From Chloroflexota bacterium (GTDB lineage: Bacteria; Chloroflexota; Dehalococcoidia; Tepidiformales; Tepidiformaceae): a stretch of 64,000 nt of DNA. The notes under the pieces are model-generated. The model did no database searches. It was given only the letters and a program-made list of their open reading frames with translations, and had not been told where the DNA came from. The position numbers were made by a program, and so were the translations under genes. The stretch spans positions 1 to 64,000 of the forward strand of contig JACRBT010000014.1 in NCBI GenBank assembly GCA_016234445.1, written 5' to 3'. Positions 1 to 64,000 of this stretch are shown piece by piece. Position 1 is the first letter of the stretch; every line of letters begins with the position of its first letter.

Positions 1-78
1 CCTCCACCGCTCTCTCATCCGTACCGCCGCCCCCGCCGGAAAACCAGATCCGTTCGCGGCGCCTGCGGTGAACCGCCG

Positions 79-111
79 CCATCCGTACCGCGACTGGTAA
101 GGAGCGGCGTC
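79..111 (-). repeat. R3 dispersed repeat copy
   Basis: Read on the minus strand this starts GACGCCGCTCC and ends GTCGCGGTACGGATGG. The same 33-base pattern recurs at 29761, 29864, 50405 and 50609. A half copy (CATCCGTACCGC) lies at 17-28. Bases 1-286 otherwise hold only repeat material and no supported gene. Confidence 0.75.
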
Positions 112-179
112 TCCCCCAACGGCATCCCATGGAGCCGGACCGGCCTCCCATCGCCCGGCGTTCCGTGCCGGTAGCGGCA

Positions 180-201
180 ACCACTCCTTCACAGTCGTGG
201 C
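180..201 (+). repeat. R2 dispersed repeat copy
   Basis: The 22-base core starts ACCACTCCTTC and ends ACAGTCGTGGC. Identical cores occur at 20834, 37122, 37273, 37405 and 37476. Here it stands without the R1 hairpin that precedes it elsewhere. Confidence 0.8.
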
Positions 202-270
202 AAAGGCGAGCGATGTGCTTCCGGCCTCCCCTGGCCCCAACGGAACGCTTGACCCCGCCCCTCGTCATCT

Positions 271-290
271 GCATACTTGCGTAACTATGC
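271..290 (+). promoter_or_regulatory. Palindrome over the start codon of the ArsR-type gene
   Basis: GCATA (271-275) and TATGC (286-290) form an inverted repeat whose right arm contains the ATG at 287. CATACT at 272-277 could be a -10 element. ArsR-family repressors bind short palindromes at their own promoters, so this is a candidate autoregulatory operator; that role is inferred. Confidence 0.45.
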
Positions 291-946
291 AAATAGACCC
301 CGCCGACGCCATCTTCCATCAGTTCGCCAGGATCACCACCGCCCTCGCCTCCCCCAGCCGCCTCAAGCTGCTCGACCGCCTCTGCCAGGGCGAACAGACC
401 GTCGAACAGCTCGCCGACGCGGCCGGCCTGGGCGTCTCGAACGCCTCCCGCCAGCTCCGCATGCTCGCCGAATGCGGCCTCGCCACGGCCCGCCGGGACC
501 CCCCGCGCGTCTACTACCGGGTCGCGAACGACGCCGTCGTCGCCTTCTGGTTCTCCCTTCGCGGCCTCGCCAGGGACCAGCTCGCCGAACTCGACCGCAT
601 CGTCGCGGAACTGGTTACGGGCACCGACCCCCTGCAGCCTCTGAGCCGCGAAGAGCTGGCCGCCCGCATGAAGGCCGGCGACGTCGTCCTCCTCGACGTC
701 CGCCCCGGGCCGGAATACCGCGCCGGCCACATCCCCGGCGCCCTCTCCATCCCCATCGACGAACTCGACGCCCGCCTGGCCGCGTTGCCCGCGGACAAAG
801 TCGTCGTCGCCTACTGCCGGGGACCCTACTGCATGCTCTCCTTCGACGCCGTCCGCGAACTCCGGGCCTCCGGGTTCGCCGCCCTCCGCCTCGAAGACGG
901 CTTCCCCGAATGGAAAGCGGCCGGCCTCCCGGTCCAGGCCGCCTGA
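287..946 (+). CDS. ArsR-family winged-helix regulator fused to a rhodanese domain
   Basis: The protein has 219 residues. Residues 1-100 form an ArsR-type winged helix (ASPSRLKLLDRLCQG, then the recognition segment GVSNASRQLRML). Residues ~120-219 are a rhodanese domain with active-site loop CRGPYC, nucleophile Cys177. ArsR-rhodanese fusions are known sulfur-responsive regulators in which the rhodanese Cys may carry persulfide. It heads a three-gene operon with a DsrE-like protein and an SQR-like flavoprotein, so the likely signal is sulfide or polysulfide. An upstream in-frame GTG at 197 was rejected because it lies inside repeat DNA; ATG 287 begins right at the conserved domain and sits on a palindrome. 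Confidence 0.88.
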   Translation: MQIDPADAIFHQFARITTALASPSRLKLLDRLCQGEQTVEQLADAAGLGVSNASRQLRMLAECGLATARRDPPRVYYRVANDAVVAFWFSLRGLARDQLAELDRIVAELVTGTDPLQPLSREELAARMKAGDVVLLDVRPGPEYRAGHIPGALSIPIDELDARLAALPADKVVVAYCRGPYCMLSFDAVRELRASGFAALRLEDGFPEWKAAGLPVQAA

Positions 947-957
947 AAGGAACCTCG

Positions 958-1368
958 ATGCTCGGCACCCTGAAGTCTCTCCCGGCCCGGATCCCCGGCC
1001 GCGCCCGGACCGCACCCCCGCCGTCGGTCCTCATCATCCTCAGCCAGGCGCCGTTCGACGGCGACGCCACCTGGAACGCCCTCCGCCTCGCCTCCACCCT
1101 CCTCGACCAGAAGTCGCCGGTCCGGATCTTCGTCATGAACGACGCCATCGACGTCATCCGCAAGGGCGCCGTCCCCGAAGGCGCCGAGTTCGACCTCCAG
1201 GCGATGCTTCGCGACCTCCTTCCCCGGGGCGGCCGGATCAAGATCTGCACCACCTGCATCAACCGCTGCGGCATCGGCCAGGGCGAGGTCATCCCCGAGG
1301 CGATCATGGCCACCATGGCCGACCTCGCCGCCTGGATCACCGGCAGCGACCGCGTCGTCGTCTTCTAG
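958..1368 (+). CDS. DsrE-like sulfur-relay protein
   Basis: The protein has 136 residues. After a ~20-residue proline/arginine-rich lead it reads as a DsrE/DsrF-type fold (PSVLIILSQAPFDGDATWNA, then RIFVMNDAID). The Cys-containing segment KICTTCINRCGIGQGEV resembles the sulfur-carrying loop of DsrE-like proteins. It lies 11 nt after the ArsR-rhodanese gene with AAAGGA as ribosome site, and 9 nt before the SQR-like gene, so the three are probably co-transcribed. Expected role: cytoplasmic acceptor of persulfide sulfur produced by the flavoprotein. The family is clear; the partners are inferred from the operon. Confidence 0.85.
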   Translation: MLGTLKSLPARIPGRARTAPPPSVLIILSQAPFDGDATWNALRLASTLLDQKSPVRIFVMNDAIDVIRKGAVPEGAEFDLQAMLRDLLPRGGRIKICTTCINRCGIGQGEVIPEAIMATMADLAAWITGSDRVVVF

Positions 1369-1377
1369 GAGGCTGTC

Positions 1378-2532
1378 ATGACTTCTCCCGCTCCCCAGCG
1401 CGTCGTCGTCCTCGGAGGAGGGATTGGCGGCCAGGTCGCGGCGACCCGGCTCAAGGCGAAGCTCGGCGCCGACGCCCGCGTCATCCTCGTCGAACGGTCG
1501 ACGACGTTCACCTTCGCCCCCTCACTGCTCTGGCTGATGGTCGGCAAGCGCCAGCCTCGCACCATCACCCGCGACTACTCGGGCCTCTCGCGGCGCGGCG
1601 TCGAAGTCGTCCACGCCAGCGTGACCGGCATCGACACCGCCGCGGCCGAAGTCCAGACCGAAGGTGGCACGATCGGCTACGACTACCTGGTCGTCGCCCT
1701 TGGGGCCGCGCTCGACCTCGGCCGCATCCCCGGCCTCGCCGAGCACACCCACCATCCCTACGACCTCCCCTCGGCCGAACGCCTCCGCGACGCCCTCGCC
1801 GCGTTCCGGGGCGGGCGGGTGACGGTGGCGATCGCATCGCTGCCCTACAAGTGCCCCGCCGCGCCCTACGAGACGGCCATGCTGATCGACGGCTACCTCC
1901 GCGAGCGCGGCCTCCACGACGCCTCCCGGATCGACCTCTACACCCCTGAGCCGCTCCCCCTTCCCGTCGCCGGGCCGCATGCCGGCTACAGCGTCGCCGC
2001 GGAGCTGGCCGCCCGGGGGATCACCTTCCACCCGCGCACCCAGCTCGAAGCGGTCGAGCCCTCCGCCCTCCGCCTGGGGGGTGAACTCGTCCCGCACGAC
2101 CTCGCCGTCGTCATCCCGCCGCACCGGCCGCCAGCGGTGATCGCCGCCAGCGGGCTTGCCGGCCCCAACGGCTGGATCCCGGTCGACCGCTCCACCCTTC
2201 GCACCCGGGCCAGCAACGTCTATGCCATCGGCGACAACACGGCCATCCCGCTCGAGAACGGGATGCTGCTGCCGAAGGCCGGCGTCTTTGCCCACGGGGA
2301 AGCCGAAGTCGTCGCCGCGAACATCGCCCGGCGGGTCCACGGCGACCTGCGCGAAGACGCGTTCGACGGCCATGGCACCTGCTTCCTGGAGACCGGCGGC
2401 GGGAAGTCGGGCCTCGCGCGCGGGGACTTCTACGCGTCGCCCCTGCCCCGAGTCGCGATGCACCGCCCTCGCCGCACCTGGCACGCCGCCAAGATCGGCT
2501 TCGAACAGTACTGGCTCCGCCGCTGGCTGTAG
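1378..2532 (+). CDS. FAD-dependent oxidoreductase, sulfide:quinone reductase family
   Basis: The protein has 384 residues. The N-terminal FAD site is VVVLGGGIGGQVAATRL; the second FAD contact is the C-terminal VYAIGDN. YKCPAAPYE places Cys159 where SQR/flavocytochrome c proteins keep a redox Cys, and Cys335 could be its partner. The C-terminal WLRRWL tail resembles the membrane-contacting helix of SQR. Predicted reaction: oxidation of sulfide to polysulfide or persulfide with electrons to quinone. An SD-like AGGAGG lies 5 nt before the ATG. The regulator and DsrE protein just upstream support sulfide detoxification or use. It could be another member of the SQR superfamily. Confidence 0.82.
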   Translation: MTSPAPQRVVVLGGGIGGQVAATRLKAKLGADARVILVERSTTFTFAPSLLWLMVGKRQPRTITRDYSGLSRRGVEVVHASVTGIDTAAAEVQTEGGTIGYDYLVVALGAALDLGRIPGLAEHTHHPYDLPSAERLRDALAAFRGGRVTVAIASLPYKCPAAPYETAMLIDGYLRERGLHDASRIDLYTPEPLPLPVAGPHAGYSVAAELAARGITFHPRTQLEAVEPSALRLGGELVPHDLAVVIPPHRPPAVIAASGLAGPNGWIPVDRSTLRTRASNVYAIGDNTAIPLENGMLLPKAGVFAHGEAEVVAANIARRVHGDLREDAFDGHGTCFLETGGGKSGLARGDFYASPLPRVAMHRPRRTWHAAKIGFEQYWLRRWL

Positions 2533-2533
2533 G

Positions 2534-2602
2534 GAGTGCTGAGTGCTGAGTGCTGAGTGCTGAGTGCCGAGTGCTCAGGACTAACAGCTAACAGCTAACA
2601 GC
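2534..2602. repeat. Heptanucleotide tandem repeats (GAGTGCT)n and (CTAACAG)n
   Basis: Six tandem copies of GAGTGCT (one with a single change) fill 2534-2575, and three perfect copies of CTAACAG fill 2581-2601. They lie between the convergent ends of the SQR-like gene and the next gene. Other 7-base arrays occur at 3374, 7138, 8503, 29726 and 34871. Confidence 0.9.
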
Positions 2603-2606
2603 TCCC

Positions 2607-3314
2607 CTACACATCCGGGATGTGCCCTTTGAGGAGCCTTTCGAGGATCGGCATGGGGTCGGGCTCCGATGGCCATCGGCTATCGGCGGTCGGCTGTCGG
2701 ATGGTTGCTGACGGCCGGGGGGCTGACTGTTGCCTGGGGGTTGCCGATGGCCGATGGCCGACGGCCGAGCGCCCGTCCAGCGCGCGGGGGACGCGGTCGA
2801 AGGCTTCTTCGTCGGTCCATTTCTGGCGGCGGCGGGCGGATTCGGCGGAGAGCTGGTGGGCGAGTGTGAGGTCGTCGTTGTCGGCGAGGGCGCGGACGAC
2901 CGCGGCGACGGTTTCGGCGAAGTCGTTGCGGGTGCGGTCGTAGGTCACGGGTTCGTGGGTGGCCCTGGCGGCGTCGCCGGGGCTCGTGCGGGCGGGGCGA
3001 TCGAAGTTGCGGATGGCGAGGGAGAGGATGCGGACGAGGAGGCGGGCGCGGGCGGGCGGGAGTGTGCCGAGGAGTTCCATGCGGAAGAGGGTGTCGAGGA
3101 GGCCCTGGATGGAGGTGCGTTCGGCGAGGGAGACGAAGTCGAGGTCGATGGGCTGGAGGCGGCGAGCAACCCCCGAGGCGCGGCCACCGGCGACCGAGTT
3201 GGCCTGTTGCTTTTCATGGTAGGCGGCATCGTGGTTGAGACAGTGGTCGGAAGAGCGGAGGGCCGGGACGCGGCAGCGCAAACCTTTTTCGTTGATCGCC
3301 TGACACTGGGGCAT
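2607..3314 (-). CDS. Uncharacterised protein with N-terminal Cys/His zinc-binding-like motif
   Basis: The protein has 235 residues. The N-terminus has Cys4, Cys14, Cys25 and His28 (C-x9-C-x10-C-x2-H), a likely small zinc site. I recall similar N-termini on uncharacterised bacterial and phage-like proteins but cannot name a function. Residues ~60-110 are helical (TSIQGLLDTLFRMELLG). Residues ~180-220 are low-complexity (SAVGHRPSAT and similar) and are encoded by a degenerate 7-base repeat tract, so the C-terminus may have been reshaped by repeat expansion. GGAGG lies 8 nt before the ATG. It follows the SIR2-PIN gene on the same strand, but a terminator separates them. Confidence 0.7.
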   Translation of the reverse strand: MPQCQAINEKGLRCRVPALRSSDHCLNHDAAYHEKQQANSVAGGRASGVARRLQPIDLDFVSLAERTSIQGLLDTLFRMELLGTLPPARARLLVRILSLAIRNFDRPARTSPGDAARATHEPVTYDRTRNDFAETVAAVVRALADNDDLTLAHQLSAESARRRQKWTDEEAFDRVPRALDGRSAVGHRPSATPRQQSAPRPSATIRQPTADSRWPSEPDPMPILERLLKGHIPDV

Positions 3315-3332
3315 GTGGGTGGCCTCCGGAAG

Positions 3333-3355
3333 AAAAAAACGTGGGTTGAACCCAC
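3333..3355 (-). terminator. Rho-independent terminator downstream of the SIR2-PIN gene
   Basis: On the minus strand GTGGGT and ACCCAC pair around a 3-nt loop and are followed by GTTTTTTT. The hairpin lies ~140 nt after the SIR2-PIN stop codon and just before the start of the zinc-motif gene. Confidence 0.75.
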
Positions 3356-3373
3356 CTCGGGCGCCTTTTCGGA

Positions 3374-3401
3374 GTACCGGGTACCGGGTCCCGGGTCCGG
3401 G
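3374..3401. repeat. Heptanucleotide tandem repeat (GTACCGG)n
   Basis: Two perfect copies of GTACCGG are followed by the diverged copies GTCCCGG and GTCCGGG. The array lies in the gap between the SIR2-PIN stop codon and the terminator hairpin. Confidence 0.75.
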
Positions 3402-3494
3402 CAGGCGCCGCCATACAACGATGGTCGCGGGGAGGGCGGGGGAGGTGGAAGGGGGAGGTGGCAGGGGGGCGGGCGAAGTCCGACCACTACCCCG

Positions 3495-6080
3495 TCAGGG
3501 CCGCCTGCGCTCGCGAGCCATCGCCGCGTCCATTGTCTCGAAGAAGCCCACCTCGAACCGATCTAGGAAGGTGGCGACCCGCGCCTGATCCTCGAGGGAG
3601 TTGAAATTAAGATCCTCTCTCTGTGCGGCTCCGACGGCATCGTCCAGCACCCGGTCAATGACTTCTGAAAGCGCGAGCATGGCCGCGGCGTCGTAACGCT
3701 GCAGAGCTCGATCGGTGAAGTACGCCCGAAGGCTCGATCGGTGCCCTCCATCTTCGTCGACGAGACGGACGCCCCACATAAGCCGCGTCAGTGACCGCGG
3801 CTCGGGCTCCAAGCCGACAAGGAAGTCGACGAGCGCGACGAAACCTACGTGCGACAAGATCGAGGCCCCAGCCTCACCGAGGACGGGTCCCGTGGCAGCC
3901 CGTCGGAGCCGGTAGTCGGCGGAGACAAACACTGAACGCGCGGAGCGCCTGAGGTCGGAGGCGATCCGCGCCAACTGGGCAGCCTCATGGCGTATCAGAA
4001 CAGCCGGCTTGGGATGCCGGTCATGCATCGCATCATAGGCGTCTTCCAGTTCCGCAGCCATTGCCCGGTACAGCAAGCGCTCATCTTGACCAGCCGTTAT
4101 CGTGAGGCCCACGGTTTGGAACTCGGCGTTCGAGAGGTAGCGTCTTAGCGCTGCCACGTTATCGTAAGGAGCGTGCTCGGCCAGCCATGGGCGGAATGCA
4201 ATGTCGCTCTTGAAGCGCCCAACCCAGCTAGCATAGGCCCCGACGAACACGTTGACCTTGTCCGCTCCGTAGAATAGCACATATTTAGACAATGCTTCTG
4301 GGTCTTCCAGATTCGACCGCTCCACGGAGGCTATCCCCAGCTCGCGATGCCGAATGATTTCCTCCAGAAATTCCTCCGCCACGAACACCTGAGGGCGCAG
4401 ACCGGCGCTGGTGGCCGCAGTGCGCCAACGTCTTATGGCGTCCGCATAAACGGGACGCAGGGGGTGGCCATTGACCAGCGCAGGCATCAGCACGCTTGCG
4501 TCCAAGTAGACCTTTACCGGAAGCGTGCTGGGATGCAAGAGGGCGCTGCGCCCATGCTGCAGCACCATGTCCACAGCGAAGGCCAGACGACCGAAGTCAC
4601 TGAGGATCGCTGCCTCCTCATCGTCCGGACGAGTGAGCAGGTGGTGTATCGCCGCCACGATCTGGCTCCTGTGGAATCGCGAGACGGCCACGCAGTGGCG
4701 CTCCACGGCTTCTTCCAGAACTCGCACGTTGACCGATCCGCTGACATTCACCCCGGCGAAGTGAGCACCAATGTCCCAGCCTCGCATTAGCAAGACTTCT
4801 TCTAGGACATGTCGCCCGGGGGTCGCCATGTCGAACGATGCTCCTTCCCTCACCTTGAGCCGTGCTTGGGCGCCCGACGTGAGGCGAGCGAGATCGCGGT
4901 CCAACGTCTGTTCTTGGGGCTCCGCGACAATGCGGTCCCCAGACATGTGACAACGACCGGCGACGAGGAGTTGCGCCAGAGCCTCATCCACGACGCCCTG
5001 CGCCTCCTCGACGCTGAGCCGGATGTGTTCCCGCAGTCGCACCACCACCTGGGCCTTGCTCATGCCCTCCGCTTGGTCTGACACGATCCCGAGGATTAGG
5101 CCCTCCACGACTCTCGTCCGCATCGGCAGTAGCTCAGTGCCGAAGCTCCGATGCACGTACGCCGAAAGGAAGAGGGACCGTGCGTCCTCCAACGCCGCGG
5201 GGAACGGAGCGGGTCGCTGCGTTGCGTTAGGGCCACGCACGCTTCGGGCGGCTTTCGCGATCGCTGCCCAAACAGACGGGTGGCCCCGGGACCCTTCAAG
5301 GGCGTCAGGTTCGTAGGTCGCGGTCTCTATGTTGAATGAGGCGAGCTCACTCTGCAGGCTGGCAGCACCCGACGGAATCAGCGCCAGGTGACGACTCGGG
5401 AAATCTGGCCCTAACTTGGTCTTGTAAAATGACAGGACCGCCCGGAGGGCAGGATCCATGAACGAAAAGCCGACGAACAGACATCGTTGGTTCTCCAGAA
5501 CGTGGACTAAAAAATCCTCGTATTCGCGATCCTCTAACAGTCGCCGGTAGTCGCTAGATGACAGTACCATGGAGGCCGGCAGCTCCGCACGGCCGTGAAT
5601 TCTCGCTATGTAGACATCCGTCCAATGAATCGCGCGACTAAGAGTAGAGTCACCAAGTTCGGCACACACCAACGTGCGTCCGCGAACATCCGCCCATGCA
5701 TCATGAATTGCCCTGTCATAGTTGGTGGTCACGAATGCTGTGAATGGTAATGAGGCAAGTGCCTTCAAGGCCTTGTGGTCATACTTGTTGCTCGCGAACG
5801 GCGCCTTTAGCTCGTCGTACTTCACACCGTCGGGCATGTCGGCCAGCTTGAAGAACTCTGCCGCCTCAGGGAGCCTGTTCGAGGCAATTCTAGACCTCAT
5901 CACCGTAGCAAGCTCTGGGTCGTACCGCTCCGCCGCCACGGCCAACCCCTCCAAGTACCGGTGCCAGGTCGGCAGGCCCGCTCGGGCGCCAACGCCAGCC
6001 CCCGCGAAACAGACGGCATTGGGTTCGCTCACGAAGTCGCGAATCTTTCTGGACACTTCGTCGGTGGAGAGCGGACTCAT
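3495..6080 (-). CDS. SIR2-like NADase domain fused to a C-terminal PIN-like nuclease domain; candidate antiphage effector
   Basis: The protein has 861 residues. Residues 20-280 are a SIR2_2-type domain: CFAGAGVGARAGLPTW (24-39, nucleotide loop), TTNYD (118-122), the expected catalytic His in RIHGR (His162), SSDYRRLL (175-182) and FVGFSFMDPALRAVL (202-216). Residues ~300-510 are a helical middle without a name I can give. Residues 521-740 look like a PIN domain: VKVYLDASVLM (Asp527), VFVAEEFLEEI (Glu569/570) and FVSADYRLRR (Asp722). SIR2 domains in defence proteins deplete NAD+; PIN domains cut RNA. Start 6080 is chosen because GAGGT precedes it and the SIR2 fold begins there; the open frame runs on to 6455. 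Codon use is visibly more AT-rich than in the neighbours, suggesting transfer. Confidence 0.85.
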   Translation of the reverse strand: MSPLSTDEVSRKIRDFVSEPNAVCFAGAGVGARAGLPTWHRYLEGLAVAAERYDPELATVMRSRIASNRLPEAAEFFKLADMPDGVKYDELKAPFASNKYDHKALKALASLPFTAFVTTNYDRAIHDAWADVRGRTLVCAELGDSTLSRAIHWTDVYIARIHGRAELPASMVLSSSDYRRLLEDREYEDFLVHVLENQRCLFVGFSFMDPALRAVLSFYKTKLGPDFPSRHLALIPSGAASLQSELASFNIETATYEPDALEGSRGHPSVWAAIAKAARSVRGPNATQRPAPFPAALEDARSLFLSAYVHRSFGTELLPMRTRVVEGLILGIVSDQAEGMSKAQVVVRLREHIRLSVEEAQGVVDEALAQLLVAGRCHMSGDRIVAEPQEQTLDRDLARLTSGAQARLKVREGASFDMATPGRHVLEEVLLMRGWDIGAHFAGVNVSGSVNVRVLEEAVERHCVAVSRFHRSQIVAAIHHLLTRPDDEEAAILSDFGRLAFAVDMVLQHGRSALLHPSTLPVKVYLDASVLMPALVNGHPLRPVYADAIRRWRTAATSAGLRPQVFVAEEFLEEIIRHRELGIASVERSNLEDPEALSKYVLFYGADKVNVFVGAYASWVGRFKSDIAFRPWLAEHAPYDNVAALRRYLSNAEFQTVGLTITAGQDERLLYRAMAAELEDAYDAMHDRHPKPAVLIRHEAAQLARIASDLRRSARSVFVSADYRLRRAATGPVLGEAGASILSHVGFVALVDFLVGLEPEPRSLTRLMWGVRLVDEDGGHRSSLRAYFTDRALQRYDAAAMLALSEVIDRVLDDAVGAAQREDLNFNSLEDQARVATFLDRFEVGFFETMDAAMARERRRP

Positions 6081-6134
6081 CTGCGACCTCGGGCGCAACG
6101 GGTGGTGGCTCACCGGCGGGATTGCCACCCTGCT

Positions 6135-6140
6135 GTTATA
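6135..6140 (-). promoter_or_regulatory. Possible -10 element of the SIR2-PIN gene
   Basis: TATAAC on the minus strand lies ~55 nt before the chosen ATG. It falls inside the longer open frame, which favours the shorter start. No convincing -35 was seen. The rest of the 250-base gap up to 6333 shows no gene I can support. Confidence 0.35.
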
Positions 6141-6333
6141 CCCCATCGGGCCTCGGCACGCAGATGGCGGCGGCGCGTTCTGTCGATCGCTGAGAGTCGC
6201 GACGGAGCGCCCCTGGAGGACGAAGAAGGCCCCGCAGCGAGGGCACTGGGCCCGTGTCGGGGTCCGGGCCAGGAGTAACCGAGGGGGGGACGCTGAAGTC
6301 GTCGCCGGTGCGGCTACCTGCGCGGCAGTAGTG

Positions 6334-6525
6334 TCAGCGTTTGAGGATGCCCGGCGCGAGTTCGCCGTGCTCGATGCGGTCGGCGATGACCCTGAGGGCC
6401 AGGGCCTGGGCGGCGCCGGTCGCTTCCTGCTCCGTCGCCCCGTATGCCAGCACACCGGGGAGTTCGACGACTTCGGCGATCCAGCGCCCGTCGGTTTCGC
6501 GTTCGACTGCGAGCGTGAGCCTCAT
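6334..6525 (-). CDS. HicB-like antitoxin-type protein, solitary
   Basis: The protein has 63 residues. MRLTLAVERETDGRWIAEVV then ELPGVLAYGATEQEATG is the short HicB fold (partial RNase H-like), in which the LPG segment and following acidic helix are typical. No HicA partner lies next to it: the gene downstream is SIR2-PIN and the one upstream is a second HicB with its own HicA. TAGACT at 6537-6532 lies 6 nt before the ATG, so it probably has its own leaderless transcript. It may be an orphan antitoxin left after loss of a toxin, or a stand-alone HicB-fold regulator. Confidence 0.7.
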   Translation of the reverse strand: MRLTLAVERETDGRWIAEVVELPGVLAYGATEQEATGAAQALALRVIADRIEHGELAPGILKR

Positions 6526-6531
6526 GCCCGG

Positions 6532-6537
6532 AGTCTA
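6532..6537 (-). promoter_or_regulatory. -10 element, leaderless start of the solitary hicB-like gene
   Basis: TAGACT lies 6 nt before the ATG at 6525. Confidence 0.5.
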
Positions 6538-6574
6538 TCACACCGCAGAACCCGCCCCGGGGCGGGATGGACGT

Positions 6575-6636
6575 CGTGGAGCCTGGCGCGGGGCGGAGGT
6601 TGCGGGCGATGCGCCCACGGTAGGACGCGGCTACCA
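6575..6636 (+). repeat. R4 dispersed repeat copy
   Basis: The 62-base element starts GTGGAGCCTGGCGCGGGG and ends GACGCGGCTACCA. It aligns without gaps, at roughly 80% identity by eye, to the reverse complement of 60991-61052. Just before it, at 6552-6566, CCCGCCCCGGGGCGGG forms a perfect short palindrome. Confidence 0.7.
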
Positions 6637-6641
6637 CTCGC

Positions 6642-6848
6642 TCAGGCGGCGACGTACTCCACCACGGTGACCGGCTCCGGGATCGGCAGCCCATCCTCCT
6701 TCAGCCCTTCGATATGAAAGAGGATGGCTTCGCGGATCTCCCGTTCGGCTTCCTCGATGGTGTCTCCGACGGCCACACACCCGGGCAGGTCCGGGACATA
6801 GGCCGAGTAGTTCGACTCAGCAGGCTCGATGACCACGGCGTATCGCAT
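6642..6848 (-). CDS. hicB: HicB antitoxin
   Basis: The protein has 68 residues. MRYAVVIEPAESNYSAYVPD, then LPGCVAVGDTIEEAE, is a canonical HicB partial RNase H-like fold. ATG 6848 is used rather than the in-frame TTG three bases earlier because it overlaps the hicA stop codon as TGATG, giving translational coupling. It should bind and neutralise the HicA mRNA interferase encoded directly upstream. The C-terminal DNA-binding part found in longer HicB proteins is absent, so repression of the operon may need the complex. Confidence 0.9.
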   Translation of the reverse strand: MRYAVVIEPAESNYSAYVPDLPGCVAVGDTIEEAEREIREAILFHIEGLKEDGLPIPEPVTVVEYVAA

Positions 6849-7045
6849 CAACCTTCTCCTCGGCGGATGGCCGCCTGCTTCCAGATGCTGGCAAGGGTCC
6901 CGGGCGCGAGGTCCTTCGATGGGTGCCCCGGGACCGTGACCCGCCCCTGCTTCAGCGGATGCTTGTACTGGCGATGGCTACCCCTCGTCGAATGGAGGTA
7001 CCAGCCATCGCGTTCGAGGATGACGATAACATCCCGGACCTTCAC
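6848..7045 (-). CDS. hicA: HicA toxin, mRNA interferase
   Basis: The protein has 65 residues. It reads KVRDVIVILERDGWYL, then the double-stranded RNA-binding-like core RGSHRQYKHP with the catalytic His (GSHRQY), then VTVPGHPSKDLAPGTL, all typical of HicA (YcfA family). The start is GTG 7045, supported by GGAGGG about 8 nt upstream; the open frame extends far upstream only because of frame coincidence with the MFS gene. hicA precedes hicB, the usual order. TATACT at 7097-7092 is a likely -10 for the pair. Confidence 0.9.
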   Translation of the reverse strand: MKVRDVIVILERDGWYLHSTRGSHRQYKHPLKQGRVTVPGHPSKDLAPGTLASIWKQAAIRRGEG

Positions 7046-7091
7046 TCCGGAAGCCCTCCCTGGTGCCACGTCATTCGCCCACGGTGCGGCG

Positions 7092-7097
7092 AGTATA
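7092..7097 (-). promoter_or_regulatory. -10 element of hicAB
   Basis: TATACT on the minus strand lies ~47 nt before the hicA GTG, leaving a short leader that carries the ribosome site. Confidence 0.5.
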
Positions 7098-7137
7098 GAC
7101 GATGAGGGCCCCAGGCCAGGGGACGCGGCTACCACTC

Positions 7138-7165
7138 GGACCTCGGATCTCGGGCCTCGGGCCTC
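7138..7165. repeat. Heptanucleotide tandem repeat (GGNCCTC)n
   Basis: Four 7-base units run GGACCTC, GGATCTC, GGGCCTC, GGGCCTC and stop 2 nt before the MFS stop codon. A fragment ending in GACGCGGCTACCA (R4-like end) immediately precedes them. Confidence 0.7.
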
Positions 7166-7167
7166 GG

Positions 7168-8475
7168 TCAGGGGCTGGAGGATTCGGGGACGGGGAGGAT
7201 GGTCGCGGGGGGCGGTTGGGCGGGCGAGGGGCGGGCGCGGCGGAGGCCGGGCTGGCCAACGATGATCAGCATCGAGACGAACAGGGTCAGCCAGCCCATC
7301 AGCGGCATCACGAGCTCGAGGCTGGTGGCCTGGGCCAGCGCCCCCACCGGGAAGGTGTTCACCATCGCCAGCCCCATCGCCAGCGGGAAGAGCCCCATCA
7401 CCCGGCCGCGCATCTCGTCGCTGACCAGGTACTGGACCATCGTGGAGGCGGTCATCCCGGCGCCGACCATCGAGAACCCGAGGGTGAAGTTCGCGACCAG
7501 GGTCAGGGGGATGAACCGCGAGTGGCCGAAGACGATTGCGGCGATCCCGAAGGCGGCGACGTTCAGGCAGAGGATGCTGCCGCGCCGGGCGAGGCCCTGG
7601 TTGTAGGCGAAGAAGAGCGAGGCGGCGAGCGCCCCAAACCCCCAGATCGTCCCGAGGAAGGCGTACTGGGTCCGGGTGAGGTGGAGCACTTCGGTCATCC
7701 AGAGGATGCCGAGGGTGCCGACGCCGGGCATCCCGAGGCCCTGCATGACCAGGAGGAGGAGGAGCACGGCGAAGATGGTGGTGTCGCGGCGGGTGTAGGC
7801 GAGGCCGTCGCGGATGTTGCCGAGGACGCCGCGGGCGCGGTCGCTGCCGCCGAAGCTCCGGAAGCGCATCGACAGGAGCAGCGGGAGGATGGCGCCGTAG
7901 ACCCCGGCGGAACAGAGGTACACCCATCCGGGCCCGAAGCGGTCGTTGAGCAGGCCCGAGGCGAGGAAGGTGGCGGGGAAGGTGACCTGGGCGGCGACGT
8001 TCGTGAGGCTGATCGCGCTGGTCAGGTTCTCCATGCCGACGACGGCGGGGGAGCTGGCGGACCGGGAGGGGATGTCGACGGCCATGTTCGCGGACATGGC
8101 GAAACCCAGCGCCAGCACCGGGATGATGGTCGCGCCGCCGAGCGGCATCGTCAGCATCAGGAGCCCGGTGGCGACGGTGGCGGTGGCGGCGAAGGACTCG
8201 CAGATGATGAGGGTCCGGCGGCGTTCGGCGCGGTCGGCGATGGCCCCGCCAATGAAGCCGAAGGTCAGCAGGGCCACCCCGCGGCAGGCGCCGAGGACGC
8301 TGACGTAGACGACGTCGCGGTCGGGGAACTCCTCCTGCATCCAGAAGATCATGGTGAGGAACTGGAGGGGCATGAGGAGGTTCTGGAGCGAGGTCGCAGT
8401 GATGAGGAAGCGGAAGTCGCGGAAGGCGAGCGCGCGGAGGGCGGGGCGGCGACCGAAGTAGCTGTCCGGGTTCAC
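7168..8475 (-). CDS. MFS transporter, probable drug/metabolite exporter
   Basis: The protein has 435 residues and about 12 hydrophobic segments. The cytoplasmic loop after helix 2 reads FGFIGGAIADRAERRRTLI, the MFS signature A (G-x3-D-R-x-x-R). It belongs to the MFS_3-type exporters and is a clear paralogue of the gene at 58586-59890; both share the second-domain pattern GMPGV and loop MRGRVMGLFPL or its variant. The start is GTG 8475: TACACT lies 6 nt upstream, so the mRNA is probably leaderless. Substrate unknown. It lies downstream of the aldo/keto reductase on the same strand but with its own promoter. Confidence 0.88.
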   Translation of the reverse strand: MNPDSYFGRRPALRALAFRDFRFLITATSLQNLLMPLQFLTMIFWMQEEFPDRDVVYVSVLGACRGVALLTFGFIGGAIADRAERRRTLIICESFAATATVATGLLMLTMPLGGATIIPVLALGFAMSANMAVDIPSRSASSPAVVGMENLTSAISLTNVAAQVTFPATFLASGLLNDRFGPGWVYLCSAGVYGAILPLLLSMRFRSFGGSDRARGVLGNIRDGLAYTRRDTTIFAVLLLLLVMQGLGMPGVGTLGILWMTEVLHLTRTQYAFLGTIWGFGALAASLFFAYNQGLARRGSILCLNVAAFGIAAIVFGHSRFIPLTLVANFTLGFSMVGAGMTASTMVQYLVSDEMRGRVMGLFPLAMGLAMVNTFPVGALAQATSLELVMPLMGWLTLFVSMLIIVGQPGLRRARPSPAQPPPATILPVPESSSP

Positions 8476-8481
8476 CCGTCG

Positions 8482-8487
8482 AGTGTA
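8482..8487 (-). promoter_or_regulatory. -10 element, leaderless start of MFS gene
   Basis: TACACT lies 6 nt before the GTG at 8475. Confidence 0.5.
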
Positions 8488-8502
8488 AGCGAGGACGGAG
8501 TT

Positions 8503-8555
8503 CCGAGTTCTGAGTGCTCAGTGCTCAGAACTCAGAACTCAGCACTGAGCACTTT
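8503..8555 (+). terminator. Heptad-repeat hairpin, possible terminator
   Basis: Seven-base units (GAGTTCT, GAGTGCT, CAGTGCT, CAGAACT twice, CAGCACT, GAGCACT) build a perfect 12-bp stem, GTGCTCAGTGCT against AGCACTGAGCAC, followed by TTTT. The T-run suits plus-strand transcripts, although both flanking genes are on the minus strand. It may simply be a repeat array that folds. Confidence 0.5.
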
Positions 8556-8558
8556 TGC

Positions 8559-9491
<933 letters not shown>

Positions 9492-9562
9492 GGTGAGGCT
9501 CCTCCGGGTGATGTGCACCGGGCATCGTAGCGCCGCGCGAGCGCTTCTGCTTGGCGATGCCC

Positions 9563-9568
9563 TATCCT
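9563..9568 (+). promoter_or_regulatory. -10 element, leaderless start of DUF1232 gene
   Basis: TATCCT lies 7 nt before the GTG at 9576, which selects that start. Confidence 0.5.
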
Positions 9569-9575
9569 CGCGGGC

Positions 9576-9956
9576 GTGGCATGGTACCTCTGGCTGTTGC
9601 TGGCGGTGGGGGCGACGTTCGCGCTCGCAGCGATCGGGATCCGGACGCTGCGGCTGACGCGGCGAGGGCGGCGGTTCCTGGCGCTTCCGACGCGGGCGAA
9701 GCTGCGGTTCGGGCGGGCGCTCCTTGGCGACCGGCGGACGGGCTGGATGGCGAAGGCGGTGCTGGTGTTGCTGGTGGGCTACCTGGCCATGCCCTTCGAC
9801 CTCATCCCCGACTTCGTCCCCGTGCTCGGGCAGGCCGACGACGTACTGGTGATCGTCCTGGCGCTCTGGCTGCTGATGGTGGTGGTCCCGCGGGAGCGGT
9901 TCGAGGCGGCGCTGGCGGAGGCGGAAGGCTCCAGCGGGGTGACCGCGCCCGAGTGA
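9576..9956 (+). CDS. DUF1232 (YkvA-type) membrane protein
   Basis: The protein has 126 residues. There is an N-terminal hydrophobic helix (WYLWLLLAVGATFALAAIG), a basic stretch, then the DUF1232 signature YLAMPFDLIPDFVPVLG followed by QADD and a second hydrophobic segment (VLVIVLALWLLMVVV). The family is a small helical membrane domain of unknown function. The GTG start is set by TATCCT 7 nt upstream. It shares its divergent promoter region with the aldo/keto reductase. Confidence 0.85.
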   Translation: MAWYLWLLLAVGATFALAAIGIRTLRLTRRGRRFLALPTRAKLRFGRALLGDRRTGWMAKAVLVLLVGYLAMPFDLIPDFVPVLGQADDVLVIVLALWLLMVVVPRERFEAALAEAEGSSGVTAPE

Positions 9957-9974
9957 GTCCCTCGCGGTCTCCGG

Positions 9975-9980
9975 TATACT
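9975..9980 (+). promoter_or_regulatory. -10 element, leaderless start of SGNH-like gene
   Basis: TATACT lies 6 nt before the GTG at 9987. Confidence 0.55.
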
Positions 9981-9986
9981 GGCGCG

Positions 9987-10766
9987 GTGCGGATACTCCT
10001 TCTCGGCAACAGCAACGACGGCGGCCAGTGGTTCGAAGGCGGCCGCAAGCGCCACGAGATCGTCCAGGAACGGCTCTCGGCCCTTTACGGCGGGCCGGTG
10101 GAGGTGATCGCGAAGGGGACCTGGCCGAACGCGGGCATGCCCCGCGCGGTCGAAGGCTGGATCGAGAAGCACGAGCCGGACGTGGTCTACCTGACGACCG
10201 TGAACTACTGGTTCAACTACCCGTCAGTGCCGCTGCGGGTCCGCCGCTTCCTGGGCCGGATGGGGCCGCGGGTGTCGGACGCCGGGTTCAAACTGGCGGA
10301 CAGCCGCCGCTGGAGCCACAACGCGGCCTTCCGGGGGGTGCGGTCGCTGTTCCAGCGCACCATCGGCGGCGACCCCCATTTCACCGCCGACGAGATCGTC
10401 GAGCGGATCACGGAGGTCATCCGGCTGGCGCTCCGCCACGAAGGGGTTGTCCTTGCCATCCAGGGTCCCGACGGCCGGAACGACTATTCGCATTCGAAGC
10501 GCGGCCGCCAGCGCCAGGAAGCGCGCCGCCTCATGGTCCACGGCCGCCTGGAGGCGTTCTGCGCCCAGCACCACGTAACCTACGACAACAGCGTCGTCCC
10601 CATCTGGGAGACTGACCCCGTCCTCGGCGCGAACAGGGTGGGCGACGGGCTGCACGGGAACGCGCGCTGGCACGAGCGGGCGGCCGACCTGGTCTGCGCG
10701 ACCATCCTCCGGGCGCTGGAGGAGGCGGCACAGCCTGTCCCCGGAGCGGCCACCGCCGCGCGCTGA
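9987..10766 (+). CDS. SGNH/GDSL-like hydrolase
   Basis: The protein has 259 residues. The N-terminus MRILLLGNSNDGGQWFEGG has the position of the GDS block, with Asn in place of Asp (Ser9 would be the nucleophile). PDVVYLTTVNYWFNYPS resembles block III, and GDGLHGNARWHERAADLV near the C-terminus contains the Asp-x-x-His pattern of block V. No signal peptide is seen, so it is probably cytoplasmic. Substrate unknown; the family covers esterases, lipases and acyl-transfer accessory enzymes. The R1 repeat begins 3 nt after its stop codon. Confidence 0.68.
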   Translation: MRILLLGNSNDGGQWFEGGRKRHEIVQERLSALYGGPVEVIAKGTWPNAGMPRAVEGWIEKHEPDVVYLTTVNYWFNYPSVPLRVRRFLGRMGPRVSDAGFKLADSRRWSHNAAFRGVRSLFQRTIGGDPHFTADEIVERITEVIRLALRHEGVVLAIQGPDGRNDYSHSKRGRQRQEARRLMVHGRLEAFCAQHHVTYDNSVVPIWETDPVLGANRVGDGLHGNARWHERAADLVCATILRALEEAAQPVPGAATAAR

Positions 10767-10769
10767 GGG

Positions 10770-10814
10770 CCCCTCACCCCCTGCCCCCTCTCCCACTGCG
10801 GTGGGCGAGGGGAA
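10770..10814 (+). repeat. R1 dispersed hairpin repeat copy
   Basis: The stem CCCCTC-CCCAC (10785-10796) pairs with GTGGG-GAGGGG (10801-10812), with a TGCG loop. It starts 3 nt after the SGNH stop codon. A second partial copy with loop TTC lies at 10831-10856. Confidence 0.9.
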
Positions 10815-10936
10815 CGCAGGCGTTGCCAGGCGCTCCCACTTCGTGGGCGAGGGGAATGCGGGCGGGGTCGGTTCGCGGCCTTTCCCTCTTCTTTTCCTGT
10901 GTGAGCCAGTTCCTGCCGGGGGCGGGGGGCAGCGTC

Positions 10937-10942
10937 GATACT
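10937..10942 (+). promoter_or_regulatory. -10 element, leaderless start of esterase gene
   Basis: GATACT lies 7 nt before the ATG at 10950. Confidence 0.45.
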
Positions 10943-10949
10943 GGAATCG

Positions 10950-12020
10950 ATGCGCGGGATGGGCTTCTTTCTCTTCGGGGTCGCGGTGGCGATGGTCGCG
11001 CTAGGGGCCTGTGTCGCCACCGAGCGCGACGATCCCGTACCGGAGGCGTCCGGCGAAGCGACCACCCACGCCCTGGCTTCGGACACGACCGCCCTGCCGG
11101 CGGCGTCGCCTTCGCGGACGGTGGCGCGGATCACCCGGGGAATCTCCAGCGCGGCGGCAGCCACCCGGGCGGCCCGGGGGACGCCGATCCCGCAGATGCC
11201 GGCCGGGACGGCCAGGGTCAGCGGCTGTGGTGGGAACCCGGCGACCGGCGACTTCGTCGAATCACTCCTGACCAGCGCGGGGGACGAGCGCGGCTACCGG
11301 CTCCACATCCCGCCGAAGTACCGTTCGAACCGCTCCACCCCCCTCGTCCTCAGCTTCCACGGCTACGCGCGGACGGCGGAGGAACAGGAGATCTACAGCC
11401 AACTGGTGCCGATCGCCGACCGGGAGACGTTCATCCTCGTGACGCCGGAGGGGAGCGGCGACCCGCAGGGGTGGGACATCGTCGGCCTGTACGCGGAGAA
11501 CGGGATCGACGACGTGGCCTTCGTCGGGGAGCTGTTGGACGCGCTCGAAGCACGGCTCTGCGTCGACCCGGCCCGCGTCTATGCGACCGGCCTTTCGAAC
11601 GGGGCAGAGATGGCGGCCCAGCTGGCCTGCACGCTGCCCCAGCGCTTTGCCGCCGTGGCGCCGGTGGCCGGGGTCGTCTACCAGGGCTGCGACGGCCGCC
11701 CGGTGGGGGTCATCTCCTTTCACGGTACCGAAGACTGGAACGTGCCCTTCGAATTCACCCCGCCGGCGATGGCCGACTGGGCCGCCCACAACGGCTGCGC
11801 CACCGACGGCGGGGTCGAGGTTGAGCAGGTCGCCGAGCACGTGACCCGCGAGTCCTACGGGGGCTGCGGGACGGCGCCGGTGGTGCTTTACGTCGTCGAC
11901 GGCGGCGGGCACACCTGGCCGGGCGCCGAGGACGACGCCGGCGGCGCCGGGCCAACCACCCACGAAATCAACGCCAGCGAACTGATCTGGGAGTTCTTCA
12001 AGGCGCACCCAAGGCCCTGA
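10950..12020 (+). CDS. Secreted lipoprotein esterase, PHB-depolymerase/LpqC type
   Basis: The protein has 356 residues. The signal peptide ends in a lipobox (MVALGAC), so it is probably a membrane-anchored lipoprotein. A Ser/Ala/Thr-rich linker reaches ~residue 90, then an alpha/beta hydrolase domain follows. The nucleophile elbow is ATGLSNGAEMAAQLA, with Asp in FHGTEDWNVPF and His in DGGGHTWPG. This triad and layout match the Esterase_phb family (polyhydroxybutyrate depolymerases, feruloyl and acetylxylan esterases). It would hydrolyse esters outside the cell. The actual substrate cannot be read from sequence. Confidence 0.88.
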   Translation: MRGMGFFLFGVAVAMVALGACVATERDDPVPEASGEATTHALASDTTALPAASPSRTVARITRGISSAAAATRAARGTPIPQMPAGTARVSGCGGNPATGDFVESLLTSAGDERGYRLHIPPKYRSNRSTPLVLSFHGYARTAEEQEIYSQLVPIADRETFILVTPEGSGDPQGWDIVGLYAENGIDDVAFVGELLDALEARLCVDPARVYATGLSNGAEMAAQLACTLPQRFAAVAPVAGVVYQGCDGRPVGVISFHGTEDWNVPFEFTPPAMADWAAHNGCATDGGVEVEQVAEHVTRESYGGCGTAPVVLYVVDGGGHTWPGAEDDAGGAGPTTHEINASELIWEFFKAHPRP

Positions 12021-12125
12021 CCGTCCGGCGCTTGCGATGGGAACCACGTAGAATCGGCGCTTGCCGCCGCCCGTGCCGAGGAGCCCGGCGAGGCCGCGGA
12101 CGCTAGTTGCCCATCGGAGTCTTCC

Positions 12126-13397
12126 ATGCCGGGTCCCCTCGCCGGAGTGCGCATCCTTGAGTTCAGCCAAATCATCGCCGGCCCCTTCGCGGGCATGCTC
12201 CTCGCCGACATGGGGGCGCAGGTTACGAAGTTCGAACCGTTGGAAGGCGAACCGTGGCGCGTCTTCGTCGAACTGGTGCCGAAGGAATCGCGGACGTTCC
12301 TGAGCCTGAACCGCGGCAAGCGCGACGTCGCCATCGACATGAGCCGCCCGGAGGCGCGCGACATCATCCACCGGCTCGTGCGCCACAGCGACGCCGTCAT
12401 CATCAACTACCGCCCGGGCGTCGCCGAGAAGCTGGGGATCGACTACGAGACGCTGCGGGCGGTGAACCCGAAGCTGATCTACTGCGAGAACACCGCCTTC
12501 GGGCGCAAGGGGCCGCTCTCCCACCGCGGCGGCTACGACCTCATCGTCCAGGCGATGAGCGGGCTGATGGCGGGCGAAGGCAAGCTCCAGGGCGACGTCC
12601 CCACCTACATCTACCCGGCCGTGGCCGACTACGCGACCGGGATCATGATCTCGAACGCGATCTGCGCGGCCCTCTATTCGCGCGAAAAGACGGGCGAAGG
12701 CCAGCGCATCGACTGCACCCTGCTGGGCACGGCGATCGCCATGCAGACCTCGCAGTTCACCTGGATCGACGCCTTCGACGACGCGATCATCCCGCCGCTC
12801 CTCGACGGGCTGAAGGCGGCGCGCGCCCGGCAGGACGACTTCCTCCAGCAGCAGGGCGTCCATCGCCAGTTCCGCCCCGTCGGCGCCGGGAACATCTACT
12901 ACCGCGTCTACCAGACGAGCGACGGCTTTATCGCCGTTGGCGCGTTGAGCGCGGCGCTGTGGGCGAAGGTCCGGGCGGCGACCGGGATTGTCGACCCGCG
13001 CGTCCAGCCCGACGGCAGCTTCGTCCAGAACCCGGAAGGCTGGGAAGTCGACGGCCCGAAGCTGGTGGCGGAGGTGGAGCAGCTCTACCTGACGAAGACG
13101 ACGGCGGAGTGGGGGGCGCTGCTGGAGGCGGAAGGCGTGCCCTCGGGGCCGGTGCACTTCATCGAAGAGCTGTTCGAGCACCCGCAGGCGGTGGAAAACG
13201 GGCTGGTCGCCGAACTGGAGCACCCGCTGCTTGGCCATCACCGGATGGTCGGCCCGGCCTTCCAGATGTCGAAGACGCCGATCGCGCCGCAGGGGCCGAG
13301 CCCGGTGCTGGGGGCCGACACGGACGCGGTGCTCCGCGAAGCCGGCCTCAGCGACACCGACATCGCCTCGCTCTACGAGACGGGGGTCGTCTGCTGA
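12126..13397 (+). CDS. Family III CoA-transferase (CaiB/BaiF), single domain
   Basis: The protein has 423 residues. LAGVRILEFSQIIAGPFAGM and FLSLNRGKRDVAIDM are standard for the family. The catalytic Asp lies in YPAVADYATG, exactly 25 residues before the Gln of TGEGQ, as in formyl-CoA transferase. It moves CoA between carboxylic acids through an aspartyl-CoA thioester intermediate. GGAG lies 6 nt before the ATG. It is followed after 47 nt by a fused two-domain relative on the same strand. TAGAAT at 12049 is a possible promoter. Confidence 0.92.
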   Translation: MPGPLAGVRILEFSQIIAGPFAGMLLADMGAQVTKFEPLEGEPWRVFVELVPKESRTFLSLNRGKRDVAIDMSRPEARDIIHRLVRHSDAVIINYRPGVAEKLGIDYETLRAVNPKLIYCENTAFGRKGPLSHRGGYDLIVQAMSGLMAGEGKLQGDVPTYIYPAVADYATGIMISNAICAALYSREKTGEGQRIDCTLLGTAIAMQTSQFTWIDAFDDAIIPPLLDGLKAARARQDDFLQQQGVHRQFRPVGAGNIYYRVYQTSDGFIAVGALSAALWAKVRAATGIVDPRVQPDGSFVQNPEGWEVDGPKLVAEVEQLYLTKTTAEWGALLEAEGVPSGPVHFIEELFEHPQAVENGLVAELEHPLLGHHRMVGPAFQMSKTPIAPQGPSPVLGADTDAVLREAGLSDTDIASLYETGVVC

Positions 13398-13444
13398 CGG
13401 CCGGGACGTAGAATAGGCGGCCACCCCTCCCGATGGAGCGTGCC

Positions 13445-15862
13445 ATGCTCTCGCCCTACCGCGTCCTCGACCTCACGGACACGCGTGCCGAGCTCGGGCC
13501 GATGATCCTCGCCGACCTCGGCGCCGAGGTAGTGAAGGTGGAACCGCCGGGCGGCGGCGAGTCGCGCCGGGCCGAGCCGCTCGTCGCCGGGGCGCCGGAG
13601 GGGATGGCCAGCCTCCGCTTCCACGCCTTCAACCGGGGCAAGCGGAGCGTCACCCTCGACCTCGACGGGCCCGAAGGCAGGGCCGCCTTCCTCGACCTGG
13701 TGCGCGGCGCCGACTTCCTGGTGGAGAACGGCGAGCCGGGGGCGATGGCGGCCCGCGGCCTCGGCTTCGACGACCTGGCGAAGGTGAACCCGGGGCTCGT
13801 CTACGTGGCGATCACGCCGTTCGGGCAGGACGGGCCGTATGCCAGCCACGCCACGACCGACCTCATCCTGGCCGCGATGGGCGGGATGATGGCGCTCAAC
13901 GGCGACCCCGACCGCGCCCCGGTGCGGGTGAGCGTGCCCCAGTGCTGGAGCCACGCCGCCGCCGAAAGCGCGCTCGCGGCGCTGGTCGCCCACTTCCGGC
14001 GGCTGGCGACGGGGGAGGGCCAGTACGTCGACCTCTCGGTGCAGGCTTCGGTGTTCTGGACTGGCCTGAACGCGATGATCGCCGCCGCCATCGACAAGGA
14101 CATCCAGCGCGCGGGGACGCTGCTCCAGCTCGGGATCATCGACATGCCGCTGGTCTACCGCTGCGCCGACGGCGAGGCCGTCATCGCCCCGACGGGGGTG
14201 ACGATGCGGAAGCTCCTCAACTGGATGATCGAGGACGGCGTCATCCCGCCGTCGTGGCTGACGGACGAGGAGTGGGCGACCTACGACCTCCGTTTCCTCA
14301 CCGGGCAACCGCTGAAGATCCCGGTGGACACGGTCATCGGCAAGCTCCAGGAATACACGCCGCGCCACACGAAGGGCGACCTCTTCCAGCGCGGGATTCG
14401 CGAAGGGACGACGGTCGCGCCGGTGACGACGACCGCGGACGTGCTGGCGTTCGACCACCTCCACGAACGGGGCTACTGGCAGGACTACGCCCTCCCCGGG
14501 GACGGCACGGTGAAGATGCCGGGGCCGTTCGTGCGCCTGGCGAAGGCGCCGATCGGTCCCCAGCGGCCGGCGCCGGCGCCCGGACAGGACAACGCCGCGA
14601 TGCTCGGCCAGCCGCGCACGCCGGCGCCGGCAGGCAACGCGACACTCCACGGCGGGCTGCCGTTCGCCGGGCTGAAGGTGGCCGACTTCTCCTGGATCGG
14701 CGTCGGGCCGATCACCGCGAAGTACCTTGGCGACCACGGCGCGACGGTCGTCCGGATCGAGGCCGGGAACCCGGTGGACCGCCTTCGCGGGGCCGGCCCC
14801 CACAAAGACGGCATCCCGGGGACGAACCGGTCGCAGTTCTACGGGGCCTTCAACACATCGAAGCTCGGGCTGAACATGAACCTGAAGCGGCCCGAGGCGC
14901 GCGAGGTCGCGAAACGGCTGCTAGCCTGGTGCGACGTCGCCCTCGAGTCGTTCACCCCGGGGACGATGGCCGACCTCGGGCTCGGCTACGAGGTGGCGAA
15001 AGAGCTGAACCCCGGGATCATCATGGTCAGCACCTGCCTGATGGGGCAGACCGGGCCAGCCTCTTCGCTCGCGGGCTATGGCTACCACGCCGCCGCCATC
15101 TCCGGGTTCTACGAGGTCACCGGCTGGGACGACCGCCCACCGGGGGGCCCGTTCAACGCCTACACCGACGTCATCGCGCCGCACTTCCTCGGGGCGACGG
15201 TGATGGCCGCGCTCGACCACCGCCGCCGGACGGGGGAGGGCCAGTACATCGAACAGGCGCAGATGGAGTCGGCCCTCTACTTCCTCGCGCCGGAGCTGCT
15301 CGACTGCCAGGTGTCGGGGCGCAACCCGCGGCGAATGGGGAACGCGTCGGCGACGGCCGCGCCCCACGGCGCCTACCCCTCGGCGGGGAAGGACCAGTGG
15401 GTCGCGATCGCCGTCGAGACGGACGAACAGTGGCGGGCCTTCCGGACGGCGCTCGGGGACCCGGAATGGGCGCGCGACCCCGCCTACGCCACCGCCGCCG
15501 GCCGCATCGCCGCGCGCAAGGCGATCGACGCCGAGATTGCGGCTTTCACGGCCACGCGGGACCGGTACGAAGTGATGGCCCTGCTCCAGCGCCACGGGGT
15601 GCCGGCGGGGGCGGTCCAACGTTCGAGCGACCTCCTCCGCGACCCCCAGATGGCGCACCGCCACTTCTTCCACCCGCTGGAGCACCCGGAGATGGGGCTG
15701 GTTCCCTACGAGGGCCACCAGTTCAACATCCGCGGGTACGAGAGCGGGCCACGGTTCCCGGCGCCGCTCCTGGGCCAGCACAGCTTCGAAGTGCTGACGG
15801 AGGTGCTCGGGATGTCGAGCGAAGCGGCGGCGGAAGTCATGGCCAGCGGCGCGGTCGAGTAA
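13445..15862 (+). CDS. Fused two-domain CaiB/BaiF CoA-transferase (copy 1)
   Basis: The protein has 805 residues with two complete family III CoA-transferase domains (about 1-395 and 400-805). Counting back 25 residues from the GxGQ glutamine gives Trp in the N-terminal half (VPQCWSHAA) and Asp in the C-terminal half (AYTDVIAP). The first half therefore lacks the catalytic Asp. Start 13445 (MLSPYRVLDL) is preferred over ATG 13433: GGAG lies 8 nt upstream, and the paralogue at 20947 begins with the same residues. It probably forms an operon with the single-domain transferase and the following MFS gene. Confidence 0.9.
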   Translation: MLSPYRVLDLTDTRAELGPMILADLGAEVVKVEPPGGGESRRAEPLVAGAPEGMASLRFHAFNRGKRSVTLDLDGPEGRAAFLDLVRGADFLVENGEPGAMAARGLGFDDLAKVNPGLVYVAITPFGQDGPYASHATTDLILAAMGGMMALNGDPDRAPVRVSVPQCWSHAAAESALAALVAHFRRLATGEGQYVDLSVQASVFWTGLNAMIAAAIDKDIQRAGTLLQLGIIDMPLVYRCADGEAVIAPTGVTMRKLLNWMIEDGVIPPSWLTDEEWATYDLRFLTGQPLKIPVDTVIGKLQEYTPRHTKGDLFQRGIREGTTVAPVTTTADVLAFDHLHERGYWQDYALPGDGTVKMPGPFVRLAKAPIGPQRPAPAPGQDNAAMLGQPRTPAPAGNATLHGGLPFAGLKVADFSWIGVGPITAKYLGDHGATVVRIEAGNPVDRLRGAGPHKDGIPGTNRSQFYGAFNTSKLGLNMNLKRPEAREVAKRLLAWCDVALESFTPGTMADLGLGYEVAKELNPGIIMVSTCLMGQTGPASSLAGYGYHAAAISGFYEVTGWDDRPPGGPFNAYTDVIAPHFLGATVMAALDHRRRTGEGQYIEQAQMESALYFLAPELLDCQVSGRNPRRMGNASATAAPHGAYPSAGKDQWVAIAVETDEQWRAFRTALGDPEWARDPAYATAAGRIAARKAIDAEIAAFTATRDRYEVMALLQRHGVPAGAVQRSSDLLRDPQMAHRHFFHPLEHPEMGLVPYEGHQFNIRGYESGPRFPAPLLGQHSFEVLTEVLGMSSEAAAEVMASGAVE

Positions 15863-15897
15863 GGGCGAGCGGGGCGACAGCAGTCCCCGGGTGGCTT

Positions 15898-15903
15898 TAG
15901 AAT
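15898..15903 (+). promoter_or_regulatory. -10 element near MFS start
   Basis: TAGAAT lies 9 nt before the GTG at 15913. Confidence 0.5.
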
Positions 15904-15912
15904 CCAAAGCCT

Positions 15913-17175
15913 GTGACTGAAGACGCCGCCACCCTGCCTGCCCACGCAGCTCCCGCCCAGGCGGGAGCGAGCCGCAACCCCTTCCGGACGGCGCGCTACC
16001 GCGCCTGGTGGGCGATGACCGTCATCGGCGCGATGGGCGTCGGCATCCAGCTGGTCACCGTGCCGCTCTTCGTCCGCGACCGCGTGAGCGAGGACCACCG
16101 CGCCATCGCCATTTCGCTCGCGCTGGTCTGCCAGATGTTGCCTTCGGCGGTGCTGTTGCTGGTGGGAGGCGTGATCGCGGACCGCGTCGAACGGCGGCGG
16201 ATCATGATCCGCGTCTACATCGTCGCGGCGGCGATCTCCTGCGTGTACGTCTTCCTGTCGAAGGCCGACTTCAGCGGCGTCTGGCCGGTGTTCTTCCTGG
16301 GGGCGGTGATCGGGTCGGTGGACGCCTTCGGGCAGCCGGCGAGGATCAGCATGGCGCCGCAGATCCTGCCGCAGGCGCAGCTCCAGAACGGGCTCATCCT
16401 GAGCACGGTGGCGTTCATGGCCGCGGGGATGTTCATGGGGCCTGCGGTCGGCGGACTCCTCGCCGACGGCTTCGGGCTGACGGTGGCGTTTTCGGCCGAA
16501 GTCATGTTCCTGCTCATCGCGGCGGTGCTTTCGACGCGGATCGGGGCGGACAAGCCGGTGCCGACGGGAAAGACAATCCGCGGGGACCTCGCGGACGGCC
16601 TTCGCTACGTGCGGGGGGCGCCGGCGCTGAGGTGGCTGCTGCTCTTCCAGATGGTGCCGGGGCTCTTCCTCATCGGGCCCTTCCGGGTGACCGCGGTGCT
16701 GGTGGTGAACGACGTCCTGGACGAAGCCGACAAGTTCGTGGGCCTCTTCTCGGCCTGCTTCGGCATCGGCGTGCTGGCGGGCTCCTTCCTGATGACGCTG
16801 CGGGCAATCCCGAACCGGGGGAAGGTGCTCTGCGGCGCCCCGATCCTCGGAGGCCTGACGTTCATCGCCTACGCGGCGAGCGAGATGGTGACGCTTTCGA
16901 TGGTGATCCTGGTGTTCTGGGGGCTTGGCGCCGCGATCTTCATCAACCTGGCGACGCCGCTGATCCAGGAGACGTCGTCGCGGCCGATGATCGGGCGGGT
17001 GATGAGCATGTCGAACCTGGCCTTCGCGATCGCAACGCCGCTGGGGCTGCTCCAGTCGGGCCTGCTGGCGAGCGCGTTCGGGCCGCAGGTGGCGATCACG
17101 ATCAGCGGTGTCGCCTGTACGGCCATCGGGCTCCTGGCGCTGACGTTCCTGCGGCCGGTGCGAAGCCTGCCCTGA
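15913..17175 (+). CDS. MFS transporter
   Basis: The protein has 420 residues with 11-12 hydrophobic segments. The signature loop reads GGVIADRVERRRIM. The segment DAFGQPARISMAPQILP is the motif of the MFS_3 (EntS-like) exporters. A ~30-residue hydrophilic N-terminus precedes helix 1. It follows two CoA-transferase genes by 50 nt, so it may carry their substrate or product, but TAGAAT 9 nt before its GTG also gives it an own, nearly leaderless promoter. Confidence 0.88.
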   Translation: MTEDAATLPAHAAPAQAGASRNPFRTARYRAWWAMTVIGAMGVGIQLVTVPLFVRDRVSEDHRAIAISLALVCQMLPSAVLLLVGGVIADRVERRRIMIRVYIVAAAISCVYVFLSKADFSGVWPVFFLGAVIGSVDAFGQPARISMAPQILPQAQLQNGLILSTVAFMAAGMFMGPAVGGLLADGFGLTVAFSAEVMFLLIAAVLSTRIGADKPVPTGKTIRGDLADGLRYVRGAPALRWLLLFQMVPGLFLIGPFRVTAVLVVNDVLDEADKFVGLFSACFGIGVLAGSFLMTLRAIPNRGKVLCGAPILGGLTFIAYAASEMVTLSMVILVFWGLGAAIFINLATPLIQETSSRPMIGRVMSMSNLAFAIATPLGLLQSGLLASAFGPQVAITISGVACTAIGLLALTFLRPVRSLP

Positions 17176-17221
17176 GCGGCGGGCGATAGCTGGTAGGCGG
17201 ACGCTTCGGCACGATGGGCGG

Positions 17222-18745
17222 GTGGAACCGGAATACGACCCCGACGCGGAAGGCGAGCTGCCCTGGCCGGACCGCCATGCCGGCGTCCTCCTCCACCCGA
17301 CCTCGCTGCCGGGACGTTTCGGGATCGGCGACCTCGGCCCCGAGGCCCACAGCTTCGTCGAATGGCTGGCCTCGGCGGGGCAGTCGCTGTGGCAGGTGTT
17401 GCCGCTTGGGCCGCCGGGGCTTGGTGACTCACCCTACTCGGCGCGGTCGGCGTTCGCGGGGAACACGCTCCTGGTTTCGCCCGAAAAGCTGGTGACCGAG
17501 GGACTGCTGGAGCCCGCCGAGATAGTGGGCGGGCCCGGCAACGACGGCGGCCTGGTCGACTTCCCGGCGGTCGCGGCGTGGAAGGACGGCCTCCTGCGGA
17601 CGGCGTTCCGGCGGTTCTCCCGGGCCGGGGCATGGGACGACGTGGCCGCCTTCGAAGCCGAGAACGCCGATTGGCTCCCTGACTACGCCCTCTACGAGGC
17701 GCTCCGTGGCGAGGACCCCCGGGCCTGGTGGGAGTGGCCGGCCGCGATCGCGGGACGAGACCCGGGAGCGCTGGCGGCGGCACGCGCACGCCTCGCAGGG
17801 GAGATGCGGTACCAGGTCTTCGGCCAGTGGTTGTTCGCGCGGCAGTGGCAATCGGTCCGCAACCACGCGGGCCAACGCGGCGTCCGCATCGTCGGCGACA
17901 TCCCGATCTTCGTCGCGCGGGACAGCGCCGACACCTGGGCGAACCGGGGGATCTTCAAGCTCGACGGAGAGGGGCTTCCGGAGGTCGTGGCCGGCGTGCC
18001 CCCGGACGCGTTTTCGGCAACGGGGCAGCTCTGGGGGAACCCCCTCTACGACTGGGAAGTGCTCCGGGCCGACGGCTACGGCTGGTGGACGCGGCGGCTG
18101 GAGAAGACGCTGGAGATGGTCGACCTCGTGCGGCTGGACCACTTCCGGGGGTTCGTCGCCGCCTGGGAAGTGCCCTACGCGGAGGAGACGGCGGTGCGCG
18201 GCCGCTGGGCGCCGGGCCCGGGGCGGGAGGTGTTCGCGGCCCTGGAGGCACGGCTCGGGCGGCTGCCGATCGTGGTCGAGGACCTCGGCGTGATCACCGC
18301 GGATGTCCGCCAGCTGCGGGACGAACTGGGTTACCCGGGGATGAAGGTGCTCCAGTTCGCCTTCGGGGACGACGCCCGGAACCCCTACCTGCCCCACAAC
18401 ATCGAGGCGAACGCGTTGATCTACACGGGCACCCACGACAACGACACGACGGCGAGCTGGGCGGCGTCGCTCCCCGGTTGGCAGCGGCAGCGGGTGCTCG
18501 CCTACACGGGCGGTGCCGACGCCGGCGACATCGTCACGGGGCTGATCCGGGCGGCCTACGCGAGCGTCGCGAAGATGGCGATGGTGCCGATGCAGGACGT
18601 GCTGCGGCTGGGGAACGAAGCCCGGATGAACGTGCCCGGGGTGGCCGGCGGCAACTGGAGTTGGCGGTTCCGGTGGTCGCAGGTCCACCACGACCACGGT
18701 GCCTTCCTGCGGGAGTGTGCGGAACTGTACGGCCGCGCGCACTGA
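17222..18745 (+). CDS. malQ: 4-alpha-glucanotransferase (GH77)
   Basis: The protein has 507 residues, the normal length for bacterial MalQ. The N-terminal HAGVLLHPTSLPGRFGIGDL is a family hallmark. Catalytic residues are visible: nucleophile Asp in LVRLDHFRGF (~303), acid/base Glu in VVEDLGVIT (~353) and the third Asp in THDNDT (~404). It transfers alpha-1,4-glucan segments in glycogen/maltodextrin metabolism in the cytoplasm. The GTG start has no SD; a weak CACGAT lies 6 nt upstream, fitting a leaderless mRNA. Confidence 0.95.
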   Translation: MEPEYDPDAEGELPWPDRHAGVLLHPTSLPGRFGIGDLGPEAHSFVEWLASAGQSLWQVLPLGPPGLGDSPYSARSAFAGNTLLVSPEKLVTEGLLEPAEIVGGPGNDGGLVDFPAVAAWKDGLLRTAFRRFSRAGAWDDVAAFEAENADWLPDYALYEALRGEDPRAWWEWPAAIAGRDPGALAAARARLAGEMRYQVFGQWLFARQWQSVRNHAGQRGVRIVGDIPIFVARDSADTWANRGIFKLDGEGLPEVVAGVPPDAFSATGQLWGNPLYDWEVLRADGYGWWTRRLEKTLEMVDLVRLDHFRGFVAAWEVPYAEETAVRGRWAPGPGREVFAALEARLGRLPIVVEDLGVITADVRQLRDELGYPGMKVLQFAFGDDARNPYLPHNIEANALIYTGTHDNDTTASWAASLPGWQRQRVLAYTGGADAGDIVTGLIRAAYASVAKMAMVPMQDVLRLGNEARMNVPGVAGGNWSWRFRWSQVHHDHGAFLRECAELYGRAH

Positions 18746-18799
18746 GGGTGAGCAGGCGGAACGGTCCACCGATAGAGGGTGTGATAGGCTTCCCATGGA

Positions 18800-18943
18800 A
18801 TGAGCAAGAAGCACACTGCTGCCGCGGCGCGCCTGCTGGCTATTCATCAGAAGGTGGGGCCAGCTTCGGAGCCTGAGCTTTCGGAGGCACTGGAAGATCC
18901 GGGGACGCGTGGGGCGGACAAGGTGCGGCGAGGCGGGTTCTAG
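18800..18943 (+). CDS. Possible small protein of 47 residues
   Basis: The reading frame starts MSKKHTAAAARLLAIHQKVG and ends RRGGF. TAGGCT lies 9 nt before the ATG, and an R1 repeat begins 11 nt after its stop codon, as it does after real plus-strand genes here. Residues 11-35 could form a helix. I recognise no family; it may be a remnant. Evidence is positional only. Confidence 0.35.
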   Translation: MSKKHTAAAARLLAIHQKVGPASEPELSEALEDPGTRGADKVRRGGF

Positions 18944-18953
18944 CGGCGCGAGG

Positions 18954-18998
18954 CCCCTCACCCCCTTCCCCCTCTCCCACTGCGGTGGGCGAGGGGAA
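18954..18998 (+). repeat. R1 dispersed hairpin repeat copy
   Basis: It has the same CCCAC/GTGGG stem with TGCG loop as the copy at 10770. It lies between the small plus-strand frame and the converging HsdR_N-like gene. Confidence 0.88.
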
Positions 18999-19010
18999 TG
19001 CGGGCTTTGA

Positions 19011-19766
19011 CTAGGCCAAGCTGTCGGGGCGAATGACGGTCGTCCGCAGCAGGCTAGCGAGTTCGGCTGGCGTCGAAGTGTGCCCGGTCTGCTTCTTCAA
19101 CTCCTTCCGGAGAGCATCCAAGACGGCTTCGGAGCAGAGTACCCGCGCCAGTGACCGCGGCGATGTTGCCCGCCGGGCTTTCCAGAGTTCATCGATCTGG
19201 TGCTTTCTCCACGAGTCCTTCGTGATCAGGAGGAGCTTGTCGGTTTTCTTCGAGGGAGTCTCATCGCCGAGTAGGTCCACTTCGATGGTTAGCGTCACGT
19301 CGACGAGTGGCCCTCCGACTATGGCTGCGGCGTTCTTTGGCTCGAGGTGGTAGACCTGCCAGTGCTGGCCGTTGGTCAGGATCGCCCACTCGACGCCCTC
19401 GTTGATGGCGTATGCCTTGACCTGGGCGAGGTGCTTCTCGGCGAGCTTCGTGGTGACGCGCTTGATCTCGACGAAGGCGACAAGCTGCTTGTCGATCCTT
19501 ACGCCGTAGTCCGCAAACTCGCCCTTCACCTGGTACTCGCCTGTGAGGTCCGCGAAGGGGTCGAAGCCGAGGCCGTCACAAAGGAACTTGTGGACGAAGA
19601 CGCGGGTATTCGCTTCTACGGCGTCTCCTTCGATGAGGGCGGGAAGGATCTTGCCCGCCTGGCGGAGCTCGGCCTTGATCCGCTCGCGTGCGTCGGTTTC
19701 CCACTTCGGCACGGTGGGGGCAGCCTTCGAGGTCTTGTGGGTGTCCTGAGGGGCTTCGTGGGTCAC
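19011..19766 (-). CDS. Stand-alone HsdR N-terminal-like nuclease domain protein
   Basis: The protein has 251 residues. Residues ~50-130 match the type I restriction HsdR_N nuclease fold: Asp86 in FADYGVRID, Glu100 and Lys102 in FVEIKRV (the PD-D/ExK core), then AQVKAYA with the conserved Gln. No helicase domain follows and no HsdM or HsdS gene is nearby, so it is not a functional type I enzyme by itself. Such proteins are common and uncharacterised; they may be nucleases or DNA-binding regulators. Start GTG 19766 has AGGAG about 7 nt upstream. Confidence 0.78.
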   Translation of the reverse strand: MTHEAPQDTHKTSKAAPTVPKWETDARERIKAELRQAGKILPALIEGDAVEANTRVFVHKFLCDGLGFDPFADLTGEYQVKGEFADYGVRIDKQLVAFVEIKRVTTKLAEKHLAQVKAYAINEGVEWAILTNGQHWQVYHLEPKNAAAIVGGPLVDVTLTIEVDLLGDETPSKKTDKLLLITKDSWRKHQIDELWKARRATSPRSLARVLCSEAVLDALRKELKKQTGHTSTPAELASLLRTTVIRPDSLA

Positions 19767-19946
19767 GGGAAAGCTCCTGGCGAACGCTCAGCCGTCGGGC
19801 GCTCGCGAGATGGTGCTGGCGCGACTCTACCGCAAAGACCGCGACATGTGTTGTCGCATCCTTCGCGAATTTCCGGGGTCCTGCGGCGCCCCGCCCGGCG
19901 AGCGGGTACCATTCGCCTGCAAACAAATCTCCGGGAGACGTGAACC

Positions 19947-20699
19947 ATGAAGCTGGAAGAGGTCAGGAAGGTCGGGCAGCTTGGCGGCGGCGTGATGGGC
20001 GGCGGCATCGCCCAGGTGCTCGCCATCGCCGGCTACCCCGTGCTCATCCGCGACATCAACGACGAGGTCATCGACGCCACGCGGGAGTCCGTGTTCGACG
20101 GCAAGTGGGGGATCAAGCGCGCGGTCGAGCTGGGCAAGCTGAAGTTCGACGACGCCATCGCGGCGATGGCCAAGATCAGCTTCACGACGAAGCTGGACGA
20201 GCTGGCGGACTGCGACGTCATCATCGAGGCGATCCCCGAGCGGCTGGAACTGAAGCAGGAAGTCTTCAAGGAACTCGACCGGATCGTGAAGCCCGGGGCG
20301 ATCTTTGCCTCCAACACCTCCGGGTTCTGCATCGCGGACCTCGCCCGCGACCTGCCAGCTTCGCGCAAGGAGCGGTTCATCGGGATGCACTTTTCGAACC
20401 CCGTGCCCACGATGCGGATGTGCGAGGTGATCTACACGCCGGAGACGAGCGAAGAGACGATCGCGACGATCAGGGGGCTGGCCGAGGCCTCCGGGAAGGC
20501 GGTCTCGATGGTGAAGGACGCGCCGGGGACCTACGGCTTCCTCCTGAACCGGATTTTCGGGGCGGCGCGGCGGGAAGCGGTAGCGATCGTCGAGGCGGGG
20601 ATCGCGACGAAAGAGGACATCGACAAGGCGATGATCACGGGGCGCAACTGGCCGGCGGGATTCTTCGGCAACCGCGGCGGCATCGGCGGCCAGTGGTGA
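19947..20699 (+). CDS. 3-hydroxyacyl-CoA dehydrogenase, short form
   Basis: The protein has 250 residues. The NAD site is VGQLGGGVMGGGIAQVLA; SNTSGFCIADLA and the catalytic His in GMHFSNPVPTM follow, giving the complete N-terminal domain (1-185). The C-terminal 3HCDH domain is only about 60 residues and ends in NRGGIGGQW, so half of it is missing compared with the usual ~280-300-residue enzymes. Expected reaction: NAD-dependent oxidation of 3-hydroxyacyl-CoA in beta-oxidation-type pathways, in keeping with the nearby CoA-transferases. GGGAG lies 9 nt before the ATG. Confidence 0.88.
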   Translation: MKLEEVRKVGQLGGGVMGGGIAQVLAIAGYPVLIRDINDEVIDATRESVFDGKWGIKRAVELGKLKFDDAIAAMAKISFTTKLDELADCDVIIEAIPERLELKQEVFKELDRIVKPGAIFASNTSGFCIADLARDLPASRKERFIGMHFSNPVPTMRMCEVIYTPETSEETIATIRGLAEASGKAVSMVKDAPGTYGFLLNRIFGAARREAVAIVEAGIATKEDIDKAMITGRNWPAGFFGNRGGIGGQW

Positions 20700-20715
20700 C
20701 GGCCGGGGAGTGAGG

Positions 20716-20855
20716 GCCCTCACCCCCTGCCCCCTCTCCCGCTGCGGCGGGCGAGGGGGTGGTACGGAGCGAACGGCGCGGCATGCTGCGGGAGGCGGTC
20801 TCCGGGGCGCTGGATGCGGAAGCGCGCGGGGCGACCACTCCTTCACAGTCGTGGC
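20716..20855 (+). repeat. Composite R1+R2 element
   Basis: An R1 hairpin (20716-20759; here the stem is CCCGC/GCGGG) is followed by ~75 unique bases and an R2 core (20834-20855). The same arrangement and spacing occur at 37004 and 37155. A tail reaching GGCGCGCTA at 20947 supplies the stop codon of the converging CoA-transferase gene. Confidence 0.85.
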
Positions 20856-20946
20856 TCGGCGATTGGGGCTCGACTCGGGCAGCCCCGCTGCGGCGGGCGA
20901 GGGGAACGAACGACGGGGCCCATCGGAGTCCAGTTGGACGGGCGCG

Positions 20947-23391
20947 CTACTCGAGGGCGCCGGCGGCGGCGAGTTCGGCGATGCGATCGGCGTCGTAGCC
21001 GAGGATCGTCCCGAGCACTTCGAAGGTGTCGCGGCCGAGGGTCGGGGCGCAGGTGTGGACGACGGCCGGCGTCCGGGAGAGCCGGTGGCGCGAGCCTTCG
21101 ACCACGGTCTTGCCGTGGATGGGGTGGTCGAGCGTGACGAAGTGGCCGCGGTGCTGGAGCTGGGGGTCGGCGAGGCAGGCGAGGCTGTTCTGGAGGCGGG
21201 AGACGGGGACGCCGGCCGCCTGGAGCGAGTCCTCGACCGACTTCGGGTCGCGGCCGGAGGTCCATGCCGAGACAGCGGCGTCGAGTTCGGCGCGGCGGGC
21301 GACGCGGCCTTCGTTCGTGGCAAGACCGGGGTCGCGGGCAAGGTCGTCGCGGCCGATCACCTGGCAAAGCGCGAGCCATTGGGGGTCGTCAGGGCAGACG
21401 ATGGCGACCCAGTTATCGGCGCCGGCGAGGGGGTAGACGCCGTGGGGCGCCATCGCGGGGTCGTCGTTACCGTTGCGGCCCATCACCTGCCCGTTGACGG
21501 TGTAGTCGAGGATCGCGGGGGCGAGGAAGTGGAGGGCGGCTTCGGCCTGGGAGAAGTCGATGTACTGTCCCTGGCCGGTGCGGCGGCGGTGGTCGAGGGC
21601 AGCGAGGAGGGCGGCGATGGCAAGGCGCGGGGAGACGTAGTCGGTGTAGGCGCCGAACGGCCCGGCGGGGCCGCGGTCGGGCCAGCCGGTGATGTGAAAG
21701 AAGCCGGAGATGGCGGCGGCGAGGTTGCCGAACCCGGCGAAGGATGACAACGGGCCGGACTGTCCCATGAGGCAGCTGCTCATCATCACCAGGTTCGGGT
21801 TCACCTGGCGGAGCGACTCGTAGTCGAAACCCCAGGCCTTCATCGCCCTCGGGGAGAAGGACTCGGTGACGACGTCGGCCCAGCGGACGAGGTCGAGGAC
21901 GACGTCGCGGCTGGCCGGGTTCGCGAGGTCGATGGCGAGGCCGAGCTTGTTGGCGTTGAGGTTCTGGAAGAGGCCGGAGTTCTCGGGGCCGCCGGCGCCG
22001 TTGTGGAACGGCTGGAGGGTGCGCCCGGTCTCGACGCGGCTGGCGGATTCGACGCGGACGACGGTGGCGCCGTAGTCGGCAAGGACACGCGTGACGGCGG
22101 GGCCGGCCATGACCCAGGTGAAGTCGAGGAGCTTGAGGCCGGAGAGAGGGAGCGTCCCGGTAGCGGCGCCGGTGGGACTGCCCGAAACAGCCGGACGGCG
22201 GGGAGGTTCGTTCAGGATGGCGGCAGTGTGTTCGCCGGGCAGCGGGGCGCGGGGCGTCGGGGACAGGGGCGTGGCGGAGAGCTTCGCGAAGGCGCCGGGG
22301 TAGCTGAGGTTGCGGCCGATTTCGGGGTGGGCGACTTCCTGCCAGTAGCCGCGGGACTTCAGCTGGTCGCTTTCGACCACGTCGCGCATGGTCGTGACGG
22401 GCGCGATGAGGAGCCGCCGTTCCTGGGCGATGGCGAAGAGTTCGCCGCGGGACTTCGTCCGGGTGAAGGCTTCGACCGTCTTCTTGACGCGCTCGTACTC
22501 GGAGACGGGCTCGGCGCCCGTGAGGAGGAGCATCGTGTAGGCGTTCCAGTCCTTGTCGCGGGTGGCTTCGTCACAGAACCCCTCTTCGTAGACCAGTTCC
22601 ATCAGGCGGCGGGTGAAGGGGCCGATCGCGGTGCCGAAGAGGAAGACGATGGAGACGTGGCCCTCCTTCGCGGGCCAGGTGAGCTGGACGTTGAGGGGGC
22701 CGAGCTTGAGGCCGCCGGCCATCCGCCGCAGCTCCACTTCGCCGATGGCGCCGGCGAGGATGTGCGACTGGGTCGCCTGCGCCACCGACTGCTGGGCGGA
22801 GACGTCGACGTGCTGGCCGAGGCCGGAGCGGGCGCGTTCGAGGAGGGCGAGGAGGGCGCCGCCGGCGGCGTCGCCGGCCGCCTGGAGGAAGCCCTGGGGG
22901 ACGCCGACGCGGACGGGCGCGCGGTCGTCGTCGCCGGTGAGGATGAGGGGGCCGCCGCTGGCGAGGACGGTGAGGTCGGTGGCGGCCCAGCCGGCCTTGG
23001 GGCCGTCCTGGCCATAGGGGGTGATGGAGACGTAGACGAGGGCGGGGTTGATCGCCTTGAGGTCGTCGTAGCCGAGGCCGAGGGCGGCCATCGCGCCGGG
23101 CGCGGCGGATTCGACGAAGACGTCGGCCCCGGCGGCGAGGGCGCGGACACGGTCGCGGCCTTCGGCGGTGGTGACGTCGAGGGTGACACTGCGCTTGCCG
23201 CGGTTCGCCGCCCACCAGCTGAGGGAGCGTTCGGGGTGGGGGACGTCGTCGAGGAAGGGGCCGATGAGGCGGCCGGTGGCGCCCCCGGGCGGTTCCACCT
23301 TGACGACGTCGGCGCCGAGGTCGGCGAGGATGCGGGAGCAGAAGTCGCCCCAGTCGTCGGCGAGGTCAAGGACGCGGTAGGGCGAAAGCAT
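20947..23391 (-). CDS. Fused two-domain CaiB/BaiF CoA-transferase (copy 2)
   Basis: The protein has 814 residues and two family III CoA-transferase domains. The position 25 residues before the GxGQ Gln is Phe in the N-terminal half (VPQGFLQAAG) and Asp in the C-terminal half (AYTDYVSP). It begins MLSPYRVLDLADDWGDF, like copy 1, and GGAG precedes the ATG. Substrates are unknown; the family activates organic acids using a CoA donor such as succinyl-CoA. It lies downstream of prs on the same strand, but the 95-base gap and different role argue against one operon. Confidence 0.9.
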   Translation of the reverse strand: MLSPYRVLDLADDWGDFCSRILADLGADVVKVEPPGGATGRLIGPFLDDVPHPERSLSWWAANRGKRSVTLDVTTAEGRDRVRALAAGADVFVESAAPGAMAALGLGYDDLKAINPALVYVSITPYGQDGPKAGWAATDLTVLASGGPLILTGDDDRAPVRVGVPQGFLQAAGDAAGGALLALLERARSGLGQHVDVSAQQSVAQATQSHILAGAIGEVELRRMAGGLKLGPLNVQLTWPAKEGHVSIVFLFGTAIGPFTRRLMELVYEEGFCDEATRDKDWNAYTMLLLTGAEPVSEYERVKKTVEAFTRTKSRGELFAIAQERRLLIAPVTTMRDVVESDQLKSRGYWQEVAHPEIGRNLSYPGAFAKLSATPLSPTPRAPLPGEHTAAILNEPPRRPAVSGSPTGAATGTLPLSGLKLLDFTWVMAGPAVTRVLADYGATVVRVESASRVETGRTLQPFHNGAGGPENSGLFQNLNANKLGLAIDLANPASRDVVLDLVRWADVVTESFSPRAMKAWGFDYESLRQVNPNLVMMSSCLMGQSGPLSSFAGFGNLAAAISGFFHITGWPDRGPAGPFGAYTDYVSPRLAIAALLAALDHRRRTGQGQYIDFSQAEAALHFLAPAILDYTVNGQVMGRNGNDDPAMAPHGVYPLAGADNWVAIVCPDDPQWLALCQVIGRDDLARDPGLATNEGRVARRAELDAAVSAWTSGRDPKSVEDSLQAAGVPVSRLQNSLACLADPQLQHRGHFVTLDHPIHGKTVVEGSRHRLSRTPAVVHTCAPTLGRDTFEVLGTILGYDADRIAELAAAGALE

Positions 23392-23485
23392 GCGCTGTCT
23401 CCGGTGGGTTTGGCGGCAGCCGTGGGGAAGCCGGTTGGGGATTATGGATCAGCCGGGGGTTACGTGAGGAGGGGGTGGCGCGTGC

Positions 23486-24427
23486 TTACTGGAAGAGGGC
23501 GCCGACGCTCTGGCCGGAGTGGATGCGGCCGATGGCGTCGCCGAGGAGGGGGGCGATCGGGATCACGGTCATGTTCGGCAGGCGCTTGTGTTCGGGGATG
23601 GGGACGGAATCGGTGACGACGATCTCGCGGACGTCGGCGCCCTTGAGGCGTTCGATCGCGGGCCCGCTGAGGATGGCGTGGTAGCCGCTGACGATGACGT
23701 CCTTGCAGCCGTTTTCGCGGAGTACGCGGATGGCCTCGATGATCGTGCCGCCGGTGTCGATCTCGTCGTCGAGGATGAGGACGTTGCGGCCTTCGACTTC
23801 GCCGATGACGTGCATGGCCTCGGTGCGGCCGGTGTTGCCGACGCGGCGCTTGTCGATGATTGCGAGGGGCATGTCGAGGCGGGCGGCCATGTCACGGGCG
23901 CGCTTTTCGTCACCGACGTCGGTGGCGACGACGTTGTAGTCCTGGAGGCGTTCGCTGCGGAAGTGGTTGCTGACGGGGTAGAGGGCGTTGAGTTCGTCGA
24001 GGGGGATGTTGAAGAACCCCTGGATCTGGCCGGCGTGGAGGTTGACGGTGAGCACGCGGTCGCAGCCGGCGGTTTCGAGCATGTTGGCGACGAGGCGGGC
24101 GGTGATGGGGACGCGCGGCTGGTCCTTCTTATCGCTTCGGCCATAGGCGAAGTAGGGGATGACGGCGGTGATCCGGCCGGCGGAGGCGCGCTTGGCGGCG
24201 TCGATCATGATCAGGAGTTCCATGATCGAGGTGTTGACCGGGCTGCTGAAGGGCTGGACCAGGTAGACATCGCGCATGCGGATGTTCTCCTGGTACTGGA
24301 CGAAGATGTTCTCGTTGGCGAATTCGAAGACGTCGACGCGGCCAAGCTGGCGGCCGAGGCGGTCGCAGATAGCCTTCGCGAGTTCGGGGTGGGCCCGGCC
24401 GGAGAAGATGGCGAGGTCGTTGTACAC
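23486..24427 (-). CDS. prs: Ribose-phosphate pyrophosphokinase
   Basis: The protein has 313 residues, the normal length for class I PRPP synthase. Visible motifs: VYLVQPFSSPVN, YFAYGRSDKKDQPR (ATP site), VNLHAGQIQGFF, VATDVGDEKRARDMA and the PRPP loop ILDDEIDTGGTI. It makes PRPP from ribose 5-phosphate and ATP for nucleotide, His and Trp synthesis. Start GTG 24427 has GGGAG ~9 nt upstream and fits the family N-terminus; a GTG six codons earlier is possible. TACATT at 24475-24470 is a candidate -10. Confidence 0.95.
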   Translation of the reverse strand: MYNDLAIFSGRAHPELAKAICDRLGRQLGRVDVFEFANENIFVQYQENIRMRDVYLVQPFSSPVNTSIMELLIMIDAAKRASAGRITAVIPYFAYGRSDKKDQPRVPITARLVANMLETAGCDRVLTVNLHAGQIQGFFNIPLDELNALYPVSNHFRSERLQDYNVVATDVGDEKRARDMAARLDMPLAIIDKRRVGNTGRTEAMHVIGEVEGRNVLILDDEIDTGGTIIEAIRVLRENGCKDVIVSGYHAILSGPAIERLKGADVREIVVTDSVPIPEHKRLPNMTVIPIAPLLGDAIGRIHSGQSVGALFQ

Positions 24428-24611
24428 GAAGGCTGCTCCCTGCACGGTCGGCGTTGGGGGTGTAGACCGAATGTAGCATGGCGGGGGGTAGCGGTCAGCG
24501 GCCGTATGACCGGCATCATTGCCCGTGGCGGCGCCCGGCGGGAGAGTCGGGCCAGCCCGGCGAGCCTTTCGCCACCGGCGGTGAGCCCGGCCGGCCGGGG
24601 GATGGTGCCTG

Positions 24612-27398
24612 ATGGAAGACGGACTTCGGACGCGCCCCGGCGAGGCCACGCTCGACCGCTACCGCGAACGCTGGGAGTGGGACTCGGTCGCCTGGGCGTC
24701 GCACTGCATCAACTGTTACCCCGGGAACTGCCCCATCCGCGTCTACGTGAAGGACGGCGTGGTGGTCCGCGAGGAACAGGCGGGCACCTTCGCCACCATC
24801 CAGCAGGGCGTCCCGGACATGAACCCGATGGGCTGCCAGAAGGGCGCCGGCTGGTCGCAGATGCTCGACGGCCAGGAGCGGGTCATCTACCCGTTGCGGC
24901 GGGTGGGGGCCCGCGGTTCGGGCAAGTGGGAGCGGATCACCTGGGACGAAGCGGCAACGGAAGTCGCCGACGCGGTCCTCGACGCGGTGGAGGAACTCGG
25001 GCCGGAGTCGGTCATCGCCCCCTCGGGCGGGAACGTGGGCACCTGGGGCGGCGCCGGACGCGGGCGCTTCTTCGGGATCATCGGTGGGATCACGACCGAC
25101 ATCAACGGCGAGATCAACGACTTCGCGCCGGGGCACTACCTCACCTACGGCACCTTCGACCCCGTGAGCAGCGTCGACGACTGGTTCCACTCGGAGCTCG
25201 TGTTGATCTGGTACGGGAACCCGAACTACACGCGCATCCCCTACGTCCACTACCTGAACGAAGCGCGCTACGCCGGCGCCGAGATAGTCACGATCGCGCC
25301 CGACGTTTCGCCTTCGGCCATCCATGCCGACCTCTACGTGCCGATCCGCCCGGAGACCGACGCCGCGCTCGCCCTCGCGATGTGCAAGGTCATCGTCGAC
25401 GAAGGGCTGGTGGACGAACGGTTCGTGGTCGAACAGACCGACCTGCCCCTGCTGGTGGACCCGGTGACGAAGCGCTTCCTGCGCGGGTCGGAGATGGTCG
25501 AAGGCGGGAACGAGGAGCAGTTCTACGCGTGGGACACCCGGACCGGGGCGGCGATCCCGGCGCCGCGGGGGACGCTGCTCTGGGACGGCGCCTGGCCGGC
25601 GATCGAGGGCGCGTACACCGTGCAGGCGCTGGCGGGACCGCGCCGGGTGACCACTGTCTTCGAACTGATGCGGCAGCGGCTGGCGGACTACACCCCCGAC
25701 CGCGCCGCCACGATCACCGGTGTGAACGCGGAGACCATCCGCACCCTGGCCCGGAAGGTCGCGAGCAAGCGGACGAACATCATCGGCTCGCTGGGGAACG
25801 GCAAGTACTACCACGGCGACCTGGTCGAACGCGCCGAGATCCTCCTCCTGGCGCTCACGGGGAACTGGGGGCGGCAGGGCACCGGCGTCCGCGGCTGGAT
25901 GACGGGGCTCTTCGACGGCTCCTTCACGGTGGCCGCGAAGACGAAGCCCGGCCCCGAGGACGTGGTCGCGATGCTGGATTCGCGCGAGAAGGCACTCCAG
26001 GCGCGGCTGGCGGAAGACCCGACCCTCACTCCGGCAATGGTGGGCATCGAACAGGCGAAAGCGGCCTCGGCTCGCGGCGGCGGGGGGATGTTCCCGCCCC
26101 TGTTCTTCTGGTACAACCATGCCGGAAACGCGAAAGCATGGGAGCGCCCGGAGTGGTCGGACCCGGCGATGACGCGGCCCTTCGCGGACTACTTCGACGA
26201 GGCGGTGGGCAAAGGCTGGTGGCAGGGCGTCGACTATCCCCGCAAGGAGCAGACCCCGCGGGTGCTGGTCGAATGCGGCGGCAACGTCATCCGGCGGACG
26301 CGCGGCGGCGGGCGGATGCTGCTGGAGAACCTCTGGCCGAAGCTGAAGCTCGTGGTCACCCTCGACGTGCGGATGAGCAGCACGGCCCTCCAGTCCGACA
26401 TCGTCCTCCCGATCGCGCACCAGTACGAGAAGATCGCCTTCAGCACGCCGACGACGCACACGATGCACCTGACCTTCTGCGACAAGGCGGTGGAGCCGCC
26501 GGCGGAAGCGGTCGACGAGTGGGAGGCGTTCCGGCGGCTGGCGGAGAAGCTGGAGGAACGGGCGAAGGCGCGCGGCGTCGCACCATATAAAGACGCACGC
26601 GGCGGGCCCCACGACCTTTCCGGCGCGCACACGGCCTACACCCGCGCGGGCCAGTTCGTGGACATCGAGATGATGGCCGACGAGATGCTGCGCGACAGCT
26701 CAATCACGGGCTGCATCGAGGAGGGGGCGAGCCTCGACGAGATCCGCAAGCGCGGGTTCTACCGCTTCCAGAGCCTCGGGATGTCGCCGCGGAGCATCGC
26801 CCAGGCGACGGAGCCGCGGAACGACGAGACCTTCGTCCCCTTCCGAAACCACGTCGAGAAGGGGGAGCCCTACCCGACGCTGACCCGGCGGGCGCAGTTC
26901 CTGATCGAACACGAGTGGTTCATCGAAGCGGACGAGCACCTGCCTACCTTTAAAGAAGCGCCGGCCGCCGGGGGCAACTACCCCTTCCGGATCACGAGCG
27001 GGCACAACCGCTGGAGCATCCATTCGCTGAACACGGCCAGCAGCCTGATGCTCGAAACCCACCGGGGGACGCCCCACCTGGTGATGAACAACCGCGACGC
27101 CGCCCGCCTGGGGATCGCAGACGACAGCCGGGTGCGCGTGTACAACGACCAGGGGGAGTTCGTGGTGCCGGCGCTGGTCTCCGCCAGCGCCTACCCCGGC
27201 CAGGTGACGATGTACAACGGCTTCGAGCCCTACCAGTTCCCGAACTGGGCAGGCCCGAACGACGTGGAGCCGGGGATGATCAAGTGGCTGCACATGGCAG
27301 GCGGCTACGGCCACCTCCGCTACTGGGTAACGGAGTGGCAGCCCTCGGCGGTGATGCGCGGCACCCGCGTGGGGATTGAGAAGGTGGCGGGGCGCTGA
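24612..27398 (+). CDS. Molybdopterin oxidoreductase, DMSO-reductase superfamily catalytic subunit, orphan
   Basis: The protein has 928 residues. The N-terminal 4Fe-4S site is HCINCYPGNC (His31, Cys32, Cys35, Cys40) plus Cys75, spaced 34 residues as in NarG-type enzymes. DFAPGHYLTYG places Asp170 where type II enzymes (NarG, EbdA) have the Mo-ligand Asp. The C-terminal cofactor domain (residues ~790-925) begins PFRITSGHNRWSIHS. No twin-arginine signal is present, so it is probably cytoplasmic. No iron-sulfur or membrane subunit gene lies nearby. Substrate unknown; hydrocarbon hydroxylation or oxyanion reduction would be typical of the clade. The XdhC gene at 36174 is the only Mo-linked gene in view. 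Confidence 0.88.
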   Translation: MEDGLRTRPGEATLDRYRERWEWDSVAWASHCINCYPGNCPIRVYVKDGVVVREEQAGTFATIQQGVPDMNPMGCQKGAGWSQMLDGQERVIYPLRRVGARGSGKWERITWDEAATEVADAVLDAVEELGPESVIAPSGGNVGTWGGAGRGRFFGIIGGITTDINGEINDFAPGHYLTYGTFDPVSSVDDWFHSELVLIWYGNPNYTRIPYVHYLNEARYAGAEIVTIAPDVSPSAIHADLYVPIRPETDAALALAMCKVIVDEGLVDERFVVEQTDLPLLVDPVTKRFLRGSEMVEGGNEEQFYAWDTRTGAAIPAPRGTLLWDGAWPAIEGAYTVQALAGPRRVTTVFELMRQRLADYTPDRAATITGVNAETIRTLARKVASKRTNIIGSLGNGKYYHGDLVERAEILLLALTGNWGRQGTGVRGWMTGLFDGSFTVAAKTKPGPEDVVAMLDSREKALQARLAEDPTLTPAMVGIEQAKAASARGGGGMFPPLFFWYNHAGNAKAWERPEWSDPAMTRPFADYFDEAVGKGWWQGVDYPRKEQTPRVLVECGGNVIRRTRGGGRMLLENLWPKLKLVVTLDVRMSSTALQSDIVLPIAHQYEKIAFSTPTTHTMHLTFCDKAVEPPAEAVDEWEAFRRLAEKLEERAKARGVAPYKDARGGPHDLSGAHTAYTRAGQFVDIEMMADEMLRDSSITGCIEEGASLDEIRKRGFYRFQSLGMSPRSIAQATEPRNDETFVPFRNHVEKGEPYPTLTRRAQFLIEHEWFIEADEHLPTFKEAPAAGGNYPFRITSGHNRWSIHSLNTASSLMLETHRGTPHLVMNNRDAARLGIADDSRVRVYNDQGEFVVPALVSASAYPGQVTMYNGFEPYQFPNWAGPNDVEPGMIKWLHMAGGYGHLRYWVTEWQPSAVMRGTRVGIEKVAGR

Positions 27399-27413
27399 GG
27401 TGTTAGGATGGGC

Positions 27414-27459
27414 GCCCCTCACCCCCTGCCCCCTCTCCCACTGCGGTGGGCGAGGGGAA
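27414..27459 (+). repeat. R1 dispersed hairpin repeat copy
   Basis: It has the CCCAC/GTGGG stem with TGCG loop and starts 16 nt after the stop codon of the molybdenum enzyme gene. A degenerate tail reaches ~27506. Confidence 0.88.
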
Positions 27460-27535
27460 GGCGGGCGCTGAGAGGCTGCATCCAGCTTACGTTGGAAGGC
27501 GCTAGGATAGGCGTCATTTCTTCGGAGGACGCGCC

Positions 27536-28507
27536 ATGATCAGCACCGCACTCACCCGGATGCTCGGCATCGAGCACCCCATCATCCAGGCCGGCATGGC
27601 GAGCGAAGCGGGGGCGGCGCTGGCTTCGGCTGTCTCCAACGCGGGCGCCCTGGGGAGCCTGGGGGGCATCGGCCGCGACCCGGCGAGCTTCGCCGCGGAG
27701 ATCGCCGCCTGCCGCGGCCTGACCTCGCGGCCCTTTGCCGTGAACATCCCGACCTTCGACTGGGCCCCGTTCGCGCGAGAGCTGGTGGACGTCGCGGTGA
27801 AGGCGGCGGTCCCGGTGATCACACTTTCCTTCGGACGCTTCGACGCGGCGCTGGCGCAAGCGAAGGCCGCGGGCATCACCACCACCGTCCAGGTCCAGGA
27901 CATGGACGGGCTGCGGCGCGCATTGGCCGGGCGTGCCGACGCCGTCATCGTCCAGGGGACGGAAGCAGGCGGGCACACGGGCCGCCGGGGGACACTCGGC
28001 TTCGCAGCGCAGGCGCTGGAAATCGCGGGCGACGTGCCGATCGTCGTGGCGGGCGGGATCGCGACGGGGCGGGCGCTTGCGGGCGTACTGGCGATGGGCG
28101 CGGCGGGGGCGGTGATGGGGACGCGGTTCAAGGCGAGCGACGAGTTTGGCTGCGCGCCCGCGCTCAAGGAAGCGGTGGTGGCGAGCGACGGCGACCACAC
28201 CTACTACGGCGAGGTGGTGGACATCCCCTTCCCCTTCACGTGGCCGGCGGGGATCGCGGGCCGAATCCTTGCGAACCGGTTCACGGCTGAATGGCACGGC
28301 CGCGAGGATGCACTGCGGGCGGAAGTCGCCGCCGGGGCGACGCCGGACGCGTTCCTGGCGGCGCTGCAGGAGCCTGACCGCGTCCTGAACTGGGCGGGCG
28401 AATCCTCGGGCCTCGTCTCGGCGGTGATGCCGGCGGCGGCGATCGTCGCGGAGGTGGCGGCAGAGGCGGAGGCGTACCTCCGCAAGGCAGCCGGGCTGGT
28501 GCGATAG
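27536..28507 (+). CDS. Nitronate monooxygenase (2-nitropropane dioxygenase family)
   Basis: The protein has 323 residues, an FMN-dependent TIM barrel. Visible features: LGIEHPIIQAGMA at the N-terminus, VQGTEAGGHTGRRGTL (FMN phosphate loop and active-site His), and VVAGGIATGRALAGVLAMGA followed by GTRF. It oxidises alkyl nitronates to carbonyl compounds and nitrite; some members are enoyl-ACP reductase-like. GGAGG lies ~8 nt before the ATG, and TAGGAT at 27503 is a possible promoter. Confidence 0.9.
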   Translation: MISTALTRMLGIEHPIIQAGMASEAGAALASAVSNAGALGSLGGIGRDPASFAAEIAACRGLTSRPFAVNIPTFDWAPFARELVDVAVKAAVPVITLSFGRFDAALAQAKAAGITTTVQVQDMDGLRRALAGRADAVIVQGTEAGGHTGRRGTLGFAAQALEIAGDVPIVVAGGIATGRALAGVLAMGAAGAVMGTRFKASDEFGCAPALKEAVVASDGDHTYYGEVVDIPFPFTWPAGIAGRILANRFTAEWHGREDALRAEVAAGATPDAFLAALQEPDRVLNWAGESSGLVSAVMPAAAIVAEVAAEAEAYLRKAAGLVR

Positions 28508-28548
28508 CGGGGGCGGCGGCGGGCTGCCGCCGCCCCCTCACCGATCGA

Positions 28549-29631
28549 TCAGTCGAACATCAGGACCGTGCGGGCGACTTCGCCGGCCTTCATCGCCCGG
28601 AAGGCCTCGTTCACGTCTTCGAGCTTACCCCGGCGGGTGATCATCTCGTCGAGCTTCAGGCGGCCCTGGCGGTAGAACTCGATGTAGCGGGGCATGTCGA
28701 CGCGGAAGCGGTTCGAGCCCATCGAGCTGCCGATGATCTTCTTTTCGCGGAGGAAGGACGGGCCGTCGAGTTCGACCTTCTGGCCGACGGGGATCATCCC
28801 CACGACCGTCGCCGTGCCGCCTTCGCGGATGCATTCGAAGGCCTGTTCGGCGGCGCGCTTGAGGCCGATGCATTCGAAGGCGTAGTCGACGCCGCCGCCG
28901 GTCATTTCGCGGATCGCCTGGACGGGGTCGTGGGAGGAGGCGTCGACGACGTGGGTGGCGCCGAGGTCCTTCGCCCGCTTGAGCTTATCTTCGAAGATGT
29001 CGACGGCGATGATCTGGCGGGCGCCGGCGATACGGGCGCCCTGGATCGCCGCGAGGCCGACGCCGCCGGTGCCATACACGGCAACGGTGGAGCCGGGCTT
29101 CACGGCGGCCGTGTTGAGGGCTGCGCCGACGCCGGTGGTGACGCCGCAGCCGATGAGGGCGGCCGCGTCGAAAGGCATGTCGTCGGCCATCTTCACGAGG
29201 GCGTTTTCGTGGACGAGCATCTTTTCGGCGTAGCTGGAGAGGTTCGCGAACTGGGTCACGGGCTGGCCGTTGAGGGTGTACTTCGGGGGGTCGCCGGGGC
29301 CGCGCCGGACTTCGGGGCTCCGGCAGAGGAAGGGTTCGCCGCTGAGGCAGCGTTCGCAGTGCCCGCAGAAGACGGAGAGGCAGAGGATGACGTGGTCGCC
29401 GGGCTTGACGTAGTTGACCTGGGAGCCGACGGCTTCGACGATGCCGGCGGCTTCGTGGCCGAGGATGGCGGGGGTTGGCATGGAATAGAAGCCGTCGACG
29501 AAGTGGAGGTCGCTGTGGCATACGCCCGAGGCCATGGTTTTGACGAGGACCTCGTGAGCCATGGGCTTGTCGACGTGGACTTCTTCGATGGTGAGTGGCT
29601 GGTGTGCGCCGTGGAAGATGGCCGCCTTCAT
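28549..29631 (-). CDS. Zinc-dependent alcohol dehydrogenase
   Basis: The protein has 360 residues of the medium-chain dehydrogenase family. Catalytic zinc ligands are Cys38 and His59 with Glu60. The structural zinc ligands are Cys89, Cys92, Cys95 and Cys103. The NAD site is AVYGTGGVGLAAIQGA, followed by Asp in IIAVDIF, which favours NAD over NADP. It resembles class III-like ADH/aryl-alcohol dehydrogenases. Start ATG 29631 has GGAGGAG 7 nt upstream; the open frame extends 13 codons further. Expected role: cytoplasmic oxidation of alcohols to aldehydes. Confidence 0.93.
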   Translation of the reverse strand: MKAAIFHGAHQPLTIEEVHVDKPMAHEVLVKTMASGVCHSDLHFVDGFYSMPTPAILGHEAAGIVEAVGSQVNYVKPGDHVILCLSVFCGHCERCLSGEPFLCRSPEVRRGPGDPPKYTLNGQPVTQFANLSSYAEKMLVHENALVKMADDMPFDAAALIGCGVTTGVGAALNTAAVKPGSTVAVYGTGGVGLAAIQGARIAGARQIIAVDIFEDKLKRAKDLGATHVVDASSHDPVQAIREMTGGGVDYAFECIGLKRAAEQAFECIREGGTATVVGMIPVGQKVELDGPSFLREKKIIGSSMGSNRFRVDMPRYIEFYRQGRLKLDEMITRRGKLEDVNEAFRAMKAGEVARTVLMFD

Positions 29632-29725
29632 CTGGATGCTCCTCCAATGAGCCGTGTGATGACCCGGCATGATACGCCGAAACGGGGAGGGAGGGGGAAA
29701 GGGGGTGTGGGGGGTGTTGGGGGGG

Positions 29726-29755
29726 TGTCGGCTGTGGGCTGTCGGCTGTCGGTGT
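29726..29755. repeat. Heptanucleotide tandem repeat (GTCGGCT)n
   Basis: Units GTCGGCT, GTGGGCT, GTCGGCT and GTCGGTG run in tandem. The same unit type is found inside the coding region at ~2678-2705. Confidence 0.7.
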
Positions 29756-29760
29756 GCCGG

Positions 29761-30029
29761 CGCCGCTCCCTGGCGGTCGCGGTACGGATGGAGGGTGGCA
29801 GGTGGTGCGGGGAGGGTCGGAGGCGGCTACGGGCCCAGCCGCCGAAAGCCGTGGGGCAGCGCCGACGCCGCTCCTTTCCAGTCGCGGTGCGGATGGAGCG
29901 GGTGTCGGGGCGGGGCGAGAGGGATGGGTTGCGTGCGATGCGGCCAGGGGCGGCGCGGCCACGGGGGCGGTGGAGGCTGGCGCGGGACGGGGCGGGCAGG
30001 TGATGCGGCCAGGGGCGGCCGCGGCTACC
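29761..30029 (+). repeat. R3/R4 composite repeat block filling the gap before the GNAT gene
   Basis: It holds R3 at 29761-29793, an R4 fragment to ~29830, R3 at 29864-29900, an R4 fragment near 29937 and a full R4 at 29969-30029. No gene is supported in 29671-30024. The CTA inside the R4 end (GGCTACC) at 30025-30027 is the stop codon of the GNAT gene read on the minus strand. Confidence 0.75.
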
Positions 30030-30807
30030 GGGCCTCCCAGACCTGGTATTCCACGACCTGGCGGAAGCCCATCCGTTCGTAGACGGGGTAGCCCATCTGG
30101 GTCGCCTGGAGGAAGCTGGCGACGCAGCCCTCCGCCACGCCGCCGAGGACGGCCCGCGCGGTGATCGCCTCGCCGTAGCCGCGGCCGCGGTGGCTGCGCA
30201 GGGTGCTGATGTTGTAGACGCCCGCGACCCGCCGCGCCGACACGCGCGTCGCGGTCGCCACGGGGATGCCGGCGGCGTAACCGACGTAGAGGGTCATGTC
30301 GGGGTCCTTCGCCACAGCCGGATGGCAAAAGACGTCGAAGATCCGGCGGGGGGCACCGAACCCCTCGGAGGCGGTGAGGACGAAGTCTTCGGCGATGGCG
30401 GGCCCGTCGACGACGCGGATTTCGAACCCGGGGATCGGGCGTTCCGTCAGCGACATCTGGGGAAGGAGCATCCCCGGCACCGGCGACGATCGCTGCAGCC
30501 TCGCCCCCCTCGCTTCGCCGGCGATGGCGGCGGCGGCTTCCGGCGTGGCGATCACGGACCAGGGCAACCCGAGGCCTGTGAAGAATGCTCGCGCCCTTGC
30601 CAGGGTCACGGCCGGATTTGGCGGGGGTTCGACAAGGAAGAGCCGGTTGAACGACGGGGTTGGGATGCCCGAGGCGGCGCAGGTGGCCCCTTCGGCTTCG
30701 TCGACGGCGCCGCCGGGGGCGCTTCGCCCAAGCAGGCGAAAGGCATCGACGAAGCCGAGGTGTGCTCGCGTCAGCAACTCTGCCGGGATTGCCCGCTCGG
30801 CGCTCAC
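30025..30807 (-). CDS. GNAT-family N-acetyltransferase
   Basis: The protein has 260 residues. The C-terminal GNAT fold has ISTLRSHRGRGYGEAIT, the acetyl-CoA loop (Arg-x-x-Gly-x-Gly/Ala pattern). It is followed by ASFLQATQMGYPVYERMGF, typical of the final strand and helix. The N-terminal ~120 residues look like a second, degenerate GNAT-type half. Acceptor unknown. Start GTG 30807 is tentative because no strong ribosome site is visible. The stop codon lies in an R4 repeat. Confidence 0.85.
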   Translation of the reverse strand: MSAERAIPAELLTRAHLGFVDAFRLLGRSAPGGAVDEAEGATCAASGIPTPSFNRLFLVEPPPNPAVTLARARAFFTGLGLPWSVIATPEAAAAIAGEARGARLQRSSPVPGMLLPQMSLTERPIPGFEIRVVDGPAIAEDFVLTASEGFGAPRRIFDVFCHPAVAKDPDMTLYVGYAAGIPVATATRVSARRVAGVYNISTLRSHRGRGYGEAITARAVLGGVAEGCVASFLQATQMGYPVYERMGFRQVVEYQVWEAR

Positions 30808-30957
30808 TACTCGTACCCCATCTTTCGACTATACCGCGCCGGGGAAAGCGCGCGGTCAAGCGCGGGCGGGCCGCCTGGGTGGGCTCCCTTATTGACAGGG
30901 GCCTGCCTTCGCCCGAACCCTTGTAGCGTCACCGCGGGCGAAAGGGGAGCGGCATCG

Positions 30958-32475
30958 ATGCCGAAGCCAGGGAAGAAGCACCAGGGCAAGGCGCCCGCAC
31001 CCGCGTCCGAGGCGGGAGGGAGGACATCGCTCTCCGGCGCCGAATACCACCAGTATCTCCCGGCCCTCCGCTTCGGCCTGCTCGACGCTCAGCGCGCGCT
31101 CCGGGAGGCGGGGGTACCGGTCGTCATCGTGGTCGCGGGGGCCGACGCCGTGAAGTCGGACACGGTGAACGCGCTGAATTCGTGGATGGACCCCCGGGGC
31201 GTGATGACGCACACCTTCGGGCCGGAGTTCAACCCCGACCCGCTGCGCCCGCACTTCGCGCCGTTCCACGAAGCACTGCCCCCGCGCGGCAGCATCGCGC
31301 TCTTCTGCGGGTCCTGGTACTCCCCGGTCGGGTCGGGCCGCATCCGGCGTGACATCAGCCGGGCGCGGGCGAAGGCCGAGCTCGAACGCATCGCCTTCTT
31401 CGAAAAGATGCTGACGGACGCCGGGGTGCTGATCATCAAGATCTGGCTCCACCTCGACGAGGAGTCCCAGCGCAAGCGGCTGAAGAAACTCTCGAGCGAC
31501 CCCCGCACGGCCTGGAAGGTCTCCGCGGACGACTGGAAGCGGCTCGATGTCTACACCCGGCTCGCGACTGTTCGCGACGACATCTTCGCGGCCACGCACA
31601 CGGCGCACGCCCCCTGGGTGCTGATCGACGCGACCGATGACCGTTACAGCCATTACATGGCCGGGCAGGCGGTCCTCGGCGGCATGACCGGGCGGCTGAC
31701 GGAGTCCGCGCCCACCGCGGAGGCTGTGGTCGTGGCCGAGCCCCGCGGGGAGGCGCCCGACCGCCTGAGCCGGGCCGACCTCGGCAGCAAGCTCTCGGAG
31801 GAGGAATACGAGGACCGGATGGCGGCCGCCCAGGCGAGGCTGTCGCGGCTCTCGCGGCTCTCCTACCAGGCCCGGAAGGCGCATGTGCTCGTGTTCGAAG
31901 GCTGGGACGCGGCGGGCAAGGGCGGCACCATCCGCCGGCTGGTCGAAGCGATCGACGCGCGCAACGTCCGCGTGATCCCGATCGCAGCGCCCACGCCTGA
32001 CGAACTCCAGCGGCACTACCTCTGGCGGTTCTGGCGCAACGTCCCCCGCGACGGCCAGACCGCTATCTTCGACCGCTCGTGGTACGGCCGCGTCCTCGTC
32101 GAGCGCGTCGAAGGGTTCGCGACCGAGGCCGAGTGGCGCCGGGCCTACGACGAGATCAACGACTTCGAAGAGAACCTCGTTTCGCACGGGACGACGGTGA
32201 CGAAGTTCTGGCTCCACCTGAGCCCCGAGGAGCAGCTGCGGCGCTTCGACGACCGTTCGGAGACGCCATACAAGCGGCACAAGGTGACGAGCGAAGACTG
32301 GCGGAACCGGGAGAAGTGGCCGGCCTACCACGAAGCCGTGAACGACGTGCTCGACCTCACGGACCGGCCGAAAGTGGCGCCGTGGCACGTCGTCCCGAGC
32401 GAGGACAAGCTCTTCGCGCGCGTGCAGGTCATCGAAACGGTCGTGGCACGGATGGAGCGAGCGCTGCGGGGATAA
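30958..32475 (+). CDS. Polyphosphate:AMP phosphotransferase (tandem PPK2)
   Basis: The protein has 505 residues and two PPK2 domains in tandem. The C-terminal one is intact: Walker A FEGWDAAGKGGTIRR (~314-328) and DRSWYGRVLVERV. The N-terminal one has GADAVKSDTVNAL in place of Walker A and is probably structural. This two-domain form corresponds to PPK2 class II enzymes, which phosphorylate AMP to ADP with polyphosphate. Start ATG 30958 has GGGAG ~8 nt upstream; the frame is open much further upstream by chance. Cytoplasmic energy-storage role. Confidence 0.92.
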   Translation: MPKPGKKHQGKAPAPASEAGGRTSLSGAEYHQYLPALRFGLLDAQRALREAGVPVVIVVAGADAVKSDTVNALNSWMDPRGVMTHTFGPEFNPDPLRPHFAPFHEALPPRGSIALFCGSWYSPVGSGRIRRDISRARAKAELERIAFFEKMLTDAGVLIIKIWLHLDEESQRKRLKKLSSDPRTAWKVSADDWKRLDVYTRLATVRDDIFAATHTAHAPWVLIDATDDRYSHYMAGQAVLGGMTGRLTESAPTAEAVVVAEPRGEAPDRLSRADLGSKLSEEEYEDRMAAAQARLSRLSRLSYQARKAHVLVFEGWDAAGKGGTIRRLVEAIDARNVRVIPIAAPTPDELQRHYLWRFWRNVPRDGQTAIFDRSWYGRVLVERVEGFATEAEWRRAYDEINDFEENLVSHGTTVTKFWLHLSPEEQLRRFDDRSETPYKRHKVTSEDWRNREKWPAYHEAVNDVLDLTDRPKVAPWHVVPSEDKLFARVQVIETVVARMERALRG

Positions 32476-32491
32476 GGGGGCGGGGTTGTGG

Positions 32492-32497
32492 TACCGT
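32492..32497 (+). promoter_or_regulatory. -10 element, leaderless start of DinB gene
   Basis: TACCGT lies 7 nt before the ATG at 32505. Confidence 0.4.
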
Positions 32498-32504
32498 GCG
32501 GGGC

Positions 32505-33038
32505 ATGAACCGGACAGAGATCGAAATCAAGCTCAGCCGGGACCGCGCCTGGCTCCTCGAAACGCTCGCGGCGATGCCCCCGGAGGAATTGAACCGCCCG
32601 GCCACGCCGAGCGAGCACGACCCCGCCACGATGTGGTCGATGGCGGACCACTTTGTCCACCTTGCCCTCATCGAGCACAACTTCAACGCGATGGTCCGCA
32701 AGTTCGTCGCCGGCGACGCGAACCCTGTGGGGCTGCGGACGAAGGCCGACGGCTCCGAGCGCACCACCGCCGAGGTGATGGCGATGGTCCACGCGATGAC
32801 CGAGGAATGGAAGCGCAAGCACGAGGGCAAGCCGTTTGACGCGCTCGTCGCCGTGGGCCAGCACGCCCGGGCCGAGACCCTGCAGCTGCTTTCGGAACTG
32901 ACGGACGAGCAGCTGGCGGCGCGGCTGCCGGGCGCTCCCTGGGCCGACGGGACGGTCGGCGGGGTGCTCGCGGCGAACGCGGACCACGGCCGGGGGCACT
33001 ACAAGTGGGCGAAGGACGGGCTGGACGCGGAGGCGTAG
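32505..33038 (+). CDS. DinB/YfiT-like putative metalloenzyme
   Basis: The protein has 177 residues forming a predicted four-helix bundle. SMADHFVHLALIEHNF and the C-terminal ANADHGRGHYKW supply the His residues that bind metal in DinB_2 proteins. MEEL-type PPEELNRPA near the N-terminus is typical. Members include thiol-dependent transferases using bacillithiol or mycothiol, but most have no known function. The start is fixed by TACCGT 7 nt upstream. Confidence 0.85.
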   Translation: MNRTEIEIKLSRDRAWLLETLAAMPPEELNRPATPSEHDPATMWSMADHFVHLALIEHNFNAMVRKFVAGDANPVGLRTKADGSERTTAEVMAMVHAMTEEWKRKHEGKPFDALVAVGQHARAETLQLLSELTDEQLAARLPGAPWADGTVGGVLAANADHGRGHYKWAKDGLDAEA

Positions 33039-33047
33039 GGGGCGGGA

Positions 33048-33290
33048 TCAGACCGAAGCGCACGACAGGATGTAGTGGCTGCCGGCAGGGATCCGCCCAA
33101 GGTAGAGGATGGCAGCGGAGCCCGGTCGCAACTCAGCGCCCTTCGCCCAAACCGCCGCGCGATCCCGGTTGTGCGCCGCCACCCGCCCCGAGACCAGCTG
33201 TTCTCGGTCGTCGTACTCAGGGTCGAGGATGAGCACCCATTCTTCGGGCCAACGGCGTTCCAGGTCTGCGAGGTAGGTTGCGGACTTCAC
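33048..33290 (-). CDS. Small uncharacterised protein, tandem paralogue A
   Basis: The protein has 80 residues. WVLILDPEYD, GRVAAHNRDR, ELRPGSAAILYLG and P-x-G-x-x-Y match the neighbouring gene point for point. I recall similar small proteins in cyanobacteria and other phyla, often beside aspartic-protease-like genes, without a known function; no such gene is here. The GTG start has TATGCT 6 nt upstream, so it is probably leaderless. Confidence 0.75.
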   Translation of the reverse strand: MKSATYLADLERRWPEEWVLILDPEYDDREQLVSGRVAAHNRDRAAVWAKGAELRPGSAAILYLGRIPAGSHYILSCASV

Positions 33291-33296
33291 CGGCCC

Positions 33297-33302
33297 AGCA
33301 TA
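33297..33302 (-). promoter_or_regulatory. -10 element of small paralogue A
   Basis: TATGCT lies 6 nt before GTG 33290, inside GCGTCTGCTATGCTGGG, which is repeated exactly before paralogue B. Confidence 0.55.
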
Positions 33303-33318
33303 GCAGACGCGCCTGGCG

Positions 33319-33558
33319 TCAGAGGAGGTAGCCCACGCCCTCTGGCCATGCGCCCATGAACCGGACCGACCACCTGCCCGGCCGAAGTTCGCGGACTTTC
33401 AGGTCGACCGCTTCGCGTCGATTCGCGTGAAACGCCACCCGGCCGCGGACAATCTCATAGTGGGCGTCGAGCTCCGGATCCACGATGAGGACCCACCCCC
33501 CGTGGAATTCTCTCTGCATCTCGTCGATGCTCAGGCCGCAGCCGTTCCCGTTGTTCAT
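33319..33558 (-). CDS. Small uncharacterised protein, tandem paralogue B
   Basis: The protein has 79 residues. WVLIVDPELD, GRVAFHANRR, ELRPGRWSVRFMG and WPEGVGYLL align with paralogue A. It has an extra ~10 residues at the N-terminus (MNNGNGCGLS). The pair lies head to tail, 28 nt apart, downstream of glyA on the same strand. The ATG has TATGCT 9 nt upstream. The family function is unknown to me. Confidence 0.75.
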   Translation of the reverse strand: MNNGNGCGLSIDEMQREFHGGWVLIVDPELDAHYEIVRGRVAFHANRREAVDLKVRELRPGRWSVRFMGAWPEGVGYLL

Positions 33559-33567
33559 ATCGCCCCC

Positions 33568-33573
33568 AGCATA
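33568..33573 (-). promoter_or_regulatory. -10 element of small paralogue B
   Basis: TATGCT lies 9 nt before ATG 33558, within the 17-base sequence shared with paralogue A. Confidence 0.55.
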
Positions 33574-33583
33574 GCAGACGCGC

Positions 33584-34840
33584 TCAGCGCCCCTGGCGGT
33601 CGGTGATCCCCGGGACCGGGTAGGCGCGGGCGAACTCGGCGACTTCGTGGCGGACGGTCTCGCGGACGCCGTCGCCGTCGGGGTCTTTCATCACGCGGCA
33701 GATCCAGGCGGCGACGCGGTGCATTTCGTCCTTGCCCATGCCCCGGGAGGTCAGGGCCGGGGTGCCCATGCGGAGCCCGCTGGTGATGAAGGGCGAGCGC
33801 TGGTCCCAGGGGATGGTGTTCTTGTTGGCGATGATGCCAGCCCCCTGGAGGGCGTTCTGGGCCTTCAGACCGCTGATGTTCACCGAGTTGCAGTCGATGA
33901 GGATGAGGTGGTTGTCGGTGCCGTCGGAGACGAGGCGGAGACCGCCCGACTTGAGCCCCTCGGCCAGCGTGGCGGCGTTTTCGACGATCTTCGCGGCGTA
34001 GGCCCGGAACCCTGGCTGCAGCGCTTCGCCAAACGCGACGGCCTTCGCGGCGATCGAATGGAGATGGGGGCCGCCCTGGGTGCCGGGGAAGACGGCCTTG
34101 TCGATCGCGTCCGCGAGATCGGCCGTGGTCAGCGCGAGGGCGCCGCGGGGGCCGCGGAGGGTCTTGTGGGTCGTGGTCGTGACGATGTCGGCGTGCTTCA
34201 CGGGCGACGCGTGGACGCCGCCGGCGACGAGGCCGGCGATGTGCGACATGTCGACCATGAGGAGGGCGCTGCAAGCCGTCGCCACTTCGCGGAAGGCGGC
34301 GAAATCGATCGCGCGGGGATAGGCGGTGGCGCCGGCGACGATGACCTTCGGCTTCGCGGCCATGGCAACGGCGCGGACGGCAGCCATGTCGATGGCCTCG
34401 GTCTCGCGGTCGACGGTGTAGGGGACGAAGTTGTAGAGGCGGCCGCTGAAGTTGACCGGCGAGCCGTGGGTGAGATGCCCGCCCTGGGTGAGTTCCATGC
34501 CCATGATCGTGTCGCCCGGTTCGGCGACGGCGAAGTACGCGGCCATGTTCACTTCGGCGCCGCTCGTCGGCTGGACGTTGGCGTGGTCGGCCCCGAAAAG
34601 CTCCTTCGCGCGGTCGATGGCGAGTTGTTCGACCTGGTCGCTGAACTCGTTGCCGGCGTAGTAGCGCTTGCCCGGGTAGCCCTCGGCGTACTTGTTGGTG
34701 AAGACGGAGCCGGTCGCTTCAAGGACGGCGGCGGAGGCGTAGTTCTCGCTGGCGATCATCTCCAGCGTCTCGACCTGCCGCACCTCTTCGCGGGCGATGA
34801 TTGCGGCGACGGCGGGATCGGTTCGGGCGAGGACGGACAT
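33584..34840 (-). CDS. glyA: Serine hydroxymethyltransferase
   Basis: The protein has 418 residues, the normal length. Motifs: LEMIASENYAS, KYAEGYPGKRYYAG, QPTSGAEVNMAAYFA, the PLP-lysine segment VTTTTHKTLRGPRGA and FPGTQGGPH. It interconverts serine and glycine with tetrahydrofolate, supplying one-carbon units. GGAGG lies ~5 nt before the ATG. In the usual GPRGG motif the last Gly is Ala here, a minor variation. Confidence 0.97.
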   Translation of the reverse strand: MSVLARTDPAVAAIIAREEVRQVETLEMIASENYASAAVLEATGSVFTNKYAEGYPGKRYYAGNEFSDQVEQLAIDRAKELFGADHANVQPTSGAEVNMAAYFAVAEPGDTIMGMELTQGGHLTHGSPVNFSGRLYNFVPYTVDRETEAIDMAAVRAVAMAAKPKVIVAGATAYPRAIDFAAFREVATACSALLMVDMSHIAGLVAGGVHASPVKHADIVTTTTHKTLRGPRGALALTTADLADAIDKAVFPGTQGGPHLHSIAAKAVAFGEALQPGFRAYAAKIVENAATLAEGLKSGGLRLVSDGTDNHLILIDCNSVNISGLKAQNALQGAGIIANKNTIPWDQRSPFITSGLRMGTPALTSRGMGKDEMHRVAAWICRVMKDPDGDGVRETVRHEVAEFARAYPVPGITDRQGR

Positions 34841-34870
34841 AGAGCCTCCGGGGGTATGCGAGAGCTAGCA

Positions 34871-34884
34871 GGGTACAGGGTACA
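34871..34884. repeat. Heptanucleotide repeat (GGGTACA)2
   Basis: Two perfect tandem copies lie in the divergent gap between glyA and the NucS-like gene. The array is short but of the same 7-base class as the others. Confidence 0.5.
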
Positions 34885-35048
34885 GGAGGAGGAGCTGGGG
34901 GTCAGGCACTGGAGCAATTGCAACCACGATCGCCCCCAAGCGTTAGACTAAGCCGGGCCTCAAGGGCTCTGCCCGGCCTCTCCGCTCGTTTGTGCTGTCG
35001 CGATCTCTGCGCGGCGCCGTAGCGGCCGTCACGTTGGGAGGCGCATAG

Positions 35049-36080
35049 TTGCTGTACATGCTGAAGCAGGTCGAAGCCGCCACGACGTTTGTGCGGCTGA
35101 TGCCCACGACCATGGCCGCGCAGGGTCTCAAAGAGAAGGCGATGGAGGAGTGGCTTGCCGCCAACCCGCATGCTGTGTTGCCCGAGGAAGAGCGAGCGTT
35201 TGTGATATCACAGGCAACGTCATTCGAGAACCTGGTTGATATTCTTGCCGTTGATCAGAAGGGCGATCTGGTCGTAATTGAGATCAAGCGAGGCCAGACA
35301 CCTCGCGACGTAATCGCACAAGCTTTGGAATATTGTTCGGATGTCGAAACTTGGGATTACCAGCAGCTCAACGCCCGAGCGATCAACTACTTCCGAAGCA
35401 AGGGACTTCAGTATGAATCCCTCTCGGGAGCTTTCGAAGAGATCTTCGGAGTCTTACCGGGGGAGGTCGACGAGTCGCGGTTCAATCAGCAACAGCGTAT
35501 CTTCATTGTCGCCGAAGCAATAGAGCAAAAAGTCGAATTGACGTCCAGATGGTTGCTCCGCAGGGGCATCGACATTGCCTGTATCCAGTACGAGTGCTTT
35601 CGCACAGCGGACGGCCAACTGTTTCTCGATTTCCGTGAGATTGTGAGGCGGGACGAAGCCCCTGCGCCGGAGGGGCCCCGTAAGGTCCGGGCCTCGGCGC
35701 CAACGGAGGAGGAGTTCGTCGACCAGATGTCCGGGGCGGCCCAGGTGCTCTACGGGGAACTGAAGCGGCGAGTGCGGGCCTTCGGCGATGATGTTCAGTC
35801 AGGCGCGACTGCGCTCTATCTCAAGTTCGTAGCCGGTCGCAACTTCGGGGAGATTCACCACATGAAGGCCGGCCTGCGTGTATACGTCCGGCCGGAAGGA
35901 TTCACCATCCCTGAGAGCGGAACAATGGAAGTGGAGGGGTTGCGGGTTACTCGCGTCTCGGACAGGTACATTTGGACCCTCAATCACTGGTTCACAGTGG
36001 CTTCCGACGCCGACGTGGACGCCGCCGAGCGACTGCTCCGCCGGTCGTACGATGCTGTTCATGGCCGCGTGGGCGTGTAG
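35049..36080 (+). CDS. NucS/DUF91-like nuclease with C-terminal DUF5655-like domain
   Basis: The protein has 343 residues. Residues 28-160 are a PD-(D/E)xK nuclease of the DUF91/NucS type: Asp64 in NLVDILAVD and Glu78-x-Lys80 in VVIEIKRG, then ALEYCSDV. Residues ~225-335 (LYLKFVAGRNFGEIHHMKAG, then LRVYVRPE) resemble DUF5655, a DNA-repair/defence-associated add-on. The gene is noticeably more AT-rich than its surroundings. TTG 35049 is chosen because GGGAGG ends 7 nt before it; ATG 35058 is the alternative. The likely role is DNA cleavage in repair or defence. No partner genes are adjacent. Confidence 0.8.
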   Translation: MLYMLKQVEAATTFVRLMPTTMAAQGLKEKAMEEWLAANPHAVLPEEERAFVISQATSFENLVDILAVDQKGDLVVIEIKRGQTPRDVIAQALEYCSDVETWDYQQLNARAINYFRSKGLQYESLSGAFEEIFGVLPGEVDESRFNQQQRIFIVAEAIEQKVELTSRWLLRRGIDIACIQYECFRTADGQLFLDFREIVRRDEAPAPEGPRKVRASAPTEEEFVDQMSGAAQVLYGELKRRVRAFGDDVQSGATALYLKFVAGRNFGEIHHMKAGLRVYVRPEGFTIPESGTMEVEGLRVTRVSDRYIWTLNHWFTVASDADVDAAERLLRRSYDAVHGRVGV

Positions 36081-36161
36081 ACGGATCCCACCAAGCGTTC
36101 AGAAACTAGAAGTTCGCCGAACGCCTATGAGAGGAATCTCCCAGCTGACCGCTCGCCCCTG

Positions 36162-36167
36162 TACGCT
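36162..36167 (+). promoter_or_regulatory. -10 element, leaderless start of xdhC-like gene
   Basis: TACGCT lies 6 nt before the ATG at 36174. Confidence 0.45.
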
Positions 36168-36173
36168 ATCGAT

Positions 36174-36998
36174 ATGCTGGAACTAACACAGCGGCTGCTC
36201 CGGGCGGCGGAGGGGGGCGACGCGGTCGTCCTCGCTTCGGTCATCGAAGCGGGGGCGGAGGCGGTGACCCCGGGCGCGCGGATGCTGATTGAAGCGGACG
36301 GCACGCGGATGGGCTCGCTGGGGATGGCCGCGCTCGACGAGGCCGCTGCCGCCTACGCCGCCTCGGCCTTCGAACGTCACGCCGCCGAGACCACGTACTT
36401 CGACGGCACGGCGCTCGCCCCGCGCTTCAGGCAGGGCGCGACTGCCGTCTATATAGAGGTAGTGGAGGCGCGGCCGGTGTTCCTTGTCGTCGGCGCCGGG
36501 CACATTGGGCGGTCGCTGGCGCACCTTGCCTCGATGCTCAACTTCCAGGTGGCGGTGGTCGACGACCGCGACGACATGGCGAACGCGGAACGCTTCCCCG
36601 AGGCCGACGAGGTCATCTGCGCGGATTACGAGGAGGCGCTGGACCGCTTCCCGATCAACTCCAATACGACCATTGTGCTGGTGACGCGCGGCCACAAGCA
36701 GGACGAGCTTTCGCTGCGCCACTGCCTCGGCCGGGGGGCGGCGTACCTCGGGATGATCGGTTCGAAGCGGCGGACGGGCGCGGTCCTCCAGCACCTCCGT
36801 GACGACGGGTTCGACCCCGAAGAGCTGGCGAAGGTGCGGACGCCAATAGGGCTCGACATCGGGGCGGAGACGCCGGAGGAGATCGCGATCGCGATCATGG
36901 CCGAGGTGATCATGCTTCGGCGCGGGGGGACGGCGAAACCGATGTACCACCGGCGGCCGCACCACGCTCCCGGCCCGCGCCCGGATCCGCGCGCGTGA
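36174..36998 (+). CDS. XdhC/CoxI-family molybdoenzyme maturation protein
   Basis: The protein has 274 residues. The N-terminal XdhC_CoxI part (1-95) is followed by the Rossmann domain beginning PVFLVVGAGHIGRSLAHLA, then VVDDRDDMANAERFPEADEV, IVLVTRGHKQDELSL and YLGMIGSKRRT. The ending PIGLDIGAETPEEIAIAI is diagnostic. Family members bind and sulfurate or insert the molybdenum cofactor, usually for xanthine-dehydrogenase-type hydroxylases. No such hydroxylase lies next to it; the Mo enzyme at 24612 belongs to a different superfamily, so its client is probably elsewhere. Confidence 0.92.
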   Translation: MLELTQRLLRAAEGGDAVVLASVIEAGAEAVTPGARMLIEADGTRMGSLGMAALDEAAAAYAASAFERHAAETTYFDGTALAPRFRQGATAVYIEVVEARPVFLVVGAGHIGRSLAHLASMLNFQVAVVDDRDDMANAERFPEADEVICADYEEALDRFPINSNTTIVLVTRGHKQDELSLRHCLGRGAAYLGMIGSKRRTGAVLQHLRDDGFDPEELAKVRTPIGLDIGAETPEEIAIAIMAEVIMLRRGGTAKPMYHRRPHHAPGPRPDPRA

Positions 36999-37003
36999 GG
37001 GGG

Positions 37004-37506
37004 CCCCTCACCCCCTGCCCCCTCTCCCGCTGCGGCGGGCGAGGGGGTGGTAGGGAACGAACGACGCGGCGTGCTGCGAGAGGTGGGCTCCGGGACGCCG
37101 AATGCGAAGGCAGGCGGGGCAACCACTCCTTCACAGTCGTGGCACGGCGAGGGGGCCCTCACCCCCTGCCCCCTCTCCCACTGCGGTGGGCGAGGGGGTG
37201 GTACGGAGCGAACGACGCAGCGTGCTGCGGGAGGTGGGCTGCGGGACGCCGAATGCGAAGGCAGGCTGGGCAACCACTCCTTCACAGTCGTGGCACGGCG
37301 AGGGGGCGGCGGCTCCTGCAGGCCCGCTGCGGCGGGCGAGGGGGTGGTAGGGAACGAACGACGCGGCGTGCTGCGGGACGCCGAATGCGGAGGTAGGCGG
37401 GGCGACCACTCCTTCACAGTCGTGGCACGGCGAGGGGGAGGCTCCGGGACGCCGAATGGGGAAGCAGGTGGGGCGACCACTCCTTCACAGTCGTGGCACG
37501 GCGAGG
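37004..37506 (+). repeat. Tandem array of the composite R1+R2 element
   Basis: Two full units (R1 at 37004-37047 with R2 at 37122-37143; R1 at 37155-37198 with R2 at 37273-37294) repeat with a period of 151. Two shortened units follow, with R2 cores at 37405 and 37476. This array fills the gap between the convergent xdhC-like and P-type ATPase genes. No gene is supported here. The first R1 begins 6 nt after the plus-strand stop codon. Confidence 0.9.
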
Positions 37507-37548
37507 GGGATGACGAAGGCGCGAACGGACCGCTGCACTTAAGGGGCG

Positions 37549-40080
37549 CTACGCGGCGGCGGGGGTCGGCTTTCTGCCCTTCCAGGGCTCCAGCCAGAGC
37601 GTTGTCGCGGCGGCGACGAGGAGGGCGACGCCGAGTTCGGCCGGGCTCGGGCCTTCCAGGCGCATGGCGTCGTTCAGGCCGGGGAGGTAGACGATGGCGA
37701 CGAGCAGGGCGAGGGTCGCGGCGACGACCGGCAGGAGCGTCTTGCTGCCGCGGTACTTCGCCCGCCAGACCGGCGCATCGGGTGAGCGTTCGACCAGCAC
37801 CATGATCGTTTGCCCCAGGACCATCGCCGTGAAGGCCATGCCCCGGGCGTGCTCTTCGGGGACATCCGCCGCCAGCCGTGCGAGGTAGAGGGCGACTGTC
37901 GCGGCCGCGAGGGTGAAGCCAGTCGCCAGGGGGCGGGCAGCGTGGCGGCGGCTGACGAGGGGCTCCGATGGGCTTCGCGGCGGCCTTTGCATGAGGCCAG
38001 GCGGGGGCGGGTCGCCTTCGAAGACGAGCGCGACGGTCGGGTGGAGGATCAGCTCGAGGATGACGAGGTGGACCGGGAGGAGGAGGAGCGGTTCGCCGGT
38101 GAGGGGGACGGCCATCGCCACCAGGAGCAGCGGCACGTGGAAGCCGACGAGGTAGGCCACGGCGCGGCGAAGGTTTTCGAAAATCCGGCGCCCGTCCCGG
38201 ATGGCGCCGACGATGGTCGAGAAGTCGTCGTCGATGAGGACGAGGGTCGCCGCCTCGCGGGCGACCTGCGTCCCGCGGCGCCCCATGGCGATGCCGATGT
38301 CGGCCTCCCGCAGAGCCGGGGCGTCGTTGATCCCGTCGCCGGTCATGGCCACGGTTTCGCCGGCGGCCCGCAGCGCCCGGACGATCTCGTACTTCTGGGC
38401 CGGCTGGGTGCGCGCGAAGACGGTGGCGTTGGCGATGCGCTCGGCCCGCCCGCCGTGGCTGAGCGCGTCCAGTTCCGCCCCGGTGATGATGTCGTCTTCG
38501 GCCGCGGGAAGATGGAGGCTGTTGGCGACCGCCATCGCCGTGATCGGGTGGTCGCCGGTGATCATCACGACCCGGATCCCGGCGGCGCGGCACTCCTCGA
38601 GCGCGTCGAGAACCCCCGGGCGCACGGGGTCGGAGAAGGCGACGAGCCCGAGGAAGCGGAGGTGACGTTCGTCTTCGGTTCGCCCCTGCGGCCCACCCGG
38701 GAGTTCGCCCGCGGCCACGGCGATGACGCGCATCCCTTCCGACGCCAGGGCGGCATTCGTCTCCTCCGCGGTCCGGCGGTCCGGCTCGGAGAGTGCCGCC
38801 ACCGCGAGGATGCCTTCGAGGGCGCCCTTCGCGAAGACCTCGTGGCGCCCGTCCCGCTGCCAGACGCGCGAGAGGTACTTCGCGGCGGGGTCGAAGGGGT
38901 GCTCGGCGACGGACACGAGACCCCCCGGGAGGGCGAGGCCGGCGGTCCCGGCGTAGCGGACGATGGCGACTTCGAGCGGGTCGAAGGGCTGGGGCTCGGA
39001 GGCGAGCATGGCGGATTCGAGGAGGGCTTTCGCGGCCGCGCCGGGGGCTTCGCCGCCGCGAGTGACCTCGGTCCCGGCGGCGAGGGCCGCGACTTCCAGG
39101 TGGCCGAGGGTGAGCGTGCCGGTCTTGTCGGTGCAGATGACGGTCGTCGCGCCGAGGGTTTCGACCCCAACGAGCCGCCGGACGAGGGCGTTTTCCTTCG
39201 CCAGCCGCCACGCCCCGAGACCGAGATAGAGCGTGAACACCATCGGGAACTCTTCCGGGATGGCGGCGATGGCGAGGCTGACCCCGGCGATCAGCGCCGC
39301 CCCGGTGCCTTCGCCATAGGCGAGCTGCGTCCCCACGACGACGACGCAGACGACCCCGCCAATCGCCGCGAACTGGCGGACGAGGCGGTTGATGAGCGCC
39401 TGGAGCGGCGTCGCCTTCTGCTCGATGGTCGCGACGAGGGTGCCGACCTGGCCGAAACGGGTGGCGGGGCCGGTCGCTCCCACGCGGAAGAAGCCGCGGC
39501 CGGAGAGGACGTTGGTGCCGGCGTAGAGGGCGTCATCGTCGTCGCCGGCGCCGGAGTTGGCCTTTGCCACGGGGTGGGATTCGCCGGTGAGGGACGACTC
39601 GTCGACCATCAGTCGCGCCACCCCCACGAGCGTCCCGTCGGCGGGGATCACGTCGCCTTCGCGGACCAGGAGGAGGTCGCCGGGAACGATCTCGACGGCG
39701 GGGATGGAGGCGGCGCGGCCGTCGCGCCAGGCTGTTGCGAGTGGGGCCGTGAGCTGGCGCAGCTCGGCCAGGGCGCGCTCCGAGCGGGCTTCGAGGAGGT
39801 AGTTGACCCCGGCGATCGGGATGATGGCGGTGAGGGTGACGACGGCGTCGAGGTAGTTGCCGAGGGCGATGTAGATGGGCGCGGCGAGGAGGAGGAGGAT
39901 CGCCATCGAATCCACGAGGGGGCGGACGAAGCGGAGGAGGGCGGGGAGACGGCGGGCTTCGGGCAGGAGCCGGTTGGGGCCGTGGCTGCGAAGAAGGGCG
40001 CGGGCTTCGGTGGCGGAAAGCCCGGATTCCCCCGGCGGGGGGGCCTCGGGAGGTGGGCGCTGGGCAGCGTCAGCCGGCAC
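37549..40080 (-). CDS. P-type cation-transporting ATPase (P2/P3-like)
   Basis: The protein has 843 residues. The order is: cation ATPase N-terminal domain, two helices, actuator domain with the LTGES loop, helices, phosphorylation site VICTDKTGTL, then the nucleotide domain, MTGDGINDAPAL hinge and C-terminal helices. No N-terminal metal-binding Cys motif and no CPC motif are present, so it is not a heavy-metal pump. Calcium, magnesium or proton transport is likely, and the ion cannot be fixed from sequence. The start is GTG 40080 without a clear ribosome site. Its TAG stop lies in the repeat tail GGGGCGCTA. Confidence 0.92.
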   Translation of the reverse strand: MPADAAQRPPPEAPPPGESGLSATEARALLRSHGPNRLLPEARRLPALLRFVRPLVDSMAILLLLAAPIYIALGNYLDAVVTLTAIIPIAGVNYLLEARSERALAELRQLTAPLATAWRDGRAASIPAVEIVPGDLLLVREGDVIPADGTLVGVARLMVDESSLTGESHPVAKANSGAGDDDDALYAGTNVLSGRGFFRVGATGPATRFGQVGTLVATIEQKATPLQALINRLVRQFAAIGGVVCVVVVGTQLAYGEGTGAALIAGVSLAIAAIPEEFPMVFTLYLGLGAWRLAKENALVRRLVGVETLGATTVICTDKTGTLTLGHLEVAALAAGTEVTRGGEAPGAAAKALLESAMLASEPQPFDPLEVAIVRYAGTAGLALPGGLVSVAEHPFDPAAKYLSRVWQRDGRHEVFAKGALEGILAVAALSEPDRRTAEETNAALASEGMRVIAVAAGELPGGPQGRTEDERHLRFLGLVAFSDPVRPGVLDALEECRAAGIRVVMITGDHPITAMAVANSLHLPAAEDDIITGAELDALSHGGRAERIANATVFARTQPAQKYEIVRALRAAGETVAMTGDGINDAPALREADIGIAMGRRGTQVAREAATLVLIDDDFSTIVGAIRDGRRIFENLRRAVAYLVGFHVPLLLVAMAVPLTGEPLLLLPVHLVILELILHPTVALVFEGDPPPPGLMQRPPRSPSEPLVSRRHAARPLATGFTLAAATVALYLARLAADVPEEHARGMAFTAMVLGQTIMVLVERSPDAPVWRAKYRGSKTLLPVVAATLALLVAIVYLPGLNDAMRLEGPSPAELGVALLVAAATTLWLEPWKGRKPTPAAA

Positions 40081-40177
40081 TGTGGCCGAATCGGGCGGCG
40101 CTGGCGGCGGCGGGCGCGGTGGTTGGGCGTCGGATCACGGCCAGTCGAGTATACAAGCCTGCAGGCGACGCTCATGG

Positions 40178-40217
40178 CACAATCGGGGGGATGACCGCGC
40201 CCGGACGCCGCCCGTGA
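40178..40217 (+). promoter_or_regulatory. -10 element and 8-codon leader frame
   Basis: CACAAT (40178-40183) lies 7 nt before an ATG at 40191 that opens an 8-residue frame (MTAPGRRP). Its TGA at 40215 overlaps the GTG at 40214 of the next frame, suggesting translational coupling. Confidence 0.4.
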
Positions 40218-40450
40218 CCAGCCACTTGCGCCCGGGATCGCTGCCTCCAGGCCCGCCCCGCTACGCCGCCCGCTGCCGCTTCGTCCAGGTGACGCTTGGT
40301 TCGAACCCCGGCGGGCACCTCGTGAACCTTTGCCGGCACGTCGTCCGCGACGGGATGGAGTGTGTCGGCCCCTTCCTCGACGACACGGAGACAATGTGCG
40401 GCCTCTGGGAGTTCGGCGAACGGGTGCACGAGCCGCCGGGGCGGGGGTAG
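40214..40450 (+). CDS. Small Cys-containing protein of unknown function
   Basis: The protein has 78 residues if started at GTG 40214. Residues 20-70 read RCRFVQVTLGSNPGGHLVNL, then CRHVVRDGMECVGPFL with a further CGLWEF, giving four Cys that could bind a metal. The start overlaps the stop of an 8-codon leader frame. I do not recognise a family. The interval between the ATPase and the AlbA_2 gene otherwise holds nothing. Confidence 0.5.
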   Translation: MTSHLRPGSLPPGPPRYAARCRFVQVTLGSNPGGHLVNLCRHVVRDGMECVGPFLDDTETMCGLWEFGERVHEPPGRG

Positions 40451-40534
40451 TAGCGATTCGATCGTGCGAGGTGTTGGCGGCCTGGCGGTTGTTGGGACGG
40501 CGCCAAAGGCGGCACCTCTGCTCGCTGTCGAGAA

Positions 40535-42445
40535 TCAATCGTTGGGGGCCAAGTAACGCTGGGCGGGGTGAGTGGGGTGGGCGGGATACATGAGGCGGAG
40601 ACGCGAGCTCCTGCTGAGCGCCCGGACAGAGGCCTTCACCGTAGGCTCGCTGCGTTGAGTAATCAGGGCGAGTTCGCGGATAGAGAGCGGCGTCACGGCA
40701 CAGAGCGCCTCGATGACAGCATCCCGTGTTCCGGCGTCAACGTGGCGCTTTTGGCGAGTTGGTTCTGCGATGAGCAGAAACTGACTTGCCAGACTGCCAA
40801 GGCCGTCTCGGAAACTATCCAGGGCCGAGGCGAAACTGTCCAAGCTGGGAGTGGAACTACCCGAGCTAGTCTCGGAATCATCTATGCTGGCCACGGGCCA
40901 GAACGTGGGCTGGGACTCGCTCGCTGGGCGAGGTGAGTCCAGTCCTGGCTCGTCGGCCATCGCAGACGCGGCGTCCTGCAAGGCACCTTCACTCAGCTGA
41001 TAGCGCGCGCCCCGACGATCACCCAGCATGACGAGGATTCGGCGGTCTCTGAGTCCTACGAGCACCTTGGTGGCGTCGGCCGGATGCAGTCCTGTGAGCC
41101 GCCTGAGCGTTACGTTGTCGGTTTCCCCATCGTGGAGAGTCGCGACGAGGGCCACCTGTTCGGGTTCGCTCAGGTCAGGGTCGAGCATATTGAGCCAGGC
41201 GCGGTCCTCGGCCGAGAACATGTGAACATATCTGAGTCTGAGCTTGAACTCGTAACGCTCACTCCGGGATTCAATCTCCGGCACGCGAAAGCCGAGGCTC
41301 CTCCATGCGTTCAGGATGCTTGGAATGCCAGTTCCGGCCTCTTCAGCCAGGCCAATCAGCCTGAACATGCGGATCAGCGCAGGGTTGCGAGGGTCTGACC
41401 TGACGCCACTGTAGAGGTCGACCTCTGGCACCCGAGAGCTGCCGGGATTTCGGAACACGAACTCGTGAGGCGACCGGAGGATGAGCGACGCATCCGGCTC
41501 CGCATAGTCGGCATGCGCCAGCAGGTTGACGAAAGACTCCCTCAGAGCCGTCTGGATTGGCGTTTCGTCGCGACGAACTGCTCCTGCCAGCCGGAAAGGA
41601 ACCTCGGAGCCCTCGATGAGACGTGGGAAGATGGCCTCCACAGCTCCTAGCAGATTTCCCTCCCATGTAACGCGATCGCGCCAGCGCTCCTCAGGCTCGC
41701 CCTCGTCCAACTGCCTGTAGTCGATGAGGTGCCTGCCTCTCCAACTCCTGATGGAATCGGCCTTGCCGAGCATAAGCAGGCCGGCCACCGTGGGACCTTC
41801 CCGGGAGATCTCGCGATTTCGGTCCCATGCCCCAATAGCTCGCATGAAGCCGATGTCATCGAGGCCGTTGTTTGGGGAGGCCGGGTGCTGGGTTTGGTAA
41901 CGGCGCCGAAAGCCGGCAAGGGACTCGCTGTCGATGTCGTCGATGCCGTGAGCGGTCAGCACCGACGAGTCGGCAGCGATGTCGGAGGCCTCGCGCATCA
42001 TCCGGTCCACTTCGGGTTTGGTGCACCGGTAGTCACCTTCCCCGCGCCGGACGAACGTGCCTACATAAGGGTTCCCGACGATGTAGACCGGTCGGTTTCG
42101 CCTCGACGCCGCTGGAACCCTGATGACCACAACGTCTCGCCCGGCAATCGTCTCCACCGAGGCGTCGCTGGCGCCGCAGACTGGATGGCTGACTTTGCCA
42201 CCGTTGCGGGTTAGGTCGAGGAAGTCCTTCAGGAGCTTGTGGCCGTCGCCGACTCCTTCTACCTCACCCTCATCCGAGACGCCAAGGAGTATCCACCCGC
42301 CGTTGGTGTTTGCGAACGCGCTGACGGTTTCCCACATGCTCTTTGGCAGGCCGCCCTTTGCCGCCTTGTATTCGAGGTCTAGCGACTCCCTGCTTTGGAG
42401 CCGTTCGATAAGTCGTGCGAGAAGGGGTTGTTGTTCGGGCTGCAT
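40535..42445 (-). CDS. AlbA_2/Schlafen-like ATP-binding transcriptional regulator or defence protein
   Basis: The protein has 636 residues. Residues 15-140 are an AlbA_2 domain (LDLEYKAAKGG, then SAFANTNGGWILLGVSDEG). Residues ~290-400 are the RecG_C-like ATPase part (TALRESFVNLLAHADY, and EEAGTGIPSILNAW). A winged-helix stretch follows and a Ser-rich linker (~520-560) leads to a second winged helix (SIRELALITQRSEPTVKAS). Such proteins are called transcriptional regulators; Schlafen-like nucleases also occur in phage defence. Start ATG 42445 is chosen because the AlbA_2 domain starts there and TACAGT lies 13 nt upstream; the open frame runs to 42544. It is slightly AT-richer than average. Confidence 0.8.
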   Translation of the reverse strand: MQPEQQPLLARLIERLQSRESLDLEYKAAKGGLPKSMWETVSAFANTNGGWILLGVSDEGEVEGVGDGHKLLKDFLDLTRNGGKVSHPVCGASDASVETIAGRDVVVIRVPAASRRNRPVYIVGNPYVGTFVRRGEGDYRCTKPEVDRMMREASDIAADSSVLTAHGIDDIDSESLAGFRRRYQTQHPASPNNGLDDIGFMRAIGAWDRNREISREGPTVAGLLMLGKADSIRSWRGRHLIDYRQLDEGEPEERWRDRVTWEGNLLGAVEAIFPRLIEGSEVPFRLAGAVRRDETPIQTALRESFVNLLAHADYAEPDASLILRSPHEFVFRNPGSSRVPEVDLYSGVRSDPRNPALIRMFRLIGLAEEAGTGIPSILNAWRSLGFRVPEIESRSERYEFKLRLRYVHMFSAEDRAWLNMLDPDLSEPEQVALVATLHDGETDNVTLRRLTGLHPADATKVLVGLRDRRILVMLGDRRGARYQLSEGALQDAASAMADEPGLDSPRPASESQPTFWPVASIDDSETSSGSSTPSLDSFASALDSFRDGLGSLASQFLLIAEPTRQKRHVDAGTRDAVIEALCAVTPLSIRELALITQRSEPTVKASVRALSRSSRLRLMYPAHPTHPAQRYLAPND

Positions 42446-42680
42446 GGACGTTGACGCACTGTAGCACGGTGCAGGGCGGCCCTTTGAGGACGACTGCCTG
42501 CCCGGCTCCGCTCCCGCCCCTTGTCGCCCAATGCCCATCGCCACCCCTACCGGTCCTGGCAGCCGCGCTGCGGGTCATGCTCGCGGTCTCGCGTATCCAC
42601 GGCCGCTTCCGCGCCCGCCGCCATGCCATGACCGAATGGCATGGTATCCATGGGGTAGTTCTTTCGGGGGAGCGGGCGTC

Positions 42681-42686
42681 TATCCT
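42681..42686 (+). promoter_or_regulatory. -10 element, leaderless start of LuxR-type gene
   Basis: TATCCT lies 6 nt before the ATG at 42693. Confidence 0.5.
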
Positions 42687-42692
42687 GCGCGC

Positions 42693-43895
42693 ATGTCGTC
42701 GCGTCCTCCCCACTACAGCGCCCGCTACCGGTTCGACCTGAGCCCAAGGCAGTGTGAGGTGCTGGAGCTTGTGGCGCGGGGACGCACGAACGGCGAGATC
42801 GCCGAGGCGCTGGGGATCACGCTCGACGGGGTGAAGTGGCACATCCGCGAGATCCTCACGAAGCTGGAGGTCGGGTCACGCGAAGAGGCCGCGGCCGTTT
42901 GGCGCGAACGGAAGGGCGCTGCCAGCCAACTGCGACGGATGCTCTTCGGACCGGCAATCCCCGCGGCGGTCGCACGGGTACTGGCGATCGGGGCTTTGGC
43001 CGCCGGTGTCGTGGCGCTCGGGACAGTGCTCGTCATCAGGGGCGACTCGGGCGGCCCCCAAACGGATGCGCCCCCGGCATCCGGCGCCGGGGCCGTGGCC
43101 GAGGCAACGCCGGCGGGGGTGCTGGTTCCACCGTGCGACGCGGCGGACTTCACGGTGAGCGTTCGCGCCGAGCCGTGGTTTGGCGACAACCTGATCACCG
43201 TGGAAAGCGTCAACAACGGAGGCGAATGCGGGCATGTCAGCGGGGTCGGGATCCAGCTCCTTCCCTCGCCGCCGGGCACCTCGTGGATCGGGTTGCCGTT
43301 GAGTCCGCCGATACGGTCCGGGGAACAGCCCGCCGTGCAGGTGATTTGGCGTGGGGGCTGCGCGGCCGTTGGCCGCCTGTTCGACATCCAGGTGCGCTAT
43401 GAGTATGCGGACGCAACGTTACGCGACGTCCCGGCCCGGGGCTGCGTCCCGGGGGAGGGCGATGCGCTCTTCCCGGCTGAGAAGGTCCGCGGGGGACTCC
43501 CTTCCTGCCGCACGTCTCAGCTCGCCCTGGGGAGTGTTCTTGTCCCCACGGCACAGCGCCTGGAGTTCGCGGTGCGCGTTGTCAACAACGCCGCACCCTG
43601 CCTCCTCCGGGGCAACCTCTCGATGGAGCTGCTGGACCGGTCCGGCTTCGTAGTCGTTGGCGCCCTGGGGAACCCCGTCGATGTTTCCGTCGAGGCTGAC
43701 CTCGACGGGCAGCTGATGACGAGGGCGCTCGCCTGGGAGAACTGGTGCGGCAGCCCGGGCACGTTTACCGTCCGTCTCGCGCTCGGCGCGCTCTCTGTCT
43801 CCTCGGTTGTCGAATCGCCGGCCTGCACCAGGCCGGGGGAGCGGTCGCAACTGGTTACCACGCCGGCCGCCGTTGCTTTGGCGCCGAACCGGTAG
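42693..43895 (+). CDS. Membrane-anchored LuxR-type regulator with extracytoplasmic sensor-like domains
   Basis: The protein has 400 residues. Residues 14-72 are a LuxR-type helix-turn-helix (LSPRQCEVLELVARGRTNGE, IAEALGITLDGVKWHI). Residues ~90-115 form one transmembrane helix (VARVLAIGALAAGVVALGTV). Residues 135-395 lie outside the membrane and contain two beta-rich repeats resembling DUF4232: PCDAADFTVSVRAE with ECGHVSGVGIQL, and SCRTSQLALGSVLV with CLLRGNLSMEL. Paired Cys suggest disulfides. This is a one-component sensor layout like ToxR. The start is fixed by TATCCT 6 nt upstream. The signal and targets are unknown. Confidence 0.82.
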   Translation: MSSRPPHYSARYRFDLSPRQCEVLELVARGRTNGEIAEALGITLDGVKWHIREILTKLEVGSREEAAAVWRERKGAASQLRRMLFGPAIPAAVARVLAIGALAAGVVALGTVLVIRGDSGGPQTDAPPASGAGAVAEATPAGVLVPPCDAADFTVSVRAEPWFGDNLITVESVNNGGECGHVSGVGIQLLPSPPGTSWIGLPLSPPIRSGEQPAVQVIWRGGCAAVGRLFDIQVRYEYADATLRDVPARGCVPGEGDALFPAEKVRGGLPSCRTSQLALGSVLVPTAQRLEFAVRVVNNAAPCLLRGNLSMELLDRSGFVVVGALGNPVDVSVEADLDGQLMTRALAWENWCGSPGTFTVRLALGALSVSSVVESPACTRPGERSQLVTTPAAVALAPNR

Positions 43896-43915
43896 CCCTC
43901 CCCGCCGTCTATCGC

Positions 43916-45205
43916 CTATTCGTACTCGCCGGCGAGGTCGCGCTTGCCCTGGTCGCTGGCGAGGGCGGCGTGGTTGAGGATGTTGCGCCCCATCGACGAG
44001 ACCTGCTCCTGGGAACGGGCGCGGTAGACCCGGGCGCGGAGGGCATGCGCCTCCTTCGACGCGGGCTGGGAGATGACGGCGAACTCCACCAGGTGGCAGG
44101 CGAGACGGTGGTCGCCGGCGTTCGTCAGCTCCTCCACCCGGGCGAGGACGCGGTCGAGGCCGCCGGCGAGGGCGACCCACTCCCTGGCCTGCTCGACGCG
44201 CGGCGCCGGGAGGAGGTTGTCGGGTTCGCCATCGTACCAGCCGCCGTAGAGCCGCCAGACGTTCCGGATGATGAACTGGGGGTCGTCGTAGACGCCGTGG
44301 AGGTAGGGCTTGTCGAGCAGGTGCCTGGGGAACTGGACTTCGTGGAGGACGCGGTCGAGGGGGGCGCCGGTGTTCATGATTGCGAGGGCCTGGCCCTCGA
44401 TGGAGTCGAGGAGGTCGGCGGTGTCGGTCAGCGCGGCCTGGATGCGATCGGCGCCGAAGATGGGGAGCCCGTGGCCGGGGAGCATGATCTCCGGCCCGAG
44501 GGCGGCCATCTGGCGGAGGGCGGCGGCCCATTCGCCGACATAGCGCTGGACCTTCTGAGGGTTGCCGGCGTTGGGGACGGCCCAGATGAAGAGGTCGCCG
44601 GGGGCGAGGAGTTTGCGCTCGGGCACCCAGGTCCAGGTGGCGTCTTCGGTTTCGCCGCGGGCGTGGCGAAGGTGGAAGGTGAGTTCGCCGGCGCGGAAGG
44701 TGATGGCGTCGCGATAGGCGACGTCGGGGTAGCGGTATTCGGCGGGCCAGCGGAAGCGCTCGATGGGGAGGGCGAACTGGCGGACGTTGATCGCGGCGTT
44801 CCAGCCGAGGGTGCGCTTGTAGCGGTCGAAGTTCCAGGCGAGGTCTTCGTGGCCGTAGACAAGCGGGCGGGACCAGCGCTTCTCGGCTGCCTCCTGTTCG
44901 AAAGGGCCGACGCCGAAGATGTGGTCGACGTGGTGGTGGGAAAAGACCGCCGCGGCGAGGCGGGCGTCGGGGCGCCAGGCACGGACGGCGGCGTGGAGGG
45001 CGAGGGTGTCCTGGAGGGAGCCAGTGTCGAGCATGACGAGGCCGTCGCCGGTGTCGATGGTGTTGGCGCTGGCGATGCCCTTGTAATAGAGGAGGCCGGG
45101 TGCGATCTCCTGGGCGTCGGGGAAGCGGGACCCGACGGGGTGGATTTCGTGGGTGGTCCTGGTGCCGTTCCAGAGGGCTTCGGAGAGTTCGCGGATGTCG
45201 GTCAT
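43916..45205 (-). CDS. Alkylsulfatase-like metallo-beta-lactamase-fold hydrolase
   Basis: The protein has 429 residues. The metal motif is FSHHHVDH (His90-His95), followed by further ligands in LLAPGDLFIW and LPGHGLPIF. The C-terminal ~170 residues (HGVYDDPQFIIRNVWRLYGG, then WYDGEPDNLLP) are the alkyl sulfatase dimerisation domain of SdsA-type enzymes. It would hydrolyse alkyl sulfates or related esters. No signal peptide is seen, unlike secreted SdsA1, so it probably acts in the cytoplasm. The SCP2-like C-terminal domain of SdsA1 is missing. GGAG lies 5 nt before the ATG. Confidence 0.87.
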   Translation of the reverse strand: MTDIRELSEALWNGTRTTHEIHPVGSRFPDAQEIAPGLLYYKGIASANTIDTGDGLVMLDTGSLQDTLALHAAVRAWRPDARLAAAVFSHHHVDHIFGVGPFEQEAAEKRWSRPLVYGHEDLAWNFDRYKRTLGWNAAINVRQFALPIERFRWPAEYRYPDVAYRDAITFRAGELTFHLRHARGETEDATWTWVPERKLLAPGDLFIWAVPNAGNPQKVQRYVGEWAAALRQMAALGPEIMLPGHGLPIFGADRIQAALTDTADLLDSIEGQALAIMNTGAPLDRVLHEVQFPRHLLDKPYLHGVYDDPQFIIRNVWRLYGGWYDGEPDNLLPAPRVEQAREWVALAGGLDRVLARVEELTNAGDHRLACHLVEFAVISQPASKEAHALRARVYRARSQEQVSSMGRNILNHAALASDQGKRDLAGEYE

Positions 45206-45250
45206 GGCTACTCCAGGGCCGCGGAGGGGCGGCGGGACAATTCTAGCGGG

Positions 45251-45350
45251 CTTGAAAAGCGGGCGGGGCTTTTCTAATGTGAAGCGAGAAATTAGAAAAG
45301 ACTGGAAGGCTTTTCAAGAGCGCTAGAGGTTCCCGGGTAGCTTTTCAAAA
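45251..45350. promoter_or_regulatory. AT-rich palindrome cluster upstream of the Fic gene
   Basis: CTTTTCTAAT (45269-45278) and ATTAGAAAAG (45291-45300) form a perfect inverted repeat. CTTGAAAAGC (45251-45260) pairs with GCTTTTCAAG (45309-45318), and GCTTTTCAA recurs at 45340. The spacing suggests a multi-site operator in the divergent promoter region, or a nested hairpin. Confidence 0.55.
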
Positions 45351-45364
45351 AATGACCGGCAAAT

Positions 45365-45370
45365 CATAAT
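45365..45370 (+). promoter_or_regulatory. -10 element, leaderless start of Fic gene
   Basis: CATAAT lies 6 nt before the ATG at 45377. Confidence 0.5.
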
Positions 45371-45376
45371 TGTTCG

Positions 45377-46582
45377 ATGGACCCCTTGCTGTTCACGAAC
45401 CCCGCCGGCCGGCTCCTCTCGGCCCGCTCGCCAAACGGCCGGGAGTACTGGAGTTTCGTCCCCGACGGGCTGCCGCCGGTGCTCGACCCGGCCGAGCTTG
45501 GGGGCCTCGTCTCGCTCATCTCGGATGCGAGTCTGGCACTGGGCCGGCTGGACGGCCTCGGACAGATCCTCCCGAACCCGGACCTGCTGGTGCGGCCATA
45601 CATGCGTCGGGAGGCCGTGCTGAGCTCGCGAATCGAGGGGACCAGGACCTCATTCGCCGAACTGCTTGCCTTTGAGGCGGCCCAGCGCTCCCCGGCGGAA
45701 CCCGACGCCCGGGAGGTCCTTAACTACGTTGTGGCGCTCGATGCAGGGCTTCACGAGGTCCGGCGGACGGGGATCACGCCTGGACTGGTGCGCGATCTCC
45801 ATCGGCGGTTGATGACGGCGACCCGGGACGCGGCGTTCGCGACCCCGGGTGAGTTTCGCCACGTCCAGAACCATATCGGAGACACAGGCGATCCTGCGGA
45901 CGCGAGGTTCGTGCCACCGCCGCCGGATGAGATGGAGACGGCCATGTCCGCGCTCTTCGACTACCTCCATGCCCCGGCTTCAGGCACCCCGGTGCTGGTT
46001 GAAGCGGCCTGGATGCACTACCAGTTCGAGACAATCCACCCGTTCCGTGACGGTAATGGCAGGGTCGGCAGGTTGTTGATCCCACTCCTCCTGGCCTGGC
46101 GGGGCCGGCTCTCACAACCGCTGCTCTACCTCAGCGCCTACTTCGAGCAGCGGCGAGGCGCGTACTACGACCGGCTCCTCGGCGTGAGCGCCCGCAGCGA
46201 GTGGGCAGCATGGCTCCGCTTCTTCCTTGAGGCGGTGGTGGAGCAGTCGGCGAGTGCGACGGAGCTGGCGCGGGCGATTATCGCCATCGGGCAGGAGTGG
46301 CACGAGCAGCTCACGAACATCAAGGCTTCGCAAACGGCCCATCGCCTGGCGGACCTTGTCCATGCGCACATTGCCGTTGACGCTTCAACCGCGGCGCGGA
46401 TGCTGGGACTCAAGTCCGCCCAGACTGCTTACAGCGCGATCGCCACCCTGGAGCGAGCCGGGATCCTTGAGGAGTACACGGGCCGTTCCTGGGGGCGTCT
46501 CTACATGGCGCGCGAGCTCCGGGAACTGATCGAATCCGCCCGGCCGCCAAGGGCTCCCGCGACGCCCGCCGGCGCGGAATGA
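45377..46582 (+). CDS. Fic-family AMP-transferase with N-terminal inhibitory helix
   Basis: The protein has 401 residues. The inhibitory motif SSRIEG (83-88) matches (S/T)-x-x-x-E-(G/N), which makes it a class II Fic protein with in-cis inhibition. The Fic motif is HPFRDGNGRVGR (221-232), catalytic His221. The N-terminal domain (1-75) is of the Fic_N type, and a winged helix near 340-385 (TAARMLGLKSAQTAYSAIAT) probably binds DNA. Members AMPylate target proteins; bacterial class II Fic proteins often regulate themselves. It is flanked by AT-rich palindromes on both sides. Confidence 0.92.
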   Translation: MDPLLFTNPAGRLLSARSPNGREYWSFVPDGLPPVLDPAELGGLVSLISDASLALGRLDGLGQILPNPDLLVRPYMRREAVLSSRIEGTRTSFAELLAFEAAQRSPAEPDAREVLNYVVALDAGLHEVRRTGITPGLVRDLHRRLMTATRDAAFATPGEFRHVQNHIGDTGDPADARFVPPPPDEMETAMSALFDYLHAPASGTPVLVEAAWMHYQFETIHPFRDGNGRVGRLLIPLLLAWRGRLSQPLLYLSAYFEQRRGAYYDRLLGVSARSEWAAWLRFFLEAVVEQSASATELARAIIAIGQEWHEQLTNIKASQTAHRLADLVHAHIAVDASTAARMLGLKSAQTAYSAIATLERAGILEEYTGRSWGRLYMARELRELIESARPPRAPATPAGAE

Positions 46583-46603
46583 AAGGTTTTGGCGATTTGC
46601 TTT

Positions 46604-46659
46604 AATTGCTAAGGCGGGGTTGAAAGAATGGTTTCATTCGATCAGCTGGTTTAGCAATT
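46604..46659. repeat. AT-rich inverted repeat downstream of the Fic gene
   Basis: AATTGCTAA (46604-46612) and TTAGCAATT (46651-46659) are perfect inverted copies, with GAATG/CATTC nested between them. It is unlike the GC-rich surroundings and mirrors the AT-rich palindromes upstream of the gene. Confidence 0.6.
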
Positions 46660-46753
46660 CTTCGCGCTGCTGCTCCCGCGGCTACGTGCTCCCTCTGGTG
46701 CCTGGGGCCGAATCCAACTTGAGATCGGGGAATCGAGCTCGCTGTGGCGGGGG

Positions 46754-46844
46754 CCCCTCACCCCCTGCCCCCTCTCCCACTGCGGTGGGCGAGGGGAACG
46801 CGGACGTTGACCGGCTTCGCTCAGGTCAAGTTGGAAGGGCGCTA
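46754..46844 (+). repeat. R1 dispersed hairpin repeat, extended copy
   Basis: The R1 hairpin (46754-46798) is followed by a second stem, TTGACC (46807-46812) with GGTCAA (46824-46829), and a tail GGAAGGGCGCTA. The final CTA is the stop codon of the minus-strand CoA-transferase gene. The same two-stem layout recurs at 55356. Confidence 0.88.
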
Positions 46845-49283
46845 CGTCAGGATGCCGGCGGCGGCGAACTCCACGATTTCGTCCTCGCTGTAGCCGAGGA
46901 TTTCGTGGAGGACGTGGTGGGTGTGTTCGCCGAGGCAGGGGGCGGCCGAACGCAGCCGGCCCGGCGTCGCCGAAAACTTCGTCACGAGGCCGTCGTAGGG
47001 GGTGGGACCCATGACCGTGTGGTCGAGGGTGACGAAGTGGCCGCGGTGGCTGAGCTGGGGGTCGTTGTAGAGGTCGGTCGGGCGGAGGACCACGTAGGCC
47101 GGGACGCCGGCATCGCGGAGGCGGGCGGCGAAGGCGAACGGCTCCTGGTCGGCGGCCCAGGAGCGGACGGCCGCGTCGATGGCGGTCCGCCGGGCCACGC
47201 GCCCGGGGAGGGTGTCGCATTCGCTCCCGGCGAAGGCGTCGAGCGGGGCGATCGCGCGGAGCGCCTGCCACTGCCCGGCGGTTTCGACGGCGATGGCGAC
47301 GTAGCGTTCTTTGCCCGCGGTCGCGTAGACGCCGTGGGGGCAGGCGCGGGCGGAGTCGTGGCCGGCGGGGCCGTGGTCGCGGCCGTTCACGGTGTAGTCG
47401 AGGATGAGCGGTTCGACGAAGTGGATTGCGGCTTCGACCTGGCCAAGGTCGATGTATTGCCCCAGACCGCTCCGGCGGCGTTCGAGGATGGCCGAACCGA
47501 GGGCGGCGATGCCGTAGCGGGGGGCGATGAAGTCGGTGTAGGCGCCCCAGGTGCCGGCGGGGGCGCGGTCGGGCCAGCCGGTGAGGCCGTGGGGCCCGGC
47601 GAGCGCGGCGCCCTGTCCGCCGAAGCCGCCATAAGTGCGTTCGGGGCCGGTCTGGCCGCGGAGGCAGGTGCTCACGTAGATGAGTTCGGGGCGTTCCTTG
47701 CTCACGGAGGCGTAGTCGAGCCCCGCCCGCTGCATCGTCCCCGGGGTGAAGCTTTCGACGACAACATCCGCCCAGGCGATGAGGCGGCGGGCGATGGCCT
47801 GGCCGGTCTCCGTGGCGATGTTGAGCGCGAGGCCAAGCTTCGAGGTGTTGAAGTTCGCCATGAACTGGCTGCGGTCGATGCCGGCGATGCCGTCCCGGAA
47901 GGGGCCACCGATCCGGAGGATGTCGGGGCGAGTGGCCGACTCGACGTGGATGGCAGTGGCGCCGTGGTCGGCGAGCGCCTTGCTGGTCATGGGGCCGACG
48001 CCGACCCAGGCGAAGTCGGCGACCCTGACGCCTTCGAAGGCGAGGGTGCGTGCCCGGCCCTGGACGGCGGCCGGCATCGGCTTCGGGGGGGCGTCGAGGA
48101 GCGCCTGGTGTTCGCCCAGCCGCGGGGCCGGGCGTTCGACGGCGGCAGGGGTGCGCGACATCTTGACGAACAGCCCCGGGTGCCTGCGCCCGCCGAGCGT
48201 CCGCCAGTAGTCGCGGGCTTCGAGCTGCGGGTCGCTGGCGATGTCGGCGGGGGTGTAGACGGGCGCGAGGAGGATGTCGTCGCGGACGGCGCGGGCGAAG
48301 AGGTCGCGCTTGGTCTTGGTGGCGAAGAAGCGGCCGACGGCATCGAAGACGGCGTTGATGGTTTCGGCGGTCAGCTGGCCTTCGACGACGTCGACGCTCC
48401 AGGTCAGCCAGCTGCGGCCGCGGAGGGCGGGGTCGAGGGCGTCTTCGGCTTCGAGCCAGCGGACAACGCGGTCGAAAGTGCGGGCGCCCATCCCGCCGAG
48501 GCCGATGGGGCAGACGACGAAGCCGTCGGCGCAGGGCCAGTTGTTGCGCGGGGCCACCCCGGGGACGAGGTCGGCGGGTGGGCCGCCGCGGGCCTCGCCC
48601 TGGCCGGGGGGGTCGCCGCCGGTGGTCGGAGGGAAGCCGGCCGCATTCATCAGCGTCCAGACCATGGCCGGCTGGGCGGCGACGTCGAGGTACTGCCCGA
48701 GGCCGGAGGCGGCGCGTTCGTTGAGGGCGATGACGGCATCAGCGGCGGCCTGGGCGCCGGCATGGAAGAACGCCTGGGGGTAGCCGACGGGCACGGGCGG
48801 GCGGTCGCGGTCGCCCTGGAGTCCGATGAGCCCGCCGGCGGCTTCGACGGTGAGGTCGGTCGCGGGGACGTTGGCCATCGGGCCGTCCTGGCCGAAGGCG
48901 CTGACGGAGACGTAGATGAGGGCCGGGTTCAGGGGAGCGAGGTCTTCGTATCCCAGCCCCAGGTCTTTCATCCTCCCGGGGGCGAAGGACTCGACGAGGA
49001 TGTCGGCCCCGGCGGCGAGGCGCCTGACCGCGTCGCGGCCTTCGGGGGTGGTGACGTCGAGGACGACGCTGCGCTTGCCGAGGGCGACGGCGGCCCAGTA
49101 GAGCGAGGCTTCGGGGTCTCCCTCCCGGTCGTGGTCGAAGGGTGGCAGGCGACGGGCGGCGGCGCCCCCGGGCGGTTCGACCTTGATGACTTCGGCGCCG
49201 AGGTCGGCGAGGAGGCGGCCAGCGAGTTCGGCCCGCGTATCGGCGAGGTCCACGACGCGGATCCCGGTCAGGGGAGGGGTCAA
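46842..49283 (-). CDS. Fused two-domain CaiB/BaiF CoA-transferase (copy 3)
   Basis: The protein has 813 residues and two family III CoA-transferase domains. The residue 25 before the GxGQ Gln is Phe in the N-terminal half (YPQAFFHAG) and Asp in the C-terminal half (AYTDFIAP). Start TTG 49283 (TPPLTGIRVVDLAD) is preferred: CCCTC/GAGGG lies 8 nt upstream, and this gives the same length as the other two copies; another TTG at 49328 opens a proline-rich extension. Its role is probably acyl-CoA formation from a carboxylic acid, substrate unknown. Confidence 0.9.
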   Translation of the reverse strand: MTPPLTGIRVVDLADTRAELAGRLLADLGAEVIKVEPPGGAAARRLPPFDHDREGDPEASLYWAAVALGKRSVVLDVTTPEGRDAVRRLAAGADILVESFAPGRMKDLGLGYEDLAPLNPALIYVSVSAFGQDGPMANVPATDLTVEAAGGLIGLQGDRDRPPVPVGYPQAFFHAGAQAAADAVIALNERAASGLGQYLDVAAQPAMVWTLMNAAGFPPTTGGDPPGQGEARGGPPADLVPGVAPRNNWPCADGFVVCPIGLGGMGARTFDRVVRWLEAEDALDPALRGRSWLTWSVDVVEGQLTAETINAVFDAVGRFFATKTKRDLFARAVRDDILLAPVYTPADIASDPQLEARDYWRTLGGRRHPGLFVKMSRTPAAVERPAPRLGEHQALLDAPPKPMPAAVQGRARTLAFEGVRVADFAWVGVGPMTSKALADHGATAIHVESATRPDILRIGGPFRDGIAGIDRSQFMANFNTSKLGLALNIATETGQAIARRLIAWADVVVESFTPGTMQRAGLDYASVSKERPELIYVSTCLRGQTGPERTYGGFGGQGAALAGPHGLTGWPDRAPAGTWGAYTDFIAPRYGIAALGSAILERRRSGLGQYIDLGQVEAAIHFVEPLILDYTVNGRDHGPAGHDSARACPHGVYATAGKERYVAIAVETAGQWQALRAIAPLDAFAGSECDTLPGRVARRTAIDAAVRSWAADQEPFAFAARLRDAGVPAYVVLRPTDLYNDPQLSHRGHFVTLDHTVMGPTPYDGLVTKFSATPGRLRSAAPCLGEHTHHVLHEILGYSEDEIVEFAAAGILT

Positions 49284-49464
49284 AGGTGGTGCCCTCGAGG
49301 GTGGTCTTGGCGAAAGCGCCGGGGCCAAAGCCTACACGTCCCCGGCGCGCGGGGCCACGTCTTGTTTCCTCGCGGGAGTCGCAGGGCGATCCGGGGGACG
49401 AGACCAGACGCGCCGCGCCGCTCTTGTCGCGGTACGGCGCGGGACAGCGTGGGGGCGTTCCTTC

Positions 49465-49470
49465 TAGAAT
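49465..49470 (+). promoter_or_regulatory. -10 element, leaderless start of lipoprotein gene
   Basis: TAGAAT lies 6 nt before the ATG at 49477. Confidence 0.55.
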
Positions 49471-49476
49471 GGCGCC

Positions 49477-50313
49477 ATGCGGGGACGCGCGTTTCGAGGG
49501 GTAGTCGCGGCGCTGGCGGTCGTGCTTCTCGCCGCGGCCACGGCGGCCTGCGGCGACGACGATTCGGGGGGATCCACGCCCCAGCCGCAGCCGTCGGCTT
49601 CGCCTTCGCCGCCAGCCTCGCCGAGCGCCGCCGCGAGCGCGTCGCCGGTGGCCAGCCCAACGGCGGTGGCGTTCCCGGCCGGGCCTTCGCCGCGCGTGCT
49701 CTGGATGATCGAGGAGCGCAGCGGGGGAACGGCGACGATCCGCATCGCCACCGACGTCCCGACCCTGGCCCAGCTGACGGCGTTCGCCGGCGTTGGCGAA
49801 GACGCGGGCTTCCCGGCGCAGACCACGACAGCGGCGGCGACGCTGCACGTCATCACGGCGCCGACCGCGTCGAAGGACGTGGCCTATACCGTGGAGGTGC
49901 GCGACGCGAGCGCGAAAAAGGCGACGGCGACGCTGGAGTCGGGGGCGGTGGTCGGCACCCAGTTCTGGGGCCGGGGGGCGGACGCGCCGAAGCTGACGAT
50001 GCTGGCGAACCGGGGGGCTGATGTCAGCTGGGTAAATCTCCGGCCGGCGCCGAACGAAACGACCCAGGCCGGGATCGTGCTTCTCGCCCGGCCGGCGGGC
50101 TGCGCTCCTCCGCAGGCGGGGTGCGTCTACACCCCGGTCAGCATTTCCAACGAGACCGCCCCCGCCGGTGGTGACACGACGGTCGAACGGCACGGACTGT
50201 CGCTGACCTTCCCGGACACGGCCCACGACTACATGCTCGTGCTCGTGGGGCGGCTGGCGAACGGCACGGCCGCGTTCTACATGTTCGACGTCAAGGCGGG
50301 GGCGCTGAAGTAG
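49477..50313 (+). CDS. Uncharacterised lipoprotein
   Basis: The protein has 278 residues. The signal peptide ends in the lipobox ATAAC followed by GDDD, a typical membrane-retained lipoprotein start. A Pro/Ser/Ala linker (~30-70) leads to a beta-rich domain (residues 72-278) with three blocks that look like Ig- or fibronectin-like strands, e.g. SGGTATIRIATDVPTL and YTVEVRDASAKKATATLE. No catalytic motif is seen. One Cys pair (GCAPPQAGC) may form a disulfide. Function unknown. Confidence 0.8.
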   Translation: MRGRAFRGVVAALAVVLLAAATAACGDDDSGGSTPQPQPSASPSPPASPSAAASASPVASPTAVAFPAGPSPRVLWMIEERSGGTATIRIATDVPTLAQLTAFAGVGEDAGFPAQTTTAAATLHVITAPTASKDVAYTVEVRDASAKKATATLESGAVVGTQFWGRGADAPKLTMLANRGADVSWVNLRPAPNETTQAGIVLLARPAGCAPPQAGCVYTPVSISNETAPAGGDTTVERHGLSLTFPDTAHDYMLVLVGRLANGTAAFYMFDVKAGALK

Positions 50314-50404
50314 GGGTGGGGATGGTGGTGGGGGCAGCGCTGCAAAGGTAGCGTCGGCCACAATGGTGGTGCCTGCCGTGCACAGCGTGTGCCTCCGGAA
50401 CCTC

Positions 50405-50646
50405 CGCCGCTCCCTCGCGGTCGCGGTACGGATGATGCGCGGCGGGTGCGGATCGGGGCGGGCAGGCGATGCGGCCAGGGTCGGCGGCGGCTACCGGGGG
50501 CGTTAGGGATGAGTGGAGGCTGGCGCGGGGCGAGGGGGGCAGCGGATGCGGCCACAGGGGCCGCGGCTACCGGTGGTGTGCCGAGAGCGGAGATGCGTAG
50601 GGGACCAGCGACGCCGCTCCGTGCCCGTCGCGGTGCGGATGGGGCG
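50405..50646 (+). repeat. R3/R4 composite repeat block
   Basis: The order is R3 (50405-50435), partial R4 (50448-50495), R4 (50513-50571) and R3 (50609-50646). It fills the gap between the convergent lipoprotein and flavin reductase genes; no gene is supported in 50314-50661. Confidence 0.75.
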
Positions 50647-50661
50647 CGGTGGGGCCGCCGG

Positions 50662-51138
50662 TTAGCCGCCGTAGTTGACGCCGCATTCCTTGAGGGTGAG
50701 GGCGTCGCGGGTTTCGCGGACGCCGGCGCCGATGACTTCGCCGACGACGATCGCGTGGTCGCCGCCGGCGACGATCTCGGTGACGTTGCATTCGAACCAG
50801 GCGGGGGCGTCGAGGAGGATGGGCGCGCCGGTGGCACCCGTCTCGAAGCCGTAGCCGGCGATCTTCCCGCCTTCGGGGGTGACGTGCTTGAAGAAGGCGA
50901 AGGCGAGGTCCTTCTGGCCGCTGGCGAAGACGCTGACGGCGAACTTGCGCTCGCTCTGGATGAGGGCGTAGGCGCCGGAGTCCTTCCGCACGCCGACGGC
51001 GACGAGGGGCGGGGCGAAGGACGCCTGGGTGAGCCAGTTGACGCTGGAGATAGTGGCTTCGTTGCCGGTGCCGGCGCCGAGCCCGAAGAGCCCGTAGGGA
51101 ATCATCCGGAGCGCGAACTTCTTTGCCTGTTCATCCAT
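50662..51138 (-). CDS. Flavin reductase-like FMN-binding protein
   Basis: The protein has 158 residues, a split beta-barrel flavin reductase domain. Visible: ATISSVNWLTQASFAPPLVA (FMN-binding region), VSVFASGQKDLAFAF and AWFECNVTEIVAGGDHAIVV with the closing His. It reduces flavin with NAD(P)H or binds FMN, possibly supplying reduced flavin to monooxygenases such as those at 52970 or 57123. Start ATG 51138 has AGGAGG 8 nt upstream. Confidence 0.9.
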   Translation of the reverse strand: MDEQAKKFALRMIPYGLFGLGAGTGNEATISSVNWLTQASFAPPLVAVGVRKDSGAYALIQSERKFAVSVFASGQKDLAFAFFKHVTPEGGKIAGYGFETGATGAPILLDAPAWFECNVTEIVAGGDHAIVVGEVIGAGVRETRDALTLKECGVNYGG

Positions 51139-51261
51139 GGTGGGTGCCTCCTGTGGGTGAGGGGGATTGTAGGGCGGCGGGCGAGGCGGTGCCACGCGGC
51201 CGGGCGGGCGGAGTAGGATGGGGCGATTCGAAGCGGCGGTCGGCCGCGCCGGGAGGAAGCC

Positions 51262-51645
51262 GTGATCAAGCTCATCTATCCGCTCCATCGCAAGCCGGGG
51301 ATGTCGCGCGAGGAGTTCCAGGCCTACTGGCGGGGGACGCATGGGCCGCTCGTCGCTTCGGTGCAGGGGGTCCTGCGGATCCGGCGCTACGTCCAGTCGC
51401 ACTCGACAGAGATGGGGAACCAGGCGGGGATCGAGGCCCGGCAGGGGTTCTCCTTCGAACCGTTCGACGGAGTCGCCGAACTCTGGTGGGACAGCGCCGA
51501 AGACCTGGCGGCCGCGGGTTCGACGCCGGAGGGGCGGGCCGCGGGGCAGTTGCTGCTTGAGGACGAGCGCAACTTCATCGACCTCGCCCGTTCGCCGATG
51601 TGGTATTCGGAGGAGCACCCGATTATCGGGGAGGCAACGTCATAG
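51262..51645 (+). CDS. EthD-family protein
   Basis: The protein has 127 residues, a dimeric ferredoxin-like alpha-beta barrel. LIYPLHRKPGMSREEFQAYW followed by RGTHGPLVAS is the EthD signature. EthD proteins are linked to degradation of ethers and aromatics, and their biochemical role is poorly defined. The GTG start has GGGAGG ~6 nt upstream. It lies 33 nt before the aminotransferase gene, which appears to have its own promoter. Confidence 0.88.
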   Translation: MIKLIYPLHRKPGMSREEFQAYWRGTHGPLVASVQGVLRIRRYVQSHSTEMGNQAGIEARQGFSFEPFDGVAELWWDSAEDLAAAGSTPEGRAAGQLLLEDERNFIDLARSPMWYSEEHPIIGEATS

Positions 51646-51665
51646 CCCGGCCCCGGCGGCGGCCC

Positions 51666-51671
51666 TACAAT
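51666..51671 (+). promoter_or_regulatory. -10 element, leaderless start of aminotransferase gene
   Basis: TACAAT lies 7 nt before ATG 51679; the in-frame GTG at 51673 would be only 1 nt after it. Confidence 0.5.
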
Positions 51672-51678
51672 CGTGGCT

Positions 51679-52839
51679 ATGCCCCGTAGCCACGTCGCCG
51701 CCAGGACAAGCGTCTTCACCGAGTCGGTCATCCGCGAAATGACCCGCCTTGCCATGCTCCATGGGGCGATGAACCTCGCCCAGGGCTACCCGGACTTCCC
51801 CGCGCCGGACTTCATCAAGCGCGCCGCGGTCGAGGCGATCAACGCCGACATCAACCAGTACGCGATCACGTGGGGTTCGCCCCGGCTGCGGCGGGCGATC
51901 GCGGACAAGACGAAGCGCTTCTACGGGCTCGACTTCGACCCAGACCGCGAGATCACCGTCACCTGCGGCGCGACCGAGGCGATGATGGCGGTCCTGCTCG
52001 CCGTGGTGGAGCCGGGCGACGAGGTCATCGTTTTCGAACCCTTCTACGAAAACTACGTCCCGGACGCGGCGATGAGCGGGGCGAAGCTCGTGTTCGTGAC
52101 CCTGAAGGGAGCGGGCTTCCGCTTCGACCCGGCGGAGCTGCGGGCGGCGTTCAGTTCGAAGACTCGCGCGATCATCGTGAACACGCCGAACAACCCGAGC
52201 GGCAAGGTCTTCACGCGGGACGAACTGACGCAGGTGGCGGCCCTTTGCCAGGAGTTCGACTGCCTGGCCATCACCGACGAGATCTACGAGCACATCCTCT
52301 ACGACGGCCGCCAGCACATCCCGATGGCGACGCTCCCCGGCATGTACGACCGCACCGTGACGATCAGCGGGCTTTCGAAGACGTTCAGCGTGACGGGGTG
52401 GCGGCTGGGCTACGTCCTCGCGCCGCCGGTGCTGAGCGAGCCGATCCGCAAGGTTCACGACTTCCTCACGGTGGGGGCGCCGGCGCCGCTACAGGAAGCG
52501 GGGGCGGTCGCGATCGAACAGTCGGACAGCTACTACCCGGGGCTCCGGAAGATGTACCAGGAGAAGCGCGCCCAACTGCTGACGGCGCTGCGCGAATCCG
52601 GGTTCGGCTGCCACGTCCCGGAAGGGGCCTACTACATCATGGCCGACTTCACGGCGCTGGGGTTCGAAGGCGACGACGCGGCCTTCGCCCGGCACCTGAT
52701 CGAAAAGGTGGGCGTGGCGCCGGTGCCGGGTTCGAGCTTTTACCGGAGCAAGGAAGCGGGAAGCCACTTCGTCCGGTTCACGTTCTCGAAGTCGCAGGAG
52801 ACGCTGGCGGAAGCGGCGAAACGGCTCGCGGGGATGTGA
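51679..52839 (+). CDS. PLP-dependent aminotransferase, class I/II
   Basis: The protein has 386 residues. Motifs: MNLAQGYPDFPAPDF, VTCGATEAMMAV, VNTPNNPSGKVFTRDEL, the Asp-x-x-Tyr ITDEIYEHILYDG and the PLP-lysine segment ISGLSKTFSVTGWRLG. The C-terminal Arg for the substrate carboxylate is in HFVRFTFSK. It is close to the aspartate/kynurenine aminotransferase group (fold type I). ATG 51679 is chosen over GTG 51673 from the promoter spacing. The amino donor cannot be fixed. Confidence 0.93.
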   Translation: MPRSHVAARTSVFTESVIREMTRLAMLHGAMNLAQGYPDFPAPDFIKRAAVEAINADINQYAITWGSPRLRRAIADKTKRFYGLDFDPDREITVTCGATEAMMAVLLAVVEPGDEVIVFEPFYENYVPDAAMSGAKLVFVTLKGAGFRFDPAELRAAFSSKTRAIIVNTPNNPSGKVFTRDELTQVAALCQEFDCLAITDEIYEHILYDGRQHIPMATLPGMYDRTVTISGLSKTFSVTGWRLGYVLAPPVLSEPIRKVHDFLTVGAPAPLQEAGAVAIEQSDSYYPGLRKMYQEKRAQLLTALRESGFGCHVPEGAYYIMADFTALGFEGDDAAFARHLIEKVGVAPVPGSSFYRSKEAGSHFVRFTFSKSQETLAEAAKRLAGM

Positions 52840-52969
52840 GGTCCGGCCGATGGCGCCCGGCTGGCACTTGCATAGCCCGAGGCTAACTATCTAGTATGCG
52901 CTGCGCGCTCCCACCGCCTGTCGCCCGCGGCTTGCGGCGACGGGGCAAGCGCGACCGAGGAGGATGGCC

Positions 52970-54793
52970 ATGGCCCAGGAAGCGGCTCCCACGTTGGATT
53001 TCGACCCCGACGCCCTGCGCGAGAAGTACCGGATCGAGCGCGACAAGCGGCTCCGGGCCGACGGCAACAACCAGTACCTCGAGGTCACGGACGGCTTCGC
53101 CCACTACCTCGACGACCCCTACGTCTCGCCGATCAGGCGCGAGCCGTGCACGGACGAGGTCGAAGTGGCGGTCATCGGCGGTGGCCACGGGGGGCTGCTC
53201 ATCGGCGCGAAGCTCCGCAAGGCCGGCGTCGAGAGCATCCGCTACATCGAGAAGGGCGGCGACTTCGGCGGCACCTGGTACTGGAACCGCTATCCCGGCG
53301 CCGCCTGTGACACGGAAGCCTACATCTACATGCCGCTGCTCGAAGAGACTGGCTACGTCCCGACCGAGAAGTATGCGAAGGCGCCGGAGATCCTCGCCCA
53401 CTGCCAGCGGATCGGGAAGCACTTCGACCTTTACCGCGACGCCCTCTTCCAGACGCAGATCACGGAGCTGCGCTGGGACGAGGCGAAGGCGGCCTGGAAC
53501 GTCCGCACCGACCGTGGCGACAACTTCCACGCGCGCTTCGTCTGCATGGCGAACGGGCCGCTGAACCGCCCGAAGCTGCCGGGAGTCCCCGGGATCGAGT
53601 CGTTCAAGGGCCATTCCTTCCACACGAGCCGCTGGGACTACGCCTACACGGGTGGCGACAGCTACGGGAACATGACGGGCCTCGCCGACAAGCGGGTGGC
53701 GGTCATCGGGACCGGGGCGACGGCGATCCAGTGCGTCCCCCACCTGGGCGCGAGCGCGGGGGAGCTCTACGTCTTCCAGCGGACGCCGTCGTCTGTCGAC
53801 GTGCGCGCCAACCGGCCGACCGAGGCGGACTGGGCGCAGTCGCTCCAGCCGGGCTGGCAGCGGCACCGCCAGGAGAACTTCTCGACGCTCACTTCCGGGG
53901 GCTATGCCGAGGAGGACCTCGTCAGCGACGGGTGGACGGAGATCATCGGCAAGCTGCTGCGGGGCAGGATCGGCGGGGACGCGCTCGGTGGCTTCGGCGG
54001 CACCCCGGACCCGGAGGCGGCCGGGCGCGTCATCGAAATGGCCGACTACGAGAAGATGAACCAGATCCGCGCCCGGTGCGACGCGACGGTCCACGACCGC
54101 GCCACAGCCGACGCCCTGAAGCCGTGGTATCGCCAGTTCTGCAAGCGGCCGTGCTTCCACGACGAGTACCTGCTGACCTACAACCGGCCGAACGTGACCC
54201 TCGTCGACACGCAGGGCCGCGGCGTCGAGCGGATCACCGAAAAGGGCGTGGTCGCGAACGGCGTCGAGTACGAGGTCGACTGCATCATCTACGCGAGCGG
54301 GTTCGAAGTGGGCACGGCGCTGGAACGGCGGGCCGGCTACCAGGTTTACGGTGAGGGCGGCCTGGCTCTCAGCGAGAAGTGGCGGGACGGCGTCTCGACG
54401 CTGTACGGCATGCAAACGCGCGGCTTCCCGAACTGCTTCATCGTCGGCCTCGCCCAGGTTGGCGCGAGCGCGAACATCACGCACGTCCTCGAAGTCCAGA
54501 GTTCGCACATCTCGCACCTCATCCAGCACGCCCGCGAACACGAGGTCCTCACGATGGACGTGGCGGAAGAGGCGGAGGCGGCCTGGGTGCAGAAGGTGAT
54601 GGACGCGTCGCTGGCGAACATCAACTACCTGGAGTCGTGCACGCCGGGCTACTACAACAACGAAGGGCAGCCGAACGGCGCGCTGATCCGGCGCAACGGG
54701 ACCTTTGCGCCGGGGATCATGGCGTTCTCGCGGATCGTCGAGGAGTGGCGCGAGGAAGGGAACCTTGCGGGGCTGGAGTTCAAGCGGATGTAG
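52970..54793 (+). CDS. Baeyer-Villiger-type flavin monooxygenase
   Basis: The protein has 607 residues. The FAD site is [16 protein letters not shown] (68-83) followed by [15 protein letters not shown]. The Baeyer-Villiger fingerprint F-x-G-x3-H-x3-W is [11 protein letters not shown] (~212-222). The NADPH site is [14 protein letters not shown] (~243). It converts ketones to esters or lactones with O2 and NADPH. Of two adjacent ATGs, 52970 is chosen because GAGGAGG abuts the first one (52964) directly and lies 6 nt from the second. Products would be substrates for esterases and then CoA-transferases in this window. Confidence 0.93.
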
Positions 54794-54850
54794 GGCGCCG
54801 GCGCGGGCGGGGGCGGCTCTTCGTTTCCTCCCCCTAACCGGCGCTTGCGA

Positions 54851-54856
54851 TACGAT
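54851..54856 (+). promoter_or_regulatory. -10 element, leaderless start of FKBP gene
   Basis: TACGAT lies 6 nt before the ATG at 54863. Confidence 0.5.
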
Positions 54857-54862
54857 CGGCGC

Positions 54863-55354
54863 ATGACACGTACACGCACCTTCGTCCTGGGCGCGGCCGT
54901 CGCCGTGGTCGCGCTTTTCGCTGTCGCGGCTGCCGGTTGCGGTGACGGCCCCGACGCCACGACCACGCCCGATTCGCCCACAGCCGTGAAAGGACCCATC
55001 CAGTTGAAGAACCCGATCGTCACCGCCAGCGGCCTGAAGTACACCGACGAGGTGGTCGGGACCGGCGCCTCGCCCCGCGCCGACCAGGTGGTGACCGTGC
55101 ACTATCGCGGCACGCTCGCCGCCACGGGGGCGCAGTTCGACAGCTCCTACGACCGCGGCCAGCCGGCGACCTTCGCGATGAGCGGCGTGATCAAGGGGTT
55201 CGCGGAAGGGCTTTCGACGATGAAGGTCGGCGGGAAGCGGACGATCCTGATCCCGGCGGCCCTGGCCTATGGTGCGACGGCGCGGCCGAGCATCCCGGCG
55301 AACTCGGATCTTGTCTTCGAGCTCGAACTGATCGCGGTGGCCGACGCGAAGTAG
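54863..55354 (+). CDS. FKBP-type peptidyl-prolyl isomerase, lipoprotein
   Basis: The protein has 163 residues. The signal peptide ends in the lipobox AAGC (VAAAGCGDG). The FKBP domain covers residues ~57-163: VTVHYRGTLAATGAQFDSSY, FAMSGVIKGFAEGLSTMKVG, GKRTILIPAALAYGA and LVFELELIAV, with all usual binding-pocket residues in place. It would assist folding of exported proteins at the outer face of the membrane. The start is set by TACGAT 6 nt upstream. Confidence 0.95.
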   Translation: MTRTRTFVLGAAVAVVALFAVAAAGCGDGPDATTTPDSPTAVKGPIQLKNPIVTASGLKYTDEVVGTGASPRADQVVTVHYRGTLAATGAQFDSSYDRGQPATFAMSGVIKGFAEGLSTMKVGGKRTILIPAALAYGATARPSIPANSDLVFELELIAVADAK

Positions 55355-55355
55355 G

Positions 55356-55441
55356 CCCCTCACCCCTGGCCCCTCTCCCACTTCGTGGGCGAGGGGAACG
55401 CGGGCGTTGACAGGCTTCACCCGAGTCAAGTTGGAAGGGCA
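55356..55441 (+). repeat. R1 dispersed hairpin repeat, extended copy
   Basis: It starts 2 nt after the FKBP stop codon. The loop is TTC in place of TGCG. A second stem, TTGAC (55407-55411) with GTCAA (55425-55429), and the tail GTTGGAAGGGC match the copy at 46754. Confidence 0.88.
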
Positions 55442-55453
55442 TTGTCCCGGAGC

Positions 55454-56698
55454 CTACGGCAGTGATTCGTCCGCGGCCTGGGATTCGTGGCGGCGGCCGA
55501 CGGCGGCGCGCTGCAGGGTCTCAGGCATGCGGAAGAGGATGAGCATCGCCCCGGCGGCGCCGATCCCGCCCATGAGGAGGGACGAGGCAGCGAGCGAGAC
55601 CACCGCCGTGACACCCGCCGCGAGGAGGGGGCCGCCGGCGGTGCCGATGTCGCTGCAGACGCGCCAGGCCCCGAGGAACTGGGCGCGCCCGGCCGCGGGT
55701 GAGAAGTCGGCGCCGAGGGTCATGACAATGCCGCTGCCGAGGCCGTTCCCGAAGCCGATGACGAGGGCGACGATGACCATCGTCCCGAAGCCGCCGGTGA
55801 GGGGCAGGAGCAGCATCCCGAGCGACATAATGCCAAGGCAGGGGAGGGCCACGGACTTCCGGCCCCAGCGGTCCATCGCGCTGCCCGCGGGGTAGAAGAG
55901 CAGCATCTCCATCCCCAGCGAGATGCCGAAGATCAGGCTGACCGCTTCGGGTTCGAGGCCGATGTGGTCCGCCCAGAGGGGGAGGACGCTCTGGCGGCTG
56001 GCGCGGAGGACCGAGATCGCGGTCACCCCGAGCCCGGCCGTGAGGAAGACCCCGGCGTGGTCGCGGACGACGCGGGTAAAGTTGACCGGCTCGTGGTGGG
56101 CGACAGAGCTGCTCCCGTCGTCGCGGACGAGGGCGATGAGCATGGCGCAGGCGGCGATGGCGGTGACGAGGTGGATGTAGTAGGCGCCGTCGAGGCCGGC
56201 GGTGGCGGCCACCCCCGCCCCGAGGAACGGGCCGATGAAGTTGCCGACGCGGTTCACGCCGCCGAGGGTGGAGAGGGCCCGCCCGCGGAGATGGATCGGC
56301 ATCACTTCGGTGACGTAGGTGAGGCGGGCGAGGAGCCAGACGGCCCAGCCGCAGCCCATCAGGAAGGTGAAGGCTGCGAACACCCAGATCGACGGGCTCC
56401 AGATGCTGCCGGCGAGCGAGACGGCGACGAGGATGGTGGCGGCGACCATCGCCCGGCGTTCGCCGAAGCGCGTGACCAGCCAGCCCGCCGGGACGTCGAA
56501 AACGAGGATGCCGATGCCGCGGAGGGCGACGACGAAGCCGGCGAGGGCGAGTGAGGCGCCGAGGTCACGGGCGGCGAGGGCGACGATCGGGATGACGGCG
56601 CCCTGGCCGATGGCGAAGAGCAGCGTCGGCGCGTAGACCGGCAGCCCCAGCGAACGGATGGTCGCTTCGCGTCCGCCGGGGGGAGGGGGAGGGGGCAT
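55454..56698 (-). CDS. MFS transporter
   Basis: The protein has 414 residues with 12 likely membrane helices. The signature loop is VPAGWLVTRFGERRAMV, and its second-half counterpart YPAGSAMDRWGRKSVAL is also present. It belongs to the drug:proton antiporter-like MFS_1 group, different from the other three MFS genes here. Substrate unknown. TACGAT lies 7 nt before the ATG, so it is probably leaderless. Confidence 0.88.
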   Translation of the reverse strand: MPPPPPPGGREATIRSLGLPVYAPTLLFAIGQGAVIPIVALAARDLGASLALAGFVVALRGIGILVFDVPAGWLVTRFGERRAMVAATILVAVSLAGSIWSPSIWVFAAFTFLMGCGWAVWLLARLTYVTEVMPIHLRGRALSTLGGVNRVGNFIGPFLGAGVAATAGLDGAYYIHLVTAIAACAMLIALVRDDGSSSVAHHEPVNFTRVVRDHAGVFLTAGLGVTAISVLRASRQSVLPLWADHIGLEPEAVSLIFGISLGMEMLLFYPAGSAMDRWGRKSVALPCLGIMSLGMLLLPLTGGFGTMVIVALVIGFGNGLGSGIVMTLGADFSPAAGRAQFLGAWRVCSDIGTAGGPLLAAGVTAVVSLAASSLLMGGIGAAGAMLILFRMPETLQRAAVGRRHESQAADESLP

Positions 56699-56705
56699 CA
56701 GCCGT

Positions 56706-56711
56706 ATCGTA
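56706..56711 (-). promoter_or_regulatory. -10 element, leaderless start of MFS gene
   Basis: TACGAT lies 7 nt before the ATG at 56698. Confidence 0.5.
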
Positions 56712-56789
56712 CGGGCCGCGGACGTGGTGTCGAGCGCGCCCGTGACGGGTTGCGGCGTAGAATGCGCGGACTGCTGAGGAGGCTGTGAA

Positions 56790-57116
56790 GTGATTTACGA
56801 GCTGCGGATTTACACGGCGAACCCGGGGAAGATGCGCGCCCTGCAAGCGCGCTTCCGCGACCACACCTGCCGGCTCTTCGAAAAGCACGGGATCAAGAAC
56901 GTCGGCTACTGGACGAACGCGGTCGGCGGCCGGAGCGACGAATTGTGGTACATGGTCGGCTTCGAGGACATGGGGCAGCGGGACCAGGCGTGGGCAAACT
57001 TCGCGAAGGACCCGGAGTGGCAGGCGGCCGCCGCGGAGTCGGAAAAGGACGGGCCCCTGGTGCACCACATGACGAACCAGTTCATGCGGCCCACCGACTT
57101 CTCACCGCTGAAGTAG
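56790..57116 (+). CDS. NIPSNAP-family protein
   Basis: The protein has 108 residues, a ferredoxin-like dimeric barrel. IYELRIYTANPGKMRALQAR and FEKHGIKNVGYWTNAVGG are the NIPSNAP signature. The function in bacteria is not established; it is often found next to catabolic genes. The GTG start has GAGGAGG 7 nt upstream. The LLM oxidoreductase begins 6 nt after its stop codon, so the two are co-transcribed. Confidence 0.9.
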   Translation: MIYELRIYTANPGKMRALQARFRDHTCRLFEKHGIKNVGYWTNAVGGRSDELWYMVGFEDMGQRDQAWANFAKDPEWQAAAAESEKDGPLVHHMTNQFMRPTDFSPLK

Positions 57117-57122
57117 GGGATC

Positions 57123-57953
57123 GTGAAGTACGGGTTCGTCCTGCCCTTCGGCGACGCCCGCATGGCCGCCGACCTTGCCCGCCAAGCGGAGGAGGCCGGC
57201 TGGGACGGCTTTTTCGTTTGGGAACCGGTCTGGGGAGTCGACGCATGGGTCCAGCTTGCCGCGGCGGCGATGACGACGAGCCGTATCCGCCTGGGGACGA
57301 TGCTGACGCCGCTGCCCTGGGTCCGGCCATGGAAGCTCGCCGGCGAGGCCGCGGCGGTCGACAACCTTTCGGGCGGGCGGGTCATCCTTTCCGTGGGGCT
57401 CGGCGCGAACGACACGGGTGCGGGGCGCTTCGGCGCGGTCACCGATCGGAAGACGAAGGCGGAACTGCTGGACGAAGGGCTCGACATCCTCGAGGGGCTC
57501 TGGAAGGGCCAGCCGTTCGCTTACGAGGGGAAGCACTACCGCCTGGAGCCGACGGACTTCAATCTGCCGCCCCCGCCGGTGCAGCAGCCGCGGATCCCGG
57601 TCTGGGTGGTCGGCGTTTGGCCGCGGATGAAGTCGATGCGGCGGGCACTGCGCTGGGACGGCCTCCTCCCGGCGCGGATGGACGAGGAGGGGAATGTGGC
57701 GGCGGCGCGGACGGACGACGTGCGCGAGGCAAAGGCATGGGTCGACGCGAACCGGCCGCCGGGTGAGCCTTTCGACATCGTCGTCGACGGCGAGACCCCA
57801 GGGGACGACCCCGCGGCGGCGGCGACGGTGCGGGAGTGGGCGGACGCGGGCGCGACCTGGTGGGTGGAGACGCGCTGGATGGCGCAGCGGGATGAGGCGG
57901 GGTTTGAGGCTGTCCGCGCCCGCATTCGGCAGGGGCCACCGCGCGAAGACTGA
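57123..57953 (+). CDS. Luciferase-like (LLM class) flavin-dependent oxidoreductase
   Basis: The protein has 276 residues, a TIM barrel of the bacterial luciferase superfamily. MKYGFVLPFGDARMAADLAR, EEAGWDGFFVWEPVWG, IRLGTMLTPLPWVRPWKLA and LSGGRVILSVGLGAND are typical. It is shorter than the ~330-residue members, as in the F420-dependent subgroup, and may use F420 or FMN. It is coupled to the NIPSNAP gene. Role: oxidation or monooxygenation of a small molecule, not identifiable further. Confidence 0.9.
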   Translation: MKYGFVLPFGDARMAADLARQAEEAGWDGFFVWEPVWGVDAWVQLAAAAMTTSRIRLGTMLTPLPWVRPWKLAGEAAAVDNLSGGRVILSVGLGANDTGAGRFGAVTDRKTKAELLDEGLDILEGLWKGQPFAYEGKHYRLEPTDFNLPPPPVQQPRIPVWVVGVWPRMKSMRRALRWDGLLPARMDEEGNVAAARTDDVREAKAWVDANRPPGEPFDIVVDGETPGDDPAAAATVREWADAGATWWVETRWMAQRDEAGFEAVRARIRQGPPRED

Positions 57954-57956
57954 GGT

Positions 57957-58574
57957 TTACGGGGTGCGGGCGCGGATCTCCCGGGCGACCGCGGCTGCCA
58001 CCGGATCGCCGCTGGCATCCAGCGCCGCCGCCACTCCCGGCTGGTCCGCCGGGCGGTTCTGGCTCATCTTCGCCTTGCCTTCGAGGCGCGAAATTTCGAT
58101 TTCGAAGGCGACGATCCCCTTCGCGAGGGCCTCGATGTGGCCCGCTGACTGGGTGTCGAGCGTCCACGGCCGCGGGAAGCTGGATTCGTAGGTCGACACG
58201 AGGTCGTGGAGCAGCGTCATCGTCGCGGGCGGGTCGAGGATGACGGCCGTGCCGTAGGCGTGGACGGCGAGGTAGTCCCAGGTGGGCGTGCGCGGCCCGG
58301 GGCCGTACCAGCTGGGGGAAATGTAGGCGTGGGGACCGGCGAAGATGACAAGCGCCTCGGTGCCGCCCGCGAAGTCCTGCCACTGGGGATTCGCGTGGGC
58401 CATGTGTGCGCGAAGCGTGCCGAGTTCGCCGCGCGTGTCGTCGACGAGGAACGGGAGGTGCGAGGCCATCATCCTGCCTGGGCCGTGCGTCACCAGCGTG
58501 GCGAACGAATTCGACCGCATGATCTCATGGAGGACCGGGGTCCGGTCTTCGAGGAAGTGCTTCGGGGTGTACAT
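57957..58574 (-). CDS. PaiB-family FMN-binding protein
   Basis: The protein has 205 residues. MYTPKHFLEDRTPVLHEIMR, followed by SFATLVTHGPGRMMASHLPF, and later FAGPHAYISPSWY, are diagnostic for PaiB. The ending GKAKMSQNRPADQ is also typical. The Bacillus PaiB family is described as a negative regulator of sporulation and protease genes, and structurally as a flavin-binding split barrel; the regulatory role here is unproven. It follows the MFS gene by 11 nt on the same strand, so the two are probably one operon. Confidence 0.93.
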   Translation of the reverse strand: MYTPKHFLEDRTPVLHEIMRSNSFATLVTHGPGRMMASHLPFLVDDTRGELGTLRAHMAHANPQWQDFAGGTEALVIFAGPHAYISPSWYGPGPRTPTWDYLAVHAYGTAVILDPPATMTLLHDLVSTYESSFPRPWTLDTQSAGHIEALAKGIVAFEIEISRLEGKAKMSQNRPADQPGVAAALDASGDPVAAAVAREIRARTP

Positions 58575-58585
58575 GGCGGCCCCTC

Positions 58586-59890
58586 TCAGCCGGCGGCGTC
58601 GGCGGCGGACTTCGTCTGGATGTGGACGGCGGCATAGCCGGGACGGACGCGGCGGAGGGACGGCCGAAGGAGGATGAGCGCGAGACAGAGCGCGAGCGTC
58701 AGCCAGCCGAGGGCGGGGACCAGCGCGGGCAAGCCGATGGCCTGGCCGATCGCCCCGACGGGGGCCGTGTTCAGCTGGGCGAACCCCATCACCAGGGGGA
58801 AGAGGGCCATGACCCGGCCGCGCATGTCGTCGACGACGATGCCCTGGATGATCGTCGTCGAGGTGACGAGGAGCAGCGAAAACGCGGCCCCGAGGGTGAA
58901 GTTGGCGACGGCGGTCAGGGGGACCGAGCGCGAGTAGCCGAAGACCAGCACCGAGACCGAAAAGAGGAGGGCCGCGAACCAGATGGTCGAGCCGTGCTGG
59001 GCGAGCGGCCGGAAACGGGCGATGGTGGCGGAGGCGAGCATGGCGCCGAGGCCCCAGGTCATGGCCATGAAGCCGAACTGGGCCTTGCTGAGGCCGAGGA
59101 TCTGGGTCATCCAGACGGGGCCGAGGGGGTTGGCGACGCCGGGCATGCCGACGACCTGGATGAGGGCGACCATGGCGATGATGGCGAGGATGGTGGTGTT
59201 TCGCCACGTGTACCGCAGGCCCTGGCCGATGTTCGCGAGCATGCCGGCGCGGCGGTCGGCGCCGCCATGGCTACGGAAGCGAAGGGCGGCGATGGCGGGG
59301 AGGATCGCGGCCCAGATGAGGAGCGACCAGGCGTAAAGCGGCCCGGGCGAGAAGAGTCCGTTGAGGACGCCGACGAGGGGGAGGGTCAGCGGCAGGGTCA
59401 TCTGCTGGGCGAGGGTGTTCAGGCTGATCGCGGCGGCGATGTTTTCGCGCCCGACGATCGAGGGGATCGCGGCGGACCGGGCCGGGGCGTCGATCGACAT
59501 CACCCCCGAGGCGAAGAAAGTGCAGGTGACCACGGCGAAGATGGTCGCGTCGCCGAAGGGCATCGTGATCATGAGGAGGGCGACCATGCCCTGGATGACC
59601 AGCGAGGCGGATTCGCAGGCGAGAAGGACGCGGCGGCGTTCGAAGCGGTCGGCGAGTGCGCCCCCGGCCAGGCTGAAGATCAGTCCCGCGAGGCCCCGGC
59701 TGGCGGCGATCAGCGAGACATAGAGGACGCCGCGGCCGGGGTAGTGTTCCTGGATCCAGAAGACCTGGGTGAGGAAGTGGAAGGGCATAACCATGTGGAC
59801 GAGGGTCGTGCCCAGGAGCAGCAGCCGGTAGTCGCGGTAGCCGAAGACCTTCAGCGAAGGGTGGCGGGAGAGAAAGCCGGCATCTTCCAT
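58586..59890 (-). CDS. MFS transporter, paralogue of the 7.2-8.5 kb gene
   Basis: The protein has 434 residues with ~12 membrane helices. The signature loop is GGALADRFERRRVLL. The sequence follows the gene at 7168-8475 along its whole length, e.g. SAAIPSIVGRENIAAAISL, VVGMPGVANP and MRGRVMALFPL. It probably exports a small molecule. TAGACT lies 6 nt before the ATG, and paiB follows in the same transcript. Confidence 0.88.
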   Translation of the reverse strand: MEDAGFLSRHPSLKVFGYRDYRLLLLGTTLVHMVMPFHFLTQVFWIQEHYPGRGVLYVSLIAASRGLAGLIFSLAGGALADRFERRRVLLACESASLVIQGMVALLMITMPFGDATIFAVVTCTFFASGVMSIDAPARSAAIPSIVGRENIAAAISLNTLAQQMTLPLTLPLVGVLNGLFSPGPLYAWSLLIWAAILPAIAALRFRSHGGADRRAGMLANIGQGLRYTWRNTTILAIIAMVALIQVVGMPGVANPLGPVWMTQILGLSKAQFGFMAMTWGLGAMLASATIARFRPLAQHGSTIWFAALLFSVSVLVFGYSRSVPLTAVANFTLGAAFSLLLVTSTTIIQGIVVDDMRGRVMALFPLVMGFAQLNTAPVGAIGQAIGLPALVPALGWLTLALCLALILLRPSLRRVRPGYAAVHIQTKSAADAAG

Positions 59891-59896
59891 CCCGGC

Positions 59897-59902
59897 AGTC
59901 TA
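59897..59902 (-). promoter_or_regulatory. -10 element, leaderless start of MFS-paiB operon
   Basis: TAGACT lies 6 nt before the ATG at 59890. Confidence 0.5.
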
Positions 59903-59947
59903 CGCGACGAGCGGCTGCTCGTGTTTCCCGCCCACGGCCCGCCGGCC

Positions 59948-60316
59948 CTACATGCGTCCCAGCCCGGCCCGGATCTTTTCCAGTGCGGAGGCGGGCGCCC
60001 TCGTCGCGCGGCCCGGCGCCCCGGCCGGCACGGCGACTGCCGCATCCCGGCGGGCCTTCTCCCGGAGGCGGTCCACGACTTCGCGGGCGACGGCGAAGCT
60101 GGCTTCGACTTCGGCCGCGGTTTCGCCCGCGACCATCTCCGGCGCGACGTCCGGGTCGGAGGCGAGGAGGGCGGTGCGAAGGCGTTCGATGGCGTCCCGG
60201 GCGGCGGATTCGGCGGCGGCGAGGGCTTCCTCCAGGGGTGTTGTGTCGTCGCTGGAGGGCGCGTCTGCGGTCGCGGTGGCGTCGTCGCTTTCGGCGGGCT
60301 GTTCGAGTTCGTCCAT
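59948..60316 (-). CDS. Small acidic, Ala-rich helical protein of unknown function
   Basis: The protein has 122 residues. The N-terminal ~25 residues are acidic and probably disordered (DELEQPAESDDATATADAP). Residues 28-90 look like a long helix or coiled coil (LEEALAAAESAARDAIERLR). The C-terminus is basic (ALEKIRAGLGRM). No family recognised. GGGAG lies ~9 nt before the ATG, and composition and codon use are normal for the genome, so it is probably real. Confidence 0.65.
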   Translation of the reverse strand: MDELEQPAESDDATATADAPSSDDTTPLEEALAAAESAARDAIERLRTALLASDPDVAPEMVAGETAAEVEASFAVAREVVDRLREKARRDAAVAVPAGAPGRATRAPASALEKIRAGLGRM

Positions 60317-60472
60317 GGTTTGGTCTCCCGTAGTGGTGATGGCGCCAGCCTTTCCCGCGGCCGCGAGAGCGCCAAGCCCCGGGTGTCGCCATCGTCTTTT
60401 CCATTCCCTTTCCGCGGGCTCCGTACCGGCGCTCCCGCCTTCGCCCGGCGGGTGCTAGCCTGAGGGCACGAA

Positions 60473-60982
60473 ATGAAGCTCCGATTCGGTCTCGTTGCCA
60501 TCGTCCTCGCCGGGGGCGTCGTCGTCGCTGCCTGTGGCGACGGCCCGGACAAGCCCGCCGCGACGCCGACCTATGCCGCGACGCGCGTAGCGACGTCCGT
60601 GCCCGGGAGCTTCAGCGCGGCCCCGAAGCTCGGGGGGAACGTCACGGTGATCTACCCCGCCCACGCGACGAGCGTCGCCCAGGCGGGGACGAAACTGCGC
60701 GGCAACAGCAAGTCCGGGGTCTGCGCGGACGTGAACTTCGACGGGATCACCACCGCTAACGCGCAGTGGTTCCGGATGGCGGTCGATGGCGTGGAAGTGA
60801 CGCCGAAGCTCTACTGGTTTGTGAGCGACGTGGCCGCTCCCACGGGCGGGACCGTCTGCCACATCCCGGCCGAGGGGCTGACGGTTGGCCGCCACAACGC
60901 GGCGGTGACGGTCACCGACCCGCGGAGCAGCACGGCGAGCCCGCGGCAGATCGTCGCCTGGGAGTTCGACGTCACCCCCTGA
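60473..60982 (+). CDS. Uncharacterised lipoprotein
   Basis: The protein has 169 residues. The signal peptide ends in the lipobox VVAAC followed by GDGPD. The mature part (~45-169) is a single beta-rich domain (VTVIYPAHATSVAQAGTKL, then WFRMAVDGVEVTP), possibly Ig-like, with one Cys pair (GVCADV and TVCHIP). GAGGG lies 6 nt before the ATG. It precedes a second lipoprotein gene (M23 peptidase), separated by an R4 repeat. Confidence 0.8.
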   Translation: MKLRFGLVAIVLAGGVVVAACGDGPDKPAATPTYAATRVATSVPGSFSAAPKLGGNVTVIYPAHATSVAQAGTKLRGNSKSGVCADVNFDGITTANAQWFRMAVDGVEVTPKLYWFVSDVAAPTGGTVCHIPAEGLTVGRHNAAVTVTDPRSSTASPRQIVAWEFDVTP

Positions 60983-60990
60983 GGGGGCGA

Positions 60991-61052
60991 TGGTAGCCGC
61001 GCCCGACCGTGGGCGTATCGCCGGGTAACTCCGACCCGCGCCAGCCTCCACC
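60991..61052 (-). repeat. R4 dispersed repeat copy
   Basis: Read on the minus strand it starts GGTGGAGGCTGGCGCGGG and ends GCGCGGCTACCA, matching 6575-6636 without gaps. It separates two lipoprotein genes. Confidence 0.72.
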
Positions 61053-61122
61053 GCTTGCTGGCGACCTTTCCTCTCCCTACCCCCTACCGCCTGCGCGGGG
61101 CACCCTACGGGGGATGGGGCGC

Positions 61123-62079
61123 ATGTCGCGGCGGACGTTTCTCCTTGGGGCCGGAGGGCTGGTGCTGGTCGGCTGCGGCGGTTCTTCGGGCGACGACGGC
61201 GACGGGGCGGTGGTGCGAATCCTCACCGTGGCGCCGACCGTGCCCCCCGGGGCGACTTCGCCGGGCGCAACGGCGACGGCCCTCCCTGCGCCGGAACTGG
61301 TGCTCTCCACGGAAGAGGTCTACCAGGCGGGAGCGGTGCTGGTCTCGGTGACCGGCGGAGTCGCGGGCGGGACCGCGACCTGGCTCGACAAGCAGTACCC
61401 GCTCATCCAGGGCTCCCAGAGCATGTTCACGTTCACCGGGACGGGCACTGACGTGGCCCCGGGGGTGCATCAGCTCAAGGTCGAAGTGACCCAGAAGAAC
61501 GGATCGAAGGGGACCCTTTCGGCCGACATCACCGTGTTGGCGACCGAATGGACGGTCGACTCACTGACCTTCACGCCCGAACAGACGGCGGCCCTGCTGG
61601 ACCCGAAGACGGTCGCCAGCGAACTTGCCGTCCTCGACGGGTACTACGCGACGCGGACGAAGGAGAAGCTCTGGAGCGGCGGGTGGATCGTGCCCACGGA
61701 GGGTGCGCTGACGGCGCGGTTCGGCGAGATGCGGTCGATCAACGGGTCGGCGCCGTCCGGGCATCACGGCGGCACGGACATCGGCGCGATCGTGGGGACG
61801 CCAGTGGTGGCGACGAATTCGGGGAAAGTGGTGATGGCCCGTCAGCTGCAGCTCCGGGGGAACATGGTGATCGTCGACCACGGCGGTGGGGTGCTTTCGG
61901 GCTATGCGCACATGAGCGCCTTTGCCGCGGGCGAGGGGCAGGAGGTGAAGCAGGGCGACCTGATCGGCTACGTGGGGAACACGGGGCTTTCGACGGCCGC
62001 GCACCTGCACTGGGAGATGGCCGTCGGGGGCATCCTCGTGGACGCCCTCCGGTTCACCGACGGCACGAACGGGTTCTGA
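61123..62079 (+). CDS. M23-family peptidase, twin-arginine lipoprotein
   Basis: The protein has 318 residues from ATG 61123; ATG 61114 adds three residues. The N-terminus MSRRTFLLGAGGLVLVGC combines a twin-arginine signal with a lipobox Cys. A linker and a beta-rich domain cover ~50-190. The C-terminal M23 domain (~210-318) has HHGGTDIG (zinc His and Asp), SGYAHMSAF and HLHWEM, all zinc ligands present. It should cleave peptidoglycan cross-links or other Gly-containing peptides at the cell surface. Confidence 0.9.
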   Translation: MSRRTFLLGAGGLVLVGCGGSSGDDGDGAVVRILTVAPTVPPGATSPGATATALPAPELVLSTEEVYQAGAVLVSVTGGVAGGTATWLDKQYPLIQGSQSMFTFTGTGTDVAPGVHQLKVEVTQKNGSKGTLSADITVLATEWTVDSLTFTPEQTAALLDPKTVASELAVLDGYYATRTKEKLWSGGWIVPTEGALTARFGEMRSINGSAPSGHHGGTDIGAIVGTPVVATNSGKVVMARQLQLRGNMVIVDHGGGVLSGYAHMSAFAAGEGQEVKQGDLIGYVGNTGLSTAAHLHWEMAVGGILVDALRFTDGTNGF

Positions 62080-62088
62080 GGGCGGCGG

Positions 62089-63150
62089 TCACTCCGGGCC
62101 GGCGGGTTCGGCGGGGCTGTCCCAGAGGGCGGGCTGGGCGAGGTCGCGGGTGGGCGGGATGAGGCCGAGGTGGCGATAGGCGCTGGCGGTGGCAACCCGG
62201 CCACGCGGGGTCCGCTGGAGGAAGCCGCACTGGAGGAGGAAGGGTTCGTAGACGTCCATGATCGTGTCGGCCTCTTCGCTGATCGAGGCGGCGATCGTTT
62301 CGAGGCCGACGGGGCCGCCGCCGAACTTCTCGATGATGGCGCGGAGGACGCTGCGGTCGGTTTCGTCGAGGCCGAGGTCGTCGATTTCGAGCAGCTTCAG
62401 AGCGGCGCGCGTGTCTTCGAGGGTGATGACGCCCGTGCCGCGCACTTCCGAATAGTCGCGCACGCGGCGGAGGATGCGGTTGGCGATGCGTGGTGTGCCA
62501 CGGGAGCGGCGGGCGATTTCGAAAGCGGCGTCATCCGGCAGGGCGAGGCCGAGGATGCTGGCCGACCTTCGGACGATGACAGCCAGGGTCGGCGGGTCGT
62601 AGAAGTCCAGGCGGTAAACGGAGCCGAAGCGGTCGCGCATGGGGGCGCTGACCATGGCGTAGCGGGTGGTGGCGCCAACGAGGGTGAACTTCGGCATGGC
62701 GAGGCGGACGGAGCGGGCGCCGGGGCCTTTGCCGATGACGAGGTCGAGGGCGTAGTCCTCCATCGCCGGGTAGAGGATCTCTTCGACGGCGCGGGAGAGG
62801 CGGTGGATCTCGTCGATGAAGAGGATGTCGTGCTGCTTCAGGTTCGTGAGGATGGCGGCGAGGTCGCCCGGGCGCTCGATCGCGGGGCCGCTGGTGGTGC
62901 GGATGGCGACGTCCATTTCGTGCGCGACGATGTTGGCGAGGGTGGTCTTGCCGAGGCCTGGGGGGCCGTAGAGAAGGATGTGATCGAGGGCGTCGCCGCG
63001 CTGGCGGGCGGCGGCGATGGCGATCGAGAGGTTCTCCTTCACCTTGTCCTGGCCGGGGAAGTCGGCGAGGAGGCGGGGGCGAAGGGAGCGTTCGACTTCG
63101 GCGTCGTCCACGCCGGCGGTGGGGGCCACGAGGCGGTCGTCGGGGTCCAT
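62089..63150 (-). CDS. ruvB: Holliday junction branch-migration helicase RuvB
   Basis: The protein has 353 residues. Walker A is [10 protein letters not shown] (61-70); Walker B is ILFIDEIH (Asp113, Glu114). The sensor/arginine-finger region reads [16 protein letters not shown]. The C-terminal winged helix includes [14 protein letters not shown]. It drives branch migration with RuvA. ATG 63150 gives the family N-terminus; the open frame runs 24 codons further. No ruvA or ruvC is adjacent within the window. Confidence 0.97.
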
Positions 63151-63312
63151 GCGCGTAGTAGGCACCAGCGGGCGGGGAAGGGCAACCGGGCACCGGCCGT
63201 GACTGCGTCGCCAGATTGTCACCGGGAATTTACGAAGCGGTAAACAACGCGCCGTATCTTCCGGGGGCCCCCGGACGCTTACTACTGTGAGACGCCCCCA
63301 AGAGGAGCACTT

Positions 63313-63876
63313 GTGACTGTTGCACCAGCCACCGGGAACGCCGGCGCCCTGGTCTTTCCCCGGCCCACCGAGATCCAGCAGCTACAGGCCCGGGAGGAAG
63401 GGGCCTGGGCGGCGCTGTTTGAACGCGAGTACCTGTTCGTCTTCCGGAACCTGCTTGCCCAGACGGGCAACCGGGCCGTGGCGGAGGACATCGCCCAGCA
63501 GGTATTCCTTGAGGCGCTGGCCGGGATCGGCCGCTACCGCGACCGGGGGAAACCGATTCGCGCCTGGCTGCTGCGGATCGGCCGGAACCGCGCGCACGAC
63601 TGGTATCGCCGTGGCGGGAGGGAAGAGCACCGCGAGGTCGACGTCCCGACGCCGGGGCCGGAAGAGGCGCTGACGCCGGCACTCGATGCCATGGCGGCGC
63701 TCACCCCGGACCAGCGGGAAGTGGTGCACCTCCGCTTTGTGGAGGGATACCAGCTGGAAGAAGTGGCCGGGCTGACGGGCCGAAGCGTGGGGGCGGTGAA
63801 GTCGCTCCAGCACCGCGCCCTTGACCGCCTTCGGGTGGAACTTGATGAAACAGCGACGAGGAGGGAGAACCGATGA
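63313..63876 (+). CDS. ECF-type RNA polymerase sigma factor
   Basis: The protein has 187 residues. Region 2 covers ~25-95 ([52 protein letters not shown]). Region 4 covers ~125-178 ([40 protein letters not shown]). GAGGAGC lies 4 nt before the GTG. Its stop overlaps the next gene as ATGA, the usual arrangement with an anti-sigma factor. A putative promoter lies in 63230-63290, where TTACTACT is seen. Confidence 0.93.
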
Positions 63877-64000
63877 GAGGGACCATGATGGAAGAGCAGA
63901 CGGAACAAGACGTGCGCGATCTGCTGGCGCCGCTGCATACGGCGGCACCGGCCGCGGAGGCGGCGGTGCGCGCCCGAGCCGCTCTCGTCCGCGCTTCGAC
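63873..64000 (+). CDS. Start of probable anti-sigma factor gene, cut by the window end
   Basis: Forty-two codons are visible ([20 protein letters not shown] and on to RAALVRAS). The ATG overlaps the sigma gene stop (ATGA), and GAGGGAG precedes it. The segment is helical and Ala-rich. The anti-sigma role is inferred from position only; a membrane helix would be expected beyond the window. Confidence 0.6.
   Translation, partial: MRGTMMEEQTEQDVRDLLAPLHTAAPAAEAAVRARAALVRAS

What the first reader, a model, noticed from the sequence alone, without database searches (positions are those of the whole stretch)
37004..37506. Composite ~140-base R1+R2 element, tandemly repeated with period 151
R1 hairpin, ~75 bases and R2 core form one conserved unit at 20716, 37004 and 37155; two shortened units follow. 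The 75-base inner part is also conserved by eye. It has no open frame of its own kind, so it may be a non-autonomous mobile element or a family of small RNAs.
Basis: seen in the sequence. Interest (0 to 1): 0.6.

Follow-up and report, generated by a model that had tools for sequence, protein, structure and literature searches.

The report
Chimeric transposase-linked repeat, tandemly copied
The repeated block is half of a small mobile DNA hairpin element, of a kind found beside an unusual class of single-strand transposase genes, fused to an unrelated hairpin repeat and then copied in tandem between two genes; the fusion is a local accident, but it led to a clear description of how that poorly known element family is built.

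Summary
A 151-base unit (R1 hairpin, about 75 bases, R2) stands at 37004 and 37155 (94% identical), with two shortened units behind and another copy at 20716. R2 is a REP-type element: on the minus strand it forms CCGTG-[CCAC-GA-CT-GTGA-AG-GA-GTGG], a hairpin with G·A mismatches and a GNNA loop. The genome holds 137 matches to this hairpin pattern (reversed control 0). They cluster beside two IS200-like HUH/Y1 transposase genes, and relatives of these genes in other phyla carry the same covarying hairpin: 66 of 80 loci, 220 hits against 1.2 expected. The proteins (Y....Q motif) and the 5' CnGA foot of most relatives match "class 3" TnpA_Y1 (PMC6006769). Complete R2 elements are inverted doublets (REPIN-like, partner start usually 88-90 bases away). 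In the window unit the R2 arm and spacer are one half of such a doublet; the left-arm position is taken by the end of R1, an independent hairpin repeat widespread in the phylum. The chimera occurs only at these two places, with GAGGGGG at every junction: a secondary fusion, spread locally by tandem duplication. "Non-autonomous mobile element" is right for R2, not shown for the composite; a small-RNA family is not supported.

The parts
37004..37154 (+). Composite unit 1: R1 hairpin + spacer (inner part) + R2 arm
37005..37047 (+). R1 hairpin repeat of unit 1 (CCCTCACCCCCTGCCCCCTCTCCCGCTGCGGCGGGCGAGGGGG); stem 7+5 bp with one mismatch; member of a 28-copy genome family widespread in the phylum
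37034..37053 (+). Position where the left REP arm of a complete R2 doublet would begin (88-90 bases before R2); occupied here by the 3' strand of R1 and GAGGGGGTGGTA
37049..37122 (+). Inner part = doublet spacer; homologous to the spacer of R2 units at contig C5:273288 (z 8.5, 0 of 500 shuffles) and C4:40712/40900 (z 5.9-7.6)
37123..37142 (-). R2: class 3-type REP hairpin, minus strand CCAC GA CT GTGA AG GA GTGG
37143..37147 (-). 5' foot of the REP (minus strand CCGTG); CnGA + G/A in most relatives
   Evidence: compare PMC6006769
37155..37305 (+). Composite unit 2 (R1 stem has the compensated change CCCAC/GTGGG for CCCGC/GCGGG)
37323..37437 (+). Shortened unit 3: R1 lacks its 5' side, spacer shortened
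37430..37508 (+). Shortened unit 4: no R1, spacer + R2 only
20716..20862 (+). Composite unit at the second site; 20887-20919 is a degenerate start of a following unit, so this site descends from a piece of an array
181..200 (-). R2 without R1, with an inverted type A REP (88-107, +) as partner at 93 bases
36174..36998 (+). XdhC-type gene ending just before the array
37549..40080 (-). P-type cation ATPase gene, convergent, ending just after the array

Best explanation
R2 is the REP arm of a REPIN-like element associated with class 3 HUH/Y1 transposases. Shown: a short hairpin with internal G·A mismatches, a GNNA loop and a 5' foot, conserved with base-pair covariation, lies on both sides of these genes in many phyla, and in this genome most R2 copies are one arm of an inverted doublet. 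Inferred from TnpA_REP and IS200/IS605 biochemistry: the transposase binds the hairpin on one strand of single-stranded DNA, the foot guides cleavage, and doublets are excised and re-inserted in trans, which scatters them between genes. The window unit is a chimera in which the left arm of one doublet was replaced by the 3' part of an unrelated hairpin repeat, R1, probably by recombination at a shared GAGGGGG-type sequence. The chimera was then amplified locally by tandem duplication and trimmed by deletions between GAGGGGG repeats, and a piece of the array was copied once between 37 kb and 20.7 kb. Lacking one arm, the chimera itself is probably not transposed as a REPIN.
For: Two IS200-like transposase genes in this genome sit among these hairpins: C1:257.8 kb among R2 copies, C9:67.3 kb among the related type A. 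Orthologues in the same taxonomic family carry the same structural motif with other stems. Of 80 relatives from several phyla, 66 have it (220 hits, 1.2 expected), and 44 of 62 have it on both sides of the gene at about 50 bp. Ten loci of other Y1 classes: 0 hits in 30 kb. Detection by unpaired anchors only still gives 83% Watson-Crick pairing against 30-32% when shifted. The covariation score was reached by none of 500 shuffles. The DNA minimum-energy fold equals the model. Motif and transposase co-occur in 38 genomes, 11/3/2/22, p = 1.9e-5, not corrected for relatedness. The predicted fold of a relative matches 2f4f, ISDra2, IS608 TnpA and TnpA_REP 4er8. Y....Q in 33 of 33. Doublet partner in 30 of 53 R2 sites, mode 88-90. 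Spacer homology. GAGGGGG at all junctions.
Against: No class 3 activity was found described in the papers read (PMC6006769 calls for experiments), and no empty site or target duplication was found. In this genome the foot is CCGT(A/G), not the CnGA of most relatives. 14 of 80 relatives lack the motif as defined. One phylum genome (G205, 74% complete) has 24 copies but no transposase was detected. The homology of the R1 end to a REP left arm is weak by sequence; only position and a G-rich stretch support replacement rather than simple juxtaposition.
Confidence: 0.78

Rival explanations
1. The composite is itself a mobile unit: the R1 hairpin serves as the second end, so R1+spacer+R2 moves in trans as a chimeric REPIN.
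For: Two places 16 kb apart share the same junction and 89% identity, and the similarity begins exactly at the R1 start on the left.
Against: Only two places among 28 R1 and 53 R2 copies. The copied piece runs into part of a following unit, which fits copying of array DNA better than precise excision. R1 occurs in a genome without any detected Y1 transposase (G014).
Confidence: 0.12
2. Structured RNA: the array lies between convergent genes and acts in RNA as a 3' end stabiliser or bidirectional barrier to transcription.
For: Both sites lie between convergent genes; R1 is a strong hairpin (z about -3); the minus strand of the unit folds as RNA with z -2.9.
Against: No Rfam match, promoter or terminator tail. 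The conserved G·A hairpin sits beside a transposase gene across phyla, which a gene-end role does not predict. A side effect of this kind is compatible with the best explanation.
Confidence: 0.2
3. A MITE of a DDE transposon, with R1 and R2 as unequal ends.
For: Short, non-coding, repeated, bounded by hairpins.
Against: R2 hairpins accompany HUH/Y1 genes; the composite has no terminal inverted repeat of its own; no target duplication is evident.
Confidence: 0.03

Closest known systems
Class 3 TnpA_Y1 REPtrons (PMC6006769)
   Same: Y----Q motif, extended N-terminal conservation, genes flanked by atypical hairpins with foot CnGA, high copy number, phyla Planctomycetes/Acidobacteria/Proteobacteria
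   Different: Foot here is CCGT(A/G); hairpin model with covariation, doublet organisation and presence in Chloroflexota are added here; published set had 10 to 24 members, the scan here finds 418 relatives
REPINs / BIMEs of Pseudomonas and E. coli (PMC3116915)
   Same: Inverted REP doublets with spacer, tied to a tyrosine transposase; tandem clusters including flanks known
   Different: No GTAG foot; short 4-bp basal stem with internal G·A mismatches; composite lacks one REP arm
E. coli REP and TnpA_REP (PMC8266576; PDB 4er8)
   Same: Strand-specific hairpin with a required mid-stem mismatch and a guide tetranucleotide; predicted protein fold matches 4er8
   Different: Different foot, loop and mismatch; protein only about 12% identical over the structural alignment
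Degenerated GTAG-1 units joined to unrelated stem-loops in P. putida and P. fluorescens (PMC3733652)
   Same: A REP arm adjoining an unrelated hairpin, as in the window composite
   Different: There hundreds of copies, some flanking transposase genes; here two places only, and R1 is an independent repeat

Membership tests
Class 3 TnpA_Y1 REPtron | Y----Q signature with HUH | tested here: met
   33 of 33 relatives with Y....Q, 32 of 33 HxHxV; own genes YVTDGQ and YVSEGQ
Class 3 TnpA_Y1 REPtron | Gene flanked by atypical hairpins | tested here: met
   66 of 80 loci, 220 hits against 1.2 expected; 44 of 62 on both sides
Class 3 TnpA_Y1 REPtron | 5' foot CnGA | tested here: inconclusive
   CnGA in most named relatives; this genome has CCGT followed by G or A
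Class 3 TnpA_Y1 REPtron | Hairpins in high copy in the genome | tested here: met
   137 matches, reversed-pattern control 0
Class 3 TnpA_Y1 REPtron | Protein groups with published class 3 sequences | not testable with these tools
   the paper's sequence supplement could not be read
REPIN | Two REPs in inverted orientation at fixed spacing (R2 family as a whole) | tested here: met
   30 of 53 sites, mode 88-90
REPIN | Two REPs in inverted orientation in the window composite itself | tested here: not met
   no left REP arm at 20835, 37123, 37274, 37406, 37477; R1 in its place
Canonical GTAG REP | GTAG or GTGG foot | tested here: not met
   foot CCGTG/CCGTA
REP mobilisation by the transposase | Strand-specific cleavage and transfer | not testable with these tools
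   needs biochemistry
Known structured RNA family | Match to an Rfam model | tested here: not met
   0 matches at gathering thresholds

The most novel reading that the evidence does not exclude
The class 3 transposase accepts the R1 hairpin as a foreign second end, so chimeric doublets built from a REP arm and an unrelated hairpin can move; REP families could then recruit new ends and diversify by capture.
Probability: 0.1. Interest if true: 0.65.

Novelty: new variant of a known kind. Interest (0 to 1): 0.42.

Why it matters
Class 3 Y1 transposases were known from 10 to 24 proteins with hairpins described only as atypical (PMC6006769). A structural consensus that works across phyla (4-bp stem, G·A mismatches, GNNA loop, CnGA-type foot) makes their substrate predictable and testable in vitro, and the inverted doublets in this genome suggest that this branch, proposed as an intermediate between insertion sequences and domesticated REP transposases, also runs REPIN-like populations. 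The window composite is a worked case of how REP units fuse with other repeats and amplify in tandem.

Tried and rejected
Small-RNA family: no Rfam match, promoter or terminator. Coding repeat: period 151 shifts the frame. R1 as the REP of the third Y1 gene (C9:98.6 kb): that gene is flanked by a GTAG-type REP, and the regex scan found no R1 in the Y1 loci searched (L070-L072, L100-L125, L146-L160); one diverged R1-like copy lies about 1.6 kb from that gene behind another gene. R1 tied to Y1 transposases in general: G014 has 39 matches to the unit, the listed ones covering R1 only, and no PF01797 gene. Target-site duplications for the composite: none evident by eye; no same-genus genome was available for an empty-site comparison. 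Motif/transposase co-occurrence at phylum level was uninformative because of background matches and only one further rich genome, G205. An initial strict sequence pattern missed many relatives; the structural scan recovered part of them.

Full report
Observation. The 151-base tandem repeat at 36997-37438 and the further 71-base repeat to 37510 are found by two independent programs. Units 1 and 2 (37004-37154, 37155-37305) are 94% identical. A third full unit stands at 20716-20862. Two shortened units follow the pair at 37323-37437 and 37430-37508. Neither core is expected in shuffled sequence.

What R2 is. The core CCACTCCTTCACAGTCGTGGC has 53 copies in the 3.54 Mb genome and none for the reversed control. 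Variants CCGC...GCGG keep the stem by a compensated change, and the TTT variant clusters at contig C1:257.0-258.4 kb around one of only three Y1_Tnp (PF01797) genes of the genome. Another such gene at C9:67.3 kb is flanked by a related hairpin, type A (CCGCGACTGGAAAGGAGCGG), and the third by a GTAG-type REP. On the minus strand R2 reads CCGTG followed by CCAC GA CT GTGA AG GA GTGG. That is a 4-bp stem, two mismatches (G·A and A·G), two pairs and a GNNA loop. The DNA energy model gives exactly this fold, although its energy alone is not unusual.

Test of the transposase link outside this genome. Relatives of the C9 gene occur in 14 of 38 genomes of the same order, and the flanks of part of them carry the same structure with other stems, such as CCCC/GGGG, GCCC/GGGC and GCGC/GCGC. 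A profile scan of 84,980 species finds 418 relatives. The best 80 come from Planctomycetota, Acidobacteriota, Legionella, Chloroflexota, Verrucomicrobiota and others. The hairpin model, drawn from this genome and its near relatives, is found at 66 of these 80 loci, 220 times against 1.2 expected. It stands on both sides of the gene in 44 of 62 loci with enough sequence, at a median of about 50 bp and mostly in inverted orientation. Ten loci of other Y1 classes have none in 30 kb. To avoid circularity the hairpins were also collected by their unpaired letters only (233 hits, 26 expected): 83% of the model's pairs are Watson-Crick, against 30-32% in shifted registers. On 68 distinct sequences, a subset chosen by hand for diversity, all six pairs show changes on both sides and the covariation score exceeds every shuffle. 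Among 38 genomes, transposase and motif co-occur, 11/3/2/22, p = 1.9e-5, not corrected for relatedness.

Which class. The proteins have the HUH motif and, in 33 of 33, Y....Q. Their Pfam and NCBIfam scores for IS200 and REP transposases are weak. A predicted structure of a relative (pLDDT 87) matches IS200/IS605 transposases and TnpA_REP 4er8. Published class 3 TnpA_Y1 is described by Y----Q, extended N-terminal conservation, Planctomycetes/Acidobacteria/Proteobacteria, and atypical hairpins with foot CnGA (PMC6006769). The relatives here show CnGA plus G or A before the hairpin; this genome has CCGT(A/G). Membership is therefore well supported but not proven, since the class 3 sequences themselves could not be read.

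Organisation. Of 53 R2 sites, 30 have an inverted REP partner within 150 bp, most often 88-90 bases away, so the usual R2 element is a REPIN-like doublet. Tandem arrays of such doublets at other places in the genome have periods near 192; tandem REPIN clusters are known in P. fluorescens (PMC3116915).

The window composite. None of the five composite units examined has the left arm. Their inner part aligns with the spacer of R2 units at C5:273288 and C4:40712/40900 (z 8.5, 7.6 and 5.9; 0 of 500 shuffles), while most other R2 units have spacers with no detectable similarity. In the left-arm position stands the 3' strand of the R1 hairpin, ending GAGGGGGTGGTA. Stand-alone R1 copies continue differently (AACGCGGGCGTTGACAGG...). 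The motif GAGGGGG lies at every junction of the array, eight times. The simplest history is one fusion at a G-rich microhomology, tandem duplication, and deletions between GAGGGGG repeats. Similarity between the two sites starts exactly at R1 and runs into a piece of a following unit (20714-20919 with 37153-37367), so a piece of array was copied between them. R1 is found in 37 of 201 genomes of the phylum and in G014, which has no detected Y1_Tnp gene; it is an independent repeat.

Surroundings. Both sites lie between convergent genes: 3-hydroxyacyl-CoA dehydrogenase and a CoA transferase at 20.7 kb, XdhC-type protein and a P-type ATPase at 37.0 kb. A side effect on transcript ends is possible. 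No promoter, terminator or Rfam family was found.

Limits. Mobility is inferred from the biochemistry of related enzymes (PMC8266576); nothing here shows movement. A genome of the same family, G003, has loci identical to Dehalococcoidia bacterium FeB_14, which places the window in Dehalococcoidia, Chloroflexota; its own name is not known. Copy numbers rest on pattern scans with stated mismatches.

Noticed in passing
window 10771, 18955, 27416, 46755 (and about 20 further places in the genome): R1 belongs to a longer conserved element in many of its stand-alone copies (hairpin + AACGCGGGCGTTGACAGGCTTCATCCAGGTCGAGTTGGAAGGGCACTAG, often CTAG...CTCCAAC upstream), possibly with terminal inverted repeats; L055 shows ACTAGCGTGCCGCTC on both sides.
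   Followed up: partly
L072 1850-2680 (contig C9:98.6 kb): A second type of Y1 transposase gene (P0003, near the NCBIfam REP transposase cut-off) flanked by a GTAG-type REP, GGTAGCCGCGGCCNNCCGTGGCCGCATC.
   Followed up: partly
L078 542-945, L020, L038: Alternating arrays of R2 doublets and type A REPs with period near 192-204: REP families of two different transposases interleaved.
   Followed up: no
genome G205 (phylum search): 24 copies of the class 3-type hairpin but no class 3 transposase found; assembly 74% complete.
   Followed up: no
genome G014: 39 matches to the unit, the listed ones R1 only, many in tandem with spacing about 100-150, without any detected Y1 transposase gene: R1 multiplies by some other route.
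   Followed up: no
window 2534-2575: Short tandem repeat of GAGTGCT (6 copies).
   Followed up: no
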